Assembly (NCBI RefSeq): GCF_012849095.1
Contig: NZ_CP051680.1
Span: 2,790,001 to 2,854,000 of the forward strand
From: Cohnella herbarum
Lineage (GTDB): Bacteria; Bacillota; Bacilli; Paenibacillales; Paenibacillaceae
DNA length: 64,000 bases
Reading direction: 5' to 3'
Below, in pieces: positions 1 through 64,000 of this stretch. Position 1 is the first letter of the stretch; each line of letters starts with the position of its first letter. Under the pieces are notes generated by a model. It saw nothing but the letters and a program-made list of their open reading frames with translations. It searched no databases and was not told where the DNA came from. Made by a program: the position numbers and the translations under genes.

Positions 1-1392
1 GCTTCTCGATCTCCAGCTTGATCTTTGCAGGCGGTTGTAGCCTAAGCGATTGATACATGACATATCCGACATTGCGCGCTCCGTATACGAGCAGTTTCTC
101 GGGCTTAATGACAAGAATCGTAATGATCTCGTTAGCCACTCCGCTCTGCTGTACTCGTGAACGTGCCGCCTGCTCTTCTTGCTCGAATTCGGCTAACCAT
201 AGCTCCGCCCGATCGCTTCTTTCAATAGCATTCGCGATAAGACGCAGATGTTCTTTCCAACCGATTTCCATCCATGAAATTTCCACGACTGGCGCTACCG
301 CCCGCAGATGTTCGGCGCTCAGCCCGAAATGATTCAAATGCTGGCTTGCCGCGATAATCAGCTCGACGTTGTGATCGAGCAATACCGAATTCACCAGTTC
401 TTTGGAACTGTCGCCGCTAATGAACACCATCGTTTGCGGCGGCTGCAGACCCGCTGCATTCACATATTCGTTGTTGTCCGAAATGATGACGGTCGGTTCC
501 AGTCCAAGAAGCAATAGATGACTGGCGTATGGCGTAAGCATTACCGCCACGCGCCCGATGGATCCGCGGTTGTAGCTTGAAGGAGCCGCCCCCGTCTGCT
601 GCTTGAATCGGCGGCTAAGATAAAATTCATCCTTATAGCCGACCTTCAACGCAATCTCCCTGAGCGTGCCCGATCCGCTAATTAGTAGCTCCTTGGCTCG
701 GTGAACGCGAAGCCGGGACAAGTATTCATTGGGCGAGAAACCGGTCAATTGCTTAAACAATATGGAAAAATGCGATCGGCTTACACCAGCAATCTCGGCT
801 AACCGTTCGCTCGTTATCTTCTCGCTATAATGGTTTTCCAGATAAGCAATGCTGCGTTCCATAGATGGCTGCTCGCTTGCCGCGTGTTTGGATTCCTGCT
901 TCTCGAGCAATTGCAGAAGAACTTGGTGGAACACAATTTGATTCCGTACATGGCGAGCTTCGCTTTCGGGAGACCGATGGACATAGAGCTCCTCCACACC
1001 GGCTACAATCGAAGGTTCGTATGAGAAGAAAAGAATACTCGGATTGGAGGCCACCTCACTCTTGCGCGTCATTGAGCCCGATGGCGCGGGTCTCGTCTGC
1101 TCCCTGGTACCGATAGCCAGCTTATAAGCATGGAGCGAATGCAGTCGGTTCGCGATTAATGCGGCATCGGTATGTTCCGGTAGAAGGAGGACGCTCCCTT
1201 CCTCGAGTTCGTACATGCGGTCCCCGGCTTTAAGAATGCCCTTGCCTGCGGCAATCGCAATCAATACCGTTAAATGTTCGTTAATCTTATACATAGGGAG
1301 ATTCGAGGTACTATACAGCGAATGAATGTTGTCAGCCGTATATAACGGAAAGCGGGACTCCGCCCATTCCGAGTCAACAACGTTATTCACAA
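1..1392 (-). CDS. AraC-family regulator fused to a siderophore-binding-like domain (Btr-type), 3' end outside window
   Basis: The minus-strand frame is open from a TTG start at 1392 to the window edge, so the C-terminus is missing. GGAGG lies 6 nt before this TTG, which decides the start. In order I see an N-terminal sensor region of about 150 residues with a cupin-like stretch (GILKAGDRMYELEEGSVLLL), then two helix-turn-helix motifs (SERLAEIAGVSRSHFSILFK and LREIALKVGYKDEFYLSRRF), then a segment resembling FecB/TroA periplasmic-binding folds (LLLLGLEPTVIISDNNEY). This is the domain order of Bacillus Btr, a cytosolic AraC regulator whose binding-protein domain senses a ferric siderophore. An iron-uptake role is inference; no transport genes are visible in the window. 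It is divergent from the response regulator at 1602. Confidence 0.8.
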
Positions 1393-1510
1393 CCGATGCC
1401 TCCGATACGATGGAAAGTGAAGGAAAACAAATCCCCTATCTATACTATAATGCCAAATCCGTTCAAATCCACTACAACCTCTAAAAGGGTATGTAACATT
1501 TTCTCGCTTA

Positions 1511-1553
1511 TTCGACAAGAAGATTGTCCGATTTGTCGAAAAAATGGTAAAAT
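1511..1553 (+). promoter_or_regulatory. Putative sigma-A promoter with two inverted Spo0A-like boxes
   Basis: TTGTCC (1524-1529) and TAAAAT (1548-1553) are separated by 18 nt and precede the start codon at 1602, so they form a plausible -35/-10 pair. TTTGTCGAA at 1532-1540 is an exact match to the Spo0A box consensus TTTGTCRAA as I know it, and TTCGACAA at 1511-1518 is the inverted counterpart. The exact box lies in the spacer, so binding there would be expected to repress. The sequence match is direct; Spo0A control is inference. Confidence 0.45.
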
Positions 1554-1601
1554 AAAGATATACTCTGCCGTCCGACGTTACCTAAGGAGGATTCCGATAG
1601 G

Positions 1602-2327
1602 ATGAGAGACAAAGTCATATTAGTCGTTGACGACGATCCCGATATTCAAAGCTTGGTTACCGCCTTTCTCGTTCATGAAGGTTATTTCGTCCGCAATGCC
1701 CTCCACGCGGCTCAGGCGCTCGAGTTATTGGCAACGGAAGAACCGGATCTGATCATTCTCGACATTCAGATGCCCGATATGGATGGAATCTCTCTATGCA
1801 ACAACATACGCAAACAGTATCATCGGCCCATTCTTTTCGTTACGGGCACTCCCCAGTCGGAGGATAAGGTCAAAGCTCTTCAAGCCGGCGGCGACGATTA
1901 CATCCGTAAACCGTTCGACCCCGTCGAGCTCATCCTCCGGATAAAATCCAATCTTCGTTGGAGCACGCTCCTCGACTCGTCCGAAGACGCCAAAAAACGG
2001 TCCCTGGAGTTCCCGGGACTTTCGATCGATCTGGAAAGAATGACCGTAAAAGTCAATAACCGACCCGTACAGCTTCTGGCCAAAGATATTCAATTGTTGA
2101 TCGTAATGGCTAAACAGCCTAATCAAGTGTTTCATTCTGAACAACTCTATCGCCAAGCCTGGGATAACGAGGCCAACTATTCCAAGGACACCGTTAAAGT
2201 CCATATTTCCAATCTGCGCAAAAAAATCGAACCGAACCCCGCCGTCCCCCGATACATTATTACGGTTGCGCGTCTGGGATACAGGTTTAATCCATATGGT
2301 TCTGTGGAATCGAGTTCGTACGGATAA
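1602..2327 (+). CDS. OmpR/PhoB-family response regulator, orphan
   Basis: The 241-residue protein has an N-terminal receiver domain with the acidic pocket DDD at 10-12, phosphoacceptor Asp54 (IILDIQMPDMDG), the Thr in FVTGT and the conserved Lys in IRKPF. The C-terminal half is an OmpR-type winged helix ending in the usual KVHISNLRKKI and RLGYRF motifs. AAGGAGG sits about 14 nt before the ATG. No histidine kinase gene adjoins it, so it is an orphan here. Its 3' end overlaps the convergent small gene 2287-2481 by 41 bp. Confidence 0.9.
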   Translation: MRDKVILVVDDDPDIQSLVTAFLVHEGYFVRNALHAAQALELLATEEPDLIILDIQMPDMDGISLCNNIRKQYHRPILFVTGTPQSEDKVKALQAGGDDYIRKPFDPVELILRIKSNLRWSTLLDSSEDAKKRSLEFPGLSIDLERMTVKVNNRPVQLLAKDIQLLIVMAKQPNQVFHSEQLYRQAWDNEANYSKDTVKVHISNLRKKIEPNPAVPRYIITVARLGYRFNPYGSVESSSYG

Positions 2328-2481
2328 TCAGCGTATAAACTCCGTCACGCTTCAAATCATCCAAAATCTCCCTCGTAAGCGTTACTCCCGATGGCAACAG
2401 CACCCTGCCGGCGGCCGTTATGACTTCGCCGGCAAGAACGTCTCCTGGATTGGCAGCCTTGATCGACACGGGTTTCTCCAT
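2287..2481 (-). CDS. Small stand-alone protein of the module also found in the next gene
   Basis: The 64-residue product (MEKPVSIKAANPGDVLAG...) has no signal peptide or membrane segment. Its pattern of G-x-V-L, G-R-V-L-L-P-S-G-x-x-L-T and x-L-K-x-x-G-V matches residues 10-55 of the Crp-type protein encoded just upstream (2501-3424). A similar short beta-rich module occurs at the N-terminus of some HD-GYP proteins, as far as I recall. A GGAGG lies 12 nt before the ATG. Only 19 bp separate it from the upstream gene, so both are probably on one transcript. Function unknown. Confidence 0.6.
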   Translation of the reverse strand: MEKPVSIKAANPGDVLAGEVITAAGRVLLPSGVTLTREILDDLKRDGVYTLIIRTNSIPQNHMD

Positions 2482-2500
2482 GATAGGTCAGTCCTCCCTC

Positions 2501-3424
2501 TCATACTCTCATCTGCTGAAGGTTAATCGCGAAGTAGTGCGCGTGCATCTTGAGAAACCTCTTTTCCTCCAACCGACCCAACACTTCATGGAGCTCGTTA
2601 AGCTTTACGCCGGCCATCTGCGCCAATTCGTTCATTTCTAGCGGCATATCCACCTCGATCGAATAATTCGTTCTTTTGCCGAAATGGTTCGTCAGCTTAA
2701 CTAGACAATTCACTACTCGCGAGCGGGGGTCCATTCCTGCTAATTCATCCATAAATGGCTTGGCGCTATAAATTCGGTTATTCATTTCCTTCATGACGAT
2801 CCTCGCGATGTTGGAATCGCTGCGCATTACGTTCGAGAAGTTTTCCCTCGTCAAGGAAATGATTTCCGTATCCGCAAGGGTTTGAGCCGCAACGGATCGC
2901 GGATCGCCTTCTATAAACTCCAGTTCCCCGAAGCTATCGCCGGGCTTCAGGAGGGAAGAAATGCTATCGACTCCTCCATGGGGGCTTTGGTTAAACAGCA
3001 TGACGGAACCGCTTAGCACGACTAATAGGGAGGTACATGGATCCCCTTCCCGGAAAAGATTCGTCTGGGCGCGATGCTTCTCCAAAGTAAATCGGCTCGC
3101 GAATTTACGCGCTTGATCGTCCGTTAAGTTAGCGAATAGCGGAATATGGCGAATCGTCGACTGGTAAGGGTGAACGGATGACTCGTCTCTAGCTCTAACC
3201 TTGGAGGCATATAACGACTTTTTGCGTATTTCCCCCGCACTATCCCAGCTTTCGTCCACTTCTATTTTCTTAACGTTATGCCTTCTCAGCATTTGAATGT
3301 TTTCCTTCGTCAATATCGTTCCCGCGGCGAACAATTTCGCGCCCGTGCCGGAGTAAACGTCTCTGCCTACCCTCATCTCCACTCGTACGTTCTCGATTCC
3401 CACGATTGTCACGGCAAATCCCAC
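2501..3424 (-). CDS. Crp/Fnr-type cyclic-nucleotide-binding-fold regulator with N-terminal module
   Basis: About 307 residues. Residues 10-55 form the small module shared with the neighbouring 64-residue protein (GRDVYSGTGAKLFAAGTILT). Residues 90-210 are a cNMP-binding-type beta roll (FREGDPCTSLLVVLSGSVML, GDSFGELEFIEGDPRS). The C-terminal 80 residues look like a Crp-family winged helix (MNELAQMAGVKLNELHEVLGRLEE). The ligand is not predictable; the GELEFIEGDPRS phosphate-cassette region resembles, but does not equal, the Arg-containing cAMP motif. Two GTG starts (3424 and 3412) both have purine-rich sequence ahead, so the exact start is open. Confidence 0.75.
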   Translation of the reverse strand: MGFAVTIVGIENVRVEMRVGRDVYSGTGAKLFAAGTILTKENIQMLRRHNVKKIEVDESWDSAGEIRKKSLYASKVRARDESSVHPYQSTIRHIPLFANLTDDQARKFASRFTLEKHRAQTNLFREGDPCTSLLVVLSGSVMLFNQSPHGGVDSISSLLKPGDSFGELEFIEGDPRSVAAQTLADTEIISLTRENFSNVMRSDSNIARIVMKEMNNRIYSAKPFMDELAGMDPRSRVVNCLVKLTNHFGKRTNYSIEVDMPLEMNELAQMAGVKLNELHEVLGRLEEKRFLKMHAHYFAINLQQMRV

Positions 3425-3518
3425 CTCAGCCTTTCTTTGCGCGCAATATTGTTAGTCTCTTCTACTTACTATCCTAATGAGCACAGGTAAAATAGCGGTT
3501 AACTGGTTAAAAATCGTA

Positions 3519-3562
3519 TAAAAAAAGTCCTCTGCCCGCCGGGGAGGCGAAGGAGGGGACTT
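3519..3562 (-). terminator. Rho-independent terminator after the reductase gene
   Basis: Read on the minus strand, AAGTCCCC and GGACTT close an imperfect GC-rich hairpin followed by TTTTTTTATA. It lies about 40 bp after the stop codon of the gene at 3601-4176. Confidence 0.7.
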
Positions 3563-3600
3563 CCTTGTTGTTACTGTACCTGATTGGTGACGTGTAAAAG

Positions 3601-4176
3601 TTATTTGTTTACAACGTAATGAAGCACTACGTTTCCGGATTCAAACGTCCTCGCCTCTAACGGGGTGAGCGCAAACTGCTTGACATGCTCAAACAAAGGT
3701 TTTCCTTTGCCCGCCACGACCGGACTGACAATAAAGATATACTCGTCGATCAATTCTTTCTCGGCAAGCTGCTGCACGATGGAGCCACTACCCAACACAA
3801 GAATGTCAGAGCTAGCGTCTCTTTTTAATTGTCGTACCACTTCGATCAGGTTGTCATAATAAATTTCGGTGTTGTCCCACTCCGTTTCATTGATTGTTTT
3901 GGAGAAAACGATTTTGGTCATATCGGTCAGTTCTTGGGCTATCTCTTTCAAATGACTAGGCGCATCCGGTTTATGGAGCACCGGCAACCAGTAACGTTCA
4001 AATCCGCGGAAAGTCGTGCCTCCCAAAATAAGGATGTTCATCTTGCCGCCGATTGCATGCGCGGCTTGGTCAACCTCCGGGTCATGAATAAACCAATCCA
4101 TACCGAAAGCCGCTTCGTTGGTGCTGGCAAAATAACCATCGATCGATATTCGGTTCAGCACTTTAATTTTGTTCAT
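3601..4176 (-). CDS. RibD C-terminal / dihydrofolate-reductase-like family protein
   Basis: 191 residues starting MNKIKVLNRISIDGYFA, the typical first strand of RibD_C/DHFR-like reductases (YyaP/YwjB type in Bacillus). Further family marks are NILILGGTTFRGF, ILVLGSGSIVQQL (nucleotide-binding glycine turn) and LIDEYIFIVSPVVAGKGKPLF. Members probably bind NADPH; their substrate is generally unknown, and real DHFR or riboflavin activity should not be assumed. It is monocistronic, with a terminator downstream and roughly 100 bp to the AraC gene behind it. Confidence 0.85.
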   Translation of the reverse strand: MNKIKVLNRISIDGYFASTNEAAFGMDWFIHDPEVDQAAHAIGGKMNILILGGTTFRGFERYWLPVLHKPDAPSHLKEIAQELTDMTKIVFSKTINETEWDNTEIYYDNLIEVVRQLKRDASSDILVLGSGSIVQQLAEKELIDEYIFIVSPVVAGKGKPLFEHVKQFALTPLEARTFESGNVVLHYVVNK

Positions 4177-4274
4177 CGCTTTTCGCTCCTCGTTAATTGA
4201 ATCGTTATTTCCTATCGGAATAACTTGATCATAACCGGAAACGCGATAAAAAAATTGGACAAAACCGTACTTTA

Positions 4275-5111
4275 TTATAAATAGGAGGATCCTGCCAGAT
4301 CGCTATGAAATTCGCTAACCTTCATCGCAATATGTTTCGGGCTTACCCAGGAAAACATTTTCATATCGCGTATAAAATGAGACTGATCATAATAATTCAG
4401 CGCATAAGCAACGTCGGACAATCGTTCATACTGCCCAGAATGCATCAACCGCAAAGCTTCATTTACGCGTCTTACCCTGATGAACAAATTAGGCGGCATG
4501 CCAACCACGCGGGCGAAGCGTTTCTGAAATTGCCGCTCGGAAATATAGAAAACGGCAAGCAGATCTTGCAACGTAATTGTCGCGATATGGTCGCGAATGT
4601 AATCAAGTACCGACTCGATGAGCTCGTCACGCCTATTGTTCTGCTTTAACGCGTTCATAATAAAGTCATAGAGCAAATCAATCCGTTCGTCGGTTGAGTC
4701 CGCGGACAAGAGCTGCTTCTCCAGTTCCACCGCATTGAATTGATCCGGAGCCAACAGGCCTTGGTTATGACCAGCCGCGTCCCATCCAAACAAGCTGTAA
4801 AGTGCATGGGGCTTAAACACCAATTGGATCGTCGTATAAGGCGCACCTCGAAAACGCATGATGCTCGGCTCCGAGCCTTGTCCATGCAGAAATAAGAAAG
4901 GAATATTGAAGGTTTGCGCGGAGCGGATCGCGATACATTCTATCGCCGCCTTTGTATCTGCAGCAAGCTGGAAGACAATGCCGGGGTAGCCGCTTGGACA
5001 AACTTTAACCTCAAGCGGCTGATGGCCTGCATAAGTTGAGATTCGCAGACACTCGATATCTCGGCTTAAAGCTGGAGAAGGAGGCACGACTTTAAAGTTG
5101 ATGGTCGTCAT
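4275..5111 (-). CDS. AraC-family transcriptional regulator
   Basis: I place the start at ATG 5111 (MTTINFKVVPPSP), preceded by GGAAGGAAG and overlapping the stop of the upstream membrane-protein gene as ATGA, so the two are translationally coupled. A longer frame exists but would run through that upstream gene. The 278-residue protein has an N-terminal beta-rich sensor region like DUF6597 and two C-terminal HTH motifs (LQDLLAVFYISERQFQKRFA and LSDVAYALNYYDQSHFIRDM). The effector is not recognisable. Confidence 0.85.
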   Translation of the reverse strand: MTTINFKVVPPSPALSRDIECLRISTYAGHQPLEVKVCPSGYPGIVFQLAADTKAAIECIAIRSAQTFNIPFLFLHGQGSEPSIMRFRGAPYTTIQLVFKPHALYSLFGWDAAGHNQGLLAPDQFNAVELEKQLLSADSTDERIDLLYDFIMNALKQNNRRDELIESVLDYIRDHIATITLQDLLAVFYISERQFQKRFARVVGMPPNLFIRVRRVNEALRLMHSGQYERLSDVAYALNYYDQSHFIRDMKMFSWVSPKHIAMKVSEFHSDLAGSSYL

Positions 5112-5494
5112 CTTCCTTCCAAGAACTTCCTGCGGCTTGTGAAAAGCCAGCCTCCGACGAGAAAAATACAGCTCAAAATAATCGCGAGCTCGAACCCTTC
5201 CAGCAGCGAATCGTCCAACAATAGTAACTGGAATAAATGGGTTGAATGTACGCGGACAGAGGGAACCGACATGCCAGCCGGAATGGCTGCTATCAAAATG
5301 CCCCACAGAATCCATCCGATTAGCCATATCACATTGAAAATTGCGAATACTACCGACCAGGTGAAATAGATGGGGAGAACTCCGAGATCTTGCTCTTTGC
5401 GCGTCGCTCCCAAGTGGATGTCTTTACGATAAAAGCTGACTGTCAGCACGGACCCGGCGAAAATTAGGCGCCAGAGTGTTACCGTCGTATTCAA
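5108..5494 (-). CDS. Small membrane protein, unknown function
   Basis: The likely start is TTG at 5494, with GGGAGG 8 nt upstream at 5503-5508; a GTG at 5515 lacks a properly spaced site. The product is 128 residues with about four hydrophobic segments (WRLIFAGSVLTVSF; YFTWSVVFAIFNVIWLIGW with ILWGILIAAIPAG; FELAIILSCIFLVGGWLF). It resembles no family I know. It is coupled through an ATGA overlap to the AraC regulator downstream, suggesting that the pair is co-regulated. Confidence 0.6.
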   Translation of the reverse strand: MNTTVTLWRLIFAGSVLTVSFYRKDIHLGATRKEQDLGVLPIYFTWSVVFAIFNVIWLIGWILWGILIAAIPAGMSVPSVRVHSTHLFQLLLLDDSLLEGFELAIILSCIFLVGGWLFTSRRKFLEGR

Positions 5495-5542
5495 CTCTCT
5501 CGCCTCCCTCTGCACAATATCTTTGCTTATTCTCCCTCGTTA

Positions 5543-6877
5543 CTATTGAACATATTTATTTAGAATGACTTGCCCATTTTTTTCAATCTCAATCAATGCA
5601 TCCTCTAACGTGCTCGTTCCTTGGATGACTTTAAGTATTTCTTCGTTACCAAGTGCATTAAATTCTTTGTGGAATGCGTCTGGTAAACCATCTGAGTTGT
5701 AAAACTTACCGTTCGGCTTTAATTTATAGAATGCCTCAATATCGTGACCATACATTTCTTTCATGTTCTCGAATCTTGTTAACAGTACGGATGATGATTT
5801 CGATTTTAATTTCGCCCACTCTTCTCCATTGATAAACTTGATGAGTTCCCAAGCCGCTTCAATATTTTGCGATTTCGCGTTAATGGAAAAAATTTGATTC
5901 AAATGAAGCGCAGTTGTTTCATCGGGGTTTAAGGGATCTACAGGCATCGTAACGACTGCCCAATTCATAGGTGTAATATTCTTCAATGCTTGTTGCGCTT
6001 TCTCGATGTCGCTCGCCAAAGCAATAGAGTCAATCGTCATAGCGGCTTTGCCCTTGACAAACAAATTGGACCCGTAAACGATGTCGACTTCGTCGCTAAA
6101 CTTATATCTGCTTTTTATTTCCTGATTGGTATCAAGAAAGAGACTTTTATTATGGTATCCTTCGATGACTTGTTCGAAGATGGACTTCCAGAATGCCGTA
6201 TTCAATGTAATTTTTTTATCTTTCGCGTTGTAGAAGTTTATCCCGCTAAGGTAACCGATTCTTTTGATAACAAAATTAAATAGGCTTGAGTTTTTGCCCT
6301 TATAAAAACCGTATGCAGACTCGTTACCATTAAACCTTTGACTTAGAAGCAGCACGTCTTTCCAAGTCATATTGTCGACCGGATAATCAATTCCGGCTTT
6401 ATCGAAAATATCTTTATTGTAAAAGAGCGCCGTATTTTCGAAAGTAGGGGCCAAACCGTAAATATCTCCGTCACCTAGCTTCCTAATTAAATCAATAACG
6501 GAAGGCAGCATCGTACTGAGATCATACTTTTCTTCCTTAATAAGAAAGGATAAATTAACCAATTCTTTTTTTTGCGACAGCGTTATTAAATCGATATCCC
6601 TTAGAAGCACAACATCGGGTTGATTCGTTATTATGTATTGACTAATCGAATCCACGCCGTTGTTTTGGGGGTTTGAATAATAGGTAATGGGCAATACCTC
6701 GACATCAATATTCGGGTACCTTGATGCGAATAATTCACCGTAATCGCGATTAAACATGTTTTGATCATAATAAACAACTTTCAAGGTTACGTTTTCCACT
6801 ACCTTTTTTTCATTTGTCTGGCATGCGCTTAGTAGCAAAATCATGATTATCGTTAGGATGAATAGTCGTAATCTCAT
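5543..6877 (-). CDS. Extracellular solute-binding lipoprotein, family 1, orphan
   Basis: 444 residues. The N-terminus is a lipoprotein signal peptide with lipobox LLLSAC (Cys19). The body has the family-1 binding-protein pattern: NIDVEVLPITYY early, DVVLLRDIDLI, AFWKSIFEQVIEGY, KAAMTIDSIALASD, and AAWELIKFINGEEWAK near the end. Such proteins feed sugar ABC importers, but no permease or ATPase gene is adjacent. Codon use is visibly more AT-rich than most genes here, and the gene sits beside a broken MarR gene, so acquisition by transfer is plausible. A promoter would lie within 6880-7260. Confidence 0.8.
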   Translation of the reverse strand: MRLRLFILTIIMILLLSACQTNEKKVVENVTLKVVYYDQNMFNRDYGELFASRYPNIDVEVLPITYYSNPQNNGVDSISQYIITNQPDVVLLRDIDLITLSQKKELVNLSFLIKEEKYDLSTMLPSVIDLIRKLGDGDIYGLAPTFENTALFYNKDIFDKAGIDYPVDNMTWKDVLLLSQRFNGNESAYGFYKGKNSSLFNFVIKRIGYLSGINFYNAKDKKITLNTAFWKSIFEQVIEGYHNKSLFLDTNQEIKSRYKFSDEVDIVYGSNLFVKGKAAMTIDSIALASDIEKAQQALKNITPMNWAVVTMPVDPLNPDETTALHLNQIFSINAKSQNIEAAWELIKFINGEEWAKLKSKSSSVLLTRFENMKEMYGHDIEAFYKLKPNGKFYNSDGLPDAFHKEFNALGNEEILKVIQGTSTLEDALIEIEKNGQVILNKYVQ

Positions 6878-7263
6878 GGTTTCTATCCTTTCATTTAGTA
6901 GTCAGCATTTCTCAAATAAACAGCGGCCAATTTGCCAACATCTCTGTTCTTTCAAATACCAACTTGAAAATCATAGTCCCCCCGATTTTGCAAATTTGGA
7001 TTGTTTTATCTTTGTTTCACAACTCCCTTTTGAGGTAATATTTTATCATAGTTACTTAATATGTAAACCATTTTTGTCGGATTTTGTGGAGATGAAACAA
7101 AACCATGAAGTTAACGTCTCACCAAATGATCATATATACTTCTCTGTTTAATGCTTTAACTATGGTATATTTCGTGTTCTGATTATTTCGCGATCTCAAT
7201 ATGAACACCTAAAATCTCACCTCAACAATGATATCTTTGATTCCACCGAAACAAATTAACAAT

Positions 7264-7302
7264 AAAAAAGAGCAACCCGTTCTCAATTGAGTTGGGCTGC
7301 CC
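7264..7302 (-). terminator. Rho-independent terminator downstream of the MarR remnant
   Basis: On the minus strand GCAGCCC pairs with GGGTTGC (one G-U pair) around the inner palindrome CTCAATTGAG, followed by TCTTTTTTATT. It follows the remnant at 7325-7508. Confidence 0.65.
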
Positions 7303-7324
7303 GTGATTTCCAATTCATTATTCA

Positions 7325-7508
7325 AATTTATTCTGAGTTACTATCTATACCCACTTCTGGTAGCTTTCGATAAGGCCTTTTTTTTATGAGCTTCTTGGTT
7401 CATTTACTTATGGCACCGCGAGTCATATAAAAGGACTCTGCAACATAGCCAGACCATTTAGTTATATAAATCCCTAAAACCCATTAAGACCTGATTTTCT
7501 TTGTTCAT
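7325..7508 (-). pseudogene. MarR-family regulator remnant with deletion, stop and frameshift
   Basis: From ATG 7508, with GGGAGG upstream, the frame reads MNKENQVLMGFRDLYN and then stops. After an apparent internal deletion, a second frame reads YVAESFYMTRGAISK followed by TGA and TKKLIKKK. A shift inside a run of eight A residues restores GLIESYQK. These pieces are in the order of the recognition helix and wing of a MarR regulator (MTRGAISK-TKKLIKKGLIE). Start, HTH and wing are therefore recognisable but the gene cannot make an intact protein. Confidence 0.7.
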
Positions 7509-7554
7509 GGCCTGTCCTCCCGCCCCCGCACATTTGAAGCTTTTGAAAACGACT

Positions 7555-7581
7555 TAAAAAAACGACATCTCTGTCGTTTTG
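7555..7581 (-). terminator. Terminator of tRNA-Ala
   Basis: On the minus strand AAAACGACA and TGTCGTTTT form a perfect stem around a 4-nt loop, followed by more T residues. It lies about 12 nt after the 3' CCA of the tRNA. Confidence 0.75.
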
Positions 7582-7592
7582 AAAGTAAAGTA

Positions 7593-7668
7593 TGGTGGAC
7601 CTTAGCGGGATCGAACCGCTGACCTCTTCGCTGCCAGCGAAGCGCTCTCCCAGCTGAGCTAAAGGCCC
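7593..7668 (-). tRNA. tRNA-Ala (anticodon GGC)
   Basis: A 76-nt cloverleaf is readable: acceptor GGGCCTT pairs with AAGGTCC (one G-U), the D arm contains AGCTCAGCTGGGAGAGC, the anticodon stem CTTCG/CGAAG encloses loop CTGGCAG with anticodon GGC, and the T arm has GGTTCGATCC. The 3' CCA is encoded. It is a single gene with its own terminator. Confidence 0.95.
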
Positions 7669-7995
7669 GGGATATAAACTCGAAATTCTTTTCGGAATAG
7701 TACACTACCCAACGGCGGATCGCAACTGAGCTAAGCGCTCGTAATTGGCGACAAAAATGAGTTTATCACAGCTACAAAGGCGATGTCAACGCTTTTTGCT
7801 AATTTGATGCTCATAATCCGTTCCCATGCAAAAGTTAACCCGCTCATCTCTCCGAGTCATGCCGCTACTATTCGAACCATGAACAAGACTCAGTCGCGCA
7901 AATGCTCCGAGCCGTCCAATATTCAGTCGTTATTCATGTCCATGCTCACTAACACGCGGCACCCAAGCCCGGCCCCCTATCAAGCCAAGCTGAGC

Positions 7996-8457
7996 TTAGA
8001 TGCCGTGTTTGCTCATCAACGTATTGAGTTCCTTCAGGAACATATTGATGTCCTTGAACTGCCTGTACACCGAAGCAAAGCGAACATACGCGACTTCATC
8101 GACCGAGTAAATATGCTCCATGAGCAATTCGCCGATGATCCGGCTTTCGACTTCGGCATGAGCCGTATTGCGAAGCTCCCTCTCCACGTCCGAGACGATC
8201 ACTTCCAGCTGTCCAACGGATACGGGGCGCTTCTCGCACGCTCTCAGCAGACCGCGAAGCACTTTATCCCGGCTGAATTCCTCGCGACTGCCGTCTTTCT
8301 TAATGACGATTAAGGGCGTTTCCTCGATGGTCTCGAACGTCGTGAACCTACGGCTGCACTTCTCGCACTCCCGACGGCGGCGGATCGATTTGTTGTCGTT
8401 GGCAGGTCGCGAATCCAGAACCTTAGTTCCGCTGTAATCGCAATAAGGACATTTCAT
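7996..8457 (-). CDS. nrdR: Transcriptional repressor NrdR
   Basis: 153 residues with the N-terminal zinc ribbon ([17 protein letters not shown] and CEKCSRRF, four Cys), followed by the ATP-cone domain ([32 protein letters not shown]). NrdR senses ATP/dATP and represses ribonucleotide reductase genes. Length and all motifs are standard. It is divergent from the spore-protein gene at 8569. In B. subtilis this gene lies near the polA-mutM-ytaF-coaE block, as here. Confidence 0.97.
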
Positions 8458-8509
8458 AGCGGCGATGTCGCCTCCATCCGATTATTTTTTTATTTCCAAA
8501 CCTTCCCTT

Positions 8510-8538
8510 ACATGAACAGAAAAATAAAGCACATAATA
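8510..8538 (+). promoter_or_regulatory. Possible sigma-G promoter of the spore-protein gene
   Basis: CATAATA at 8532-8538 fits the sigma-G -10 pattern CATNNTA, and ACATG at 8510-8514, 17 nt upstream, can serve as the NNATR -35. It lies about 30 bp before the SASP gene, a class normally transcribed in the forespore. Confidence 0.45.
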
Positions 8539-8568
8539 CAGTTACCAACCGCAAGGAGGTGAACATTC

Positions 8569-8781
8569 ATGGCACAAAACAGTGGCAGCAATACATTGCT
8601 CGTTCCTCAAGCGACAGCAGGCTTGAACCAACTGAAATACGAAGCCGCTCAAGAGCTTGGCATCGCCATCCCGCAAGATGGATATCAAGGTAACATGACC
8701 ACAAAGGACAACGGTTCGATCGGGGGTAACATTACCCGCCGTTTGGTGCAAATCGCCGAACAACAACTGGCTGGTCGCTAA
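8569..8781 (+). CDS. Alpha/beta-type small acid-soluble spore protein
   Basis: 70 residues. The two conserved family blocks are present: LNQLKYEAAQELGI, which contains the GPR-cleavage-like region, and IGGNITRRLVQIAEQQLAG. These proteins saturate spore DNA and protect it from UV and heat. AAGGAGGTGA provides a strong ribosome-binding site. A hairpin terminator follows at 8828. Several paralogues are usual, so no specific ssp letter can be assigned. Confidence 0.95.
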   Translation: MAQNSGSNTLLVPQATAGLNQLKYEAAQELGIAIPQDGYQGNMTTKDNGSIGGNITRRLVQIAEQQLAGR

Positions 8782-8827
8782 TCATGCGGAAGCCGATGAA
8801 TCTAACAACCGAAGGCACTTAATACCG

Positions 8828-8860
8828 GGAAGCTTTGAAGCGTAATGCTTCAAGGCTTCC
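8828..8860 (+). terminator. Terminator of the SASP gene
   Basis: GGAAGC-TTTGAAGC pairs with GCTTCAA-GGCTTCC (about 14 bp), followed by TCTTCCGTTT. The T tract is weak but the stem is long. It can also serve the convergent transglycosylase gene. Confidence 0.65.
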
Positions 8861-8877
8861 TCTTCCGTTTATCCTCT

Positions 8878-9447
8878 TTATAACGTCTCGTACACTTTCT
8901 GATACTTCTTATAATAATACATCACACGTTGGACGTAATGTCTAGTCTCTCCGTAAGGAATATTGCGTAAAGTTTGTTCTTCGCCGTCCCAAGTCCCTTT
9001 TTCCAGCCATTGCCGCACTTTTCCCGGACCCGCGTTGTAAGCCGCCAGCGATACGATCAGTTTTCCATCGAATTGACGATTTAACTCCTTCACGTACCAT
9101 GACCCGAGAGCAATTCCGGCATGCGCTTCCCGACCTGCATCTTTTACCGTAATACTTCCGAAATCATCCTTCTGCAAAATCCATTTCGCCGTCTCCGGCA
9201 TGATCTGCATAATACCGACGGCTCCTTTCGGAGAAACCGCATTCAATCTATAGTTCGATTCGACGCGGATGATGGCGGCGATCAGTAGAGGGTCGAGATC
9301 ATATGTAGCGGCGTTCTTTTTGATTTCTTCCTGAAAAGATATCGGATAAATCCATCTGCCCAGCCAATCCGACTGCACGAATAGCGCTCCAAGCAGGATT
9401 AGAACAAGGGGAAGGATAAATCTTTTGCGTTTAATTCTTCTACTCAT
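8878..9447 (-). CDS. Soluble lytic transglycosylase (SLT domain), membrane-anchored
   Basis: I take ATG 9447 (MSRRIKRKRF) as start: it overlaps the coaE stop as ATGA and has AAAGGGG upstream. A basic N-terminus is followed by one hydrophobic segment (FILPLVLILLGALFV), then the catalytic domain with the Glu in IIRVESNY, SPKGAVGIMQIMPETA and AAYNAGPGKV, all standard SLT motifs. It cleaves peptidoglycan between MurNAc and GlcNAc to leave anhydro-MurNAc. The 189-residue length fits the compact YjbJ-like group. It is in an operon with coaE and ytaF. Confidence 0.93.
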   Translation of the reverse strand: MSRRIKRKRFILPLVLILLGALFVQSDWLGRWIYPISFQEEIKKNAATYDLDPLLIAAIIRVESNYRLNAVSPKGAVGIMQIMPETAKWILQKDDFGSITVKDAGREAHAGIALGSWYVKELNRQFDGKLIVSLAAYNAGPGKVRQWLEKGTWDGEEQTLRNIPYGETRHYVQRVMYYYKKYQKVYETL

Positions 9448-10040
9448 CCAAGCCCCTTTTCTCGCCAATAGCGATCGATTTGCTCAGTTGTGTTAGCAAG
9501 ACTACCGCTATTATCGATCAGGATATCCGCCTTGAGCCTTTTGTCCTCTATATCCATCTGCGCTCTAAGGCGTTTCTCCGCTTCTTCGGCAGTAAGCTTG
9601 TCCCGTTCCATTAATCTTCTCAATTGAGAGTCTCGAGGGACATAAACGACCATAATCCGCTCAAAATAAGACTCCAGCTTCGACTCGAACAGCAGCGGAA
9701 CGTCCACGACTACGAGTTTATCGGGATTGCCGCTTTCATGATCGGCCATTCTCCGTTTCATCACGGTCCGGATCGCCGGGTGGGTAATGGCCTCGAGCGC
9801 TTTCCGCTCGGCGGCATCCGCGAATACGATCGAGCCTAGCTTCTTGCGGTCAAGAGTCCCGTCCGCTTGAATCACGGTATGACCGAAACGTTCCGCGATA
9901 GCGAGAAGAGACGGTTGCCCGGGCTCAACGACCTCCCGGGCAATTCCGTCCAGATCGATCAATATCGCGCCGCGATCCGTAAGAAGTTTGGCGACCGTGC
10001 TTTTACCGGTGGCGATACCGCCAGTTAAACCGATATTCAT
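9444..10040 (-). CDS. coaE: Dephospho-CoA kinase
   Basis: The start is ATG 10040 with AAGGAAGAG upstream; an upstream frame extension would run into ytaF. The 198-residue protein has the P-loop GGIATGKST, the DLDGIAREVVEPG segment, DVPLLFE and the lid region RDSQLRRLMERDKLTAEEAEKRL. It phosphorylates dephospho-CoA in the last step of CoA synthesis. The gene lies between ytaF and the transglycosylase gene and overlaps the latter by 4 bp. Confidence 0.97.
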   Translation of the reverse strand: MNIGLTGGIATGKSTVAKLLTDRGAILIDLDGIAREVVEPGQPSLLAIAERFGHTVIQADGTLDRKKLGSIVFADAAERKALEAITHPAIRTVMKRRMADHESGNPDKLVVVDVPLLFESKLESYFERIMVVYVPRDSQLRRLMERDKLTAEEAEKRLRAQMDIEDKRLKADILIDNSGSLANTTEQIDRYWREKGLG

Positions 10041-10066
10041 AATTTCTCTTCCTTTTTGAACATCCT

Positions 10067-10762
10067 TTATATGAACAGTTTGAATATTCCCATGGCAATG
10101 AGAATAATACCCGGCAGCATCGATAGCTGCCTGACCCAACGCCAGCCCGAAGCCACGAATCCGACCTGGGTTCCCGACCATAGAAACAGTCCGCTCGACG
10201 CGGCGATGAGCACGGCGGTAAGGAAAGGAGGATAGCCCACCAGAGCGGCGCCTATGCCGGCACCGAACGCATCAAGCGACAAAGCGGTTCCGAGCAGAAA
10301 AGCTTCTCCGGCGCTGATCGTTCCGGAACGGTCCATATCCGCCGCCGACGGCGATCTTAGAATTTGAATGATGAATCCGAACACTTTAAGCTCCATTTGG
10401 AGAACGGGCGCTTGGGGCTCCATCTCCTTCGTTCCGATAGCCTTCTCGCTTCCGTCATTGCTCGCGCGCCGTTCGCGATCCTCTCGCTCTCCGCTGCGAA
10501 TGAATTGGATAAGCGCGGCCAATCCGATACCGATCAGAATGACGGCGCCCGTCGCGGACGCGCCGTGGGGCGACATCCACCCCGTGAGGGCGACTCCGGC
10601 CATCATCGACAATAGAATAATCAAGCCCGAACATGCCGAAATAATAAAAATGGAAGACACCGGAATTTTGATTTTCCTTACGCCATAAGTCATGCCAACC
10701 CCGAAGCCGTCAAGACTAACCGCAAAAGACAACAAAACGAGCGAAGCGACAGGTGCCATCAT
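10067..10762 (-). CDS. ytaF: Sporulation membrane protein YtaF (MntP-like)
   Basis: 231 residues with two related halves of three membrane segments, each opening with a LSLDAF/VSLDGFG motif (AVSLDGFGVGMTYG near the start, ALSLDAFGAGIGAALVG at about 160), as in MntP/YtaF proteins. The middle has a charged loop (REDRERRASNDG) and DMDRSGTISAGEAF. GCAGGAGG precedes the ATG. The order mutM-ytaF-coaE is the Bacillus arrangement. A molecular function for YtaF is not established. Confidence 0.9.
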   Translation of the reverse strand: MMAPVASLVLLSFAVSLDGFGVGMTYGVRKIKIPVSSIFIISACSGLIILLSMMAGVALTGWMSPHGASATGAVILIGIGLAALIQFIRSGEREDRERRASNDGSEKAIGTKEMEPQAPVLQMELKVFGFIIQILRSPSAADMDRSGTISAGEAFLLGTALSLDAFGAGIGAALVGYPPFLTAVLIAASSGLFLWSGTQVGFVASGWRWVRQLSMLPGIILIAMGIFKLFI

Positions 10763-10892
10763 AATGCATTTCCTCCTGCATGGATGCTTACCTAATCTTC
10801 CGTTACCGGAAGCCAGGTTCTGTTCATCCTATGCACGGGAAGGATTGAATGCCCCGCCAGCCCGAACTTTTATGTGCGAATGCCTAGAAAAT

Positions 10893-11813
10893 CTAACTAT
10901 CCTTACTACTTTTACCATCCAATCGATGTTTAACCGCATTGCGCGACTCGATCGACGAGGTCGTCCGGGACCGGTTTACGTTGCGAGGCTGTTTCTGGCA
11001 CTTAGGACATACGTGCGTACCCCGGCCTCCGACAACCGACTTTTCGATTAGCGTACCGCAAGTATGGCAACAATCGCCGTTCCTTCCATACACCTTCAAG
11101 CTATGCTGGAACAGCCCCATCTCTCCTTGGCCGTTCACGTAGGATTTGATGGAGGAGCCTCCGGCTTCTACGGCAGCCGACAAAGTCTCCACGATCGCGA
11201 GGTGTAGAAGCTCCCGTTCTTTCTTCGTCAGCTCGTTCCATTGCCTCTCCGGGTGAATGCCCGCGGTATGCAGCGCCTCATCCACGTAGATGTTGCCTAA
11301 TCCGACAATGACCTCTTGATTAAGCAGCAACGGTTTGATCTTCGTCGACCGTTTACCGAGCGCACGCTGGAACGTCTCCAACGTGAACCCTTCTTCCAGA
11401 GGCTCCAATCCCAGTTTATTCAACGGGCGGGCTTGTAATTCTTCTCCGGGCTGAAAAAGATGCATCGTTCCGAATTGGCGAACATCCTTATATCGCAATT
11501 CGGTTCCGTCCGTGAAATGGAAAATGACGTGGGTATGGATTTCCGTCGGCTCTTCTTTCCCGAACAAACCATAACGTCCCTCCATCCGAAGATGGGAAAC
11601 AAGCACGATTCCATCGAGGAGGAGTCTCAGAAACTTCCCCCTTCGCTCGACGGATTGAAACGTTCTTCCTTCCAATAGGGCAGCAAACAGTTGCGTGTCG
11701 TCCGGTTTCTGAATGATGCGGGGTAAGTTCACGGTAACGCGGTCGATTGTCTTCCCGACGATAAGCTCATTTAAAGTCCGGCGGACGGTTTCAACCTCCG
11801 GCAATTCAGGCAT
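10893..11813 (-). CDS. mutM: Formamidopyrimidine-DNA glycosylase with C-terminal tail
   Basis: 306 residues. The N-terminal PELPEVE holds the catalytic Pro2 and Glu3, RRGKFL holds the conserved Lys, and the H2TH region reads GLGNIYVDEALHTAGIHP. The zinc finger has four Cys (CCHTC...CPKC). It excises oxidised purines such as 8-oxoguanine. After the finger there is a basic, Ser-rich tail of about 30 residues (NRSRTTSSIESRN...) that is longer than in most homologues. It is 52 bp after polA. Confidence 0.96.
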   Translation of the reverse strand: MPELPEVETVRRTLNELIVGKTIDRVTVNLPRIIQKPDDTQLFAALLEGRTFQSVERRGKFLRLLLDGIVLVSHLRMEGRYGLFGKEEPTEIHTHVIFHFTDGTELRYKDVRQFGTMHLFQPGEELQARPLNKLGLEPLEEGFTLETFQRALGKRSTKIKPLLLNQEVIVGLGNIYVDEALHTAGIHPERQWNELTKKERELLHLAIVETLSAAVEAGGSSIKSYVNGQGEMGLFQHSLKVYGRNGDCCHTCGTLIEKSVVGGRGTHVCPKCQKQPRNVNRSRTTSSIESRNAVKHRLDGKSSKDS

Positions 11814-11865
11814 GACAATCCCCTTCCTCTAGTTGCAATTGCTGATGTTGTTCCTTAGATCCACG

Positions 11866-14538
11866 TTACTTCGCTTCGTACCAGTTGCTTCCGACGCTGA
11901 CTTCCGCCAATAACGGTACGTCCAACTTAAGCGCCGTGCTCATCACGTCGGGCACTAACGCCTTCATCGCTTCCAATTCCTCTTGCGGCACCTCGAACAC
12001 CAGTTCATCGTGTACCTGCAGCAGCATGCGGCTACGCAAGCCTCGTTCGAGCAGCGCTTCGTTCATGCGCAGCATCGCAAGCTTGATAATATCGGCGGCG
12101 GTTCCCTGAATCGGCGTATTCATAGCCGTTCGTTCGGCGAACGACCGAAGATTGAAGTTGGAATGGTTAATTTCCGGCAATAACCGTCTGCGTTGCATCA
12201 TCGTCGTGACGTAACCATTCTTCTTGGCTTCTTCGACGACGGTAACCATATATCTTTTAACGCCCGGGAATGTCCGATAGTATTGCTCGATAAAGTCGGC
12301 CGCCTCGCCGCGGGTAATGTTCAAGTTCTGCGAAAGTCCCCAATCGCTGATCCCGTACACGATTCCGAAGTTTACCGCTTTCGCTTGGCGCCGCATATTG
12401 CCGTCTACTTGGTCGGCCGGGACGCCGAAGACGTCCATCGCCGTTTTCGTATGAATGTCCATATCTTTAAGGAACGCTTCCTTAAGCCCGTCGTCGCCGG
12501 AAATATGGGCAAGCACCCGCAATTCGATCTGCGAATAGTCGGCCGCCAGAATGACCCAGCCCGGCTCAGAAGGAACGAACGCCTTGCGGATTTGTCTGCC
12601 TTCTTCCATTCGAATCGGTATGTTTTGCAGGTTAGGGAATTGGCTCGACAGCCTTCCCGTCGCCGCGATCGTTTGTTTATAGAACGTATGAATCTTACCC
12701 GTTTCCGGGCGAATTTCTTTCAACAACCCTTCGATGTAAGTCGATTGCAGCTTCGCCAATTGGCGATAGTGCAGAATCAGCCGTACGATCTCATGATGCG
12801 GTTCCAGCTTCTCCAACACTTCCGCGTCGGTCGAGTAGCCGGTTTTCGTCTTCTTGACGACGGGGAGGCCTAGTCTTTCGAATAGAACTTCCCCAAGCTG
12901 CCTAGGGGATCCGATATTAAACTCGAAGCCGGCCGATTCGTACACGGCCTTCGTGATTTCATCGATTCGGCGTTGGAATTCCGTGCCTAAATCTTGAAGC
13001 GCTTCCGTCTGCACCGTAATCCCTTGCATCTCCATCTTGGCAAGAACGCCCGATAACGGCTGTTCAAGCTCGTAGAAGAGCTCATTCATCCCAAGCTTCT
13101 CTAGCTTCTCCGAGAGAAGGGGCTTCAGCCTGCGAATCGCATCAGCTTTGGCGGCCAAATGCTTCGCAAGCTCGCCATCGCCGGGAAGACGGTATTTCGC
13201 GCCTTTGCCGTATACCGCTTCATCCGACAGAATCGGCGGCAAGCCGTGGCGTTGAAGCAAACCTTGGAGCGAAGGATCCGCTTCGGTAGGATCGAGTAAA
13301 TAAGCCGCAAGCTGCACGTCGAACGTTTGCCCGCTCAAGGCAATTCCGGAGCTCGCCAAAATAAGCTCGACGCGGTGAGCGTCATAACAGGTTTTCGAAG
13401 CTTCGGCGTTCTCTAGCCAGCTTCGTAGAGAGGCCGCTTCGGGCGAAGCAAGATATGCATAAGGAATCGTGAAACATTCCGAACCGGAGACGATCGACAA
13501 TCCGATGCCTTCTCCGTGATGAGGATTGTCTCCGGACGACTCGACGAGCACGGCTTCCGCGGTCGCCAATGCTCCGTTCAGCCTCTCCCATCCGACCGTA
13601 TCGACTCTGACAACCTCGTATTGGGATGCCGCTTCCGCGCTTTCCGCTTCGGTTGCGTCGTTCGCTCCGCTTAGATTCAACCGTTCAACCAGATTCTTAA
13701 ACTCCAGCTTACGCAGCGCCCCGGCAAGGACGGCCGAATCGTAGCCCTTCCAAGTCACATCGTCTAGCGAATAGTCGAGCGGTACTTCGCGAAAGATCGT
13801 CGCGAGCTGCTTGCTCATTCGGGCATCGTCCATATGGGACTCGATGTTCTCGCGAAGCTTGCCTTTAATTTCTTCTATATTGGCCAAGACGTTCTCGACC
13901 GTGCCGAATTCGTGAAGCAGCTTTAACGCCGTCTTCTCTCCGACGCCGGGAACGCCCGGAATATTATCGCTTGCGTCTCCCATAAGACCTTTGAGATCGA
14001 TGATCTGCGCCGGCGTGAGACCGTATTTTTCCCCGATCGCGCTCGGCGTGTATCTTTCGACTTCGCTAACCCCTTTGCGCGTAATCAATACGCTCACTTG
14101 ATCGGTCGTTAGCTGCAGCATATCCTTGTCTCCGGATACGACGATCGCGGTTTTCCCTTGTTCTTCCGCGAGCCTTGCCATCGTCCCGATAATATCGTCC
14201 GCCTCATATCCAGCGAGCTCGAATTGCGAGATCGAGAAAGCTTGAAGAAGCTCCTTCAGCAGCGGGAACTGCTCCGATAGCTCGGGCGGAGTTTTCTGGC
14301 GTCCGCCTTTATACTCCGAATACCCTTCGTGCCGAAAAGTGACCTTCCCCGCGTCGAAAGCGACGAGCACATGGCTTGGTTTTTCTTCCTCCAACACTTT
14401 AAGAAGCATCGTCGTAAATCCAAGCACCGCGTTCGTATGCAGACCATTGCTGCTCGTCAAAGGCGGAATCGCGTAGAAAGCGCGACTGATAATGCTATTG
14501 CCGTCGATTAAAACCAGCTTGTCCAATTCATTGCTCAT
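11866..14538 (-). CDS. polA: DNA polymerase I
   Basis: 890 residues. The N-terminal 5' nuclease domain includes LVLIDGNSIISRAFYAIP, AGYEADDIIGT and DNIPGVPGVGEKTALKLL. The middle exonuclease-like domain lacks the acidic DxE motif (it reads VLVESSGDN), so proofreading is probably absent, as in Bacillus PolA. Polymerase motifs A (AADYSQIELRVLAHISGD), B (RRQAKAVNFGIVYG) and C (QVHDELVFE) are intact. It works in Okazaki fragment maturation and repair. It lies upstream of mutM. In B. subtilis phoR would precede it; here about 30 kb intervene. Confidence 0.98.
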   Translation of the reverse strand: MSNELDKLVLIDGNSIISRAFYAIPPLTSSNGLHTNAVLGFTTMLLKVLEEEKPSHVLVAFDAGKVTFRHEGYSEYKGGRQKTPPELSEQFPLLKELLQAFSISQFELAGYEADDIIGTMARLAEEQGKTAIVVSGDKDMLQLTTDQVSVLITRKGVSEVERYTPSAIGEKYGLTPAQIIDLKGLMGDASDNIPGVPGVGEKTALKLLHEFGTVENVLANIEEIKGKLRENIESHMDDARMSKQLATIFREVPLDYSLDDVTWKGYDSAVLAGALRKLEFKNLVERLNLSGANDATEAESAEAASQYEVVRVDTVGWERLNGALATAEAVLVESSGDNPHHGEGIGLSIVSGSECFTIPYAYLASPEAASLRSWLENAEASKTCYDAHRVELILASSGIALSGQTFDVQLAAYLLDPTEADPSLQGLLQRHGLPPILSDEAVYGKGAKYRLPGDGELAKHLAAKADAIRRLKPLLSEKLEKLGMNELFYELEQPLSGVLAKMEMQGITVQTEALQDLGTEFQRRIDEITKAVYESAGFEFNIGSPRQLGEVLFERLGLPVVKKTKTGYSTDAEVLEKLEPHHEIVRLILHYRQLAKLQSTYIEGLLKEIRPETGKIHTFYKQTIAATGRLSSQFPNLQNIPIRMEEGRQIRKAFVPSEPGWVILAADYSQIELRVLAHISGDDGLKEAFLKDMDIHTKTAMDVFGVPADQVDGNMRRQAKAVNFGIVYGISDWGLSQNLNITRGEAADFIEQYYRTFPGVKRYMVTVVEEAKKNGYVTTMMQRRRLLPEINHSNFNLRSFAERTAMNTPIQGTAADIIKLAMLRMNEALLERGLRSRMLLQVHDELVFEVPQEELEAMKALVPDVMSTALKLDVPLLAEVSVGSNWYEAK

Positions 14539-14659
14539 GACCGAGCGCTCACCTCACCGACATTATTCGTACAATAATCATAACATACTGCCGGGGGTGC
14601 CGCATCCCGCCGCTTGTTTCCTTTTTAATAGAAAGAAAAAAGAAGCCTTCCCTTCGCCG

Positions 14660-15904
14660 TTAAGCTTTGGGGAAAGCTCCCATCATGGCCGTAGCCGGAA
14701 ATTCGCTCGGCCTTCCTAACAAATAACCTTGCGCGAAATCGAATCCCATCGCTCGCAGGAGCCGAAGCTCCTCCGGTCTCTCTATGCCTTCGGCGACCGT
14801 ACGGATGTTCATCTTCTTGGCGAACCTGACGAAAGTTCTAAGCATGTGTTTCTTCATTTCGTCCTTATCCGCCATACGCACGAGCGACCGATCTACTTTA
14901 ATGTAATCGGGGTTAAGCTCGACGATCGACTGCAGCGAAGAATAACCCGCTCCCGCATCGTCTATCGCGATCTCGTAGCCTTGGCTCCGATAATGCCCTA
15001 ATATTTTTTTCGCCGCTTCGAAGTCGTCGATCGACCTGCGTTCGGTAAGTTCGAATACGACTTGACCGGGAAACAAGCCTCGTTCATTCAGCCAATGAAC
15101 GGTTTGGCCGGATACGAAATGCGGGTCGTTAATGATTCCCATCGTCACGTTAATGAATATTTTCTGAACCGCGCCTAACGACGGGCAATACCGAATCGCC
15201 TTTTCCCTAGCCAATCTATCTAACGCGAAGGCCATATTGTGCTTCTCGGCGAACTGGAACAAGGCAAGCGGACCTTCGAACAAACTGCCCTCCGGGCATC
15301 TCGTTAACGCTTCGTAGCCGAATACTCTACCGTCGCCAAGCCGCATAATCGGTTGGTATACGCTGCGAATGCTGCTTTCCGAGAGCAAGCGATCCAGTTC
15401 GATACGCAGCTCCCAATCGCTTTGGTCCATCAAGGAATCCCGGATCAGTCCCGTTGCGCGAAGCACGCCTTGATAGATTACGTCCTTGGCCGGCACTCGA
15501 TCCCAATCGCGCAATAGGGAATAACCGATCCCCCGATCTTGTTGCCTGTTGGCTTGAGCGGTAGAGTTGCCGGCAGGTCCATTGTGCGCAATAATGGCTT
15601 CCTTAACTCGCTTAGCCAGCACCCTTAAGTAGGCATCGCTCTCTTCGTCGCCTAGCGAACCCGGAATTTCGGCATATAGCCATAGATGACCCGCCACCAC
15701 GTCTCCGAACCAAAGATCGTTGCGGCCCATGGATATAGAGAGCCAGTTCGTCCAATTGAACTCGGACTCTCTGAATTCCGACGAGAATCCGTTATGCCAC
15801 TCCGTCAAATCGATTCCGATCATTCCGATAGATCGATGATGTTCGATTCGCTCGATTACATGCTCCATGCCAAACCAAGAAGTCCCCATTGTATAGAACA
15901 CCAT
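14660..15904 (-). CDS. EAL-domain c-di-GMP phosphodiesterase, predicted active
   Basis: About 414 residues. Residues 165-405 are an EAL domain with signature YEALTR, FINVTMG (metal Asn), ELTER, the DD pair in IAIDDAGAGYSSL, IKVDRSLV, AEGIE and QGYLLGRP, so the catalytic residues look complete. It would hydrolyse c-di-GMP to pGpG. The N-terminal 165 residues (WFGMEHVIERIEHHRSIGMI...) are not recognised; they faintly resemble a degenerate GGDEF fold. No membrane segment is seen. The ATG at 15904 has GGAAG too close, so the start is uncertain (M6 is an alternative). It is adjacent to the GGDEF/EAL/CBS protein gene. Confidence 0.85.
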   Translation of the reverse strand: MVFYTMGTSWFGMEHVIERIEHHRSIGMIGIDLTEWHNGFSSEFRESEFNWTNWLSISMGRNDLWFGDVVAGHLWLYAEIPGSLGDEESDAYLRVLAKRVKEAIIAHNGPAGNSTAQANRQQDRGIGYSLLRDWDRVPAKDVIYQGVLRATGLIRDSLMDQSDWELRIELDRLLSESSIRSVYQPIMRLGDGRVFGYEALTRCPEGSLFEGPLALFQFAEKHNMAFALDRLAREKAIRYCPSLGAVQKIFINVTMGIINDPHFVSGQTVHWLNERGLFPGQVVFELTERRSIDDFEAAKKILGHYRSQGYEIAIDDAGAGYSSLQSIVELNPDYIKVDRSLVRMADKDEMKKHMLRTFVRFAKKMNIRTVAEGIERPEELRLLRAMGFDFAQGYLLGRPSEFPATAMMGAFPKA

Positions 15905-15967
15905 CTTCCGCAGTAACTTCGGACTTTAAATTTACCAAAGTTTTGTAAAGCCAATACGTAAATTATG

Positions 15968-18265
15968 TTAATGAGCGGTTAAATCCGCGGATTTACGCCG
16001 ATTTTCGACATTATCCGCTATTGCTTCCCATACGAGCGTGTTTCCTCGGAGCTGTTTAGCCTTTTTCTTAAGCAAAGCCGCTCTCTCCGACAAAGATTCC
16101 GGGGTCCAACCTCCCGTGGATTGGCATAACAACAAGGACAAAGAAAGCGACAGCCCTGAGGCCTCTACGGGATGTCCTCCCCTGTCGAGAACGGGTCCCT
16201 TGTGTTTTCCCGTGTACGTCCCGATTCCCTCCTCGAACCTCCGAATAACTTCGTTTGCCAGCTCGACGGAATCCGAACCGCTTGAAATCACGATAAAATC
16301 ATCCCCGCCGATATGTCCGACGAAACACTCGCAATTCAATTGCGCGCTAACGACCTCGATTAAGGTTTCTCCCGTGAACCGGATCACTTCGTCGCCTCTT
16401 TGGAAGCCATATTGATCGTTGTACCACTTAAAATAATCCAAATCCGCATAGAGCACGGCAAACGGCCGCCCGTCCGCCAATCGACGGATAAGCTCGCGTC
16501 GAATGGGCTCGTTACCCGGCAATCCGGAAAGCGGATTCGCCCATTGCGCGGCTGTCATTCTAGATTGCGAAATCCATTCCAGCATGGAACGAATCGATGT
16601 AATTCCGGTAACGATTCCTTCCCGGGTAATGATTACCGCGTCGTATAGCTTATCCGGCTCGCGGGCCATCGCCATTTGCGAAGCTTGGTCAACCGTTATG
16701 GAATCCTCCACGACCATCGGGTGGGTATCCATGATTTTCCCGACCGCGCGATTCCAATAGAGCGGCAGACCGAACTGACCGGACAGAAGCTGCAGAAGCT
16801 TCTCTTTCATGACCAGTCCGACCGGTTTGCCGCTCCCGTCGGCGATAACGATGCCTTGCGCTTCCCGATGCAGTTCGAAATGCCTGGATACTTCCGACAC
16901 GGGCGTATCCCGATCGAATTGCTTCACCGGATTGATTAACTCCGACATCGTGCCCGTTGCGCCGAGGAACTTCTTGTTCACTTCAGCCTGAATTCGCTCC
17001 TTAAGCGCAGACAGAAGTTTCGCCGTCTTCTCGCCGGATCCGTCCCTTAGCCAATTCACTTGCGCGTAGTTCATTCCACCGGCCACTAGACCTGGAAGGT
17101 GCTTCTCCAGGTCGGGACCGCATGCGATAAAGACGATCCGCTCCTTGCGGGCCACGCCGACCAACGCTTGCAGCAAACTCTCTTCCACCGGGTCCGTCGC
17201 CGAACCGCTCATCCAGCCGATGTGCATCAGGGCATAATCCGGATGCATGTCCGCCATCCGCCGCAAAGATTCAAGCCCGGGTTCGATCCCGGAAAGCGCG
17301 ATGTGAAACCCTTGATTGCGGTAATGTTTCAAGGCCGATTCCGTCATTGCCGCCGATTCGTTATCCCCTCCGATAATGACGAGAACGACATGCTCGGGCC
17401 GCAAATTCGCCGCCTCGATTCTTCTAAGCGTGCTTCCGGGGTAAAGCCTCGGGTCGAAAATGATTTTGGCCGGCACCGGAAGGAACAGCTTGACGTCGCC
17501 GTTGCGGGAAGGCAAGCCGCGAATAGCCGTCTCGCGGAAGCGGCGATCCCATTCGAACAACTTGCCCGTTTGGTCCGCTTGCGCGTAGATGGCTTGCGGA
17601 TCAATCCGCGTTCCCTTCGCGGGATCGACGGGAACCGCCTCGTATCCGTATAAGGAACCGTCCGACAGCGAGACGATCGGGGAATAACGGACCTCGAACT
17701 CAAGTCCGGTCAAAGTCTCGTAGGCTTCCGCAAGCGGAAAACGAATCATCGGCACGGGTGAAAAAAACATCTTTTGCCATGCGGCTTCGTAAGCGCCGAG
17801 GAGTGCGTTCTCCCAGTCCCCAGCGTGCGTCGGCGGCCGCTCGGACGTTGCGTCGGCCCCTCCGAACGCCCAACCGAATCCGCACCGGATAACGCCCGCT
17901 TGCTTCGCCTCGGGACACCGGAAATCCAACAATACGCGCTGGGCCGTATCGCGAATCAGGAAGGCCAATCTGCCGGCGCTGATTTCGCGTTCGTTCGCCC
18001 CGTCTTCCATGAAAGAGACGGCCAATACGAAGCCGGTCTCGGACAACGTCCACCCTCGCACCTGCTCCTCGATCTTCGATACCCGCAAAGCTATCGCGCG
18101 AAGAATGTTCGCTAAGCGCGGAGAGGGATTGTCTTTCCTTTCCGGCCCCGATTCTTGTCCGCCGTAGTACCGGACGATAAACAAACCGCAATGATGCGGA
18201 AGCCCATCTTTGTTCGTCCAGCGTCGCAAGATATTCTGGTCTAACCATCCGTTGGTCTCATTCAT
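15968..18265 (-). CDS. Degenerate EAL - CBS - GGDEF multidomain c-di-GMP protein
   Basis: 765 residues. Residues 1-170 are unrecognised. Residues 170-420 follow an EAL fold but lack catalysis: YEAV for EAL, VLVIIGG for ELTE, ALSGIEPG for the DD loop, ACGPD for AEGxE. Residues 440-580 form a CBS-pair-like module (PVGLVMKEKLLQLL, YDAVIITREGIVTGI). The C-terminal GGDEF domain has DLDYFKWYNDQYGFQRGD and GGDDF, so diguanylate cyclase activity is plausible. No RxxD I-site precedes the signature. The EAL part probably senses rather than cleaves. It is cytosolic and lies beside an EAL phosphodiesterase gene, 63 bp apart. Confidence 0.85.
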   Translation of the reverse strand: MNETNGWLDQNILRRWTNKDGLPHHCGLFIVRYYGGQESGPERKDNPSPRLANILRAIALRVSKIEEQVRGWTLSETGFVLAVSFMEDGANEREISAGRLAFLIRDTAQRVLLDFRCPEAKQAGVIRCGFGWAFGGADATSERPPTHAGDWENALLGAYEAAWQKMFFSPVPMIRFPLAEAYETLTGLEFEVRYSPIVSLSDGSLYGYEAVPVDPAKGTRIDPQAIYAQADQTGKLFEWDRRFRETAIRGLPSRNGDVKLFLPVPAKIIFDPRLYPGSTLRRIEAANLRPEHVVLVIIGGDNESAAMTESALKHYRNQGFHIALSGIEPGLESLRRMADMHPDYALMHIGWMSGSATDPVEESLLQALVGVARKERIVFIACGPDLEKHLPGLVAGGMNYAQVNWLRDGSGEKTAKLLSALKERIQAEVNKKFLGATGTMSELINPVKQFDRDTPVSEVSRHFELHREAQGIVIADGSGKPVGLVMKEKLLQLLSGQFGLPLYWNRAVGKIMDTHPMVVEDSITVDQASQMAMAREPDKLYDAVIITREGIVTGITSIRSMLEWISQSRMTAAQWANPLSGLPGNEPIRRELIRRLADGRPFAVLYADLDYFKWYNDQYGFQRGDEVIRFTGETLIEVVSAQLNCECFVGHIGGDDFIVISSGSDSVELANEVIRRFEEGIGTYTGKHKGPVLDRGGHPVEASGLSLSLSLLLCQSTGGWTPESLSERAALLKKKAKQLRGNTLVWEAIADNVENRRKSADLTAH

Positions 18266-18380
18266 GATGATTTACCTCCGACCGACGATTCCCGAATTGT
18301 GAGATCCGTTCATTTCCTCCAACGTAACACGGCATCGTGATCTTAAACGCCGCTTTATGTTAACGGAGAGTAAAATCAAC

Positions 18381-18408
18381 AAAAAAACCTCTCGCTGCCG
18401 CGTAGAGG
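18381..18408 (-). terminator. Terminator hairpin, second of a tandem pair
   Basis: On the minus strand CCTCT and AGAGG close a small GC-rich hairpin followed by seven T residues. It lies 2 bp after another terminator (18410-18449), so transcription entering from the right is stopped twice before the c-di-GMP gene. Confidence 0.6.
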
Positions 18409-18409
18409 A

Positions 18410-18449
18410 AAATAAAAGACTGCGCGGATTTCGATTCTCCGTCGCAGTC
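18410..18449 (-). terminator. Terminator hairpin, first of a tandem pair
   Basis: GACTGCG and CGCAGTC form a 7-bp stem on the minus strand with a 20-nt loop, followed by TTTTATTTT. It stands at the 3' end of the broken secreted-protein gene. Confidence 0.6.
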
Positions 18450-18913
18450 ATATCTATTTGTTGTTGTAACAATGAAAGTTCTGAATACGTCTTCGTAACT
18501 TTCCTGAATTCTAATATCTCCAACGGTATATTTATTTTAATATCTTCCATAAAATCAATCACTTTTTTATTTTCAAGTGTAAAAGAAAAGACATATTTAA
18601 ACCCATTTGATGTATCAATCTTAGCAAATCCATAATCCTCTAATTCATCCAACTACCAAAATGTTTGATTATCAAATTCATTACTTTATCATTATACTTT
18701 TTCTCAAAAAATAATTGTTTCTGCTGCTCGGATGTTAAAGGTAACTGAATTGCAATGTCTTGAAATAATGTGTCTGAGGAAGTCATGTGGTTATTAACGT
18801 CAGTCGATGCAATAACATCTTTTTCAACTGTAGTTGTAGTAAATAGAACAAACAGAAACAGTATTGCGTATTGCTGATAACATTGAAAACTTTATCCTCT
18901 TCGACTTAAACAT
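18450..18913 (-). pseudogene. Broken gene for a small secreted AT-rich protein of unknown family
   Basis: ATG 18913 has a perfect GGAGGG site 5 nt upstream and starts MFKSKRIKFSMLSAI, but then shifts frame. The continuation ILFLFVLFTTTTVEKDV completes a signal peptide, and IQLPLTSEQQKQLFFEKKYN follows. At about 18655 a second single-base shift is needed to reach LDELEDYGFAKIDTSNGFKY and FTLENKKVIDFMED. The frame then runs into the tandem terminators. The three pieces join into one plausible protein of about 150 residues, so two frameshifts have inactivated it. I do not recognise the family. Confidence 0.55.
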
Positions 18914-19144
18914 AAGATCCCTCCAACGTTTTTTTCTATCTTAACTATAGTCTGCAAAGCCAGGAGTGCATAGAACCAAATTTGGAAATTAGTGTAAGTA
19001 TAAATAGCTATTTTATTTACATTTTTCGACACCACCCTGCATTTTTTCGACATTCACATGATACGGGTTCAAATTATATCCACCCTCCGCTGTTTTTCCC
19101 TGCCCGCGAAGTACCCGTAGCCTTAATCCGTCGACTAGAACTGC

Positions 19145-19179
19145 AAAAAACCGCGCTCTCCCCAACAGGGAAAACGCGG
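19145..19179 (-). terminator. Terminator after phoU
   Basis: On the minus strand CCGCG and CGCGG close a hairpin with partly paired interior, followed by TTTTTTGC. It is about 30 bp after the phoU stop and ends the pst operon. Confidence 0.7.
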
Positions 19180-19206
19180 CGTTCCTCACTCGCCAACCTA
19201 ACTCAC

Positions 19207-19869
19207 TTATTGATTCAAATCCGGCCGTTTGCCCGTCATCAAGTATACGACGCTCTCCGCGATGTTCGTGGCGTGATCCGCGATCCGCTCGATATAGCGG
19301 CCGACGAAGCTAAGCAACATCGCTTGGCTGACCGTCTTCGGATTCTCGACCATTAGCGAGAACAGCTCGCGGATGATCTGTGAATACAGCGCGTCGACCT
19401 GATCGTCGTCCTTCGCGCTCTTGTAGGCTAAGTCGACGTTCTCGTCTACGTAAGATTGCAACGATTCTTGAATCATAACCGCGACAAGCTCCGCCATTCT
19501 CGGCAGATCAAGCAATGGTTTAATCAGCTCTTGACCGTCCAGGCGGATAACGACCTTAGCGATGTCGACGGACAAGTCTCCCATTCTCTCCAGATCGGAC
19601 GATATCTTGAATGCGATCAGAATCCGGCGAAGATCCTTCGCTACCGGTTGCTGCGTAGCGATGAGCTTCGCGCCGATCTCGCTGATCTTCTCTTCCATTT
19701 GATTAAGCTCGGAATCGGATTTCACGATTTTCTTTGCGGTTTCCACGTCGCCGTTCTTCAAAGCGTTCATAGATTCGATAAGGGCGCTTTCCACGCGATT
19801 CCCCATCTCGACGAGCAATTGCGTCATATCTTCCAAGCCGTGATCCAATTCCAGGCGTTTAACCATCAT
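19207..19869 (-). CDS. phoU: Phosphate signalling regulator PhoU
   Basis: I choose ATG 19869 (fourth residue of the longest frame) because GAGAGAGG lies 9 nt upstream. The 220-residue all-helical protein has the two PhoU repeats, each with the metal-binding E/D-x-x-x-D pattern: FKISSDLERMGDLSVDIA and FVGRYIERIADHATNIAESV. PhoU links Pst transport to the PhoR kinase and keeps it off when phosphate is ample. It is last in the pst operon. B. subtilis lacks phoU in its pst operon, so this arrangement is nearer to clostridia and Gram-negatives. Confidence 0.96.
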   Translation of the reverse strand: MMVKRLELDHGLEDMTQLLVEMGNRVESALIESMNALKNGDVETAKKIVKSDSELNQMEEKISEIGAKLIATQQPVAKDLRRILIAFKISSDLERMGDLSVDIAKVVIRLDGQELIKPLLDLPRMAELVAVMIQESLQSYVDENVDLAYKSAKDDDQVDALYSQIIRELFSLMVENPKTVSQAMLLSFVGRYIERIADHATNIAESVVYLMTGKRPDLNQ

Positions 19870-19890
19870 CCAAACCATCCTCTCTCGGAA

Positions 19891-20646
19891 TCAACCGAAC
19901 CGTCCACTAATGTAATCTTCCGTACGTTGGTCTGTCGGATTGGAGAACAAACGCTCCGTTTCCGAATACTCGACGACTTCCCCGTTCAGGAAGAAGACGG
20001 TTTGCTGCGAAACGCGAGCCGCTTGATGCATGTTGTGCGTAACCATGACGATCGTGTAACGATCCTTGAGCTCTTGCGCCAACTCCTCGATCTTCAGCGT
20101 GGAGATCGGATCGAGCGCCGAAGTCGCTTCGTCCATGAGCAGAATGTCCGGTTCGACCGCTAACGCGCGGGCGATGCATAGACGCTGCTGCTGTCCGCCG
20201 GATATGCTGTAAGCGGAACGTTTCAAATGATCCTTGACTTCGTTCCAGAGCGCGGCGGAGCGCAGGCTCGTCTCGACGATCTCGTCCAGCTTCTTGCGAT
20301 CCGAAATGCCGTGCAAGCGAGGCCCGTAAGCGACATTGTCGTAAATCGATTTCGGAAAAGGATTCGGCTGCTGGAACACCATTCCCACCCGTTTGCGCAA
20401 CGTCTCGACGTCTACCTCGTCCGAATAAATATCCGTACCCGCGATCGCGACCTTTCCTTCGATCCGCGTACCGGAAATCATATCGTTCATCCGGTTAAAC
20501 GTTCTAAGCAACGTTGATTTGCCGCAGCCGGAAGGACCGATAAAGGCGGTAATGGCTTTCTCGGGAATCTCCATGTTGACATGCTTCAAAGCGTGAAACT
20601 CTCCATAAAATAAGTCCAAATCATTGATCTCGATGATGGAGTTCAT
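19891..20646 (-). CDS. pstB: Phosphate ABC transporter ATP-binding protein (first copy)
   Basis: 251 residues. Walker [11 protein letters not shown]-loop [12 protein letters not shown], signature [17 protein letters not shown], Walker [14 protein letters not shown] and switch His in [14 protein letters not shown]. The Walker B tail reads DEAT rather than the usual DEPT. It energises PstCA. Downstream of pstB at 20683 with a 36-bp gap; two tandem ATPase genes also occur in the B. subtilis pst operon. Confidence 0.97.
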
Positions 20647-20682
20647 GGCCGATTCTCCCTTGTCAGAAATGAATGCTTGCGA

Positions 20683-21441
20683 TTAACCAAACCGTCCGGT
20701 GATGTAGTCGCTTGTCTGTGTTTTCTGCGGATTGGTGAAAATATTGTGCGTGAGATCGTATTCCACGACTTCCCCCATTAGGAAAAAAGCCGTTTTATCC
20801 GAAACTCGAGCCGCTTGATGCATGTTGTGCGTAACGATGACGATGCAATAATCCTGCTTCAGTTCCGCGATCAGCTCTTCGATCTTCGAAGTCGATACGG
20901 GATCCAACGCGGACGCCGGCTCATCCATGAGAATGATATCGGGTTTAACCGCTATCGAACGAGCGATGCATAGACGTTGTTGCTGTCCTCCTGATAAGGC
21001 CAACGCGGAATTGTGGAGCCGATCTTTGGTTTCTTCCCATAAAGCGGCTTTCTTTAACGATTGTTCGACGATCTCGTCCAACTCGCTTTTTTTCTTGACT
21101 CCATGATAGCGGGGGCCGAAAGCAATGTTCTCGTAGATCGATTTATGAAAAGGATTCGGGCGTTGCCAGACCATGCCGATTCGCTGACGTAACGATACGA
21201 CGTCGGTCGTCGGGCTGTTGATGTTCTGGTCCCTGATCCATATTTCTCCCGTTACCGTACAATTCGCGATGAGGTCGTTCATTCGATTCAAGCTCCGCAA
21301 GAAGGTCGACTTCCCGCAGCCGGACGGACCGATTAGCGCGGTTACCTGCTTGGCGGAGAAATCGAGCGATACTTTCTTGACGGCAGGCCTATCGCCGTAA
21401 GATACGGTCAAGTCTTTAGCGGACAATCCGATGGATTCCAC
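20683..21441 (-). CDS. pstB: Phosphate ABC transporter ATP-binding protein (second copy)
   Basis: 252 residues from a GTG start with GGGGGT ahead. Walker [11 protein letters not shown]-loop [12 protein letters not shown], signature [17 protein letters not shown], Walker [14 protein letters not shown] and [11 protein letters not shown] are complete. It is clearly paralogous to its neighbour over its whole length (both end in DYI-GRFG). One of the two may serve the second permease set at 25311-27172, which has no ATPase gene of its own. Confidence 0.96.
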
Positions 21442-21453
21442 GCGATAACCCCC

Positions 21454-22341
21454 TTATTTGATTGCGGTAAATTTCCGGTGCATATAACGTCCGAGCCATC
21501 TCGCGCCAAAGTTGAAGATAAGAACGGTGATGACGAGTACGGCGGACGCTCCGGCCGCGATCTCGGCGGCATCGGGTGCCAAGCCTTCGGAATTGATCTT
21601 CCAAATATGGACGGCCAGCGTCTCGGCCGGACGGAACGGATTCAGCGGAGAGAACGGGCTGAACGGATTCCAATCCGTGAAGTCGAGTCGCGGAGAGCTC
21701 ATGCCGGCGGTGAACAATAAGGCGGCGGCTTCGCCGAACACTCTTCCGGCCGCGAGAATCGTTCCCGTTAGAATCACGGGAAGCGCAATCGGCAGCATAA
21801 CGGACGTGATCGTTTTCCACTTGGATAAGCCCAAGGCTAAGCTAGCTTCCTTCTGCTCGCGCGGAACGCCTTTAAGTCCTTGCTCGGTAATACGCACCAT
21901 GAGCGGCAAGTTAAATACGGTTAATGCCAATGCGCCCGAGAACAGGGAGAATCCGAAGCCGAATAAATTGACCAGAACGAGAAGCCCGAACAACCCGACG
22001 ATAATTGAAGGGACGGACGATAACACTTCCACGATTAAACGAATGAAGTTCGTAATCCGGTTAGCGGGAGCGTATTCGCTCATGTAGATTCCCGCGCCGA
22101 GTCCGATAGGGATCGTGATCAGCATCGTCAGGACGAGCAAGAATACGGAGTTGAACAGTTGCGGTCCGATTCCGCCGCCTTTACGAATCGTCTCCGGAGC
22201 CGACGTCAGAAAGTCGAAGCTGATATGGCCTAAGCCCCTGACGAGGATATAGCCGAGCAACCCGGCTAATACTAGAACGATTAAGGCCGCTACCGCTATA
22301 ATGACGCTTGTCGCGATTTTGTCCGCGGTTTTTGCTCTCAT
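21454..22341 (-). CDS. pstA: Phosphate ABC transporter permease PstA
   Basis: The start is ATG 22341 (MRAKTADKIATS), overlapping the pstC stop as ATGA with GGAGGGGAGA upstream; the longer frame runs into pstC. 295 residues, six membrane segments, with the permease coupling motif ALGLSKWKTITSVMLPIALPVI and the LRAPETIRKGGGIGPQLFNS-type loop (reads TSAPETIRKGGGIGPQLFNS). It forms the channel with PstC. Confidence 0.95.
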   Translation of the reverse strand: MRAKTADKIATSVIIAVAALIVLVLAGLLGYILVRGLGHISFDFLTSAPETIRKGGGIGPQLFNSVFLLVLTMLITIPIGLGAGIYMSEYAPANRITNFIRLIVEVLSSVPSIIVGLFGLLVLVNLFGFGFSLFSGALALTVFNLPLMVRITEQGLKGVPREQKEASLALGLSKWKTITSVMLPIALPVILTGTILAAGRVFGEAAALLFTAGMSSPRLDFTDWNPFSPFSPLNPFRPAETLAVHIWKINSEGLAPDAAEIAAGASAVLVITVLIFNFGARWLGRYMHRKFTAIK

Positions 22342-23240
22342 AATTTCGATCTCCCCTCCAGCCAACGCACGATGAATACGAAGACGAATGTCATTAGCAT
22401 GAGGATCAAGGCCAAAGACCACAAGGCGTTATTGGCGATCGTTCCCATAGCCGTATTCCCCATGCTAAGCGTAATCGCGCTTGTTAACGTAGAAGCCGAT
22501 TCGAACAGGGAACGCGGGATATGCGGAGCGTTTCCGATGACCATCTGTACGGCAAGCGCCTCGCCGAAAGCGCGCGCGATGCCGAGCACGATACCCGTCA
22601 TCAATGCCGGCAACGTCGTGGGAAGAACAATACGGTATATGGTTTGCCAACGGGTAGCCCCAAGCGCGAACGAGCCTTCTTTAAGACCCCTAGGCAGCGC
22701 GGCTAACGCGTCGGTCGCTATTGTCGTAATCGTGGGTAGAATCATTACGGAAAGCACGATCGCTCCCGCCGCGATACCGATTCCTTGTCCGGGAAACACG
22801 TTGCGGAAGAACGGAACGATCACGCTCAACCCGACGAAACCGTACACGACGGATGGAATGCCGGCCAATAGTTCAATGACGGGCTGTAAGTACCGGCGTC
22901 CGAATTTAGGCGCGATCTCTACCATGAACACGGCCGCGCAGAAACCGAGCGGCGCTGCGATAAGCGCTGCGAGTATGGATGTACTGAATGATCCGAAGAT
23001 AAAAGGGAGCGCTCCGAACAGTGCAGGTTCGCCTTCCGGGACCCATTTCAACCCCGATAACAGGTCGATGACGTTAACATGGTTTACGAAAAACGTACTA
23101 AGACCTTTAGAAGCAACAAAATATACGATGGAGAAAATCGTGATAATCAGGAACGCGATGCATAGCAATGTGTAAACTTTGCCTACCCATTCCTCAACAA
23201 GATGCGGTTTCGCTTTTTGCCGTTCTAGCGACTGAGCCAT
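22338..23240 (-). CDS. pstC: Phosphate ABC transporter permease PstC
   Basis: 300 residues with six membrane segments. The typical PstC blocks are PALFGALPFIFGSFSTSILAAL, ELLAGIPSVVYGFVGL and the EAA loop FALGATRWQTIYRIVLPTTLP. It overlaps pstA by 4 bp and is separated from pstS by a perfect 15-bp hairpin. Confidence 0.95.
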   Translation of the reverse strand: MAQSLERQKAKPHLVEEWVGKVYTLLCIAFLIITIFSIVYFVASKGLSTFFVNHVNVIDLLSGLKWVPEGEPALFGALPFIFGSFSTSILAALIAAPLGFCAAVFMVEIAPKFGRRYLQPVIELLAGIPSVVYGFVGLSVIVPFFRNVFPGQGIGIAAGAIVLSVMILPTITTIATDALAALPRGLKEGSFALGATRWQTIYRIVLPTTLPALMTGIVLGIARAFGEALAVQMVIGNAPHIPRSLFESASTLTSAITLSMGNTAMGTIANNALWSLALILMLMTFVFVFIVRWLEGRSKL

Positions 23241-23259
23241 AAATCTCTCCCTTTACACA

Positions 23260-23298
23260 GCCAATCAAGAGGCAAAGACAATCTGCCTCTTGATTGGC
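23260..23298 (-). promoter_or_regulatory. Intercistronic hairpin between pstS and pstC
   Basis: Arms 23260-23274 and 23284-23298 are perfect 15-bp complements around a 9-nt loop, with no T tract on either strand. Such a stem can block 3' exonucleases and let the binding-protein message accumulate above that of the permeases. A similar stem sits at the same place in the second pst set (27193-27232). Confidence 0.65.
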
Positions 23299-23317
23299 TC
23301 ATGATATGGAACCTGGA

Positions 23318-24223
23318 TTACTTCGTGATGTTGCCTTCTACATCGCGTTTAACTTCCATTTTGCTTGCAGGGATGTATCCAAGCTCGACAACGTCGCCGT
23401 TCTGAACTTCATCGCTCAGCATGTAATCGAGGAATGCTTTAACCGCTGCGTTCGGTTCGCCTTTAGTGTACATGTGCTCGTATGCCCAAACTGGATAAGT
23501 TCCGTTCGCTACGTTATCCACGCTTGCTTCGACGCCTTCGTATTTCACTGTTTTGATGGAATCATCCAGGTAAGACAGAGCCAAGTAACCGATCGCTCCT
23601 GGCGTTTCGCCGACAAGTTTATTAACCGTACCGGAGGAATCTTCTTGGATCGAACCTTTCAGATCTTCCGATTTTTGGCCTAACGCGTATTTCTCGAAAG
23701 TAGCGCGAGTACCGGAGCTAGAAGGACGGTTAATGATTTGAATGTTTTGATCGTTACCGCCTACGTCTTTCCAGTTCGTGACTTTACCCGTGAAAATATC
23801 GACCAATTGTTGTTTCGTAAGATTATCGACCGTTACTTCTTTATTCACGACCGCCGCGATACCGACAACCGCGACTTGGTGATCGACTAGCTCGGCCGCT
23901 TTGTCCGCGTCCAGCTTCTCTTCCGCGAATACGTCGGAGTTACCGATAGCCGATTGTCCTTCGGAAACTTGCGTCAAACCCGTGCCGCTTCCGCCGGCTT
24001 GAACTTGAATGGACACCTTGTTGTTCGTTTCCATGAACTTCTTCGATACTTGTTCAACGAGAGGCAGTAGCGCCGAAGATCCGGATGCTAAGAACGAGCC
24101 TTCGATTTCGCTTCCGCCGCCGTTGCTTGCGTTGCCGTTTCCTTTATTATTTTGGCCGCATGCAGCCAGGGCTACCGTCAGAGTCAATGCCATTAATACC
24201 GTCATCGTCTTTTTCATCTTCAT
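23318..24223 (-). CDS. pstS: Phosphate-binding lipoprotein PstS
   Basis: I choose ATG 24223 (MKMKKTMTVLMA), with GGAAGGGG about 11 nt upstream. A signal peptide ends in lipobox VALAAC. The mature part has the phosphate-binding loops SGSSALLPLVEQV, QAGGSGTGLTQV and NRPSSSGTRATFEKY, and FTGKVTNWKDVGG. About 301 residues. It captures phosphate for PstCA and is first in the operon, behind a Pho-box promoter. Confidence 0.96.
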   Translation of the reverse strand: MKMKKTMTVLMALTLTVALAACGQNNKGNGNASNGGGSEIEGSFLASGSSALLPLVEQVSKKFMETNNKVSIQVQAGGSGTGLTQVSEGQSAIGNSDVFAEEKLDADKAAELVDHQVAVVGIAAVVNKEVTVDNLTKQQLVDIFTGKVTNWKDVGGNDQNIQIINRPSSSGTRATFEKYALGQKSEDLKGSIQEDSSGTVNKLVGETPGAIGYLALSYLDDSIKTVKYEGVEASVDNVANGTYPVWAYEHMYTKGEPNAAVKAFLDYMLSDEVQNGDVVELGYIPASKMEVKRDVEGNITK

Positions 24224-24272
24224 TTCTTGTAGAACCCCTTCCAACTCTCGTGTTTTTTTGCTTACAGTTCAT

Positions 24273-24315
24273 ATTGTAGAAGGTTGTCGTTAGGCTGATG
24301 TTTTCGTTGTGTTAA
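24273..24315 (-). promoter_or_regulatory. PhoP-box promoter of the pst operon
   Basis: On the minus strand TTAACA (24310-24315), AAAACA (24299-24304) and CTAACG (24288-24293) are spaced exactly 11 bp. TACAAT (24273-24278) follows after 9 bp. This is the layout of B. subtilis PhoP-dependent promoters (TT(A/C/T)ACA direct repeats with 11-bp period). Confidence 0.8.
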
Positions 24316-24421
24316 CTAAGTGAAAAAAATAAATACATTTTATCTATGTAAGTGTTATTATTATAGGCGAATTCAATAATGCGTTAAACAAAGCGGGGTT
24401 TTTATCATCAGTCTGTTAAAA

Positions 24422-25276
24422 ATGAAAATACTGGTCCTTCTGGATCGATTCAAACAAGTAACCGCGGTTGCCAATGCGCTTGAGATGAAGCAGCCGACGA
24501 TTAGTTTTCATATGAAGAAAATGGAGTCCGAGTGGGGCGTTAAATTGTTCGAGGCCAAAGCCGGTCGTATCTATCTCACCAACGCAGGGAAGATGATGTT
24601 GCCTTACGCTTTTCAAATCAGCAAGCTCTATTCGGAAGCGGAATCTAAAATCGGCGAATGGCGGGATAATGAAAGAGCGGCTCTCCGGGTTGGATGCACG
24701 GACTGCGCATTGACCGCTCTGGCCCGTTCGGGCTGGTTGCTCCATTACAAAAATCAATCCGATATTCTGATCTCCATTCAATCGGGCGACGAAGAAACGC
24801 TTAATCGTCAATTGCAAGCCGAGATGCTTGATGTGATCCTCTGCGGTATGCCTTCCAGGGAAAACGATGACTTCATGGAGGAAAAATTGAAATCTTCCGC
24901 GCTTAAGCTGGTCGTGCCGTTGGGACATCCTTTGCTTCAATCTAAAGAAATCGCTGCACATCATCTTTATAAGTATGCCTTTATCGATCACACGGAAGTC
25001 AGCTTAAACGAAAATATTGCTTTATGGAGAGCGATGCTCAGTTGGTCGTTAGACGTCAAAGCGAAGTTCGATTCGATCGAACTGATTCTCGGCGCGGTCA
25101 GCGCCGGAATGGGATTGGCGATCTTGCCCGAAATCGTGCTTCCGGATCCTGCCCAAAGGGTAGCGGTACTCGATCTGCCGGGACAATCCTCGCCTTGGAG
25201 TTTGTACGCGTCCTGGAGACCGAACTACTGGAACCCTACCCTCGTAAGGCGGTTCGTGGATTCGGTATTTCAATAA
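24422..25276 (+). CDS. LysR-family transcriptional regulator
   Basis: 284 residues from the first ATG. The HTH (VTAVANALEMKQPTISFHMKKMESEWGVKLFE) starts so early that translation may begin a few codons upstream, perhaps at a rare start around 24404-24413; no good Shine-Dalgarno fits ATG 24422. The effector domain follows (LRVGCTDCALTAL, DVILCGMPSREND, GAVSAGMGLAILPE). It is divergent from pstS and convergent with pstA of the second set, so it may control either. The effector is unknown. Confidence 0.88.
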   Translation: MKILVLLDRFKQVTAVANALEMKQPTISFHMKKMESEWGVKLFEAKAGRIYLTNAGKMMLPYAFQISKLYSEAESKIGEWRDNERAALRVGCTDCALTALARSGWLLHYKNQSDILISIQSGDEETLNRQLQAEMLDVILCGMPSRENDDFMEEKLKSSALKLVVPLGHPLLQSKEIAAHHLYKYAFIDHTEVSLNENIALWRAMLSWSLDVKAKFDSIELILGAVSAGMGLAILPEIVLPDPAQRVAVLDLPGQSSPWSLYASWRPNYWNPTLVRRFVDSVFQ

Positions 25277-25310
25277 AACCTGACTCTTTGAACTCTCACT
25301 TATAGTGCAC

Positions 25311-26207
25311 TTAGCGGTTTTTCCGATCTTTAATCCACAGCGGGATACGAAACACGATATTAAATAGAAGGATAATGAACACGAGCACGGCTGCCGATTT
25401 ATCCGAGATCGATACCGCATCGGGCACGATGGCCTCGGATTGCACGTACCACAGATGAACGGCCAGCGTCTCTCCCGGCGAGAGCAGATTGAAATCCCAC
25501 ATTTCTCCGGATGTCGTCACGCCCGCGGTCAGGATAATTACGGCGCTTTCTCCGAAAGCGCGACCCGCGACCAAACATATTCCCGTTACGATTCCGCTGA
25601 TCGCCGTCGGTACGAGGACGCGCCTGATCGTCTGCAGATGAGTGGCTCCCAAGGCGAACGAAGCTTGTTTCATTTCTTTCGGCACGGCACGGATCGCTTC
25701 CTCCGTTACCCGGGTCATGACCGGCAGGTTAAGGAAAGCCAAGCTGATCGCTCCCCCGATAATCGTAAGACCGATCTGAAACATTTCGACGAACAAAGCG
25801 ATTCCGAATAACCCGAATATAATAGAAGGAACGGATGCCAATCCTTCGACGCATATTCTCACGAATCCGATCAGTTTGTTGTTCGGCGCGAACTCCGCCA
25901 AATAGATGCCAGCAGCCATTCCTAGCGGAACCGCGATAAGCAACGAAATGAAGAGCATGTAGAAGGAATTGAACAGCGCTGGTCCAATCCCTCCGCCTTC
26001 TTCCATCTCGCTTGGCAATCCCGTAATGAAGTCCCATGTCAGGCTCGGAAGCCCTTTTTGCAGGATCAGATAAAGCAATGCGCATATGAATAATACGATA
26101 CAGGCCGATACTCCCCAGACGAAAACGGTGAATATCCGATTGTTAACGCCATTGATTCCTCTGCCGGTGCTGAACATCCCGCGCGTCCCCGTGGAAGCTG
26201 TTTTCAT
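25311..26207 (-). CDS. pstA: Phosphate-type ABC transporter permease PstA, second set
   Basis: 298 residues with six membrane segments, GLPSEMEEGGGIGPALFNSFYM, GLASVPSIIFGLFGIALFVEMF and the coupling loop FALGATHLQTIRRVLVPTAI. It overlaps the pstC-like gene by 4 bp (ATGA). It is similar in plan to 21454-22341 but clearly diverged. No pstB gene follows; the cluster ends here, facing the LysR gene. Confidence 0.92.
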   Translation of the reverse strand: MKTASTGTRGMFSTGRGINGVNNRIFTVFVWGVSACIVLFICALLYLILQKGLPSLTWDFITGLPSEMEEGGGIGPALFNSFYMLFISLLIAVPLGMAAGIYLAEFAPNNKLIGFVRICVEGLASVPSIIFGLFGIALFVEMFQIGLTIIGGAISLAFLNLPVMTRVTEEAIRAVPKEMKQASFALGATHLQTIRRVLVPTAISGIVTGICLVAGRAFGESAVIILTAGVTTSGEMWDFNLLSPGETLAVHLWYVQSEAIVPDAVSISDKSAAVLVFIILLFNIVFRIPLWIKDRKNR

Positions 26208-27172
26208 TCGTGGGCTCCTTTCCGTTGTAGCAAGCGCACAACGACGATCATGAAGAGAGAGATAACCAACAATAGGAAGCCCATCATATAGAGAGCGTTA
26301 TTCCAAGTCGAGTCGAACGGAACGTTGGCGATCTGCATAACGATGTTACTCGTCAGAACAGAGGTAGGCTTGAACAGGGCGTCCGCCAGTTGCGGCGTAT
26401 TGCCGATAACCATGACGACGGCCATCGTCTCCCCGATCGCGCGAGCCATTCCTAAGATGACGCCATACATAATTCCGCTGCGGGCGGCCGGAATGGTCAC
26501 CTTGAATATCGTTTGGAATCTCGTTGCGCCAAGCGCGTAAGAAGCATCGCGGTATTTCCGCGGCACGACGCTGATCGCATCGTCGCTGATCCGGCTGATC
26601 GTCGGCAATACCATGATCGTCAGTACGATCGCCGCCGCCAAAATGCCGTCCCCCATGTTCGTGCCGGTCACGTCCCTCAGAAGCGGAATCAAGATCGTCA
26701 ATCCTAGAAAACCGTATACGACCGACGGGATTCCGACTAACAAATCCAGAACGGGGCGCAATAAGTTACGCAGCCATGAAGGAGCGATTTCGGCTAAAAA
26801 CACCGCGATGACGACCGATAACGGGACCGAGATCAAGAGGGTTAGAAGCGTTAGCGCGAACGTTCCGAAAATGAATACGAAGGCGCCATAGCTTTCGTTC
26901 TCCGGACTCCAATCGCTCGAGAAGAAGAACGTAAGAGGCGAGACGTCCCGGAAAGTCAGTACGCCGGTCCGGAACATGAAGAACAGAATGCTGAACAAGA
27001 CAAGACAAACGAATATCGCGCTTGCGATACAGATGATTTTGAATGTGCGGTTATAGAACAACAACCGGTTCTTCCGATCGAATAACTTGCCTGAACCGGC
27101 TTTAATGCTGCCCCCGAGCTCATTCGGGTTTCGCTCGGCAATCCGGCCTTGCGCGGACGTTTCCAAGTGCAT
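26204..27172 (-). CDS. pstC: Phosphate-type ABC transporter permease PstC, second set
   Basis: 322 residues; a polar N-terminal extension of about 45 residues precedes the first membrane segment (IICIASAIFVCLVLFSIL). PstC marks include ESYGAFVFIFGTFALTLL, LDLLVGIPSVVYGFLGL and the coupling loop YALGATRFQTIFKVTIPAA. GGGAGGATC precedes the ATG. It lies after a hairpin separating it from pstS2. Confidence 0.92.
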   Translation of the reverse strand: MHLETSAQGRIAERNPNELGGSIKAGSGKLFDRKNRLLFYNRTFKIICIASAIFVCLVLFSILFFMFRTGVLTFRDVSPLTFFFSSDWSPENESYGAFVFIFGTFALTLLTLLISVPLSVVIAVFLAEIAPSWLRNLLRPVLDLLVGIPSVVYGFLGLTILIPLLRDVTGTNMGDGILAAAIVLTIMVLPTISRISDDAISVVPRKYRDASYALGATRFQTIFKVTIPAARSGIMYGVILGMARAIGETMAVVMVIGNTPQLADALFKPTSVLTSNIVMQIANVPFDSTWNNALYMMGFLLLVISLFMIVVVRLLQRKGAHE

Positions 27173-27192
27173 GAGTGGTTGATCCTCCCATG

Positions 27193-27232
27193 AAGAAACC
27201 AGCTTCGCGTGATGACGCTATGCTGGTTTCTT
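27193..27232 (-). promoter_or_regulatory. Intercistronic hairpin between pstS2 and pstC2
   Basis: Arms 27193-27203 and 27222-27232 are perfect 11-bp complements, and the loop contains a further GCG/CGC pairing. There is no terminating T tract. The position matches that of the hairpin in the first pst operon, though the sequences differ. Confidence 0.6.
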
Positions 27233-27262
27233 ACGTATGTTTGGTTGTTAGAACGCTATTGA

Positions 27263-28114
27263 CTACTTAATCGCGGAAATCGGGATAAATTTAAGCTTTT
27301 TCAGAGAACCGTTTTGGAACTTGCTGCTTTGAATGTATTCGATGAATGCCTTCGTCGCACCGTCCGGTTGGCCCTTCGTCATGTAATATCCGAAGCCCCA
27401 CACTTTGTAAGTTCCGTTAACTAAGTTAGCTTCGGATGGAGCAACGTCATTGATTTTAACGGCTTTCATGTTGCTCGTTACGTATACAAGATCCATGTAT
27501 CCGATCGCGTTAGGAGTCGTTTCTACGGCCGTTTTCATGTCTCCGCTCGATTTGACTTCTTTGTAGTTGCTGCCTTTGCTCAGAAATTCGGAGCCTGCCA
27601 ATGCTTTCATTTGGAAGTTAACGCGAGTACCGGAACCGAATGCGCGGTTAACGACGATAATATCGCCATCCGATCCGCCAACGTCTTTCCAGTTCGTCAC
27701 TTTGCCCGAGAAAATATCCTGAAGCTGTTTCGTAGTCAAGTTGTCGACTTTAACGTTCTTGTTCACGACTGCGGCGAACGGGATAACGGCTACTTTATGC
27801 GCCACTTGACCGTCGAATTTTTTGAAGCCCGGAACGTCTTGGGAAGCATCCCAGTCTACTGCGCCGATATCCGCGATGCCTTTGCGCACGGATTGCGGTC
27901 CCGTGATGGAACCTGCCGCGGAAGCAGAGATTTTAACTTTCGGATTCAGCTTTTTGAACTCGTTAGCCGCTTGAAGCGTCAAAGGAAGAAGCGCGGAAGA
28001 TCCGTTGATTACGATTTTGCCTTTCAAAGAGCTGGCAGCGCCGACTACGGATACGGACGACGTGATCAAAGCGATCGCCATCGCAGCGACGGATAAGGAT
28101 TTAAATAATTTCAT
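27263..28114 (-). CDS. pstS: Phosphate-binding protein, second set, without lipobox
   Basis: 283 residues. The signal peptide (MKLFKSLSVAAMAIALITSS...) ends in a VGAASS-type site with no Cys, so there is no lipid anchor. Binding-loop motifs are INGSSALLPL, AAGSITGPQSV (compare AGGSGTG) and NRAFGSGTRVNFQ, with FSGKVTNWKDVGG. A secreted, unanchored binding protein is odd for a Gram-positive importer. It may be held by the wall, S-layer or partner proteins. Only 50 bp separate it from the upstream CuAO/propeller gene. Confidence 0.88.
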   Translation of the reverse strand: MKLFKSLSVAAMAIALITSSVSVVGAASSLKGKIVINGSSALLPLTLQAANEFKKLNPKVKISASAAGSITGPQSVRKGIADIGAVDWDASQDVPGFKKFDGQVAHKVAVIPFAAVVNKNVKVDNLTTKQLQDIFSGKVTNWKDVGGSDGDIIVVNRAFGSGTRVNFQMKALAGSEFLSKGSNYKEVKSSGDMKTAVETTPNAIGYMDLVYVTSNMKAVKINDVAPSEANLVNGTYKVWGFGYYMTKGQPDGATKAFIEYIQSSKFQNGSLKKLKFIPISAIK

Positions 28115-28164
28115 GGTTAAGTTCTCCTCTCGATTCTCGGAACGTTAATTGATTGAATGGCCTA

Positions 28165-29577
28165 TTATCTTGTTGTAGGTTTCCAAAGTCCGTTGATGTT
28201 CAGGAACACCCGGCCTTCGTTAATAATCGCGAACGGCGCGCCCGATTTTACAACGATCTCGCTTACGGATTCGTCCAGCGTGTACAACTGCTTGGAAGTG
28301 CCGGTTGCGGAATCGATTTCGTAGACGAAATTGTTGGCTCCGCTTCCTTCCGTCAGCAAATACCATTTGCCGTCGGTAAGAACCGCTTGATAAACGTCTT
28401 TCTCGTTGAACAACGTTTTTACCGCCTTGTCGCTGCCGACCGATACAAGCGCGGATTTCGCCGCCTCGTCGCTGCCGACGTTTACGAATGCTACGCTTGA
28501 AGCATCCGGCGAAGCTTGAATGAACACTTTGTCGTCCGCGGAAGTCGTCAATTGCACAGCCTTGTTGTCTTTAATAGCCGGATCGACTTTATACAAGAAA
28601 ATTTGCGGCTCCGTACCTTTCATATCGATAGCAACGTCGTCGCTCTCTACCGGTTTCGAGCTGTCCGCTACGACCGCGCCCGGTTTCGTAACCGTGTAAG
28701 TAAACGTATTGCCGTCCGTGGATACGGCCAGGTTTGCTTTGTAATCGACTTTATCGTCTACGATCTTCGAGATTTTGTTGATCGTCGGATCCAGCTTGGC
28801 GATTACGCTTCCCTTATCCCCTTGCAGGAAATAGATGGACGCGCTGTCCGCGGACCAGACCAATTCAGGCTTGATGCTCGTGTCTCCGCTGACTTTAGTA
28901 GGGGCGATAGAGTCGAAGTTAATGACGTAAACTTCGCCGCTAGCGTTCGTGTAGGCCGCTTTAGTTCCATTCGGAGCAATCGCTAGATCGGATGCATCGG
29001 CAGAAATCAACAGCCTCTGATATTTGCCGGATTGCGCATCGACCAAGTAATCCGTACGTCCCGTCTCGTTCTCTTGCGAAGCAATGAATTTGGAAGAGTC
29101 TACCCATTCGATATGGTCAACGTTAGCAAGCAAATCCGCATCGATCCAGATCGCGCCGGACGGATCTTTGGCGAATTGGGCTCCTAAAGCTTCGACGTAT
29201 GCTTTCAACTCCACATATGTAGTGCCTTTAACGCTTTTAACCGGAACTTCCAGTTGCTTCTCTACGCCGTCAACCTTGATTAGGTTGCTGTTCGCCTTAA
29301 GTAGTACCGTGTGACCGTTTAAGATCGCCTGAATTTCGCCGTTGACGACTTGCAGCTTAGCGCCGAGTTTCAAGCTAAGATCCCGAATGGACACCATCGT
29401 TCTGCCCTTTTCGAAGAACGTACTGAGGTTAACGGATACTCCGTTCACGATATAAGCCGAATTTGTAACCTGTACTACGGTCGCTTTCGTTGCGGTTGCC
29501 GCTGATGCCGCACCCACGGCGGATACTCCGACTGCCAACGCTAATACAGAAACAATAGACGCTTTTTTTAGCAACAT
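28165..29577 (-). CDS. Secreted copper-amine-oxidase-N-domain protein with TolB-like propeller
   Basis: 470 residues. A signal peptide (MLLKKASIVSVLALAVGVSAVGAASA) is followed by a CuAO-N1-type domain (YIVNGVSVNLSTFFEKGRTMVSIRDLSLKLGAKL; TYVELKAYVEALGA), a non-catalytic surface domain common in Paenibacillaceae. Residues 150-470 show repeating beta blades with TolB/WD-like patterns (DLAIAPNGTKAAYTN, ELVWSADSASIYFLQG, FIQASPDASSVAFV). It is first in an apparent operon with pstS2-pstC2-pstA2 and has a Pho-box promoter. A role in phosphate-limited wall or surface function is inference. Confidence 0.8.
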   Translation of the reverse strand: MLLKKASIVSVLALAVGVSAVGAASAATATKATVVQVTNSAYIVNGVSVNLSTFFEKGRTMVSIRDLSLKLGAKLQVVNGEIQAILNGHTVLLKANSNLIKVDGVEKQLEVPVKSVKGTTYVELKAYVEALGAQFAKDPSGAIWIDADLLANVDHIEWVDSSKFIASQENETGRTDYLVDAQSGKYQRLLISADASDLAIAPNGTKAAYTNASGEVYVINFDSIAPTKVSGDTSIKPELVWSADSASIYFLQGDKGSVIAKLDPTINKISKIVDDKVDYKANLAVSTDGNTFTYTVTKPGAVVADSSKPVESDDVAIDMKGTEPQIFLYKVDPAIKDNKAVQLTTSADDKVFIQASPDASSVAFVNVGSDEAAKSALVSVGSDKAVKTLFNEKDVYQAVLTDGKWYLLTEGSGANNFVYEIDSATGTSKQLYTLDESVSEIVVKSGAPFAIINEGRVFLNINGLWKPTTR

Positions 29578-29625
29578 CGACTCTGATCACCCTTCTGATT
29601 ATGGTAGATTCTACTTGCTAATGTG

Positions 29626-29679
29626 AGTATAGTCCCGTTTTGTAAAGCGTCTGTTCAGGAATTATTTTCTAATTGTTAA
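29626..29679 (-). promoter_or_regulatory. PhoP-box promoter of the CuAO/propeller - pst2 operon
   Basis: On the minus strand TTAACA (29674-29679), AAAATA (29663-29668), TGAACA (29652-29657) and TTTACA (29641-29646) follow at exact 11-bp intervals. TATACT (29626-29631) stands 9 bp after the last. Spacing is identical to the pstS promoter at 24273. Confidence 0.8.
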
Positions 29680-29692
29680 ATTTAAGATTATA

Positions 29693-29892
29693 TTTGAACT
29701 ACCGCTTCAAATGAAGTTCAAAAAGTCAGGTTTTCAGCACCGAGAAGGTTGGATGAAGCTTAGGGACTGAGGAGCGGAGCGTAGGCGAAACCTACGTGAG
29801 CACCGGAAGGCCCGGCTGAATTCAAGATTCGATGTCGAATCCGCTCCTTGCTTCACTTCGTGATCAAAAGATGACTTTTTGAACTACCGCTT
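29693..29892. repeat. About 200-bp structured repeat element with nested stems
   Basis: A 15-bp direct repeat (29693-29707 and 29878-29892) bounds the element, and 13-bp inverted repeats lie at 29716-29728 and 29872-29884. Nested inside are GAAGC/GCTTC (29755, 29850), GGAGCGGA/TCCGCTCC (29771-29778, 29840-29847), CGTAGG-CGAAA-CCTACG (29780-29796), CCGG/CCGG (29803-29815) and GATTCGA/TCGAATC (29826-29841). The fold is that of a closed multi-branch RNA or a MITE. The right end touches the stop codon of the CBS-chemoreceptor gene. A partial relative lies at 58802-58841. I have seen similar sequence as an intergenic repeat in Paenibacillaceae but know no name for it. Confidence 0.65.
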
Positions 29893-31066
29893 AAGCGTTT
29901 AATTGTTGGACTAGCTTCTGAAACTCCTTCCGCACCTCATTAGATCTGAGTTGAGCTTCGCGCGATGCTTCCATGAGTCTAGACGCCGCTTCTTGATTAA
30001 GCTCGGAGGAGCTCCACAGTTGCGCGAAAATATCCTCGGTTTTCTTGACTTGGGAAAATCCTTTATCGGCTCCCTTCTTCCCTTCTCCGACTAGCTTCGC
30101 GGCGCTTTGCGCGGCTTCCGTCATCGACTTGATCAGGCCGGTGATCTGTCCCGCGGAGTGTTTCGTCTGATCGGCTAACAAACGGATTTCATTCGCGACG
30201 ACGCCGAAGCCTTTGCCATGCTCGCCTGCCCGCGCCGCTTCGATCGTGGCGTTCACCGCAAGCAGATTACATTGATCGGCCAAGTCCGCGATTAACCGAA
30301 TGATTCCGTCTGCCGCCGCCGACCTCTCCGTAAGCTGATCGACGGCCTTCTCCTGCTTGACCGCATTCGCAGACCAGAGCTTGAACAGCTGCAACGTCTC
30401 ATCGAGCTCTTCCCGCCCTTGATCGGTAATTTCCGTAATGCGTTCGCTGCAAGCTTGCGTATCGTTCGTTGCCTCCGAAACGCTATCAACGGACTCGTGA
30501 ATGCTCGTGATCATCGTTTCGGTATCTTTGATCGTGCGAATTTGCCTGCTTACCGCTTCCCTCTGCAACAGCCGTGAAACGTTCAACAGATCGTTCATCG
30601 TCAATACCCCGACGAATTTTCCGTTATCCGTTAATACGACCGCATCGTAGAAAGTCTCCTCTCCGCGAGATAAGGCACGGTCGATTAGTTCCTGCGGGTC
30701 GATGGAAATTTCCGCGATTAGCGGGGCTGAATCCATCTGCTCGGATATTGCCTTATGTCCGAATAGAGACATTCCGTACAAGGAGCCCAACAACCGGAAA
30801 AACCTATCTTTCATAATCAAACCTACCGGACGCTGCAAGTCATCGCACACCACGACGCAATCGAACTGTTTTTTCCTCCGGAACAAAGTAACCAGGTCAT
30901 CGCTCATCTGGGTCGGCGGAATGACGGGGCAGCCTTTCATCCAATCTCTGACGACAATCGGTTGGAAAATTTCGATTACGGGTTGATCTATTACCCTCGA
31001 CACGCGGGCTGTCGTCCGTTCCGCCTCGGGTTTCGTTAGAACCGATGTACTTACCATGAGAAACAC
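29891..31066 (-). CDS. Soluble CBS-pair / methyl-accepting chemotaxis signalling protein
   Basis: 391 residues, no membrane segment. Residues 35-175 form a CBS-pair-like module ([41 protein letters not shown]) that is close to the one in the c-di-GMP protein at 15968. Residues 190-391 are a chemoreceptor signalling domain whose hairpin tip reads [37 protein letters not shown]. It would signal to CheA or a similar kinase from the cytosol. No che genes are in the window. A Spo0A-like box lies about 100 bp upstream. Confidence 0.85.
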
Positions 31067-31167
31067 CTCGTTCTATTTCGGTTATAGGGCTCGGAAAATA
31101 TTACCTATATAGAAAGTATCAAATCGATGTCATCCATTTGTTCGAAATTCGTTAACGGAATGTAAAG

Positions 31168-31176
31168 TTTGTCGAA
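31168..31176 (+). promoter_or_regulatory. Isolated Spo0A-box match
   Basis: TTTGTCGAA is an exact match to TTTGTCRAA and lies about 100 bp upstream of the CBS-chemoreceptor start at 31066. A single nonamer can occur by chance. Confidence 0.25.
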
Positions 31177-31220
31177 CGAAAGTAGACTGTAAACTCGGAA
31201 AATAGTCTAGCGTTGTCGGA

Positions 31221-31775
31221 ACGATGGTTGGTGGAGGCAATAGTGCTGAAATCTGACACTGTGGCTGCTGATCGAAGGTTGGTGGAGGCTATAGTGGTGA
31301 ATTCTGGTACTATCGCGGCTGATCGATGGTTAGTGGAGACTATAGTGGTGAATTCCGGTACTATCGCGGCTGATCGAAGGTTGGTGGAAGCTATAGTGGT
31401 GAATTTTGATACTATGACGTCGGATCGATGGTTGGTGGAGGCAATAGTGGTGAAATCTGGCACTATGGCGGCTGAGCGAAGGTTGGTGGAGGCTATAGTG
31501 GTGAATTCTGGTACTATCGCGGCTGATCGATGGTTAGTGGAGACTATAGTGGTGAATTCCTGTACTATCGCGGCTGATCGAAGGTTGGTGGAGGCTATAG
31601 TGGTGAAATCTGGCACTATGGCGGCTGATCGATGGTTAGTGGAGACTATAGTGGTGAATTCCGGTACTATCGCGGCTGATCGATGGTTATTGGAGGCTAT
31701 AGTGGTGAATTCTGGTACTATCGCGGCTGATCGAAGGTTGGTGGAAGCTATAATGGTGAATTCTGGTACTATGGC
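31221..31775. repeat. Tandem array of eleven 51-bp units
   Basis: The landmark GGTT recurs at 31226 and then every 51 bp to 31736, giving eleven units with only substitutions between them. Each unit contains ATAGT-GGT-GAATTC-TGGT-ACTAT, an imperfect palindrome centred on GAATTC in most copies. Because 51 is a multiple of 3, both strands read open as 17-residue repeats, but neither reading has a ribosome-binding site, and changes between units alter residues (W/R, T/A) freely. I treat it as non-coding repeat DNA. Confidence 0.85.
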
Positions 31776-32074
31776 GTGTCTCTTCCTCCGAATTAACCCG
31801 GATCAGTCGAGCTATTTCCTCCCATAGTGCTAGAGGTAGATCTGATTACTAGACTTCTTACACCTAGATTTGAGAAAGCAATCCATCAAACCATGCGAAT
31901 TCGCCTTTTCAAATATCCCATCAGACATTAATTCTTATCGGAGACCTAACAGAAAAGTATCGAAAATTTATTACTACTTACGTCACATTTTTAGCTGAAA
32001 GAAATGTTCGGCATGGTGGCCTTGACTGGCGGGAAATCTACTTTCAGGCAGGCGTATCTCTTAACTAGAACGCG

Positions 32075-32270
32075 TAAAATAACTGGAAAAGTACAGTTGC
32101 TTTCCTCACTAAATGCCTAAAAATCTAAAATAGATGGATTAATACAGTTGTTTCACTTCCCTAATCGAGCCCAAACGATCGATGGCCGTGAATAAATGTA
32201 GAAATCCATTTATTTGTTCACAAGCAGCTATTAGCAGGAAAAATAACTATATATATATCCATTTATCCCC
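32075..32270. repeat. Degenerate 51-bp-period repeat, AT-rich
   Basis: TAAAATA starts at 32075 and 32126 and ACAGTTG at 32093 and 32144, both 51 bp apart. ATCCATTTAT recurs at 32204 and 32257 (53 bp). Units are unlike those of the array at 31221. The surrounding stretch 31776-32290 holds no gene that I can support. Confidence 0.45.
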
Positions 32271-32290
32271 TTCAAAAACATAAATAGAAA

Positions 32291-32387
32291 CAAGCATAAA
32301 CAGCTTCCGCCGTCCTTGGGGATGGCGGGGGAACGTTTATGTCGTAGACGATTCAGACAAGCAGAGCAATTATATACTTTCTGAATC
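32291..32387 (-). repeat. Two-hairpin dispersed element, copy 1
   Basis: The segment contains CATAAAC...GTTTATG around an inner CCGCC/GGCGG stem, then GATTCAGA (32350-32357) pairing with TCTGAATC (32380-32387). The same order and much of the same sequence recur at 48506-48602. It lies downstream of the Gfo/Idh gene and its terminator. Confidence 0.65.
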
Positions 32388-32390
32388 TTC

Positions 32391-32421
32391 AAAAAAAGCC
32401 GGAGAATCATAGATTCTCCGA
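32391..32421 (-). terminator. Terminator after the Gfo/Idh gene
   Basis: On the minus strand TCGGAGAATC and GATTCTCCG(G) pair perfectly around TAT and are followed by seven T residues. Confidence 0.9.
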
Positions 32422-32472
32422 CTCCACTCGACCCGACTCAAATTCTCACCTAGCATCGTGCCTCAATACTTT

Positions 32473-33645
32473 TTAAACTTCGTCAACGTTCACCCAAGCG
32501 CCGCGCTCGATCGACAGATCTACCGCTTCCAGCACTTCTTGGCATTTCACGCCGTCGAGGAACGTTGGCGTGAACGGCGAATCGATCGCCATATGTTGTA
32601 AGAATTCGTATACGATATGAACGAATGCATGCTCGTAACCGATAATATGTCCGGTCGGCCACCAGTTGCCCGCGTACTTGTGCGACGGCTCCGTGGCCAT
32701 AATCCGACGAAATCCGGCAAGATTAGGCTCGTCCTCGCGGAAATAAACTTCTAGCTCGTTAAGCTTCTCAAGATCCCAGCGGATGGAGCCCTTGCTGCCG
32801 TGAATCTCGAACGTGTTGTGGTTTTTGCGGCCGGCCGCAAACCGCGAAGCGATGAACATCCCCATCGCTCCGTTTTTGAAGTCGGCCAGAAAGCCCGTCG
32901 CGTCGTCGACGGTTACTTCACCTTTCTCAGTCGTCGAACCCGTACCGGACAACCCGGACGAACCGGTAAGCAGCGGACGCTCTTTAACGAATGTCCGATT
33001 ATGACCGACTACGCGATCGAACTCTCCGATCAAGAACCGGGCAAGATCGATGCTATGCGCGTTGATATCGCCGTGAGCGCCGGATCCCGCAACTTCTTTC
33101 TTGAGCCGCCAAGCGAGCGGCGTGTTCGGATCAACGAGCCAATCCTGAAGATAAGTCGCGCGATAATGATGAATTTCGCCTAAGCGTCCTTCGTCGATAA
33201 TTTGCTTAGCAAGCTGAACGGCAGGCAAGAAACGATAGTTGAAGCAAATGCCATGCTTAACCCCCGCTTTCTCCGCTGCTTCCAGCATCTCGCGTCCATC
33301 CGCCAAGGTCAGGGCAAGCGGCTTCTCGCAAAATACGTGCTTGCCTGCCGCAATGGCTGCAAGCGCGATTTCCTTGTGAGCGTCGCTCGGCGCGTTGATA
33401 TCGACGAAATCGATATCGTCGCGCTCGATCATTTTCCGCCAGTCCGTCTCGTAGGATTCCCAGCCGAATTTATCGGCCGCTTCCTTAACGCCGTTCTCGT
33501 CGCGCCCGCAGATCGCCTTCATGACGACATCCGCCGCCGGTTCGAAGAACATTCCGACGTCTTTGTACGCATGGCTGTGCGCCTTGCCCATAAACTTGTA
33601 TCCAACCATGCCTACGTTGATTTTATTTTTGCTTACGCCCACCAC
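32473..33645 (-). CDS. Gfo/Idh/MocA-family oxidoreductase
   Basis: 390 residues. The Rossmann start is NVGMVGYKFMGKAHSHAY (a GxxxxG variant), followed by DINAPSDAHKEIALAAIAAGKHVFCEKPLALTL with the conserved EKP Lys, and DINAHSIDLARFLIGEF with the catalytic Asp/His region. It is an NAD(P)-dependent sugar or cyclitol dehydrogenase; the substrate cannot be read. The first codons overlap the epimerase stop by 13 bp, implying coupling. It is part of the sugar region with the ABC importers upstream. Confidence 0.93.
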   Translation of the reverse strand: MVGVSKNKINVGMVGYKFMGKAHSHAYKDVGMFFEPAADVVMKAICGRDENGVKEAADKFGWESYETDWRKMIERDDIDFVDINAPSDAHKEIALAAIAAGKHVFCEKPLALTLADGREMLEAAEKAGVKHGICFNYRFLPAVQLAKQIIDEGRLGEIHHYRATYLQDWLVDPNTPLAWRLKKEVAGSGAHGDINAHSIDLARFLIGEFDRVVGHNRTFVKERPLLTGSSGLSGTGSTTEKGEVTVDDATGFLADFKNGAMGMFIASRFAAGRKNHNTFEIHGSKGSIRWDLEKLNELEVYFREDEPNLAGFRRIMATEPSHKYAGNWWPTGHIIGYEHAFVHIVYEFLQHMAIDSPFTPTFLDGVKCQEVLEAVDLSIERGAWVNVDEV

Positions 33646-34595
33646 ATCTCACCCGCGCTCTCCTTCAAGATGAGGGAGTTAAGGAAATTCGCAGCTTTCG
33701 TGAAGCCTTCGTTAACGCTCATTACGCCGTCTTCGTGTTCGATGCTGATCGTTCCTTCATAGCCTACAAGACGAAGCGTGCTCACGAGATCTTTCCAAAA
33801 CTCGTCGTCATGGCCGTATCCTACCGTCCGGAACACGAAAGAGCGGTTCAGAATGTCGCCGTAATGTTTCGTATCGAGAACGCCGTTCAGCGCCGTATTG
33901 CGTTTGTCGATCTTCGTATCCTTCGCATGCACGTGATAGATGGACTTCCCGAGCGCTTTGATGCACTCGATCGGATCCATGCCTTGCCAGAACAAGTGGG
34001 AAGGATCGAAGTTAACGCCGATATTGTCTCCCGCTTCCTCGCGAAGGCGAAGAGCCGTCTCCGTGTTGTATACGAGGAAACCCGGATGGGCTTCGATCGC
34101 TACTCTCACGTTATGTTTGCGCAAGAACGCGGATTGTTCCTTCCAATAAGGAATCGCGATTTCGTTCCATTGCCATTCGAGTACGGTCAAGAAATCAGGC
34201 GGCCAAGGGCAAGTAACCCAGGACGGGTACTTAGAGTTCTCGGATTCGCCGGGGCAACCGGAGAACGTAATGACGGTATCCACGCCAAGCTTCTCCGCCA
34301 GTTGGACGGTAGCGACGAAATCGTCATGATGGGATTTGGCGACGGCCGCATCCGGATGAAGAGGATTTCCGTGACAGCTCAATGCGCTGATCGTTAAGCC
34401 GCGTGAATCTACGGCATCCCGAATACGGCGAATAGCGGCCTCGTCGTTCACGATTTCCTGCGCGTTCACGTGCGCGGTTCCCGGATATGCACCGGTTCCG
34501 ATTTCAACTGCTTGCAAACCTGCCGCTTTAACGGTATCAAGCGCTTGCTCGAACGATTGCTGGCTGAACAATACGATAAATACGCCTGCTTTCAC
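33633..34595 (-). CDS. Sugar phosphate isomerase/epimerase (xylose-isomerase-like TIM barrel)
   Basis: 320 residues. Metal-site segments of the family are visible: AIEAHPGF (Glu), GVNFDPSHLFWQGMD (Asp, His), YHVHAKDTKID (His) and ISIEHED (Glu). Relatives include IolE/IolI-type and hydroxypyruvate-isomerase-like enzymes. Together with the overlapping Gfo/Idh gene it probably oxidises and isomerises the sugar taken up by the ABC system. A cre-like sequence lies upstream at 34647. Confidence 0.92.
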   Translation of the reverse strand: MKAGVFIVLFSQQSFEQALDTVKAAGLQAVEIGTGAYPGTAHVNAQEIVNDEAAIRRIRDAVDSRGLTISALSCHGNPLHPDAAVAKSHHDDFVATVQLAEKLGVDTVITFSGCPGESENSKYPSWVTCPWPPDFLTVLEWQWNEIAIPYWKEQSAFLRKHNVRVAIEAHPGFLVYNTETALRLREEAGDNIGVNFDPSHLFWQGMDPIECIKALGKSIYHVHAKDTKIDKRNTALNGVLDTKHYGDILNRSFVFRTVGYGHDDEFWKDLVSTLRLVGYEGTISIEHEDGVMSVNEGFTKAANFLNSLILKESAGEMWWA

Positions 34596-34646
34596 TTGTT
34601 AACCACCAAACCTTTCTTAATCGGATCATTATGATGTTGCTGGAAA

Positions 34647-34660
34647 TGTACACGCGTTCA
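34647..34660 (-). promoter_or_regulatory. cre-like palindrome upstream of the epimerase gene
   Basis: The 14-mer TGTACACGCGTTCA (or its reverse) agrees with the CcpA consensus TGWNANCGNTNWCA at 12 of 14 positions. It could instead be a LacI-family operator. It lies about 50 bp ahead of the epimerase-dehydrogenase pair. Confidence 0.25.
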
Positions 34661-34731
34661 CGAAAGACAACTCTAGTTTACATGAAAACGCATGCTTAAT
34701 GCCACCCCCTATTTCATGTTACTTAGGAAAA

Positions 34732-34766
34732 GTAACGAAAACGAGCCGCCGGTAAGGGCGACTCGC
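34732..34766 (-). terminator. Terminator after the sugar-binding-protein gene
   Basis: On the minus strand CGAGTCGCC and GGCGGCTCG pair with one mismatch around CTTACC and are followed by TTTTCGTT. It separates the transporter genes from the catabolic pair. Confidence 0.7.
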
Positions 34767-34847
34767 CTCCTCCTATCCCTAATAGGGTTAAATCTAGATT
34801 ACATTACTTTGTCCATGAATTCATTTCCCGATTTAGTCATTTTAGTA

Positions 34848-35912
34848 TCAATATTTGGAGTCGGGATTCAAGTAAGCGTCCACGTTGTCCGGCGTAACGG
34901 GAGTAGCCTCAAGTACGATGTGGTGAGGTACGCTTTTCTCCCAGAAACCTTCGATGCCTTTTCCTTCCAGGATCAATGTAGCCATCTTAACGGCGGTACC
35001 GCTCATGGTCGGGGAATACGTCAAGGAAACGACGATTTCCGGTTTCGCTTTTTCTTTCATCATCTTATAGATTTCCTGCATGCCGCCGGAGCTGACGATG
35101 AACATTTCATCTTGTCTCTTGGCGTCTTTGATCGCTTGCACGATTCCGACGGTCATATCGTCGTCCTGGGAATAGACGGCATCGATCAGTTTGTTCGCTT
35201 GCAAAATGTTTTCCGTCGCTTTCAGCGCTTTCTCCCGAGTAAAGTCGCCCGGTTGGGAAGCGATGATCTCGATTTCCGGATAATCTTTAATGTAATCGCG
35301 GAAACCTTTAGAGCGTAAATCGGTTACCGACGAAGGCACGCCGCTGATCTCGACGACTTTGCCTGCCGCTTTCCCATTACGTTTAACAAGGGCATCGACA
35401 AGATACTTCGCATCGCCGTATCCGATTCCATAATTGTCGCCGCCGACATATAAACGGTAGCTCTCGGTATTAACCGCGCGGTCGATAACGATAAGCGGAA
35501 TGCCTGCCTTAGCCACTTTCTCGGCCGCCGGCGTAAGCGCGGCCGATTCGATCGGCAGCATAACGATGGCATCGACTTTCTTCGTGATCAGGTCTTCGAT
35601 GTCCGATGTCTGTTTTGCCGGATCTTTAGCGGTATAGACGATCGATTCAATGTTCTTATGCTTCTCGGCCTCCGCCTTGGCATTGCCGATTAGCGCGCCC
35701 ATCCATCCGTGATCGGCAGCGGGAAGCGAGATTCCGATCGTGTAGTTACCGCCGACCGCATTAGCTTCATCTCCCGAAGCGGTTGCTTCCGGACTTGCCG
35801 AGTTACTTGCCTGCGGGCTTTCCGAGCTCTCGTTATTCCCGCTGTTGCATGCGGAAAGTACAACTGCGAATGCCAGAATTACGATGAACGATAAAAGCGA
35901 TTTCCTTCTCAT
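34848..35912 (-). CDS. Ribose-type sugar-binding lipoprotein
   Basis: 354 residues. The signal peptide ends in lipobox VVLSAC, followed by an acidic Ser-rich linker (NSGNNESSESPQASNSASPEAT). The periplasmic-binding-protein-1 fold has IGISLPAADHGWMGALIGNAKAEAEKH, KVDAIVMLPIESAALTPAAEK, GIPLIVIDRAVNTE and YSQDDDMTVGIVQAIKDA. It is the only binding protein beside two permease/ATPase pairs; it is adjacent to permease 35976 and probably feeds that one. The sugar is unknown. Confidence 0.93.
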   Translation of the reverse strand: MRRKSLLSFIVILAFAVVLSACNSGNNESSESPQASNSASPEATASGDEANAVGGNYTIGISLPAADHGWMGALIGNAKAEAEKHKNIESIVYTAKDPAKQTSDIEDLITKKVDAIVMLPIESAALTPAAEKVAKAGIPLIVIDRAVNTESYRLYVGGDNYGIGYGDAKYLVDALVKRNGKAAGKVVEISGVPSSVTDLRSKGFRDYIKDYPEIEIIASQPGDFTREKALKATENILQANKLIDAVYSQDDDMTVGIVQAIKDAKRQDEMFIVSSGGMQEIYKMMKEKAKPEIVVSLTYSPTMSGTAVKMATLILEGKGIEGFWEKSVPHHIVLEATPVTPDNVDAYLNPDSKY

Positions 35913-35975
35913 ATCGGGATGACCCCTCCAAATGATTGATTTGAAATAACTGCCTCGAGCATATCCGACGAACGG

Positions 35976-36953
35976 TTAATCACGTTTCTGCAATAGAACC
36001 GCAGCGATAATGATTAAACCTTTGACCACCCCCTGCAAGTAAGGTGAAATGTTCAGAAGGTTCATAATATTGCTGAGAACGCCGAGGATTAATACCCCGA
36101 ACAATGTGCCTACGATGCGACCGCGCCCTCCGGAAAGGCTAGTCCCACCTATGATTACAGCGGCGATCGCGTCCAACTCGTACATGTGGCCGGAGCTGGA
36201 CGTACTGATGGAATTCAGTCGCGACGTTTCGATGACGGCGCCGATCGCGGCAGTGAACCCGCAAATAATGTAAGACAGAATAGTCACCCGAAATACGGAA
36301 ATGGCGGAAAGTCTCGCTGCCTGGGTATTGCCCCCAACCGCGTAAATATGACGGCCGAACACCGTTTTCTCAAGCACGATGTAGCTAAGGATAAAGATAA
36401 CGCCGAAAAGGATGACGGGAATCGGAATGCCTGCGAGATACTCGTTACCGATCTTGCTATAAGTAGAATCGAAGCCCGAGATCGCTCCGGCATCCGCATA
36501 ATAGAGCGCCAAAGAACGAGCGATCGTCATCATGGCCAGCGTCGCGATAAACGCGGTTATTTTACCGTAGGTGATGACAAATCCGTTAATGATTCCGAGT
36601 AAAGCCCCGGCAATCAGTCCTAATATAATAGAGATCCAGATCGGCAACTCATACGTCACTTGCGCGGCCATGATCACGGTACCCGAGAAGGCGAGCACGG
36701 AACCGACCGACAAATCGATGCCTCCCAAGATGATAACGAAGGTCATGCCGAGAGAGAGGATGCCGACGATGGAGACTTGACGAAGCACGTTCGTAATATT
36801 GCCGATATCCAGGAAATGCTCGTTAAGCAAAGCCGCTAACGCGACTAATACGAGAAACGCGAATATAACGCTGTATTGATCCCACAAATACTTTCCCCAT
36901 CGCACTCCCGCGGATGGGCTTTTCGTTTCGAAATCCGTTGCCGTTTGGGACAT
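35976..36953 (-). CDS. Ribose-type ABC sugar permease (RbsC family), set B
   Basis: 325 residues, about 8-10 membrane segments. Family blocks are LGMTFVIILGGIDLSVGSVLAFSG, TLAMMTIARSLALYYADA, AVGGNTQAARLSAI and YELDAIAAVIIGGTSLSGGRGRIVGTLFGVLILG. It lies 23 bp downstream of its ATPase gene and 63 bp upstream of the binding protein. Confidence 0.95.
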   Translation of the reverse strand: MSQTATDFETKSPSAGVRWGKYLWDQYSVIFAFLVLVALAALLNEHFLDIGNITNVLRQVSIVGILSLGMTFVIILGGIDLSVGSVLAFSGTVIMAAQVTYELPIWISIILGLIAGALLGIINGFVITYGKITAFIATLAMMTIARSLALYYADAGAISGFDSTYSKIGNEYLAGIPIPVILFGVIFILSYIVLEKTVFGRHIYAVGGNTQAARLSAISVFRVTILSYIICGFTAAIGAVIETSRLNSISTSSSGHMYELDAIAAVIIGGTSLSGGRGRIVGTLFGVLILGVLSNIMNLLNISPYLQGVVKGLIIIAAVLLQKRD

Positions 36954-36975
36954 TCGGGTAGTTCCCCCTTTGGAA

Positions 36976-38454
36976 TTAAAGGCCGGTTGCCATAGTCATA
37001 ATGCTCTGTTCGTTCGCTTCGTTCTCGTTCATCTCGCCTCTAATCTTGCCGTGGTGCATCACGTAAATCCGGTTGCACAAGCCGAGCAATTCGGGTAATT
37101 CCGACGAGATGACGATAACTCCTTTGCCCTCGGCCGCGAATCGGACGATCAGATTATAGATTTCGCTCCGCGCGCCGACGTCGATCCCCCTTGTCGGTTC
37201 GTCCATAATGAACAGCTCCGTATCCGATACGAGCCATTTCGCGATAACGACCTTCTGCTGGTTGCCGCCGCTAAGATGCTTGATGGGACCGTTCAAGGAC
37301 TTCGCTTTTATGTTCAGCTCGCGGATTTTCTCGTTTACGATTATCGACTCGCTTTTCCTGCGGATCAGGTTCCAGCGACTGACTTTGTTCGGATTAGACA
37401 AGGTCATATTGTGCGCAACGTTCATCTCCATCAACAGCCCCGAACCTTTGCGGTCTTCCGTGGCGAACCCGAATCCCAGCTTGACCGCATCGAGCGGATG
37501 ACGCACCCGCACCGGCTTGCCTCGCCAAATCACGGTTCCGCTCTGGGCTTTCCAATCTCCGAACAACGTCCGCATGAGCTCCGTTCTTCCTGCCCCGATC
37601 AAGCCGGCGAAGCCGACGATCTCCCCGCTTCTCACGCGAAAATGAATATCCTCGAAGTATGGCGCTAACGTCAGCCCTTCGACTTTAAGCAACTCCTCCC
37701 CGAATCGTTCGGGACGCGCCGGATACATTTCCTTCAGCTCGCGGCCGACCATCAGATTGGCGATCTCACGCTCCGACAGTCCTTCCAATTCACGCGTCGT
37801 TACATGTTTGCCGTCCCGCAGAACGGTAATTCGATCGCAAAAGCCTTTCAACTCATGGAGCCTATGGGAGATATATATAATGGAAACTCCCCGTTCCTTA
37901 AATCGCCTGATCAGTTCGAATAGTTGATTGGCTTCCCTTTCTTCCAACACGGCCGTCGGTTCGTCCATGATCAAGATTTCGCTGTTCATGGACAGCGCTT
38001 TCGCGATTTCGACGATTTGTCTTTCTCCGATGCTCAAGCTCGATATTTTCGCGCCAGGATTCAGACGAAGCCCGAACTGATCCAGCAACCGCCTCGTTTG
38101 CTCGGCCATCGCTTTGAAATTCGAGAACACTCCCGCCATTTTCTGCTCGCGACCAAGGAAAATATTTTCGGCCACCGACATATCGGGAATTAAATTCAAC
38201 TCTTGATGGATAATCGCGATCCCCAGCTTCTGCGATTGTTGCGGCGAACCGATCTCGACGTGTTTATCCTTAATCGCGATTTCTCCTTCATCGGGCATAT
38301 GGATGCCTGCCAATACTTTCATGAGCGTAGACTTCCCTGCCCCGTTCTCTCCGACTAACGCGTGAACCTCAGCTTTACGAAGCCCGAAGGAAACATCCTG
38401 AAGCGCTTTCACTCCGTAAAAGGTTTTGGAGATTCCCTTCATTTCCAGAATCAT
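36976..38454 (-). CDS. Ribose-type sugar ABC ATPase (RbsA family), set B
   Basis: ATG 38454 (MILEMKGISKTFYG) is chosen because AGGGTG precedes it and homology begins there. The 492-residue protein has two ABC domains: domain 1 with GENGAGKSTLMKVLAG, SIGERQIVEIAKALS and LIMDEPTAVLEE; domain 2 with the usual altered Walker A (GLIGAGRTELMRTLFG), LSGGNQQKVVIAKWL and MDEPTRGIDVGAR. It powers permease 35976. Confidence 0.95.
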   Translation of the reverse strand: MILEMKGISKTFYGVKALQDVSFGLRKAEVHALVGENGAGKSTLMKVLAGIHMPDEGEIAIKDKHVEIGSPQQSQKLGIAIIHQELNLIPDMSVAENIFLGREQKMAGVFSNFKAMAEQTRRLLDQFGLRLNPGAKISSLSIGERQIVEIAKALSMNSEILIMDEPTAVLEEREANQLFELIRRFKERGVSIIYISHRLHELKGFCDRITVLRDGKHVTTRELEGLSEREIANLMVGRELKEMYPARPERFGEELLKVEGLTLAPYFEDIHFRVRSGEIVGFAGLIGAGRTELMRTLFGDWKAQSGTVIWRGKPVRVRHPLDAVKLGFGFATEDRKGSGLLMEMNVAHNMTLSNPNKVSRWNLIRRKSESIIVNEKIRELNIKAKSLNGPIKHLSGGNQQKVVIAKWLVSDTELFIMDEPTRGIDVGARSEIYNLIVRFAAEGKGVIVISSELPELLGLCNRIYVMHHGKIRGEMNENEANEQSIMTMATGL

Positions 38455-38625
38455 TTGCGGCACCCTGCTTTCATTCGGCTTTACTACTCTCATCCTAGAA
38501 AAAAAAGGATTTTTCCACAATTAACTAAATTGCGCTTCTGAGCTACACATTCTTGCGGCTACTAGAGCGAGTAATCATGTATATTGCGCACAAGTAAACC
38601 GGCTTCGCCTCCTCGGACGGCGGCA

Positions 38626-38655
38626 CAAAAAAACTCCGGGCTCATTCTTCCCGAA
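38626..38655 (-). terminator. Terminator after permease A
   Basis: CTTCGGG and CCCGGAG (one G-U) pair across the stop codon of the gene at 38642 on the minus strand and are followed by seven T residues. It would end the set A transcript before set B. Confidence 0.65.
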
Positions 38656-39601
38656 GTCGATTCTGGCGATAGAGCACGATGAAGATCAACAAGCCCTTGA
38701 GCACGCCTTGCAAATAGGTGGATACGTTCTGCAAGTTCATATAGTTGTTGAGAATCGAGAACATCAATACGCCCGATACGGTTCCGAGAATCGTGCCCTT
38801 CCCTCCTCGCAACGATGCCCCTCCCAGCACGACCGCCGCTATCGCATCCAGCTCGTAATAGACGCCGGAATTCGCGGTGGAAATCGAATTCAGCCTGGCC
38901 GTTTCCAACACGGCGCCCAATCCGGCAGCCATGCCGCTCAGCGCGAAAGCCACGATCGTGACCATGCGGATGTTCGCTCCGGAGCTGTACGCGGCTCGGG
39001 GATTCTGGCCGACCGCGTATATGTAGCGCCCGAACAAAGTACGCGAGGTTAGAAGATGCGCGGATACCGCGGCAATGAGGAGCGGAAAGACGACGACGGG
39101 AATGCCCAACCAGTAGCCATGACCGAGAAAGGTATGGCTAACCCGGCTTCCGGATACGGCTCCGGCATCCGCGACCCACATCATGAAGTAACGATAGATA
39201 AACATCGTTCCAAGAGTCGTAATAAAGGAGGGCACTCTCCCGTAAGTGACGATCAGGCCGTTAACGCCTCCTAACAGCAAGCCCGATACGGCGCCAAGCA
39301 TGAAGGAACCCGGAATATCGAAGTTAAACAAATTCTGACCCCAAAGAATGATCGCCCCGGAGAAAACAAGAATCGAACCTACCGATAAATCCAGCATCCC
39401 GATCAAGACGACGAAATGAACCCCGAGCGCGATCATCCCGATGACGGAAGCTTGACGGAAAACGTTCATGATATTGTTCCATGTCCAGAAATAATCGCTG
39501 GTCAGCGCTGCGAAGAACACAAGGGCGATGAGAGTCATGAATATTTTATTGCGCGATATCCATCTTTGGAATCTTTCCGTCGTCACCAGCGTTGGCTGCA
39601 T
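38642..39601 (-). CDS. Ribose-type ABC sugar permease (RbsC family), set A
   Basis: 319 residues. LGVHFVVLIGMLDLSVGSILVFSG, TYGRVPSFITTLGTMFIYR, AVGQNPRAAYSSGA and YELDAIAAVVLGGASLRGGKGTILGTVSGVL identify it as RbsC-type and as a diverged relative of 35976. It follows ATPase A by 17 bp. No binding protein gene accompanies set A. Confidence 0.95.
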   Translation of the reverse strand: MQPTLVTTERFQRWISRNKIFMTLIALVFFAALTSDYFWTWNNIMNVFRQASVIGMIALGVHFVVLIGMLDLSVGSILVFSGAIILWGQNLFNFDIPGSFMLGAVSGLLLGGVNGLIVTYGRVPSFITTLGTMFIYRYFMMWVADAGAVSGSRVSHTFLGHGYWLGIPVVVFPLLIAAVSAHLLTSRTLFGRYIYAVGQNPRAAYSSGANIRMVTIVAFALSGMAAGLGAVLETARLNSISTANSGVYYELDAIAAVVLGGASLRGGKGTILGTVSGVLMFSILNNYMNLQNVSTYLQGVLKGLLIFIVLYRQNRLREE

Positions 39602-39618
39602 AGGTTCCTCCCGACCGA

Positions 39619-41103
39619 CTATCCTCTAATTCCGGAAGCCGATTGCAATATCCGTTCCTGCGTCGCATCCTCATTCGCCATTTCGTCGACGAGTTTTCCT
39701 TCATGCATAACCAATATTCGATTACATAACCCGATCAACTCCGACATGTCGGAAGAAATGACGATCATGCCTTTGCCTTCGCTAACGAGCTCGTGCAGCA
39801 GTACGTATAGCTCGCTTTTCGAAGCGACGTCGATCCCCCTCGTCGGCTCGTCCAATATGTACAAGTCGCTTTCCGCCACCAACCATTTTCCCAGCATGAC
39901 CTTCTGTTGGTTGCCGCCGCTCAGAAATTTAATTTCTTGCTCCGGATCGCGGGTTTTGATATCCAGTTGAATGATCGCATCCAACGCCTTATCGTGCTCA
40001 TGCTGATTCTGTACGAGATGGTAACGATGTATTTTTTTCAAACTCGCGATCGTGAGATTATGGAAAACGTTCATGTCCATGAACAACCCCGACTCGATCC
40101 GATCCCTATTCACGTAACCGAAACCCGAATTAATCGCTTGCTGAGGCGTTTTCAACTGAATCCGTTGCTTATGCCAAAATACCTTTCCCGTTTCCGGCTT
40201 CACTTCACCGAAGATCGTCTTGGCGAGCCCTTCCGTCCCCGAGCCGACTAGCCCGGTAATTCCTAGAATCTCCCCCTCGTCCAGCTTAAAAGCGATCTTC
40301 TCGAACCATGGCTTGCGCGTAAGATTTTCCACCCGGAGCAATTCGTTTCCCGTTGGGTTGGATAGAGGCGGGAAAATCTGCGCAAGCTCTCGTCCAACCA
40401 TCGTCTTGACCAAATCTTTCTCGGAAAGCTCGCTCACGTCGCTGGTTAACACTTTCTTGCCGTCCCTCAGCACCGTCACCCTGTCGCAAATCTCGAAAAT
40501 TTCGTTCAGCCTGTGGGTGATGTATACGATCCCGACGCCTTCCGTCTTGAACCGCCGAATCATATCGAACAGCCTGATCCGTTCGGAATCGGATAAGGAA
40601 GCCGTTGGTTCGTCCATGACGAAAATATTGGCCTTTAACGATAACGCTTTGGCGATGGCGACGACGTGATGCTCGCTTATCGAGAGATTCTTGATCTTCG
40701 TATTCGGATGCAGCGGCATGCCTAACGATCTTAGGATGCTTTTCGTTTCTCGCTTCATTTTGATCATGTTCGAGAACAGGCCGAGCCATCTCGGTTCGGA
40801 ACCGAGGAACACGTTCTCCGCGATACTCATTTCCGGTACGAGACAGGATTCCTGATAGATCATCGATATCCCCATTCGTTGAGCCTCGATCGTCGAGAAT
40901 ATCGGAACCGGTTTGCCGTTAACGATCATGTAGCCGTCATCCGGACGGTGCACGCCGGACATTAGCTTCGCTAAAGTCGATTTACCGGCGCCGTTCTCTC
41001 CTACTAATGCGTGTACTTCCCCCGGAAGCAGCTCGAAATCGATATTATCCAGCACCTGAACTCCATAGAACGACTTCGATATTCCTTTCATTTGCAATAG
41101 CAC
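39619..41103 (-). CDS. Ribose-type sugar ABC ATPase (RbsA family), set A
   Basis: 494 residues with two ABC domains: GENGAGKSTLAKLMSG, SISEHHVVAIAKALS and FVMDEPTASLSD, then GLVGSGTEGLAKTIFG, LSGGNQQKVMLGKWL and LDEPTRGIDVASK. In the first signature, EHH replaces the common GQ/ER residues. It is divergent from the AraC gene at 41290, which is the likely regulator. Confidence 0.94.
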   Translation of the reverse strand: MLLQMKGISKSFYGVQVLDNIDFELLPGEVHALVGENGAGKSTLAKLMSGVHRPDDGYMIVNGKPVPIFSTIEAQRMGISMIYQESCLVPEMSIAENVFLGSEPRWLGLFSNMIKMKRETKSILRSLGMPLHPNTKIKNLSISEHHVVAIAKALSLKANIFVMDEPTASLSDSERIRLFDMIRRFKTEGVGIVYITHRLNEIFEICDRVTVLRDGKKVLTSDVSELSEKDLVKTMVGRELAQIFPPLSNPTGNELLRVENLTRKPWFEKIAFKLDEGEILGITGLVGSGTEGLAKTIFGEVKPETGKVFWHKQRIQLKTPQQAINSGFGYVNRDRIESGLFMDMNVFHNLTIASLKKIHRYHLVQNQHEHDKALDAIIQLDIKTRDPEQEIKFLSGGNQQKVMLGKWLVAESDLYILDEPTRGIDVASKSELYVLLHELVSEGKGMIVISSDMSELIGLCNRILVMHEGKLVDEMANEDATQERILQSASGIRG

Positions 41104-41289
41104 GGAGTCACACTCCTTCGGGAAGTCCCTGTATCCTAGTTTAGAAGATCGAGGTAGGATGGGAAAATGAATGATCTTGCGATATTCGATTCGATTTATT
41201 CACATTCTTGCGATGTCTCGTGATCCGTATTGTATTTTATTACCTTATCATACATAATTCGATTCAAAGGGGGGAAGCAGTTTTTTGCG

Positions 41290-42153
41290 ATGAACAAGCC
41301 CTCGATACTACTGGAAACACCCCGATTGGCAAGCTGGTGCGACTGGACTGGAATCGATCCGCTTCCCTTGATTGCGGGAGACCGTTCGTGCATATTGTGG
41401 CTTCGGTCCGGAACCGGAGACGCATGTTCCATCCATTGCCGGATACCGATTGCGGAAGGCGCGTGCCTGTTCGTCCCCCCGAACAACGAGGTGACGCTCC
41501 GGCCTCCTGCCGGATATCCTATACGAGCCGTTGTTTATTACGTGACCGGGCTTCAAGTTCAAGGACTATCCCAAGGCTTGTTATCGCCTCGGGAAGTTCC
41601 GTTCGTCGTTCCGGTCGAACCGAATAACGTGCGGATCAATCGCATTCTGGAAGATATTCTTCATGAAGCGCGCAATCCTCAATTAGGAAGCGACGAAGTG
41701 ATTTCTTCCTTGCTCCAAACGCTGTTGATTCATTTTCTCAGAGAGATGGAGTCTATCGAAGATCACGATCCGATCCCGCCACTCTCCAAGCAGCAGCAAG
41801 AGCCGGAGCCGATTCGCGCTTCGAATTCCGATAACTCCGGTAGTCTTTCTCAAAATGTAAGGGTTTACATTGAACGAAACTATCATTTGGAGCTGAGCTT
41901 AAGCGATCTTGCCCAGCTTGTTTACGTAAGCCCTTATCACCTAGCCCACGTCTTCAAGGATGATGTCGGAATGTCTCCGATTCAATATCTAATCAAATGC
42001 CGGATCGATGAAGCCAAACGACTTCTTGTCGACACGGATCAATCGGTACGCGACATCGCCCTTCAAGTCGGATATCCGAACGCCAACTACTTTAACTTAT
42101 TGTTCAGCAAGATGACGGGCAATTCGCCGGGCAAGTATCGCAAACGCAACTGA
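41290..42153 (+). CDS. AraC-family transcriptional regulator
   Basis: I favour ATG 41290 (MNKPSILLETPRL); AAAGGGGGGAAG lies upstream with a long spacing of about 13 nt, so a nearby alternative start is possible. 287 residues. The N-terminal half is a cupin-like sensor (IAEGACLFVPPNNEVTLRPPAGYP), and the C-terminus has two HTHs (LSDLAQLVYVSPYHLAHVFKD and VRDIALQVGYPNANYFNLLF). It is divergent from sugar-transporter set A and probably controls it. Confidence 0.88.
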   Translation: MNKPSILLETPRLASWCDWTGIDPLPLIAGDRSCILWLRSGTGDACSIHCRIPIAEGACLFVPPNNEVTLRPPAGYPIRAVVYYVTGLQVQGLSQGLLSPREVPFVVPVEPNNVRINRILEDILHEARNPQLGSDEVISSLLQTLLIHFLREMESIEDHDPIPPLSKQQQEPEPIRASNSDNSGSLSQNVRVYIERNYHLELSLSDLAQLVYVSPYHLAHVFKDDVGMSPIQYLIKCRIDEAKRLLVDTDQSVRDIALQVGYPNANYFNLLFSKMTGNSPGKYRKRN

Positions 42154-42155
42154 AA

Positions 42156-42374
42156 TCGGCCTCTGCGGAGCAGTTATCCGCGGGCAACGAGCAACTAACC
42201 GCTACGGTGCACGAGATCAATCATCTGGCGAACTCGGCGAATTCGCACTCGCGGGCGTTAAGCGCGAACACATTGACCCAACAGGCAAGCGTCGCGCAGG
42301 TTGCGCATTCTGCGGCTCATCTGACGGAGCTTGCGCGTGACCTGCACGAGGAAGCGAGCCGTTACCGTACATAA
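42156..42374 (+). pseudogene. C-terminal fragment of a methyl-accepting chemotaxis protein
   Basis: Immediately after the AraC stop, a frame without start codon reads SAEQLSAGNEQLTATVHEI, then NTLTQQASVAQVAHSAAHL, ending ARDLHEEASRYRT and TAA. SAEQL...ATVHEI and the closing helix ELA-L are typical of the end of a chemoreceptor signalling domain. About 73 codons survive; the rest of the gene is gone, so this is a deletion scar fused to the AraC gene's 3' end. Confidence 0.75.
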
Positions 42375-42377
42375 CGC

Positions 42378-42427
42378 AAACAGTGCCTAAGAAGCAGGCT
42401 TTGAGCCGCTTCTAGGCACTGTTTTCT
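42378..42427. terminator. Bidirectional terminator
   Basis: AAACAGTGCCTAAGAAGC (42378-42395) pairs with the complementary arm ending at 42424. TTTTCTT follows on the plus strand and TTTGCG on the minus strand. It serves both the convergent Gfo/Idh gene and the former chemoreceptor gene. Confidence 0.85.
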
Positions 42428-42447
42428 TGCGATTATGGGCCAAGCGG

Positions 42448-43521
42448 TTAGACGAAGCTGATCGCTTGCCCTTTATTCGCCGATTCGTACACGGCTTCTA
42501 GAATTTCTTGTACGACTAACGCTTGCTTGGCCGTAACGACAGGCTCGCGATCGTGCAGGATCGCATCGATCCATGCGCGCGCTTCCTGTTCGGCGGCATC
42601 GTCCGGCAGAGGATTTCCACCGAAGTCTCCGGACATCTGGATTTCTTGCGTGTACAGTCGGCCATGCTCTTCGCCGTTGACGCGCAAGCCCTTCCTCATA
42701 TCGGCACCCGCTTTCGTGCCGCTCAACGTTACTTTGGCTTCATCCACGTCGAGCGTGTTCAACGCCCAACTGGACTCCAGCCACACCGTTGCTCCGCTTT
42801 TCATCGTGATCATCGCGAAGGCGGAATCCTCAACCGTGAACTTGGACGGATCCCAGTTCCCCCATAAATTCGCTTGGCTTCCTTGCTCGGCAAGCTTGCG
42901 ATACGATGATCCTAACACAGTTCTCGGTTCATAGTTGTCCATCATCCACAGTGCGAGATCCAGCGCGTGCGTTCCGATATCGATCAGCGGACCTCCGCCT
43001 TGTTTCTCTAAATCCAAGAATACTCCCCACGTCGGAACCGCCCGGCGGCGAACCGCATGAGCCTTGGCAACGTAGATCTCGCCAAGGTCGCCTGCCCGAC
43101 AAGCTTGATACAGCCAACGGCTGTCCGCGCGAAAACGGTTCTGATAAGCGATGCTCAACTTCTTGCCCGTTCTCTCGGAAGTTTCCAACATGCGCCGGGC
43201 ATCGTGTGCCGTCTTCGCCATCGGCTTCTCGCATAATACGTGTTTGCCGGCTTCAAGCGCCGCGATCGAAATCTCGGCATGCGTATCGTTAGGCGTGCAC
43301 ACGTGAACGACATGTACATCATGATCGCGAAGCAATTCATACACGTCATGATACACTCTGGCATCATGGGTACCGAATTTATTTTTCGCATCATGCGCTC
43401 TGTCCAGTGCCACGTCAAAGAAGGCTACCACTTGCGCTTCCGGGATTTTGGCAAGCGATGGTAAATGTTTCCCCATGGCAATCCCGCCGCATCCGATCAT
43501 CCCTACGTTAACTTTTGTCAA
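42448..43521 (-). CDS. Gfo/Idh/MocA-family oxidoreductase
   Basis: 357 residues. The Rossmann start is VGMIGCGGIAMGKHLPSL, followed by HVCTPNDTHAEISIAALEAGKHVLCEKPMAKT (EKP Lys) and GGGPLIDIGTHALDLALWMMDN with the catalytic DxGxHxxD region. It is an NAD(P)-dependent sugar dehydrogenase of unknown substrate, distinct from 32473. It is divergent from the AraC gene at 43671, the likely regulator. Confidence 0.94.
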   Translation of the reverse strand: MTKVNVGMIGCGGIAMGKHLPSLAKIPEAQVVAFFDVALDRAHDAKNKFGTHDARVYHDVYELLRDHDVHVVHVCTPNDTHAEISIAALEAGKHVLCEKPMAKTAHDARRMLETSERTGKKLSIAYQNRFRADSRWLYQACRAGDLGEIYVAKAHAVRRRAVPTWGVFLDLEKQGGGPLIDIGTHALDLALWMMDNYEPRTVLGSSYRKLAEQGSQANLWGNWDPSKFTVEDSAFAMITMKSGATVWLESSWALNTLDVDEAKVTLSGTKAGADMRKGLRVNGEEHGRLYTQEIQMSGDFGGNPLPDDAAEQEARAWIDAILHDREPVVTAKQALVVQEILEAVYESANKGQAISFV

Positions 43522-43670
43522 AATGCTTGTCCTCCTTGCTAGTTTGCAGTATTCATTCTACAATTAGTGTAACACAAACGAGTAGAAATCCCATCCGCTC
43601 AGGTGCGGTCATATTATGTGATTTTGTCATATAATCGATTGAAATTCGACAAGTTCGAGGGGATGATCCC

Positions 43671-44540
43671 GTGCAAGCCGTCAGAGAAAAGATCGAATAC
43701 GAGAATCCGCTGCTTTCCTTGAAAATATGGCAAACGACGCGGAATGATGTCGGAACCATAGCTTGGCACTATCACCCCGAATGCGAGCTGATGCTCGTGC
43801 AAGCCGGATGCCTTAACGTCGATCTCAGCGACGAGACCTATGCTTTACAACAAGGGGATGTTGTCATCCTTGGGAATTCTGAGCTCCATCGAGATCGTAA
43901 TCCCGGCGGAAGGCTCGACTACATCGTGCTTCAATTCGACCTTAGCAATTATTTCGACCAAAGCACGATTCCCTATTTGCAATATTTTAACGAAACCAAG
44001 GTACCTCTCAGCGCCATGAATTATATATTCCGGGAGAATCCCGAAGCGCGCGTTGCCGCCGCCGAATGCATCCGTCAAATTCACCAGGAGGCTTTATTTA
44101 AGGAAAGCGGTTACGAGCTTGCGGTCAACATGTTGATTAAAAAGCTGCTTCTGATCCTTATCCGCAATGACAGCCGAGGGTTGCTCGCCGATCAGGACCG
44201 AGTGGAACGCATTCGCTTGAAGCCTGTGTTGGACTTCGTCGAATCCCGACTAGAAGAACGGATTTCCGTCGAAGACGCATGCCGTCTTGCTAATATGAGC
44301 TACTACTATTTCGTGAAGTTTTTTAAGAAAATCATGGGCTTCTCCTTCACCGAATATGTCAATTTCCGCAAAATCAAACGAGCCGAGCAGCTCCTCTTAA
44401 CCCGAGACCTGAGCGTAGGCGAAGTCGGCGATCAGATCGGCATGGCCAACATGGCCCACTTCTACAAAATGTTCAAGCGCTTCAACGGCTGCTCCCCGAA
44501 AGAGTTCCAGCGCAAGATGCTGGCTTGGGGGCGGGGGTAG
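43671..44540 (+). CDS. AraC-family regulator with cupin sensor
   Basis: 289 residues from a GTG start with GAGGGG ahead. The N-terminal cupin has the His cluster IAWHYHPECELMLVQAG and GDVVILGNSELHRDRN; the C-terminal HTHs are VEDACRLANMSYYYFVKFFKK and VGEVGDQIGMANMAHFYKMFK. This RhaR/XylR-like type senses sugars. The divergent dehydrogenase gene is its probable target. The interval 44541-44869 downstream holds nothing I can identify. Confidence 0.9.
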   Translation: MQAVREKIEYENPLLSLKIWQTTRNDVGTIAWHYHPECELMLVQAGCLNVDLSDETYALQQGDVVILGNSELHRDRNPGGRLDYIVLQFDLSNYFDQSTIPYLQYFNETKVPLSAMNYIFRENPEARVAAAECIRQIHQEALFKESGYELAVNMLIKKLLLILIRNDSRGLLADQDRVERIRLKPVLDFVESRLEERISVEDACRLANMSYYYFVKFFKKIMGFSFTEYVNFRKIKRAEQLLLTRDLSVGEVGDQIGMANMAHFYKMFKRFNGCSPKEFQRKMLAWGRG

Positions 44541-44869
44541 ACGGGCTGAGGCGCACGGACTGGTGGCGTGGGCGGGCATATGAGTAACCAACATTTTTGG
44601 CGATTGCTTGGTGCTAATTGCCTTCGATAGGGCCTCCAACAGTCACACCTTATGCCTTGGAAGATTTTTCCTTTAACCGCACGCTTTCAACTAACTTTTC
44701 GTTACCTTTCATTTTTCTCTTGCACAATTACAATTTTTGTTATATTTTAGGATTATTAAATCATTAATCCATATCCCCACGGTCGTGAAGCACACGCCGC
44801 TCATTCCTGGAACTTCTCCGGGTTGGGCGGTTTTTGTTTTTTATTCCAATTAAAAGGTGAGATGAGACG

Positions 44870-45574
44870 ATGGTTGTGGCCAATGAAGTCTTGATGCCGG
44901 AGGAATTAGCGAAAGTTTATGAGACGTGGATGAACAAGCTACGTTCGAGCAGCACCGGGGAACGCAAAAGAAAATTGTCAAGCACTTCGAACCATGCGGA
45001 GCGAACATTCATAAAACAAGTTTGGTGGCCAGCATTCGGACACTTTACGCACTTGGAAGCCGAGTTCGAAGTAAAAGATTTCAAGGATGGCAAACGCTAT
45101 CTCGATTTCGCTTATATTACTGAGGGGTTTAGAATTTGCATTGAAATCGATGGATTCGGTACTCATTGGAGAGATATCAGCAGATCCCAGTTCGCGGACC
45201 ATCTCATGCGCCAAAACCACCTCATCATTGACGGTTGGTATGTCCTCAGGTTTTCTTATGACGATCTCATCGAACGACCTCGCATTTGCCAACAAATCAT
45301 ACAGCAGATGCTTGGGAAGCTGGGGGCTTCAATCTCTCCTAATGAACTGAAATTGTCTCCTGTTGAACTAGCCATCGTTAGAATGGCTACCTCCCTGTCT
45401 ACCCCAATTACACCGAAATACATCACCAAACAACTAAACTTGCATCGTACCACCATAAGCAGACATATCAAAACTTTAGTTCAAAGAGAAATCTTGATTC
45501 CTTCGAGGACAGACGTTAAACGGGTGTGCAGTTACAGACTTAATAAAGCATTACTCACTAAAATAATTTCTTAG
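44870..45574 (+). CDS. VSR/DUF559-like endonuclease domain fused to winged HTH
   Basis: 234 residues. Residues 45-150 fit the small PD-(D/E)xK fold of Vsr/DUF559: Glu in NHAERTFIKQVWWP, the pair in RYLDFAYITEGFRICIEIDGFGTHW, and the closing WYVLRFSYDDLIERP. Residues 165-230 look like a winged HTH (ITPKYITKQLNLHRTTISRHIKTLVQREIL). No methylase or other defence gene adjoins it. AAAGGTGAG precedes the ATG. A nuclease joined to a MarR-like HTH is uncommon, and its role is unknown. The palindromic array at 45582 starts 8 bp after its stop codon. Confidence 0.75.
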   Translation: MVVANEVLMPEELAKVYETWMNKLRSSSTGERKRKLSSTSNHAERTFIKQVWWPAFGHFTHLEAEFEVKDFKDGKRYLDFAYITEGFRICIEIDGFGTHWRDISRSQFADHLMRQNHLIIDGWYVLRFSYDDLIERPRICQQIIQQMLGKLGASISPNELKLSPVELAIVRMATSLSTPITPKYITKQLNLHRTTISRHIKTLVQREILIPSRTDVKRVCSYRLNKALLTKIIS

Positions 45575-45581
45575 CCGCTCC

Positions 45582-45739
45582 GCCCATTGTCGCGCTTTGC
45601 GACAATGGGCGGGGATTCGTTGGTCTATGCCTCCCCATTGTCGTGTTTTGCGACAATAGGCGGGAATCCGCGGGGCTGAGCCTTCTCATTGTCGCATTTT
45701 GCGACAATGGGCTGGGATCCGCGGGGCTATGCCTCCCAT
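45582..45739. repeat. Three and a half palindromic units, 51-bp period
   Basis: CATTGTCG starts at 45585, 45636 and 45687, exactly 51 bp apart, each time followed by 5-6 nt and GCGACAAT, giving hairpins of 9-12 bp. A fourth unit is cut inside its palindrome at 45739. Flanks such as GGGCTATGCCTCCC also repeat. It lies between the nuclease-HTH gene and the phoP terminator. Confidence 0.85.
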
Positions 45740-45778
45740 CAAACAAAATAACTCGTCCAGAAAATACCGGACGAGTTA
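45740..45778 (-). terminator. Terminator after phoP
   Basis: AACTCGTCC and GGACGAGTT form a perfect 9-bp stem on the minus strand, followed by ATTTTGTTT. It is 12 bp after the phoP stop. Confidence 0.85.
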
Positions 45779-45788
45779 CAACCCTCTC

Positions 45789-46517
45789 TTAACGGCTAAT
45801 CGAGGTTGTTTTGCGGTTGATGAATAGTTTGTAGCCGACGCCACGGATGGAGTCGATTTGTACGGTTTGTTGGTTAAGCTCGAGTTTCTTGCGAAGCGAG
45901 CTCACGTGAACGTCGACCGTGCGTTGGCCGCCGATGTAGTCGAAGCCCCATACGACGTTCATGAGATCGTCGCGGGTAATGACGATACCCGGTCTCTCCG
46001 CCAAGTACAGCAAAACCTCGAACTCCTTCGGACGTAATGTAATCCATTGTCCGTTGGAGAATACTTCGTATTTATCGGGGAAAATCTGCAAATCGCCGAT
46101 GGCGATCACTTTATCCCCGCTCGAAGCTTTCGAAGGTTTGCTCTCTTCGTTGCGCGAACGCCTTAAGACGGCGGATGTTCGCGCCAACAGTTCGGCGACC
46201 CCGAACGGCTTCGTAATATAATCATCCGCGCCGAGTTTAAGACCTTGCACTACTTCCTCTTCGGCGTTCCTAGCGGTAAGAATGATCACCGGCGTTTTAA
46301 CTCCGTTCTGACGCAGCTTCTGGAGCACTTCGAATCCATTCATGCCCGGAAGCATCAAATCTAGAAAAATAATGGCATATTGGTCATGGATCGCCTTATG
46401 AAGTCCTTCCGCACCGTTCCCGACGACTTCTGTCTCATATCCCTCTTGCGAGAGATTATATGTCACTAAACGTGCAAGTGTCGGTTCATCTTCGATAATC
46501 AGTACTTTGTCCGACAT
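45789..46517 (-). CDS. phoP: Phosphate-response regulator PhoP
   Basis: 242 residues. The receiver domain has Asp53 (IIFLDLMLPGMNGFEVL), Thr in VIILTAR and Lys in YITKPFG; the OmpR-type DNA-binding domain ends VDVHVSSLRKKLELN and IRGVGYKL. Length and sequence fit PhoP/PhoB. GGAGG is 5 nt before the ATG. Its own Pho boxes lie just upstream, and the PhoR gene precedes it, the reverse of the B. subtilis order. It should activate the Pho-box promoters at 24273, 29626 and 62699. Confidence 0.9.
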   Translation of the reverse strand: MSDKVLIIEDEPTLARLVTYNLSQEGYETEVVGNGAEGLHKAIHDQYAIIFLDLMLPGMNGFEVLQKLRQNGVKTPVIILTARNAEEEVVQGLKLGADDYITKPFGVAELLARTSAVLRRSRNEESKPSKASSGDKVIAIGDLQIFPDKYEVFSNGQWITLRPKEFEVLLYLAERPGIVITRDDLMNVVWGFDYIGGQRTVDVHVSSLRKKLELNQQTVQIDSIRGVGYKLFINRKTTSISR

Positions 46518-46572
46518 GCGTTCCTCCGGTCCAGCAGCTACTCCTGCCTATTTGGCTCTTCATGTTAGTTTT

Positions 46573-46621
46573 ATCATACCACTGTAAACGTAACATCATC
46601 CAAATGTTAACGCAGCGTAAA
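46573..46621 (-). promoter_or_regulatory. PhoP boxes upstream of phoP
   Basis: On the minus strand TTTACG (46616-46621), TTAACA (46605-46610), ATGATG (46594-46599) and TTTACA (46583-46588) follow at 11-bp intervals. TATGAT (46573-46578) is a -10-like hexamer but only 4 bp away, unlike the 9 bp elsewhere. Autoregulation by PhoP is the natural reading. Confidence 0.65.
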
Positions 46622-46636
46622 ATAGACATTTAACGC

Positions 46637-48439
46637 TTAAGGTTGCAGCAACGGTAGCTCTAAAATAAACTGCGAACCTACTCCGACCGTGCTTTCCACT
46701 CTTATCGTCCCATGATGCAGTTCGGTTAAATGTTTTACGATGGATAAGCCCAATCCCGTTCCCCCGGAACTGCGAGAGCGAGCTTTATCCACCCTATAGA
46801 ACCGTTCGAAGATTCGCGGAATATCTTTCTTCGGAATGCCGATACCGGTATCCGATACGGTTATCCGGACCATCTCCTCTTCTCCGTCTTCCAAAGCCGG
46901 GATGATTTCCGCTCGCACCTTGACTTTACCGCCTTCGGGCGTGTAGTTGATGCCGTTCTGCATCAGGTTCATGACGATTTGCCCCAAGCGATCCTCATCC
47001 GCTTCTAGGAACAAGCCTTCTTCCGTCTGCACGTCTAGAACGATGTCCTTCTTGGCGGCCTCGGCGGCTAACAACTCCGACATCCTTCCAAGGAACATCG
47101 GCAAATCGATGGGCGAGAATTGCAAAGGAGATCGACGGGATTCGATCTTGGACAGCTCCAGGATGTCGCCGATGAGACGATTAAGCCGATCGCTCTCGTC
47201 TTGAATGATCGTAAGGAACGACTTCGCCGTTTCCGGGTCGTTCATCGCTCCGGACAACAGTGTCTCCGCGAAGCCTTTGACCGCCGCTACCGGCGTTTTC
47301 AACTCATGGGAGACGTTGGCGACGAATTCGCTGCGCATCCGTTCCAGCCTGCGAATCGCCGAGACGTCTTGTAAGACGATGAGCAATCCGGGTTCTTCGT
47401 CTATGCTCATCGTCATCGGAACGATATGGATTTCAAGCAATCTCTCCTCGGGATAATACACCGTCAATTCTTCGTGGACGGACACCGGGTTTTCGAGAAG
47501 CTCCCGAATGAGCCCTACCAGCTCGAAGTGCTGGCGGATTTCCGCGTAACTGCGTCCGACGCGCTCCCGTACCGAGCTGCCGAGCAATAACTCCGCTTCG
47601 CGATTATACAAAGTGATTCGTCCATCGTGAGCGATCATAACGACGCCGCTCGTCATATTGTCCAATACGCTTTGCAGTCGAGTTCCGTTCTGACGGATTT
47701 CGTCGAGCTGCTCTTGCAAGCTGCCGGCCATCGCGTTTAATGCACGAGCTAGCTCGCCCACCTCGTCGCTTCCGCCCTCGGGTACGCGGATCGCGTAATC
47801 CATATTCGCCATTCTCTTGGCGGCCGAAGTCATCCGCTCTAGCGGTCGGGTAACGCTAAGCGCGACGCGATAACTAACGACGGCCGCGACGGCGAATAAG
47901 AGGAACAGCCCGAAGACCAAGGCCAACCACATGTTGTTGAGACTGTTCTCTACGTCGCCGAGACTCATGGCTAGACGAATGATGCCCTGATTGGTATCGC
48001 CTTTATCCAAATTGACCTTTAACGCCACATAGATCATATTCTGCTTCAAAGTCGCGCTGCGGCGAACGCTGCTTCCCGTACCGTCGCTCAAAGCTTGCTG
48101 GACCTCTTCGCGAGTCAGATGGTTATCCATCGTTCCCGGTTCATGATCCGAGTCCCCCATAACCTTTCCGTCGGTGCGGATATAGGTCACGCGCATTCCG
48201 GCGATTTCCTTAAACCGCTGTGCCTGCCGCTGTAAATAAGAGCTTTGTTCGGCTTCATTCCCCTGCTCGGGCCAAGGCGCCGCGGCGTTTAATACATGCA
48301 GTTCGCGGATCATATGATCCCGCAGCGCCGCCTGATGGTTTTTCTGATAAGAGTTCCCCATCAACAATCCGGCCGCCAGTACGGAAACCCCGATCATAAT
48401 GACGAACAGAGCGGTCAATTTCAAACGGAATTTTGACAT
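46637..48439 (-). CDS. phoR: Phosphate sensor histidine kinase PhoR
   Basis: 600 residues. It has a membrane segment at 8-28, an extracytoplasmic sensor of about 140 residues, a second membrane segment (ALVFGLFLLFAVAAVVSY), HAMP, PAS (LQSVLDNMTSGVVMIAHDGRITLYN), HisKA with the phosphoacceptor in VSHELKTPVAAVKGF, and HATPase boxes NLMQNGINYTPEGG, DTGIGIPKKD and GGTGLGLSIVKHL. The domain order is that of PhoR/WalK-like kinases; pairing with phoP and the phosphate context favour PhoR. The gene lies upstream of phoP with a 119-bp gap. Confidence 0.88.
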   Translation of the reverse strand: MSKFRLKLTALFVIMIGVSVLAAGLLMGNSYQKNHQAALRDHMIRELHVLNAAAPWPEQGNEAEQSSYLQRQAQRFKEIAGMRVTYIRTDGKVMGDSDHEPGTMDNHLTREEVQQALSDGTGSSVRRSATLKQNMIYVALKVNLDKGDTNQGIIRLAMSLGDVENSLNNMWLALVFGLFLLFAVAAVVSYRVALSVTRPLERMTSAAKRMANMDYAIRVPEGGSDEVGELARALNAMAGSLQEQLDEIRQNGTRLQSVLDNMTSGVVMIAHDGRITLYNREAELLLGSSVRERVGRSYAEIRQHFELVGLIRELLENPVSVHEELTVYYPEERLLEIHIVPMTMSIDEEPGLLIVLQDVSAIRRLERMRSEFVANVSHELKTPVAAVKGFAETLLSGAMNDPETAKSFLTIIQDESDRLNRLIGDILELSKIESRRSPLQFSPIDLPMFLGRMSELLAAEAAKKDIVLDVQTEEGLFLEADEDRLGQIVMNLMQNGINYTPEGGKVKVRAEIIPALEDGEEEMVRITVSDTGIGIPKKDIPRIFERFYRVDKARSRSSGGTGLGLSIVKHLTELHHGTIRVESTVGVGSQFILELPLLQP

Positions 48440-48505
48440 GAAAGGACTACGACTCCTTATAAAAGCTGTTCAATCCATCTTCACCGGATCGCGGATCAAC
48501 GCAAG

Positions 48506-48602
48506 CAAGCATAAACGGCTATCGCCTTCCTTGGATGGCGAAGAACCGTTTATGTCGGAGGCGATTCAGAATTGCATGGCGTGAACCTTGTAATTCTGAA
48601 TC
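48506..48602 (-). repeat. Two-hairpin dispersed element, copy 2
   Basis: CATAAACGG pairs with CCGTTTATG around an inner TCGCC/GGCGA stem, then GATTCAGAATT (48563-48573) pairs with AATTCTGAATC (48592-48602). It is homologous to 32291-32387. It fills the gap between fumarase and phoR on the transcribed strand and may also act as the fumarase 3' end structure. Confidence 0.65.
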
Positions 48603-48630
48603 ACGTACGGATTCGACTTCACGACTTTAT

Positions 48631-50178
48631 TTATACAAATACCGGATCCTTAAACTGGGCAAGCTTTGCTTTGGAATCCTTATCTACTTCGGCATGCAGA
48701 CTATTGCCGTGCGAATCCATCGTCACAATGGCTGCGAAGCCTTCTACTTGCAGATGCCACATCGCTTCCGGAATACCGAACTCCGAGAAGTCGACTCCGT
48801 TAACGTTCTTGATGCACTCCGCATAGTATTGGGCTGCCCCGCCAACGGCATTCAAATAAACTCCGCCGTGTTCCTGTAACGCGGCCAAAGTTTTCGGCCC
48901 CATGCCGCCTTTGCCGATTACCGCGCGCAAACCGAACTTTTTCATAATATCGCCTTGGTACGGTTCTTCCCGAATACTTGTCGTAGGGCCTGCCGCTTTC
49001 ACGTGCCAGCCTGCGTCATCCTTTAACATAACCGGACCGCAGTGGTAGATCACTCCGCCGTTCAGATCGATCGGAGCATCGTGGTCCATTAAATGCTTGT
49101 GCAAAGCATCGCGGCCCGTATGCATTTCGCCGTTCAGAATAACGACGTCTCCTACCTTCAACGAGCGAACGTCTTCCTCCGTCAAAGGCATCTGAAGGAC
49201 GATTTCTTTCGGCTTGGCCGCGACCTCGGCCGACTCGCCGGACGCCTCTCCTGCCTCCTCCGTCATCGACACGCCGGTGCCGCCCTCGTACACCCACTCT
49301 TTAATCTCGTGCGTCGTTCCGTCAAGTACGACGCCTTGACGGCGGTATGCCCAGCAGTTATAAGCGACCGAGACGAAGAAGCTCGCTGGCAGACGGTTAT
49401 TCACGCCGACTTTGCAACCTAACAGAGTTACGTTACCTCCGAAGCCCATCGTTCCGATACCCAGTTGATTCGCTTTATCCATAATGTATTCTTCAAGCTG
49501 TTGAAGCTCCGGAATCGGATTAACGTCCTCGATCTTCCTAAACAGCTGCTGCTTAGCCAGCTCGTAACCCGTCGTTCGGTCGCCGCCGATGCCTACGCCG
49601 ATAAATCCGGCGCTGCAGCCTTGTCCTTGAGCTTGATATACCGCGTGAAGAACGCATTTACGGATACCGTCGAGATCGCGCCCGGCTTTGCCTAAACCTT
49701 CGATTTCCGCGGGTAGGCTGTATTGAATGTTTTTATTTTCGCATCCGCCGCCCTTAAGAATTAGACGAACGTCTACATCGTCGCGCTCCCATTGCTCGAA
49801 ATGGATGACCGGCGTGCCGGGTCCCAGATTGTCGCCCGTGTTCGATCCGGTTAATGAATCAACGGAATTCGTGCGAAGTTTACCGTCCTTCGTCGCTCTG
49901 GCGATCGCGTTTCTTATTCCTTGTTTCATGATGATTTGGTTGGCTCCGACAGGGGTGTGCACGACGAAAGTCGGCATACCGGTATCTTGGCAAATAGGAG
50001 AAACGTTACATTCCGCCATTTCGATATTTTGGGCAATCGTCGACAAGGATAGTCCGGCGCGCGTCGCGCGATCTTCGGCTTCCCGTGCTGCGGTAATCGC
50101 GCGACGTACGTCCGCCGGAAGATTGGTTGAAGTTTCTACGATAAGTTTGTACATGCTTTGTTCGAATGATGATGACAT
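48631..50178 (-). CDS. Class I fumarate hydratase (iron-sulfur, single chain)
   Basis: 515 residues combining the alpha part (PICQDTGMPTFVVHTP, GGGCENKN and QGCSAGFIGVGIGGDR, the three likely 4Fe-4S cysteines) and the beta part (MPLTEEDVRSLKVGDVVILNGEMHTGRDALHK, VIGKGGMG). It hydrates fumarate to malate in the TCA cycle, fitting the nearby mdh, icd and citZ. A linker of about 25 acidic/Ala residues (TEEAGEASGESAEVAAKP) joins the two parts. It is divergent from yfbR. Confidence 0.94.
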   Translation of the reverse strand: MSSSFEQSMYKLIVETSTNLPADVRRAITAAREAEDRATRAGLSLSTIAQNIEMAECNVSPICQDTGMPTFVVHTPVGANQIIMKQGIRNAIARATKDGKLRTNSVDSLTGSNTGDNLGPGTPVIHFEQWERDDVDVRLILKGGGCENKNIQYSLPAEIEGLGKAGRDLDGIRKCVLHAVYQAQGQGCSAGFIGVGIGGDRTTGYELAKQQLFRKIEDVNPIPELQQLEEYIMDKANQLGIGTMGFGGNVTLLGCKVGVNNRLPASFFVSVAYNCWAYRRQGVVLDGTTHEIKEWVYEGGTGVSMTEEAGEASGESAEVAAKPKEIVLQMPLTEEDVRSLKVGDVVILNGEMHTGRDALHKHLMDHDAPIDLNGGVIYHCGPVMLKDDAGWHVKAAGPTTSIREEPYQGDIMKKFGLRAVIGKGGMGPKTLAALQEHGGVYLNAVGGAAQYYAECIKNVNGVDFSEFGIPEAMWHLQVEGFAAIVTMDSHGNSLHAEVDKDSKAKLAQFKDPVFV

Positions 50179-50268
50179 AATGAGTGCAAAATCCCCTCTC
50201 TGTTCGTCGTTACTTATTGATTATATAATATCATATAGAGAAGCGGTGGTAGAAAAGGAGTCAAGTTC

Positions 50269-50871
50269 ATGGCAAATCATTTTTTGGCGTATTTATACCG
50301 ATTGCAGTATATCGAACGCTGGAGTCTCATGCGAAGCACGACCCCCGAGAACGTAGCGGAACACTCGTACCACGTCGCGTTGATCGCCCACGCTCTGGGA
50401 AGTATTGCGCGGGAAATATTCCATCGAGACATTAATCCCGACGAGGCTGTCACCTATGCTCTATTCCATGATGCCACAGAAGTGTTTACTGGAGATATTC
50501 CGACTCCCGTCAAACATCATAATCCCGGAATTTTATCGAATTTCCGCGAAATCGAGGCTCTGGCCGCCGAAAGACTGCTAGCGACGGTACCTTCGGAGTT
50601 GCAAGAAACCTATCGTCCTTTGCTGTACCGTAAACCCGTTAACCCGGAGCTGGATAAGCTCTTGAAGGCTGCCGACCTGCTCGATGCCTACTTGAAATGC
50701 ATTAGCGAGATGTCCGCTGGGAATCGCGAATTCGCAACCGCGCGGCGCCAAAGCGAGGAGAAGCTGAGGAAGCTGGACATGCCCGAAGTCGAATGGTTTC
50801 TGACCCATCTTGCGCCAGGTTTTGAAAGAACGATAGACGAACTCGCCGAAATCGAGGAAGGGGATAATTAA
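50269..50871 (+). CDS. yfbR: 5'-deoxynucleotidase, YfbR family
   Basis: 200 residues aligned end to end in memory with E. coli YfbR: FLAYLYRLQYIERWSLMRSTTPENVAEHSYHVALIAHAL, then LFHDATEVFTGDIPTPVKHHNP with the HD metal site, and LLKAADLLDAYLKCISEMSAGNREF. It dephosphorylates deoxynucleoside 5'-monophosphates. AAAAGGAG precedes the ATG, and TATAAT lies about 40 bp upstream. The epimerase gene follows after 1 bp, so they form an operon. Confidence 0.92.
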   Translation: MANHFLAYLYRLQYIERWSLMRSTTPENVAEHSYHVALIAHALGSIAREIFHRDINPDEAVTYALFHDATEVFTGDIPTPVKHHNPGILSNFREIEALAAERLLATVPSELQETYRPLLYRKPVNPELDKLLKAADLLDAYLKCISEMSAGNREFATARRQSEEKLRKLDMPEVEWFLTHLAPGFERTIDELAEIEEGDN

Positions 50872-50872
50872 C

Positions 50873-51679
50873 ATGAAACTGAAAGTTTACAAATCCTTAT
50901 GGGGAATGGACCATTTACCTCTCGAACAACAATTCAAACTCGTTTCCGAAGCAGGTTACGCCGGATTCGAGTCGCCGGTTCCCTCTCAGGCAGATGAGCC
51001 GTTATTCCGCGAACTGGTACAACGATACGGTCTGGAATATTGCTTTACCGTATATACGAGCGGCGACCACAAAGATTCTTTCAAACAACAGGTCGATAGG
51101 GCGCTTACCTTCTCTCCGATGCTCATTAACGCGCATAGCGCCAAAGACGATATGCCCTACGAGCAGCAGCTCGAGTTTTATCGATACGCATTGGACATCG
51201 AAAAATCCGCCGGTATCCCCATCGTTCATGAAACTCATCGGGGAAGGGCGATGTTCACCCCATGGTCGGCCGAACGACTGCTGAAGGACTTGCCCGATCT
51301 TAACATTTGCGCCGATTTCAGCCATTGGTGCTGCGTATGCGAATCGCTTCTGGAGGACCAAGTTTCCCGGATGAAAATAGCGACGGAGCGAGCTCGTTTC
51401 GTCCATGCGCGAGTCGGGCATCAAGAAGGTCCGCAAGTTAATCACCCCGCCGCTCCCGAGCATGCCGCGGCATTAGCGGCTCATACAGCTTGGTGGCGAG
51501 ACATAGCGCGTAATCGCCGTGACCAAGGAGCCGAGTACCTAATCCTCGTTCCGGAGTTCGGCCCTCCAGGCTACCTCCAGACGGCTCCGTTCTCCCAAGA
51601 GCCGGTTTCCGACCTGTGGGAAGTGTGCTTATGGATGAAAAACCATCTCGAAAGTCAGTGGGACGGCTGGTTGGCTTGA
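50873..51679 (+). CDS. Sugar phosphate isomerase/epimerase-like TIM-barrel protein
   Basis: 268 residues. It has the xylose-isomerase-like layout with EAGYAGFESP, IPIVHETHRGRAMFTPW (Glu), LNICADFSHWCCVCE (Asp, His), RFVHARVGHQEGPQVNHP (His) and YLILVPEFGPPGY (Glu), so the metal ligands appear present. The start ATG follows the yfbR stop directly. The substrate is unknown; the link to a nucleotidase operon gives no clear hint. Confidence 0.88.
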   Translation: MKLKVYKSLWGMDHLPLEQQFKLVSEAGYAGFESPVPSQADEPLFRELVQRYGLEYCFTVYTSGDHKDSFKQQVDRALTFSPMLINAHSAKDDMPYEQQLEFYRYALDIEKSAGIPIVHETHRGRAMFTPWSAERLLKDLPDLNICADFSHWCCVCESLLEDQVSRMKIATERARFVHARVGHQEGPQVNHPAAPEHAAALAAHTAWWRDIARNRRDQGAEYLILVPEFGPPGYLQTAPFSQEPVSDLWEVCLWMKNHLESQWDGWLA

Positions 51680-51694
51680 TCTTCTCACAAAGAC

Positions 51695-51738
51695 AAGGGC
51701 TAGGAGATCAGACGATAATCTGATGTCCTAGCCCTTAT
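51695..51738. terminator. Bidirectional terminator
   Basis: AAGGGCTAGGA-ATCAGA pairs with TCTGAT-TCCTAGCCCTT, a long stem with T-rich flanks on both sides. It stands between the convergent epimerase and NTR-like genes. Confidence 0.8.
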
Positions 51739-51768
51739 TATTGTGTTCGCGTTCAGTTCACGGCCTGT

Positions 51769-52383
51769 TTAGGTTTTCCTTCTGAACTTAAGGAGCATGA
51801 CAACGAAAACAAGAATAACGGCCAACCCCCCGATAGGGATCAAAAAATAACCGTTCGGCTTCTCTTTCGGCGGCTGATCGGAGCCTTCTACCTGGTCGAT
51901 TGGTTTCGCGCCTTCGGCTACATTGGACAGCTTCGATGGCTTTTTACCGATTCCCAGAGCCGTTAGGTCTTCGTTCGCGTTCGACAGAAGCTTCGTTCTT
52001 TCGCATATTCCGGTTTCTAATTGGTCGGGCTCTCCATAGGCGTACACGATGTATTCGGCGTCCATAGCGAAGCTCTCGATTCCGCAGCTTGCCGAGCTGG
52101 AGGCGGTGCCTACGACCGTTTTCTCCCCTACCTCCCCTTTCCACACTTGATCGACGGCGAACGTCACTTTGATCGGATCGGCGGTAGACATGATTTCTTT
52201 CTGCTCGGGCGGTTTAACGGCAACGACTTTTCCGGAGAAAATAGCCGTTTTCCGTGCTAACTCCTCGCTTACTGCAGGAGGCGCGGCGCATGAGCAGGCA
52301 TAAGCGGACTTCGGTTTAACCGCGCTCCATACCCCTAACATAAATACGCCGCAGAGGAATAACATAAACATTCGTTTTAACAA
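51769..52383 (-). CDS. Secreted, membrane-anchored NTR/TIMP-like protein
   Basis: 204 residues. The signal peptide is followed at once by ACSCAAPPAVSEELARKTAIFSGKVV, the CSC start typical of bacterial TIMP/netrin-like (NTR) domains. Two more Cys lie in ASCGIESF and TGICERTKLL, so two disulfides are likely. The C-terminus has a Pro-rich linker, one membrane segment (YFLIPIGGLAVILVFVVMLL) and a KFRRKT stop-transfer tail. The exact role is unknown; the domain is a protein-binding fold in relatives. Confidence 0.8.
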   Translation of the reverse strand: MLKRMFMLFLCGVFMLGVWSAVKPKSAYACSCAAPPAVSEELARKTAIFSGKVVAVKPPEQKEIMSTADPIKVTFAVDQVWKGEVGEKTVVGTASSSASCGIESFAMDAEYIVYAYGEPDQLETGICERTKLLSNANEDLTALGIGKKPSKLSNVAEGAKPIDQVEGSDQPPKEKPNGYFLIPIGGLAVILVFVVMLLKFRRKT

Positions 52384-52482
52384 AGACGATCACCTCAGCT
52401 TTAAGACGTAAATATGGCAAAAATGGTTTCATTTCTCTTAAACAAAGTCGGTTTCAACTTTCTCGGTACCTGCCTAAATCCG

Positions 52483-53697
52483 TTACGCGTACTTCCGAAT
52501 CACCTTCACTTGCAAGAAACCGGCGATTCCAATAAGTACGGCCAAAGCAACGAATAACGTCTCGCCGTTACTCCAACTTAGCATTAATCCGCCTAAAATC
52601 GGACCCAGCCCGCGGGATAACAGTTGGCTTGAGCCATACACGGAAAAGTAGAACCCTCTCTGCTCCTCCGGCGCCATAATCGATACGCTTTTCTGCATAT
52701 GAGGACCGAAAATCATCTCGCCGATCGTAAAAATAAACTCCGCGGCAAATAACCACAAGATGGTATTCGAATAACCGTAACCGATGGAAACGATGGCGAA
52801 TAATGCATAAGAGACAGCGATGATCAGGTGCGAGCTTACGGCTTCCGTTCGCCTAGCGATCCAAATTTGCAACGCAATGACCATAATTCCGTTAAAGGTA
52901 AGCAGAGACGCCAATACCGTGCGGTAAGAATCGAAGTTCGTTTGCAGATGAAGCGGCAAGGTCGACTCCACCTGCGCGTAGAGCAGCCCGACGGGTAGAC
53001 TGAGCACCGTCATCAGTAAAATCGGCTTGTGCAACTTCCACGAAAATTTCGTTTTCGCATGCGCTCGCTTGATGTTCGATCCCGAATGTCCTTTCGTTAA
53101 CGGAGCGGTCTCGGGCAGCTTCAGCCATACGATCGATCCATAGATGACAAAGGAAATCGCCGACAATATAAACACGGCCGAAGGATTCCAATCGAACATT
53201 AACAAGCCTAACACCGGTCCGACCGCAGCTCCCACGTTAAACGCCGTATGCATCAAAGCGAAAACCTCGGCCCGTTTATCTTCCGATACCATGTCCGTAA
53301 TTTGCGCGTTCGCAGCCGGCATATATAAAGCGAACCCTATACCGTTCACGATCGAAATCATCGCGTATTGCCACACATCCTCCGCGAATACGTAACCGAC
53401 CATACATATCATCTGGAGGAATAAAGCCGTTAACATGATAGGTTTACGACCGTAACGATCGCTCCATCCTCCTCCGTACCAACTCACGAACATTCCGCAA
53501 AGCGGCTGCAGTCCGACGATAATCATCGGAAGAATGACCGAGCCATCCATTTGATCGTAAAGGTAGAGCACGAGAAACGGGCGGATCATAAACCCCGTAA
53601 TGGTCGTCAACGCCGATCCGAGCACTCTTATCCATATTCCGCTGTCATATCTGCCTAGTAAACTTGCCATTACGTTATTTTTCATCTCAATCATCAA
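52483..53697 (-). CDS. Major facilitator superfamily transporter
   Basis: 404 residues, 12 predicted membrane segments. Motif A-like WYGGGWSDRYGRKPIML lies between segments 2 and 3, and FALYMPAANAQITDMV in segment 4. Such proteins are usually drug or metabolite exporters; the substrate is not predictable. The start could be either M1 or M5. It stands alone between terminators. Confidence 0.9.
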   Translation of the reverse strand: MMIEMKNNVMASLLGRYDSGIWIRVLGSALTTITGFMIRPFLVLYLYDQMDGSVILPMIIVGLQPLCGMFVSWYGGGWSDRYGRKPIMLTALFLQMICMVGYVFAEDVWQYAMISIVNGIGFALYMPAANAQITDMVSEDKRAEVFALMHTAFNVGAAVGPVLGLLMFDWNPSAVFILSAISFVIYGSIVWLKLPETAPLTKGHSGSNIKRAHAKTKFSWKLHKPILLMTVLSLPVGLLYAQVESTLPLHLQTNFDSYRTVLASLLTFNGIMVIALQIWIARRTEAVSSHLIIAVSYALFAIVSIGYGYSNTILWLFAAEFIFTIGEMIFGPHMQKSVSIMAPEEQRGFYFSVYGSSQLLSRGLGPILGGLMLSWSNGETLFVALAVLIGIAGFLQVKVIRKYA

Positions 53698-53761
53698 CCG
53701 CTCTATGTGTAAGGATATAATAATTTAAGCATTATATCATAGACGACGATCACAAAATTAA

Positions 53762-53799
53762 GCAAAAAACCTCACCCGTCGAATGACGGAATGAGGTTT
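53762..53799 (-). terminator. Terminator after the small membrane-protein gene
   Basis: On the minus strand AACCTCATTCCGTC and GACGGGTGAGGTT pair with one internal mismatch, followed by TTTTTTGC. Confidence 0.85.
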
Positions 53800-53829
53800 C
53801 GAAATCGAAATGCTATCCATTCATAACGA

Positions 53830-54264
53830 TTACTTATACCAAGGTACTTGCATTAGCCAAATGATGACTAAGAAAAGAATGAAAATAATCGCGCTGATCG
53901 TCTGAACTCTCGAGATCGAAGAGCTCGCGTTCTCCCCGTTCACGGAAGCTGCGGCAATTCTCTTAAGCGGTGCTTGAACGATTCCGGATAGTGCGCCGAG
54001 CGCCACGAAGATGACGATAACGACTACCATCCAAGCCACCGTGTAATCGCCTGCATCGGAGTTGGATATCAAATACCCTCCCGTTAACAATTGCAAGACC
54101 AGAGCGTATTGTCCAACTCTTCCGCCCGAGATGAGTCCGGTAGCCAAACCTTCTTGAGCCGTGCCCGACAATTGCTTGAATTTACCGACCACAAAAGGCA
54201 TAATCGCATATACTCCCATGCCGACCGCACCTACGATGTGCAAAAACAACATCACATTTAACAT
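53830..54264 (-). CDS. Four-segment membrane protein, unknown function
   Basis: 144 residues with four hydrophobic helices. The first (MLNVMLFLHIVGAVGMGVYAIMP) carries an early His, as in DUF2269/CopD-like small membrane proteins, and the second has GRVGQYALVLQLLTGGY. I cannot place it in a named family with confidence. It is monocistronic between mdh and the MFS gene. Confidence 0.7.
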   Translation of the reverse strand: MLNVMLFLHIVGAVGMGVYAIMPFVVGKFKQLSGTAQEGLATGLISGGRVGQYALVLQLLTGGYLISNSDAGDYTVAWMVVVIVIFVALGALSGIVQAPLKRIAAASVNGENASSSISRVQTISAIIFILFLVIIWLMQVPWYK

Positions 54265-54397
54265 TTGCCGTTCCCTCCAATAGTTAACAAACTAACTAAG
54301 ACAACCTCAGTATACACAAAAAGGCGACCGAACAAAACCAAAAGTCCGCAATCCACACGAATCCTTCATGAATTCCAACCAAGATTGGGAGCCTTTT

Positions 54398-54427
54398 TCA
54401 AAAAAAAGAGAGCCCGAAGGCTCTCCC
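54398..54427 (-). terminator. Terminator after mdh
   Basis: GAGAGCC-TTCG-GGCTCTC on the minus strand, with an ultrastable tetraloop, is followed by eight T residues. Confidence 0.95.
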
Positions 54428-54451
54428 GCGAATTCGAATTAGAGGCTTGGC

Positions 54452-55396
54452 TTATGCATTCTCGACGATCTTGATCACGTTACGAACGGATTCGGCCGAT
54501 TTCTCGAGCGCCGCTTTCTCTTCGTCGGACAGATCGATTTCGAAAATTTTCTCGATGCCGTCTCCACCGAGAACAGCCAATACGCCCATGAACAGGTTGT
54601 CGTAGCCATACTCGCCTTGCAACAAAGCGATAATCGGCAGAATGCGTTTCTTGTCCTTCAGAATCGCTTCCGTCATTTGCACGAGCGATGCTGCCGGAGC
54701 GTAGTACGCGCTGCCGTTGCCAAGCAAATTAACGATTTCGCCGCCACCTACTCGCGTGCGGGCTACGATCGTGTCAATTTGCTCTTTAGGCAGCAATTTT
54801 TCGACCGGGATTCCCCCGATCGTCGTGTAACGCACGAGTGGAACCATGTCGTCGCCGTGGCCGCCGAGAACGACGCCGCGCACATCTTCAACGGAAACGT
54901 TCAAAGCTTGCGCCAGGAAAGTGTTGTAACGCGCCGTATCCAGTACTCCGGACTGCCCGATCACGCGGTTTTTCGGGAAACCCAGCGCTTTGTTCGCAAC
55001 GTAAGTCATCGCGTCGACCGGGTTGGACAGGATAATGACGTAACAATTCGGGCTAGTCGCTTTGATGTTCTCGCAAACGGATTTCACGATTCCCGCGTTC
55101 GTGTTAACGAGATCGTCGCGGCTCATGCCCGGTTTACGAGCAATTCCAGCCGTAATGATGACGACGTCGGAGTTAGCGGAATCTTGATAGTCGGAAGTCC
55201 CCACGATGTTGGAGTCGATTCCTTGAACCGGAGTCGATTCCATCATATCGAGCGCTTTGCCTTTCGTTGGGTTTTCCAGTTGCGGGATATCGAGAAGAAC
55301 GACATCCCCCAGTTCCTTCTGAGCCAGCATAAGCGCCGTAGTCGCTCCCGTGAATCCTGCGCCAACGACCGTAATTTTCGCACGTTTGATTGCCAT
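54452..55396 (-). CDS. mdh: Malate dehydrogenase
   Basis: ATG 55396 has AAGGAGG upstream and begins [22 protein letters not shown]; longer frames run into leader sequence. 314 residues. The NAD-binding GAGFTGAT, the substrate loop [33 protein letters not shown] and the catalytic His in [17 protein letters not shown] identify an LDH-like malate dehydrogenase as in Bacillus. It oxidises malate to oxaloacetate. It has its own promoter region downstream of the repeat array at 55524. Confidence 0.97.
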
Positions 55397-55523
55397 CTTA
55401 AGGTCCTCCTTGGAAGACACCCGAACGCCTCGGCGCCCGAGCATGCATGGAAAGTAAATTCGCTTTAAAGCTTATTACATGACTCACGTCCAAATCAGCC
55501 GAAAACTCACCCTAAGTTTACGC

Positions 55524-55711
55524 TAGTTGCACATCGTACACCTAATCTTACCCTGAAACCCTTCTTAACTAGCAATAGTTGCAAAAAGTACATTTAGTTC
55601 AGCCAGTCCCGGCGTAATTGCACGTAACCTGAACAACTAATTGCACTTAATACAACTACCTCTGCGAATTCCACTAGTTTACGGAAAATAGTTGCATAAA
55701 ATGCAACTATT
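55524..55711. repeat. Degenerate hairpin array with about 51-bp period
   Basis: TAGTTGCA occurs at 55524, 55576 (+52) and 55689, and TAATTGCA at 55638 (51 bp before the last). The last unit is a perfect hairpin, TAGTTGCA-TAAAA-TGCAACTA (55689-55709); the others are imperfect. It lies between icd and mdh, and with 55470-55523 makes up most of the mdh upstream region. Confidence 0.6.
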
Positions 55712-55779
55712 CATCAAATGTTTGATTTATTTACGAGTTGCGTATCCCATACAGCACTCTCGAGCGCGATACCAGCTCG

Positions 55780-55812
55780 GAAAAAGGCGCGAGCGTGCAA
55801 CAAGCTCGCGCC
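55780..55812 (-). terminator. Terminator downstream of icd
   Basis: GGCGCGAGC and GCTCGCGCC (9 bp, perfect) are followed on the minus strand by TTTTTCC. It lies about 250 bp after the icd stop. Confidence 0.75.
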
Positions 55813-56056
55813 TCCTCTTTCTGCCGGGAAAACCACCGCCCGATTAGGCGCTGGTTCGACTCTCCTCGCTCGCGCACCTGCACCACAAGCTAGCCCCGCC
55901 CCCAACCGCTCGTCGGTAACTGTCTCCGCGAAGGCGGGTGTCCAGAGGGCTGCAAGCCCTTGGAATCCCCCTTGGAAAGGGGGACTTAGGGGGATCGAGC
56001 CCTCCCCGCGACGGGGACACAGGGGTTAATAGCCTCCCCGGCGAGGGGAAAAAGAA
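55813..56056. other. GC-rich non-coding spacer with C/G-run palindromes
   Basis: No gene is supported. The segment holds CCCCCTTGGAAAGGGGG followed by ACTTAGGGGGATC, and two CTCCCC...GGGG palindromes (around 56011-56050). Base composition is markedly richer in G and C runs than the flanking genes. It is the icd 3' untranslated region on the minus strand. Confidence 0.4.
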
Positions 56057-56059
56057 TTT

Positions 56060-57352
56060 CTAGAAGTTCTTAATTATTTCGTCCGCAAACGCCGAACATT
56101 TAACTTCAGTAGCGCCTTCCATCAAACGAGCGAAGTCATAAGTTACGACTTTGCTGTTGATCGAAGTTTCCAAGCCTTTGTAGATGAGGTCCGCAGCTTC
56201 CAACCAGCCCAAGTGCTCGAGCATCATAACGCCGGAAAGGATAACGGAACCTGGGTTTACAACGTCTTTGTCCGCGTATTTAGGAGCAGTACCGTGAGTC
56301 GCTTCGAAAATGGCATGTCCAGTCAAGTAGTTGATGTTAGCTCCCGGAGCGATACCGATTCCGCCGACTTGTGCCGCCAAAGCATCGGACAGGTAGTCGC
56401 CGTTCAGGTTCAACGTAGCGATAACGTCGAAGTCGGTCGGACGAGTCAGAACTTGTTGAAGAGCGATATCGGCGATAGCGTCTTTGATCAGGATTTTGCC
56501 GGAATCAAGAGCCGCTTTCTGAGCCGCGTTAGCCGCTTCTTCGCCTTTGTCCGCTTTGATGATGTCGTATTCGGACCATGTGAATACTTTATCTCCGAAT
56601 TCTTGTTCAGCCACTTCGTAACCCCAGTTTTTGAACGCGCCTTCGGTGTATTTCATGATGTTGCCTTTATGAACAAGAGTAACGGATTTGCGTCCGTGCT
56701 TAATTGCGTATTCGATAGCCGCGCGAACAAGACGCTTGGAGCCGTCTTCGGAAACCGGCTTGATACCGATACCGGAAGTTTCCGGGAAACGGATTTTGTT
56801 AACTCCCATTTCTTTTTGCAGGAATTCAAGTACTTTTTTCACTTGCTCGGATCCGGATTGATACTCGATACCGGCATAGATGTCCTCCGTATTTTCGCGG
56901 AAAATAACCATGTCGACAAGCTCGGGGCGTTTAACCGGAGAAGGTACTCCGTCGAAGTAACGAACCGGACGCAAACACACGTACAGATCCAGCTCTTGGC
57001 GAAGAGCAACGTTCAGGGAACGGATACCGCCGCCGATCGGCGTAGTCAAAGGTCCTTTGATCGCGATGATCATCTCGCGGATTGCAGTCAACGTATCGGC
57101 AGGCAACCATTCGCCGTATTCGTTGAAAGCTTTCTCGCCGGCGAACACTTCGTACCAAGCGATTTGTTTTTCGCCTTTGTATGCTTTCTCGACCGCTGCG
57201 TCAAGAACGCGCTTGGAAGCTTTCCAGATATCGCGGCCCGTGCCGTCGCCCTCGATGAAAGGGATAATCGGATTGTTAGGAACGTTGAGAACGCCGTTTT
57301 GTACCGTAATTTTCTCGCCGGAAGTCGGCGCTGCGAATTTTTCGAGTTTCAT
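56060..57352 (-). CDS. icd: Isocitrate dehydrogenase (NADP-dependent type)
   Basis: ATG 57352 ([14 protein letters not shown]) follows AGGAGG by 11 nt. 430 residues. [48 protein letters not shown] with the substrate Ser/Arg residues, [29 protein letters not shown] and [22 protein letters not shown] match bacterial Icd. It converts isocitrate to 2-oxoglutarate. It is downstream of citZ with a hairpin in the 101-bp gap. Confidence 0.97.
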
Positions 57353-57397
57353 GTTTTGTAATTCCTCCTGATTAATGGTTTTATTTCGCAAAGAATC

Positions 57398-57437
57398 GGC
57401 GGCATGCCTCCGCAACTAGGCAAGGAGGCACCCCGCC
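57398..57437 (-). promoter_or_regulatory. Intercistronic hairpin between citZ and icd
   Basis: GGCGG...TGCCTCC pairs with GGAGGCA...CCGCC (7 bp plus 5 bp with small bulges). No T run follows, so it is more likely a processing or stability stem than a terminator. Confidence 0.5.
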
Positions 57438-57453
57438 GGCATTCGCATTAAAA

Positions 57454-58569
57454 TTAGCCACGCTTAGAGATCGGCACATAGTGCTGATCTACCGGTCCTA
57501 CGTACTCGGCACGAGGGCGGATCAAGCGATTGTCTTCGTATTGCTCCAAAATATGAGCCGTCCAACCGGAAACCCTGCTGATGGCGAAGATCGGCGTGAA
57601 CAGATCGCGAGGAATGCCCAGCATCGTGTAACAAGAAGCGGAGTAGAAATCTACGTTCGGCTTCAAGCCCTTCTGGCTGGTCACGAGATCATCAATCTTG
57701 ATGGACATTTCGTAGAGCGTCATATCGCCTTTCAACTCGCCGAGTTGACGGGACATTTGCATTAAGTGTTTAGCACGAGGGTCTCCGTTTTTGTAAACGC
57801 GGTGACCGAAGCCCATCACTTTTTCTTTGTTATCGAGCTTTGCTTGGATATAAGGCTCAACGTTACCAAGGGAGCCGATTTCATCCAACATCACCATTAC
57901 CGCTTCGTTAGCGCCGCCGTGTAACGGGCCTTTCAAAGCTCCGATAGCGGACGTTACGCCGGAATAAATATCCGACAGAGTCGCAACCGTAACGCGAGCC
58001 GCGAAAGTAGAAGCGTTCAACTCATGGTCCGCGTGCAACACGAGAGCCTTGTCCATTGCTTCGATAGCCACTTGCGCCGGTTCTTCTCCGGTAAGCATAT
58101 ACAGGAAGTTGTGAGCGACTCCCACGCCTTTTTTCGGTGCGATCGGTTCTTTGCCCTCGCGAATACGAGCATAAGCAGCCACTACGGTCGGCAATTGCGC
58201 TTGCAATTTAACCGCTTTGCGATAGTTGGCTTCTTTGCTCATTTCGTTAGCCGAGGCGTCGTACAACGCTAGACTGGAAATCGCGGTACGTAACGCGGCC
58301 ATCGAGTTGCTGCCGTTCGGATACAATCTTATGCCTGCGATCACTTCGGCCGGAATAGCCGAGTATTCGCCTATCTCTGAGATAAGCCCGTCCAGCTCCG
58401 ATTGAGTTGGAAGCTTGCCATGCCACAATAAGTACGCGACTTCTTCGAACGTGGCATGCTCTGCCAATTCGTCGATGTTAATGCCTTGGTATGTCAGGAC
58501 GCCGTCGATAATCGAGCTGATCGTCGATTTCGCCGCGACGATGCCTTCAAGACCTTTTGTTGCTGTCAT
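57454..58569 (-). CDS. citZ: Citrate synthase
   Basis: 371 residues. The catalytic residues are in GPLHGGANEAVM (His), GFGHRVYKNGDPRAKHL (His) and KPNVDFYSASCYTMLGI (Asp). GLEGIVAAKSTISSIIDGVLTYQGINIDELAEHATFEEVAYLLWHG is the usual Gram-positive N-terminus. It condenses acetyl-CoA and oxaloacetate. It heads the citZ-icd block as in B. subtilis, where citZ-icd-mdh is an operon; here mdh is separated by the repeat array and a terminator. Confidence 0.97.
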   Translation of the reverse strand: MTATKGLEGIVAAKSTISSIIDGVLTYQGINIDELAEHATFEEVAYLLWHGKLPTQSELDGLISEIGEYSAIPAEVIAGIRLYPNGSNSMAALRTAISSLALYDASANEMSKEANYRKAVKLQAQLPTVVAAYARIREGKEPIAPKKGVGVAHNFLYMLTGEEPAQVAIEAMDKALVLHADHELNASTFAARVTVATLSDIYSGVTSAIGALKGPLHGGANEAVMVMLDEIGSLGNVEPYIQAKLDNKEKVMGFGHRVYKNGDPRAKHLMQMSRQLGELKGDMTLYEMSIKIDDLVTSQKGLKPNVDFYSASCYTMLGIPRDLFTPIFAISRVSGWTAHILEQYEDNRLIRPRAEYVGPVDQHYVPISKRG

Positions 58570-58801
58570 ATTTTCTCTCTCCTTTATCCGTAAAATTCAG
58601 ATCAATCGGCTTGTCTGAACAAGCTGCACAATGACGTCAAGATACGTCTGCGCGAGAGCAAGAAGCTCTCCCGACTCAATAATGAACGCAAACCACGAAT
58701 AACTTAACATTTTTTGACCTTTTTTAATGATAATCGATTTCAAAGGCGAATGGAACCGATTGCGGCATCAAATTGTTTTATCGGCACCATAAGCAATCGT
58801 T

Positions 58802-58841
58802 CTTGAGAGGTAATTCAATAAGTCAGCTTTTGATCACGAAG
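58802..58841 (-). repeat. Truncated right end of the nested-stem element
   Basis: On the minus strand CTTCGTGATCAAAAG, then TGACTT, TTGAA and TACC occur in the same order and spacing as in the right end of the element at 29693-29892, about 35 of 40 positions agreeing. The left part is absent. It lies in the citZ/ppx divergent region (58570-58990), which otherwise shows only a TACAAT (58908) that could be the ppx -10. Confidence 0.6.
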
Positions 58842-58991
58842 CGCTAGATACTCGGTAACCTTAATCATTTGCGTAAACCCTCTAATTATTCGAACGGTTA
58901 TTTGTGATACAATTAAAGCTCGGATTCAAATATCGGGTTTCATGAACGAAGGACGAATAGGCTTTCGTTGCGGTTGGAGGACAAAGACGAC

Positions 58992-60539
58992 ATGAATGCA
59001 AACACGAATCAAATGACCGGGATAATCGATATCGGTTCGAACACCGTTCGTCTTTCCGTTTATCAGCTGACGGACAACGGGGCTTACCGCGTCGTTGACC
59101 AAGGGCGCTGGGCTGCCCGTTTAAGCCAGCGGATGGACAAAGACGGAGGATTGCCCGAAGACGTCGTCGACGAGCTTGCGGAAGTGCTCAGGCACTTCTC
59201 GCGGATATGCCAGAAGCACGGAGCGAACCATATCCGCGCAGTTGCGACGGCAGCCATCAGGCAAGCCGTGAATCGGGACGACATCCTGCGGCGTCTGTAC
59301 ACCGCAACCGGAATCTCCATAGAAATTTTATCGGGAGAAGACGAAGCCCGCATTGGAAGCCAAGCGATGCTGAACAGTCTTAGCCTCTCCGATTGCTTCG
59401 TCGTGGATATCGGCGGGGGAAGCACCGAAATTACGTTGATCCAAAATCGGAAAGTCGTATCGGCCGTTTCATTTCCAATCGGTTGCGTAAATACTTCCGC
59501 GAAATACTCGCTCGGAAACGGTGCCGTCCCGCAATCCGCGCTCACGGCTATTCAGTCGGAAGTCCATCGCCTGCTCGGTATCGAGAAATGGATTTCGCGC
59601 CATCCCGGGCTTCCGCTCATCGGACTGGGCGGTACCGTCCGCGCTCTAGCCAAGCTTCGCCAGCGGGAATCGAATTATCCGTTTCCTCATCTTCACGGTT
59701 ATGAATTGACCGTTCCCGATCTTAGCTCGACGCTTGATCGGCTTGCCGCAATCCATGTGGATCAACGACGCAAGCTGCCGGGATTGTCCAAGGACCGCGG
59801 CGACGTCATCGTTCCGGGTCTGGCAATCCTGCTGGGGGTACTCCAGCGGACGGCAACCTCCCGGTTAGTCGTATGCGGCACCGGATTACGCGACGGGTTG
59901 TTTTACGAAACCTGCCTTCCCGATAATCGCCGCCGATCCGACTCGGCGGACTATGTTTTGGAAGAAAGCATTCGCAATTTGAGCGCATTATATCCGGTCG
60001 TGCCCGAAGTGCATCTCCAACAGGTGCATAAATTAGCTTTGTCCCTATTCGACCAGTTGTCCCCCAAACAATCGATGCCGCTCGGATGCCGCCGTTGGTT
60101 GGAAACCGCCGCACGGCTTTTCCGGATCGGAACGGTCATCGATTACAACGACAGCGCGGATCATACTTTCTACATGCTGCTGCATATGCAGTGGTACGGT
60201 TTATCCCACAGAGAGATGCTACTGACCGGGTCTATCGCGTCGTACCGAGGATCTAATCCGCTTAGGCGCAAGCTTGCCCCTTACCGCTCCATGCTCGCGG
60301 AAGGCGACGTCGAGATCATTGCCAAGCTAGGCTCCCTGCTGCAATTGGCAGCGGCACTCGATCGGAGCGAGTCGCAGGCGATTAAATCATTGGAATTATC
60401 CGTTAAAGGCAACAAGCTCCGCCTATTCGCGGATGCCGACCATCCTCTCCCCGTCGAGCGAATGGAAGTAGATAACATCGCCAAGGAATTCAAAAAAAAC
60501 TGGGGAATTACCCCCGAACTGAACGTTCGCCTAAGATAA
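58992..60539 (+). CDS. ppx: Exopolyphosphatase / Ppx-GppA phosphatase
   Basis: ATG 58992 (MNANTNQMTGIIDIGSNTVRL) has TTGGAGG 11 nt upstream. 515 residues. The ASKHA-fold motifs are GIIDIGSNTVRLSVY, VVDIGGGSTEITL, IGLGGTVRALAKL and VVCGTGLRDGLFYE; the C-terminal half is an HD-type helical domain (MLLHMQWYGLSHREMLLTGSIAS). It releases phosphate from polyphosphate, or hydrolyses pppGpp in relatives. It is convergent with ppk; the stop codons are 13 bp apart. Confidence 0.94.
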   Translation: MNANTNQMTGIIDIGSNTVRLSVYQLTDNGAYRVVDQGRWAARLSQRMDKDGGLPEDVVDELAEVLRHFSRICQKHGANHIRAVATAAIRQAVNRDDILRRLYTATGISIEILSGEDEARIGSQAMLNSLSLSDCFVVDIGGGSTEITLIQNRKVVSAVSFPIGCVNTSAKYSLGNGAVPQSALTAIQSEVHRLLGIEKWISRHPGLPLIGLGGTVRALAKLRQRESNYPFPHLHGYELTVPDLSSTLDRLAAIHVDQRRKLPGLSKDRGDVIVPGLAILLGVLQRTATSRLVVCGTGLRDGLFYETCLPDNRRRSDSADYVLEESIRNLSALYPVVPEVHLQQVHKLALSLFDQLSPKQSMPLGCRRWLETAARLFRIGTVIDYNDSADHTFYMLLHMQWYGLSHREMLLTGSIASYRGSNPLRRKLAPYRSMLAEGDVEIIAKLGSLLQLAAALDRSESQAIKSLELSVKGNKLRLFADADHPLPVERMEVDNIAKEFKKNWGITPELNVRLR

Positions 60540-60552
60540 TTCCCCCGCTTGC

Positions 60553-62637
60553 TTACTCGTACGCTGCCGCAATCGATTTCCACAACGGGATATTCGCCGT
60601 TTCGAATTGACTGCGCAGCGGCGCTTCCTGACTTTGCACCCGATCATAAGTGCCAGTGGATTGAAGCTCCCTTGCTTTGACATTGTCTTTCAAGTTCATA
60701 TGAAGCACATTCATCAGCATGTCGCGAAGCCCCGGATCGTATACGGGACACATGAGTTCGACTCTTCGGCTTAAATTGCGAGTCATCCAATCCGCGCTGG
60801 AAATATAAACCTCTTCCGCTCCGCCGCCCGCGACCGCGAGAATTCTCGCGTGCTCAAGATAACGATCCACGATGCTGATTACCCGAATATTCTCGCTTAA
60901 CCCGATCACTCCGGGACGCAAACAACATACGCCGCGGACGATCAATTCGATTTTCACGCCTGCCTGCGAGGCTTCGTATAGCTTATCGATCATCGACTGG
61001 TTAGATAGGGAATTCATTTTCGCCACGATACGAGCCGGCCGCCCCGCGTTGGCATGGCCGATCTCCCGATCGATCAATTCGAACAGCTTCGGCTTCAAGC
61101 CGATCGGAGCTACGGCAAACGAAGACCATAGATGAGGCGTCGAATACCCGGTCATCTCGTTGAACAACGCCGTTGCATCCGCCCCGATATCCGGGTGACT
61201 CGTAAACAAACCCGCATCGGTATAGAGCCGAGCCGTGTTCTCGTTATAATTTCCGGTACCTACGTGAACGTATCGGCGCAAAGTTCCGGCTTCCCTGCGG
61301 ACTACCAACGTAATCTTGGCATGCGTCTTCAACCCGACCAAGCCGTATACGACGTGGCAACCCGCCTTTTCGAGCTGACGAGCCCATGCGATGTTGCGGG
61401 CTTCATCGAAACGCGCTTTAATCTCGACGACGACGGTTACCTGTTTCCCGGATTCCGCCGCTCTCGCCAACGCCTGAATCAGTATGGAGTTCACGCTTAC
61501 CCGGTATAACGTCATCTTGATCGCGAGCACTTCGGGGTCTTCGGCAGCCTCCAAAATAAAATCGTTAACGACTTCGAACGATTCGTAAGGATGATACACA
61601 AGCACGTCTTTCTCGCGAAGAACGGATAACATATCTTCCGATTCGTCGAACTCTTCCGGATATACAGGCTCATGCTTCGGATATCGGAGATGGTCGTAAT
61701 TCGGCAACGTCCCCACGAATTTAGACAAGAAGCCTAGATCGAGAGGGCCTTCGATCTCGTCGAACATGTCCTCCTCCAGCTCGAGCTCGTCCCTTAACAG
61801 CTCCATTGCATCCTCGTGAAGTCCTTTTTCCACCTCTAACCTGACGGGCAATCCTCGCCGACGACGACGCAATTCCTTCTCGATCTCTTGCAACAAGTCT
61901 TCCGCGCCTTCCTCGTTTAACGTCAAGTCCGAGTTGCGCGTCACCCTGAAAGCATGCACGGCTTCCGTCCTGTACCCGCTGAACAGTAGGCCTATATGTT
62001 CCTTGATTAAATCTTCGAGCAATAAATAGCTCAGCTTTCTACTATTCCTTCGACCCGGAACGAGCACCGTGCGCGCCAATATCGAAGGCACTTGAACAAG
62101 GGCGCAGAACGTCGTCTCCTCTTCCTCTTGCGAACCCTGAGCTTCTTGCTTAAGTACGACGGCCAAGTAGAGCTCCTTGCTATGCAATAACGGAAAAGGA
62201 CGGCTTTGATCGACGGCCATCGGAGTAAGTACCGGGTAAATAATCTGCTTAAAATAGGTCGTTAACGCCGTCTTCTGGTCTTCGTTTAATTCCTTGAAGG
62301 TCGTAAAGGCAACGCCTTCTTTGGCCAATAACCGCAACAGGTCCCGGTAAGTCCGGTATTGTTCGCGAACCATCCGCGTCGTCCGTTTCATAAGCCTTTT
62401 AATAAGTCCTTGAGGCGTATATCCCGTAAAATCCGTTTTCATATAACCCGCTTTGCTTTGCGCTTGCAATCCCGCTACCCTCACGCTCATAAATTCATCC
62501 AGGTTGCTTTGTACGATGGATAGAAATTGAAAGCGCTCCAGCAGCGGCGTTCCCGGGTCTTCGGCTTCCTCGAGCACGCGCCTATTGAACTCCAGCCAAC
62601 TTAAATCCCGGTTAATATACTTCTTGACGCTAGACAC
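60553..62637 (-). CDS. ppk: Polyphosphate kinase 1
   Basis: 694 residues. The N-terminus YINRDLSWLEFNRRVLEEAEDPGTPLLERFQFLSIV, IKMTLYRV, the phosphohistidine segment VGLKTHAKITLVVRREAG, HVGTGNYNENTARLYTDAGLFTS and the second PLD-like box ADWMTRNLSRRVELM identify Ppk1. It polymerises ATP gamma-phosphate reversibly into polyphosphate. A four-repeat Pho box precedes it, so synthesis is predicted to rise under phosphate stress. Confidence 0.97.
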   Translation of the reverse strand: MSSVKKYINRDLSWLEFNRRVLEEAEDPGTPLLERFQFLSIVQSNLDEFMSVRVAGLQAQSKAGYMKTDFTGYTPQGLIKRLMKRTTRMVREQYRTYRDLLRLLAKEGVAFTTFKELNEDQKTALTTYFKQIIYPVLTPMAVDQSRPFPLLHSKELYLAVVLKQEAQGSQEEEETTFCALVQVPSILARTVLVPGRRNSRKLSYLLLEDLIKEHIGLLFSGYRTEAVHAFRVTRNSDLTLNEEGAEDLLQEIEKELRRRRRGLPVRLEVEKGLHEDAMELLRDELELEEDMFDEIEGPLDLGFLSKFVGTLPNYDHLRYPKHEPVYPEEFDESEDMLSVLREKDVLVYHPYESFEVVNDFILEAAEDPEVLAIKMTLYRVSVNSILIQALARAAESGKQVTVVVEIKARFDEARNIAWARQLEKAGCHVVYGLVGLKTHAKITLVVRREAGTLRRYVHVGTGNYNENTARLYTDAGLFTSHPDIGADATALFNEMTGYSTPHLWSSFAVAPIGLKPKLFELIDREIGHANAGRPARIVAKMNSLSNQSMIDKLYEASQAGVKIELIVRGVCCLRPGVIGLSENIRVISIVDRYLEHARILAVAGGGAEEVYISSADWMTRNLSRRVELMCPVYDPGLRDMLMNVLHMNLKDNVKARELQSTGTYDRVQSQEAPLRSQFETANIPLWKSIAAAYE

Positions 62638-62698
62638 ATTGCTTCCCCCTGTTCATCCTGCAAGCGACTTGAGCCAATGGACCTAACTTGTCTCTTTC

Positions 62699-62752
62699 AT
62701 TATGTTGGTCGATTGTAAACTAGACGTTAACGTTTTGTTATCGTCAGGTTAA
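62699..62752 (-). promoter_or_regulatory. PhoP-box promoter of ppk
   Basis: On the minus strand TTAACC (62747-62752), ATAACA (62736-62741), TTAACG (62725-62730) and TTTACA (62714-62719) are spaced exactly 11 bp. CATAAT (62699-62704) follows after 9 bp, the same geometry as at 24273 and 29626. Confidence 0.8.
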
Positions 62753-62753
62753 A

Positions 62754-62774
62754 AGAAACCGAAGTACGGTTTCT
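62754..62774 (-). terminator. Terminator after fxsA, abutting the ppk Pho box
   Basis: AGAAACCG and CGGTTTCT pair perfectly around TACTT on the minus strand, followed by TTTTAACC. The T tract overlaps the first Pho-box hexamer of ppk. Confidence 0.75.
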
Positions 62775-62818
62775 AATGCCGAAAAAAATCGAATGATTAG
62801 AGGTCAAACCGCCAACCG

Positions 62819-63220
62819 TTACCCCCTAGGTCCCCGATATAACGTAAAATCGCCGCTGCGGACTTTGCGCTCCAACCAACGATACATCATTAATCTGTAC
62901 AGGGGACGGGTGAACGGAAGAACCAACGTTAACCCGATAATGTCGGTAATAAATCCCGGCACGATAAGCAATATTCCCCCTAGCAATACGCAAAGTCCCT
63001 CCAGCAACGTGTGGCCGGGAACTTGTCCCGCTTGCATCTGCTGTTGGGCTTGCTGCCACACTCTCCGTCCTTCCGTCTTAATGAGCCAGACGCCTAAGAA
63101 CGCTGCGGCGATCAGGAAAACGAAAGTTCCCAATCCCCCGATCCATTGCCCAACCATATAAATGCCCCAGAATTCAATCAGCATTGCGATCACGAGCACG
63201 GGCAGCAACTTCTTTTGCAT
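62819..63220 (-). CDS. fxsA: FxsA-family membrane protein
   Basis: ATG 63220 (MQKKLLPVLVIAML) follows GGGGGATTGGAT and is preferred over an upstream start at 63244. 133 residues with membrane segments at the start, at WIGGLGTFVFLIAAAFLGVWLIK and in the LLEGLCVLLGGILLIVPGFITDIIGLTLVLP block, the FxsA hallmark. In B. subtilis this gene also follows pyk. E. coli FxsA suppresses exclusion of phage T7 when overproduced; its normal role is unknown. Confidence 0.92.
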   Translation of the reverse strand: MQKKLLPVLVIAMLIEFWGIYMVGQWIGGLGTFVFLIAAAFLGVWLIKTEGRRVWQQAQQQMQAGQVPGHTLLEGLCVLLGGILLIVPGFITDIIGLTLVLPFTRPLYRLMMYRWLERKVRSGDFTLYRGPRG

Positions 63221-63271
63221 ATCCAATCCCCCATCCTGAATCAAGTGTCGAATTCTGACTTTCGTTAGCGA

Positions 63272-63742
63272 TTATTCCCGGCGAGCCGCGAGCCGTACCA
63301 TCCTATCATACCAGTCCGGGGCTTCCCGCGCGAAGCGGACGGGCTTCCATTCCTTATTCACCCACACGTGTTTCGTACCTCCCCGAACCAGAAGAACTCC
63401 CGGCGGCTCGTCCCCTTCATAGAGGTCTCCGAAGCTTTCGGCAAGATTGCCGCTTAACACCCGCGATTCGAATCTTACCCGAACGCTCGTCATTTCGGCT
63501 ACCTGGGTCGCTATCGTGATCCAATCGTCATAGAGAGCCGGTTGCTTAAATGAAGCCTCGACGTCCGTTACCGGTAACAGCAGCCCTCTAGCCTCCATCT
63601 CTTTATACGTAATTCCCGCTTGTCGGACCCATTCGGTTCTTCCGATCTCGAACCAGTTCAAATAGTTCGCGTGGTATACGACCCCCATTTGATCGGTTTC
63701 TTGGTACCGTACCCGCATCGGATGCAGAAACCATCTTCCCAT
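63272..63742 (-). CDS. Acyl-CoA thioesterase, YbgC/4HBT hotdog family
   Basis: 156 residues. The family start RVRYQETDQMGVVYHANYLNWFEIGRTEWVRQAG contains the catalytic Asp in ETDQMGVVYH, and SVRVRFESRVL the central strand. It hydrolyses an acyl-CoA thioester of unknown chain. A sequence near 110 (GDLYEGDEPPGVLLVRGGTKHVWVN) extends the usual loop. It lies between pyk and fxsA, probably with its own ribosome-binding site after the pyk terminator. Confidence 0.9.
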   Translation of the reverse strand: MGRWFLHPMRVRYQETDQMGVVYHANYLNWFEIGRTEWVRQAGITYKEMEARGLLLPVTDVEASFKQPALYDDWITIATQVAEMTSVRVRFESRVLSGNLAESFGDLYEGDEPPGVLLVRGGTKHVWVNKEWKPVRFAREAPDWYDRMVRLAARRE

Positions 63743-63789
63743 TCGATTACCTCCCCTTAGCTAGGTTTAATACGACATCCGGATATAAA

Positions 63790-63818
63790 GATTCCCCACA
63801 GCTCCGCTGCGGGGAATC
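63790..63818 (-). terminator. Terminator after pyk
   Basis: GATTCCCC-GCAG pairs with CTGT-GGGGAATC on the minus strand, followed by TTTATAT. It is about 30 bp after the pyk stop. Confidence 0.75.
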
Positions 63819-63847
63819 GACAACTATTAAACCGATTTCTCGGTAAA

Positions 63848-64000
63848 TTACATAACTCTTGCTTGACCGGAGTAAATGACGCCGTGCTCCGCGTACAAGG
63901 TAACTTCCATGCCGTCAGCAAGCAGCTTAATCGCATCGTTGACGCCAACGATAACCGGGATACCCAGGTTAAGGCCGACTACCGCCGCGTGGCAAGTAAT
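63848..64000 (-). CDS. pyk: Pyruvate kinase, C-terminal end (5' part outside window)
   Basis: The last 50 codons read ITCHAAVVGLNLGIPVIVGV, then AIKLLADGMEVTLYAEHGVI and YSGQARVM with TAA. The CHAAVVGLNLGIPVIVG motif is the PEP-utiliser mobile domain that Bacillus and Paenibacillus pyruvate kinases carry at their C-terminus. Position beside fxsA supports pyk; PEP synthase-type proteins share the motif but usually not at the very end. Confidence 0.8.
   Translation of the reverse strand: MTCHAAVVGLNLGIPVIVGVNDAIKLLADGMEVTLYAEHGVIYSGQARVM

Follow-up and report, generated by a model that had tools for sequence, protein, structure and literature searches.

RAYTs are HUH/Y1 enzymes that act on single-stranded hairpins. 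Vsr-like (EDxHD) homing endonucleases, such as I-Bth0305I, join a Vsr-type core to a separate DNA-binding part; they cut one long allelic site, and we know of no phased array that goes with them. At F-plasmid sopC beside sopB, and at plasmid iterons, tandem phased inverted-repeat sites lie next to the gene of the protein that binds them. FokI-type enzymes and R.BspD6I have separate DNA-reading and cutting parts, and type IIS restriction comes with methylase partners. As far as titles and abstract beginnings go, REP elements and RAYTs are treated in PMC3686654 and PMC6006769, and EDxHD is named as a family in PMC6083498.

How does the locus described here compare? It lies in a 64,000-nucleotide stretch of the Cohnella herbarum chromosome (the window; 2.79-2.85 Mb of the 8.52-Mb genome, G000). 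As with REP elements and RAYTs, a gene family has its own dispersed palindromes, with one gene and many gene-less copies, but here the protein is a probable PD-(D/E)XK nuclease with a winged helix and the sites form helix-phased arrays. Vsr-like homing enzymes share with it the probable Vsr-type nuclease core and the separate DNA-binding part. As at sopC and the iterons, tandem phased inverted-repeat sites adjoin the gene of the (here putative) binding protein, whereas those systems use ParB or Rep proteins without a nuclease and have one site per replicon, against many arrays and several families per chromosome here. The division into reading and cutting parts recalls FokI and R.BspD6I, the small subunit of the latter being a weak Foldseek row for the Cohnella protein; unlike it, these enzymes have no palindrome arrays and do have methylase partners. 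To our knowledge, no system joins a gene with dispersed palindromes, phased sites beside the binder gene, and a Vsr-like core. The titles and abstract beginnings that searches of open-access papers brought up describe neither such arrays nor a DUF559-HTH protein with palindromes.

Arrays and Palindrome Clusters in the Window

The original prediction placed 51-bp arrays of unrelated sequence at four loci. Two of them, put at 31221-31775 and 45582-45739 (the latter with 3.5 units), are real and were recovered by TRF as arrays 1 and 2 (Table 1); their identity at lag 51 (0.859 and 0.776) is far above that of shuffles. The palindrome of array 1, which is like CTATAGTG-N11-TACTATCG, recurs at a constant 51 bp, and that of array 2 is CATTGTCGC-N5-GCGACAATG. 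All three palindromes quoted at the outset are present. Rfam covariance models at gathering thresholds find a tRNA at 7596-7668 of the window and nothing else.

The two loci described as degenerate did not hold up as 51-bp arrays. At 32075-32270 the lag-51 signal barely reaches the shuffled 95% maximum (1.62 versus 1.62), and at 55524-55711 it falls below that maximum. With autocorrelation failing at both, palindrome scanning was used instead, in tests that are partly circular because the motifs came from the same sequence that was tested. At the second locus the palindrome centers lie at 55534, 55586, 55648, and 55699 (spacings of 52, 62, and 51 bp), and the interval 55445-56059 holds five sites with at least 11 of 16 matches, one of them overlapping and off-register, against at most two in 500 shuffles. 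At the first, centers at 32090, 32141, and 32203 are spaced by 51 and 62 bp, and four sites have at least 9 of 12 matches (one again overlapping and off-register) against at most two in shuffles; the reality of this cluster is suggestive only. More TAGTTGCA-N5-TGCAACTA palindromes occur at G000:C1:608306 (L393), where a pair is 62 bp apart, and at 4275998.

TABLE 1 Features of the window and linked arrays elsewhere in the same genome
Feature	Position	Strand	Description
Array 1	31222..31776	.	10.9 units x 51 bp, 86% match (TRF)
Weak candidate cluster, three degenerate palindromes	32080..32212	.	TAACTG-N8-CAGTTA-like (palindrome scan)
Gene, 234-aa protein	44870..45574	+	Probable nuclease plus MarR-like winged helix
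Array 2, family F1 (linked)	45583..45737	.	3.0 units x 51 bp, 79% match (TRF)
Irregular phased cluster, four palindromes	55524..55709	.	TAGTTGCA-N5-TGCAACTA (palindrome scan)
Linked array, family F2	4.085 Mb		Broken gene
Linked array, family F3	3.418 Mb		
Linked array, family F4	0.954 Mb		
Linked array, family F8	4.573 Mb		

Period 51 and the Array Families

Is 51 bp a habit of the genome at large? Sixty 20-kb stretches (1.2 Mb), sited regardless of repeats, gave 97 non-overlapping arrays by TRF. Among the 47 with a period of at least 25 bp, 20 have a period of 51, three of 52, and one of 102, and every other period occurs at most three times. The genome-wide excess at lag 51 is therefore present in an unbiased sample, in which 51 bp is the commonest long tandem period. 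One of the 20 sits within a 582-aa open reading frame (L074).

The array units group into families by palindrome. The claim that units from different loci share no sequence is true at first sight, but the half-sites of nuclease-linked families have A/T positions in common: among 29 distinct half-site families beside nuclease genes, 21 carry an A 9 bp out from the dyad and 14 a T 10 bp out. Spacers differ between occurrences of the F1 palindrome, GTCGC-N5-GCGAC, yet it still returns at 51 bp. With distances of 37 to 67 bp allowed, six Cohnella genomes hold 208 F1 pairs (46+4+47+63+35+13), 195 of them exactly 51 bp apart (44+4+46+59+30+12); the seventh genome scanned in this way, G012, has none. 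F2, F3, and F4 motifs lying within 200 bp of each other in the 1.2-Mb sample are 51 or 102 bp apart. Between units, cores vary less than spacers in all 15 F1 arrays, a contrast that is partly a matter of choice at eight positions, where variation is lowered by the use of GTCG-N7-CGAC in picking units; most neighboring core positions are also low in variation, position +8 (0.22) being an exception.

Classified by flanking genes, 24 intergenic arrays fall into 7 ++, 8 --, 6 +-, and 3 -+ gaps, against 77, 92, 46, and 54 background gaps; this tally covers 44 of the 46 arrays in the G000 sequence examined and leaves unclassified the 20 that are embedded in called open reading frames 120 aa or longer, most of which simply stay open across the array. 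Isolated palindromes were considered as array seeds and rejected for F1, whose flanked motif stands isolated at a single site in 1.2 Mb. With looser motifs, for which there is no chance comparison, 9 of 14 F1, 2 of 24 F2, 24 of 36 F3, and none of 12 F4 sites are isolated.

A Probable Nuclease-Winged-Helix Gene beside the Arrays

Array 2 begins 9 bp past the stop codon of a nuclease-like gene (Table 1). The N-terminal domain of its product is a probable PD-(D/E)XK nuclease of the DUF559/MTES_1575/Vsr-like kind. The window protein itself scores below the Pfam curated cut-offs (DUF559, 17.2 versus 20.6 bits; MTES_1575, 17.7 versus 38.2), and of the 27 sequences aligned, 22 hit DUF559 with an E value of 0.01 or lower. 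Residues D79, E92-x-D94, H99, and R127 are invariant in all 27 and are presumably catalytic. Foldseek rows for the fold are weak and include 6p4o (Bax1), 2p14 (BspD6I, probability 0.44), and 8q44 (Can2), so that the fold assignment draws on sequence motifs together with these matches and is a probable one. The C-terminal part is a MarR-type winged helix, as a MarR fold test also found, and the VIA rows mostly cover residues 159-234. Public names of homologues include very-short-patch-repair endonuclease. Scanned against NCBIfam, PHROGs, and Pfam, the linked protein matched nuclease-like and HTH families and no Y1 transposase.

The family is widespread and has no specific name in the libraries scanned. 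Homologues occur in all 37 Cohnella genomes searched, 2 to 15 in each and ten in G000, and in 152 of 198 genomes sampled across the order. Broken gene copies were seen at L317 and L307. In nine other Cohnella genomes (G003, G009, G010, G015, G023, G041, G045, G048, and G051) the strongest match to the F1 protein and the MCP orthologue are no more than 40 kb apart, and the F1 gene is therefore inherited in place.

How regularly do arrays accompany such genes? In raw counts, TRF found arrays of 49 to 64 bp at 25 of 30 best-homologue loci in Cohnella (L245-274, the best match in 30 of the 37 genomes, which leans to close relatives) and at 12 of 26 further loci (L305-330, 26 of the remaining matches in four Cohnella genomes). 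These shares are far above those of the controls, 1 of 29 loci of the MCP gene next to array 1 and 19 of 300 segments of 3.6 kb drawn at random from G000. Once gene strand is allowed for, a 3'-side array is present at 32 of the 37 array-bearing loci, beginning between -9 and 125 bp past the last sense codon and mostly within 50 bp. A 5'-side array is found in 12 of 37 and arrays on both sides in 8 of 37, the latter being only suggestive of homing insertion; in L257 the array is inside the open frame. Periods at full-length loci are 50 (6), 51 (18), 52 (14), 53 (1), 60 (1), and 62 bp (4). At 60 homologue loci in other genera, TRF arrays are found at nine, one of which (L346) is a plain AAAGA-rich repeat; a palindrome family is found at 15 and, by the method used, none at the other 45.

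F1-type arrays adjoin orthologues in several Cohnella species. In G000, a sixth homologue locus (4.068 Mb) joins the five of Table 1, with irregular palindromes spaced by 51, 61, and 52 bp, and four of the ten homologues have no adjoining array. Of 24 arrays in the unbiased sample, 14 match one of the five linked families above shuffled maxima, two of them being the linked arrays themselves. Ten match no linked family of G000, and neither does array 1. Comparison of the other unmatched G000 arrays with linked arrays gave nothing convincing (L086 scored 15, the null maximum being 14). In C. panacarvi, a 50-bp array family (AAATANCTGCGAAT; L220:7606-7779 and L230:4591-4713) shares loci with nuclease genes and 51-bp F1 arrays.

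Array 1 has no adjoining nuclease gene, and no cognate gene was found for it. Its family has a second copy at G000:C1:180247-180444. Relatives align with the window up to 31170-31176, and some resume from 32473; unlike the F1 gene, array 1 is not inherited in place. The one 49-64 bp array among the 29 other MCP-homologue loci, L291:2942-3171 in G006, has a period of 51 bp and occupies the matching gap on the upstream side of the MCP gene. Its unit has no detectable similarity to that of array 1 (score 8, with 137 of 500 shuffles as high), and one intergenic place thus holds unlike arrays in two species. Against 57 linked arrays from all genomes, array 1 found no convincing partner. Two candidates were rejected: the L330/L047 family, whose score of 13 equals the shuffled maximum, and L252, which scored 18 (null maximum of 14 in 30 shuffles) and was dropped because it resembles a repeated GGTTGG spacer.

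Spacing and Helical Phase

At several loci in other genera, the palindromes next to the gene do not form a simple tandem repeat. Their spacers are unrelated (L344, L345, L348, L350, L362, L377, L384, and L385), and the spacings are 51-53 or 62-64 bp, at times 41 or 72-73. Counting one spacing per distinct spacer and locus, with spacers less than 60% similar within a locus, gives an independent set of 75 spacings from 39 loci, in which related species may share history. Forty-two fall at 50-53 bp, 17 at 61-64, two at 41-42, and two at 72-73, with none at 43-49, 54-60, or 65-71. Within 40-75 bp, a range picked after seeing the data, all 63 deviate by at most 2 bp from n x 10.4 (chance, 0.47), as do all 21 that remain without the 49-54 class. 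The 12 outside that range are 37, 88, 100, 102, 103, 107, 112, 113, 114, 114, 120, and 130 bp, some of which look like two steps summed; six of the 75 (37, 88, 100, 107, 120, and 130) miss whole turns by at least 3 bp. The 33 distances that fall outside 49-54 show a phase concentration of 0.529 at 10.4 bp, which has a probability of 1e-4 under a uniform null. A free period search over all 75 is best at 12.4, a value that is uninformative because the large 51-bp class scores at many periods. Both degenerate window loci and the 62-bp pair at 0.608 Mb fit the whole-turn rule.

Since whole-turn spacings are kept between unrelated spacers, spacing follows helical phase. The period is close to five helix turns, at times four, six, or seven. 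The proposal that spacing is what is selected or generated is supported in that spacing, and not spacer sequence, is kept constant, with clusters at 41-42, 50-53, 61-64, and 72-73 bp. Selection for one helix face would predict these spacings; slippage would not. The suggestion that one slippage mechanism acting on different seeds accounts for the arrays is not supported as the whole explanation, because irregular, non-duplicated clusters hold phase and cores vary less than spacers (15 of 15 F1 arrays). The other suggestion, sites for a dimeric chromosome-organizing protein, survives in part: the sites are phased and dimerization is a reasonable inference, but the candidate binder, instead of being a known chromosome-organizing protein, is a probable nuclease-winged-helix protein encoded beside the arrays. 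Arrays of 62 bp, six turns and not five, with a GGTGCACC/TGCAC palindrome, are seen in the Cohnella species of G012, G047, and G050 (L269, L272, L274, and L239:16374-18623).

Does the Palindrome Track the Protein?

Across 39 loci, protein similarity and palindrome similarity are correlated (r of 0.349; 0 of 5,000 permutations). Palindromes are alike between close orthologues and unlike between remote paralogues, and below 50% identity the correlation is gone (r of 0.041, with 557 of 2,000 permutations as high). Partial r values for palindrome similarity are 0.246 for winged-helix identity and 0.140 for nuclease identity, which suggests that the winged helix is somewhat the better predictor. 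At the syntenic place in G048, a different palindrome (L253, GGCACTTTTTTGGCC) lies beside a 52% identical homologue; site and protein can therefore change together. G022 carries a 69% identical orthologue and yet has no adjoining array and no F1 pairs, while G003 and G009 have F1 pairs with homologues 51-52% identical. A looser F1 pattern finds pairs in 24 of 37 genomes (a control pattern, 0 to 5 per genome), including G013, G004, and G014, in which the best homologue is 37-44% identical.

A Possible Mechanism and Its Alternatives

We lean toward the view that proteins of the nuclease-winged-helix family, the likely binder, dock on the helically phased sites of the arrays. Protein binding with phasing is, of the separate parts, the one we hold with good confidence; cutting as the source of the arrays is a tentative addition. 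As a mechanism, a protein dimer would sit on each palindrome through its winged helices, and whole-turn spacing would place neighboring dimers on one face of the DNA. The nuclease domains of neighbors could then meet over the spacer of about 24-30 bp, as FokI-type halves do, leading to cooperative assembly and possibly to cutting of the spacer. Repair of breaks within arrays might in turn change copy number, homogenize units, and seed arrays elsewhere. In its fullest form, which we offer as a doubtful but possible reading, these MarR-winged-helix/PD-(D/E)XK proteins of Cohnella and related genera of its order would be "ruler nucleases" that read paired palindromes and act only at whole-turn spacing; cutting and repair would build, homogenize, and spread the arrays, and diverging paralogue specificities would give several orthogonal nuclease-array pairs per genome.

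What would this mean? An odd repeat becomes a testable two-part system, made of a nuclease-like family and a physical ruler written in the genome, and a case of helical-phase selection visible from sequence alone. If the proposal is true, it explains part of the intergenic minisatellites of Cohnella, and it could supply naturally orthogonal pairs of protein and site that come with their own spacing rule.

The same evidence would also allow an assembly that does not cut, much like a centromere array. Here a wHTH filament or loop would form on the phased sites for an architectural or regulatory purpose, with the nuclease core silent or used elsewhere. We regard this as rather unlikely. In 32 of 37 loci the array immediately follows the gene, as in centromere-type layouts, and the F1 gene keeps one syntenic place in nine other Cohnella genomes, as expected of a host function; catalytic-type residues invariant in 27 of 27 sequences are nevertheless hard to explain if cutting has been lost, and several homologues with different sites per genome would be unusual for a nucleoid protein.

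Could the system instead be a selfish, homing-like element, its nuclease cutting array-less alleles or loci so that repair copies in the array (and the gene), with dispersed arrays as gene-less satellites? Like arrays flank the gene on both sides in L253, L262, L266, L273, and L325, the G000 sequence examined holds 46 arrays against five nuclease frames, gene copies at L317 and L307 are broken, and array 1 was not found at its place in most relatives. This is an unlikely account all the same: different species inherit the F1 gene at one and the same place, single F1 targets look rare (the one isolated flanked site in 1.2 Mb, although the looser sites are isolated in 9 of 14 cases for F1 and 24 of 36 for F3), and no target duplication or empty-site junction has been established.

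Neutral minisatellites, in which inherited 51-bp units undergo slippage or unequal exchange and have only an incidental link to the nuclease, are very improbable as the explanation. Units within an array are similar tandem copies, and local duplication is thus certain; set against this, unrelated spacers in non-duplicated clusters hold spacings of 41, 52, 62, and 73 bp, arrays are tied to one gene family and its 3' end, and the core varies less than the spacer. Least probable are arrays of hairpins made as transcripts (structured RNA) and protein repeats of 17 residues. In their favor, the palindromes would form hairpins, 51 bp is 17 codons, 20 of 46 G000 arrays lie within a called frame 120 aa or longer, and in 15 of 15 F1 consensus units of that genome one register stays open. 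On the other side, Rfam gives only the tRNA in the window, whole-turn quantization is a property of duplex DNA, periods of 50, 52, and 62 cannot be divided by three, open frames in arrays are about as many as in shuffles (125 of 234 versus 117 +- 7), and in other Cohnella that F1 register is open in 23 of 37 runs and spacer variation has no codon-position bias (.221/.219/.233). The coding repeats that the original prediction named as a refuting outcome are thus not borne out by periods, frame counts, or codon positions.

Other Repeats

GTCGC-N5-GCGAC arrays at 51 bp were also seen in a Myxococcales MAG, NC_groundwater_781 (L133, L136, L139, L153, L163, L176, L179, L187, and other contigs), although such distant arrays tell nothing about the period, because the search pattern demanded 51 bp. 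No homologue of the Cohnella nuclease was found in this MAG, and the nuclease profile had no match in seven of eight genomes with distant GTCGC arrays and one partial match (E value of 3.3e-6) in the eighth. Variant units of 41-42 bp occur in L187, L192, and L215, and L217:7308-7702 holds a palindrome array of its own with a period of 52 bp.

Another Cohnella repeat family, with a core like TGAGCGAAAGGGATA, is tandem with no fixed period (43-45, 67, 85, and 110 bp; L068:9994-10250, L069:1641-2380, L229:7521-7630, L134:7634-7785, and L267:1123-1289), and this variable period makes it a natural contrast to the 51-bp arrays. G000 also carries near-perfect tandem repeats of 185 bp (L048:7082-7649) and 166 bp (L039:125-481).
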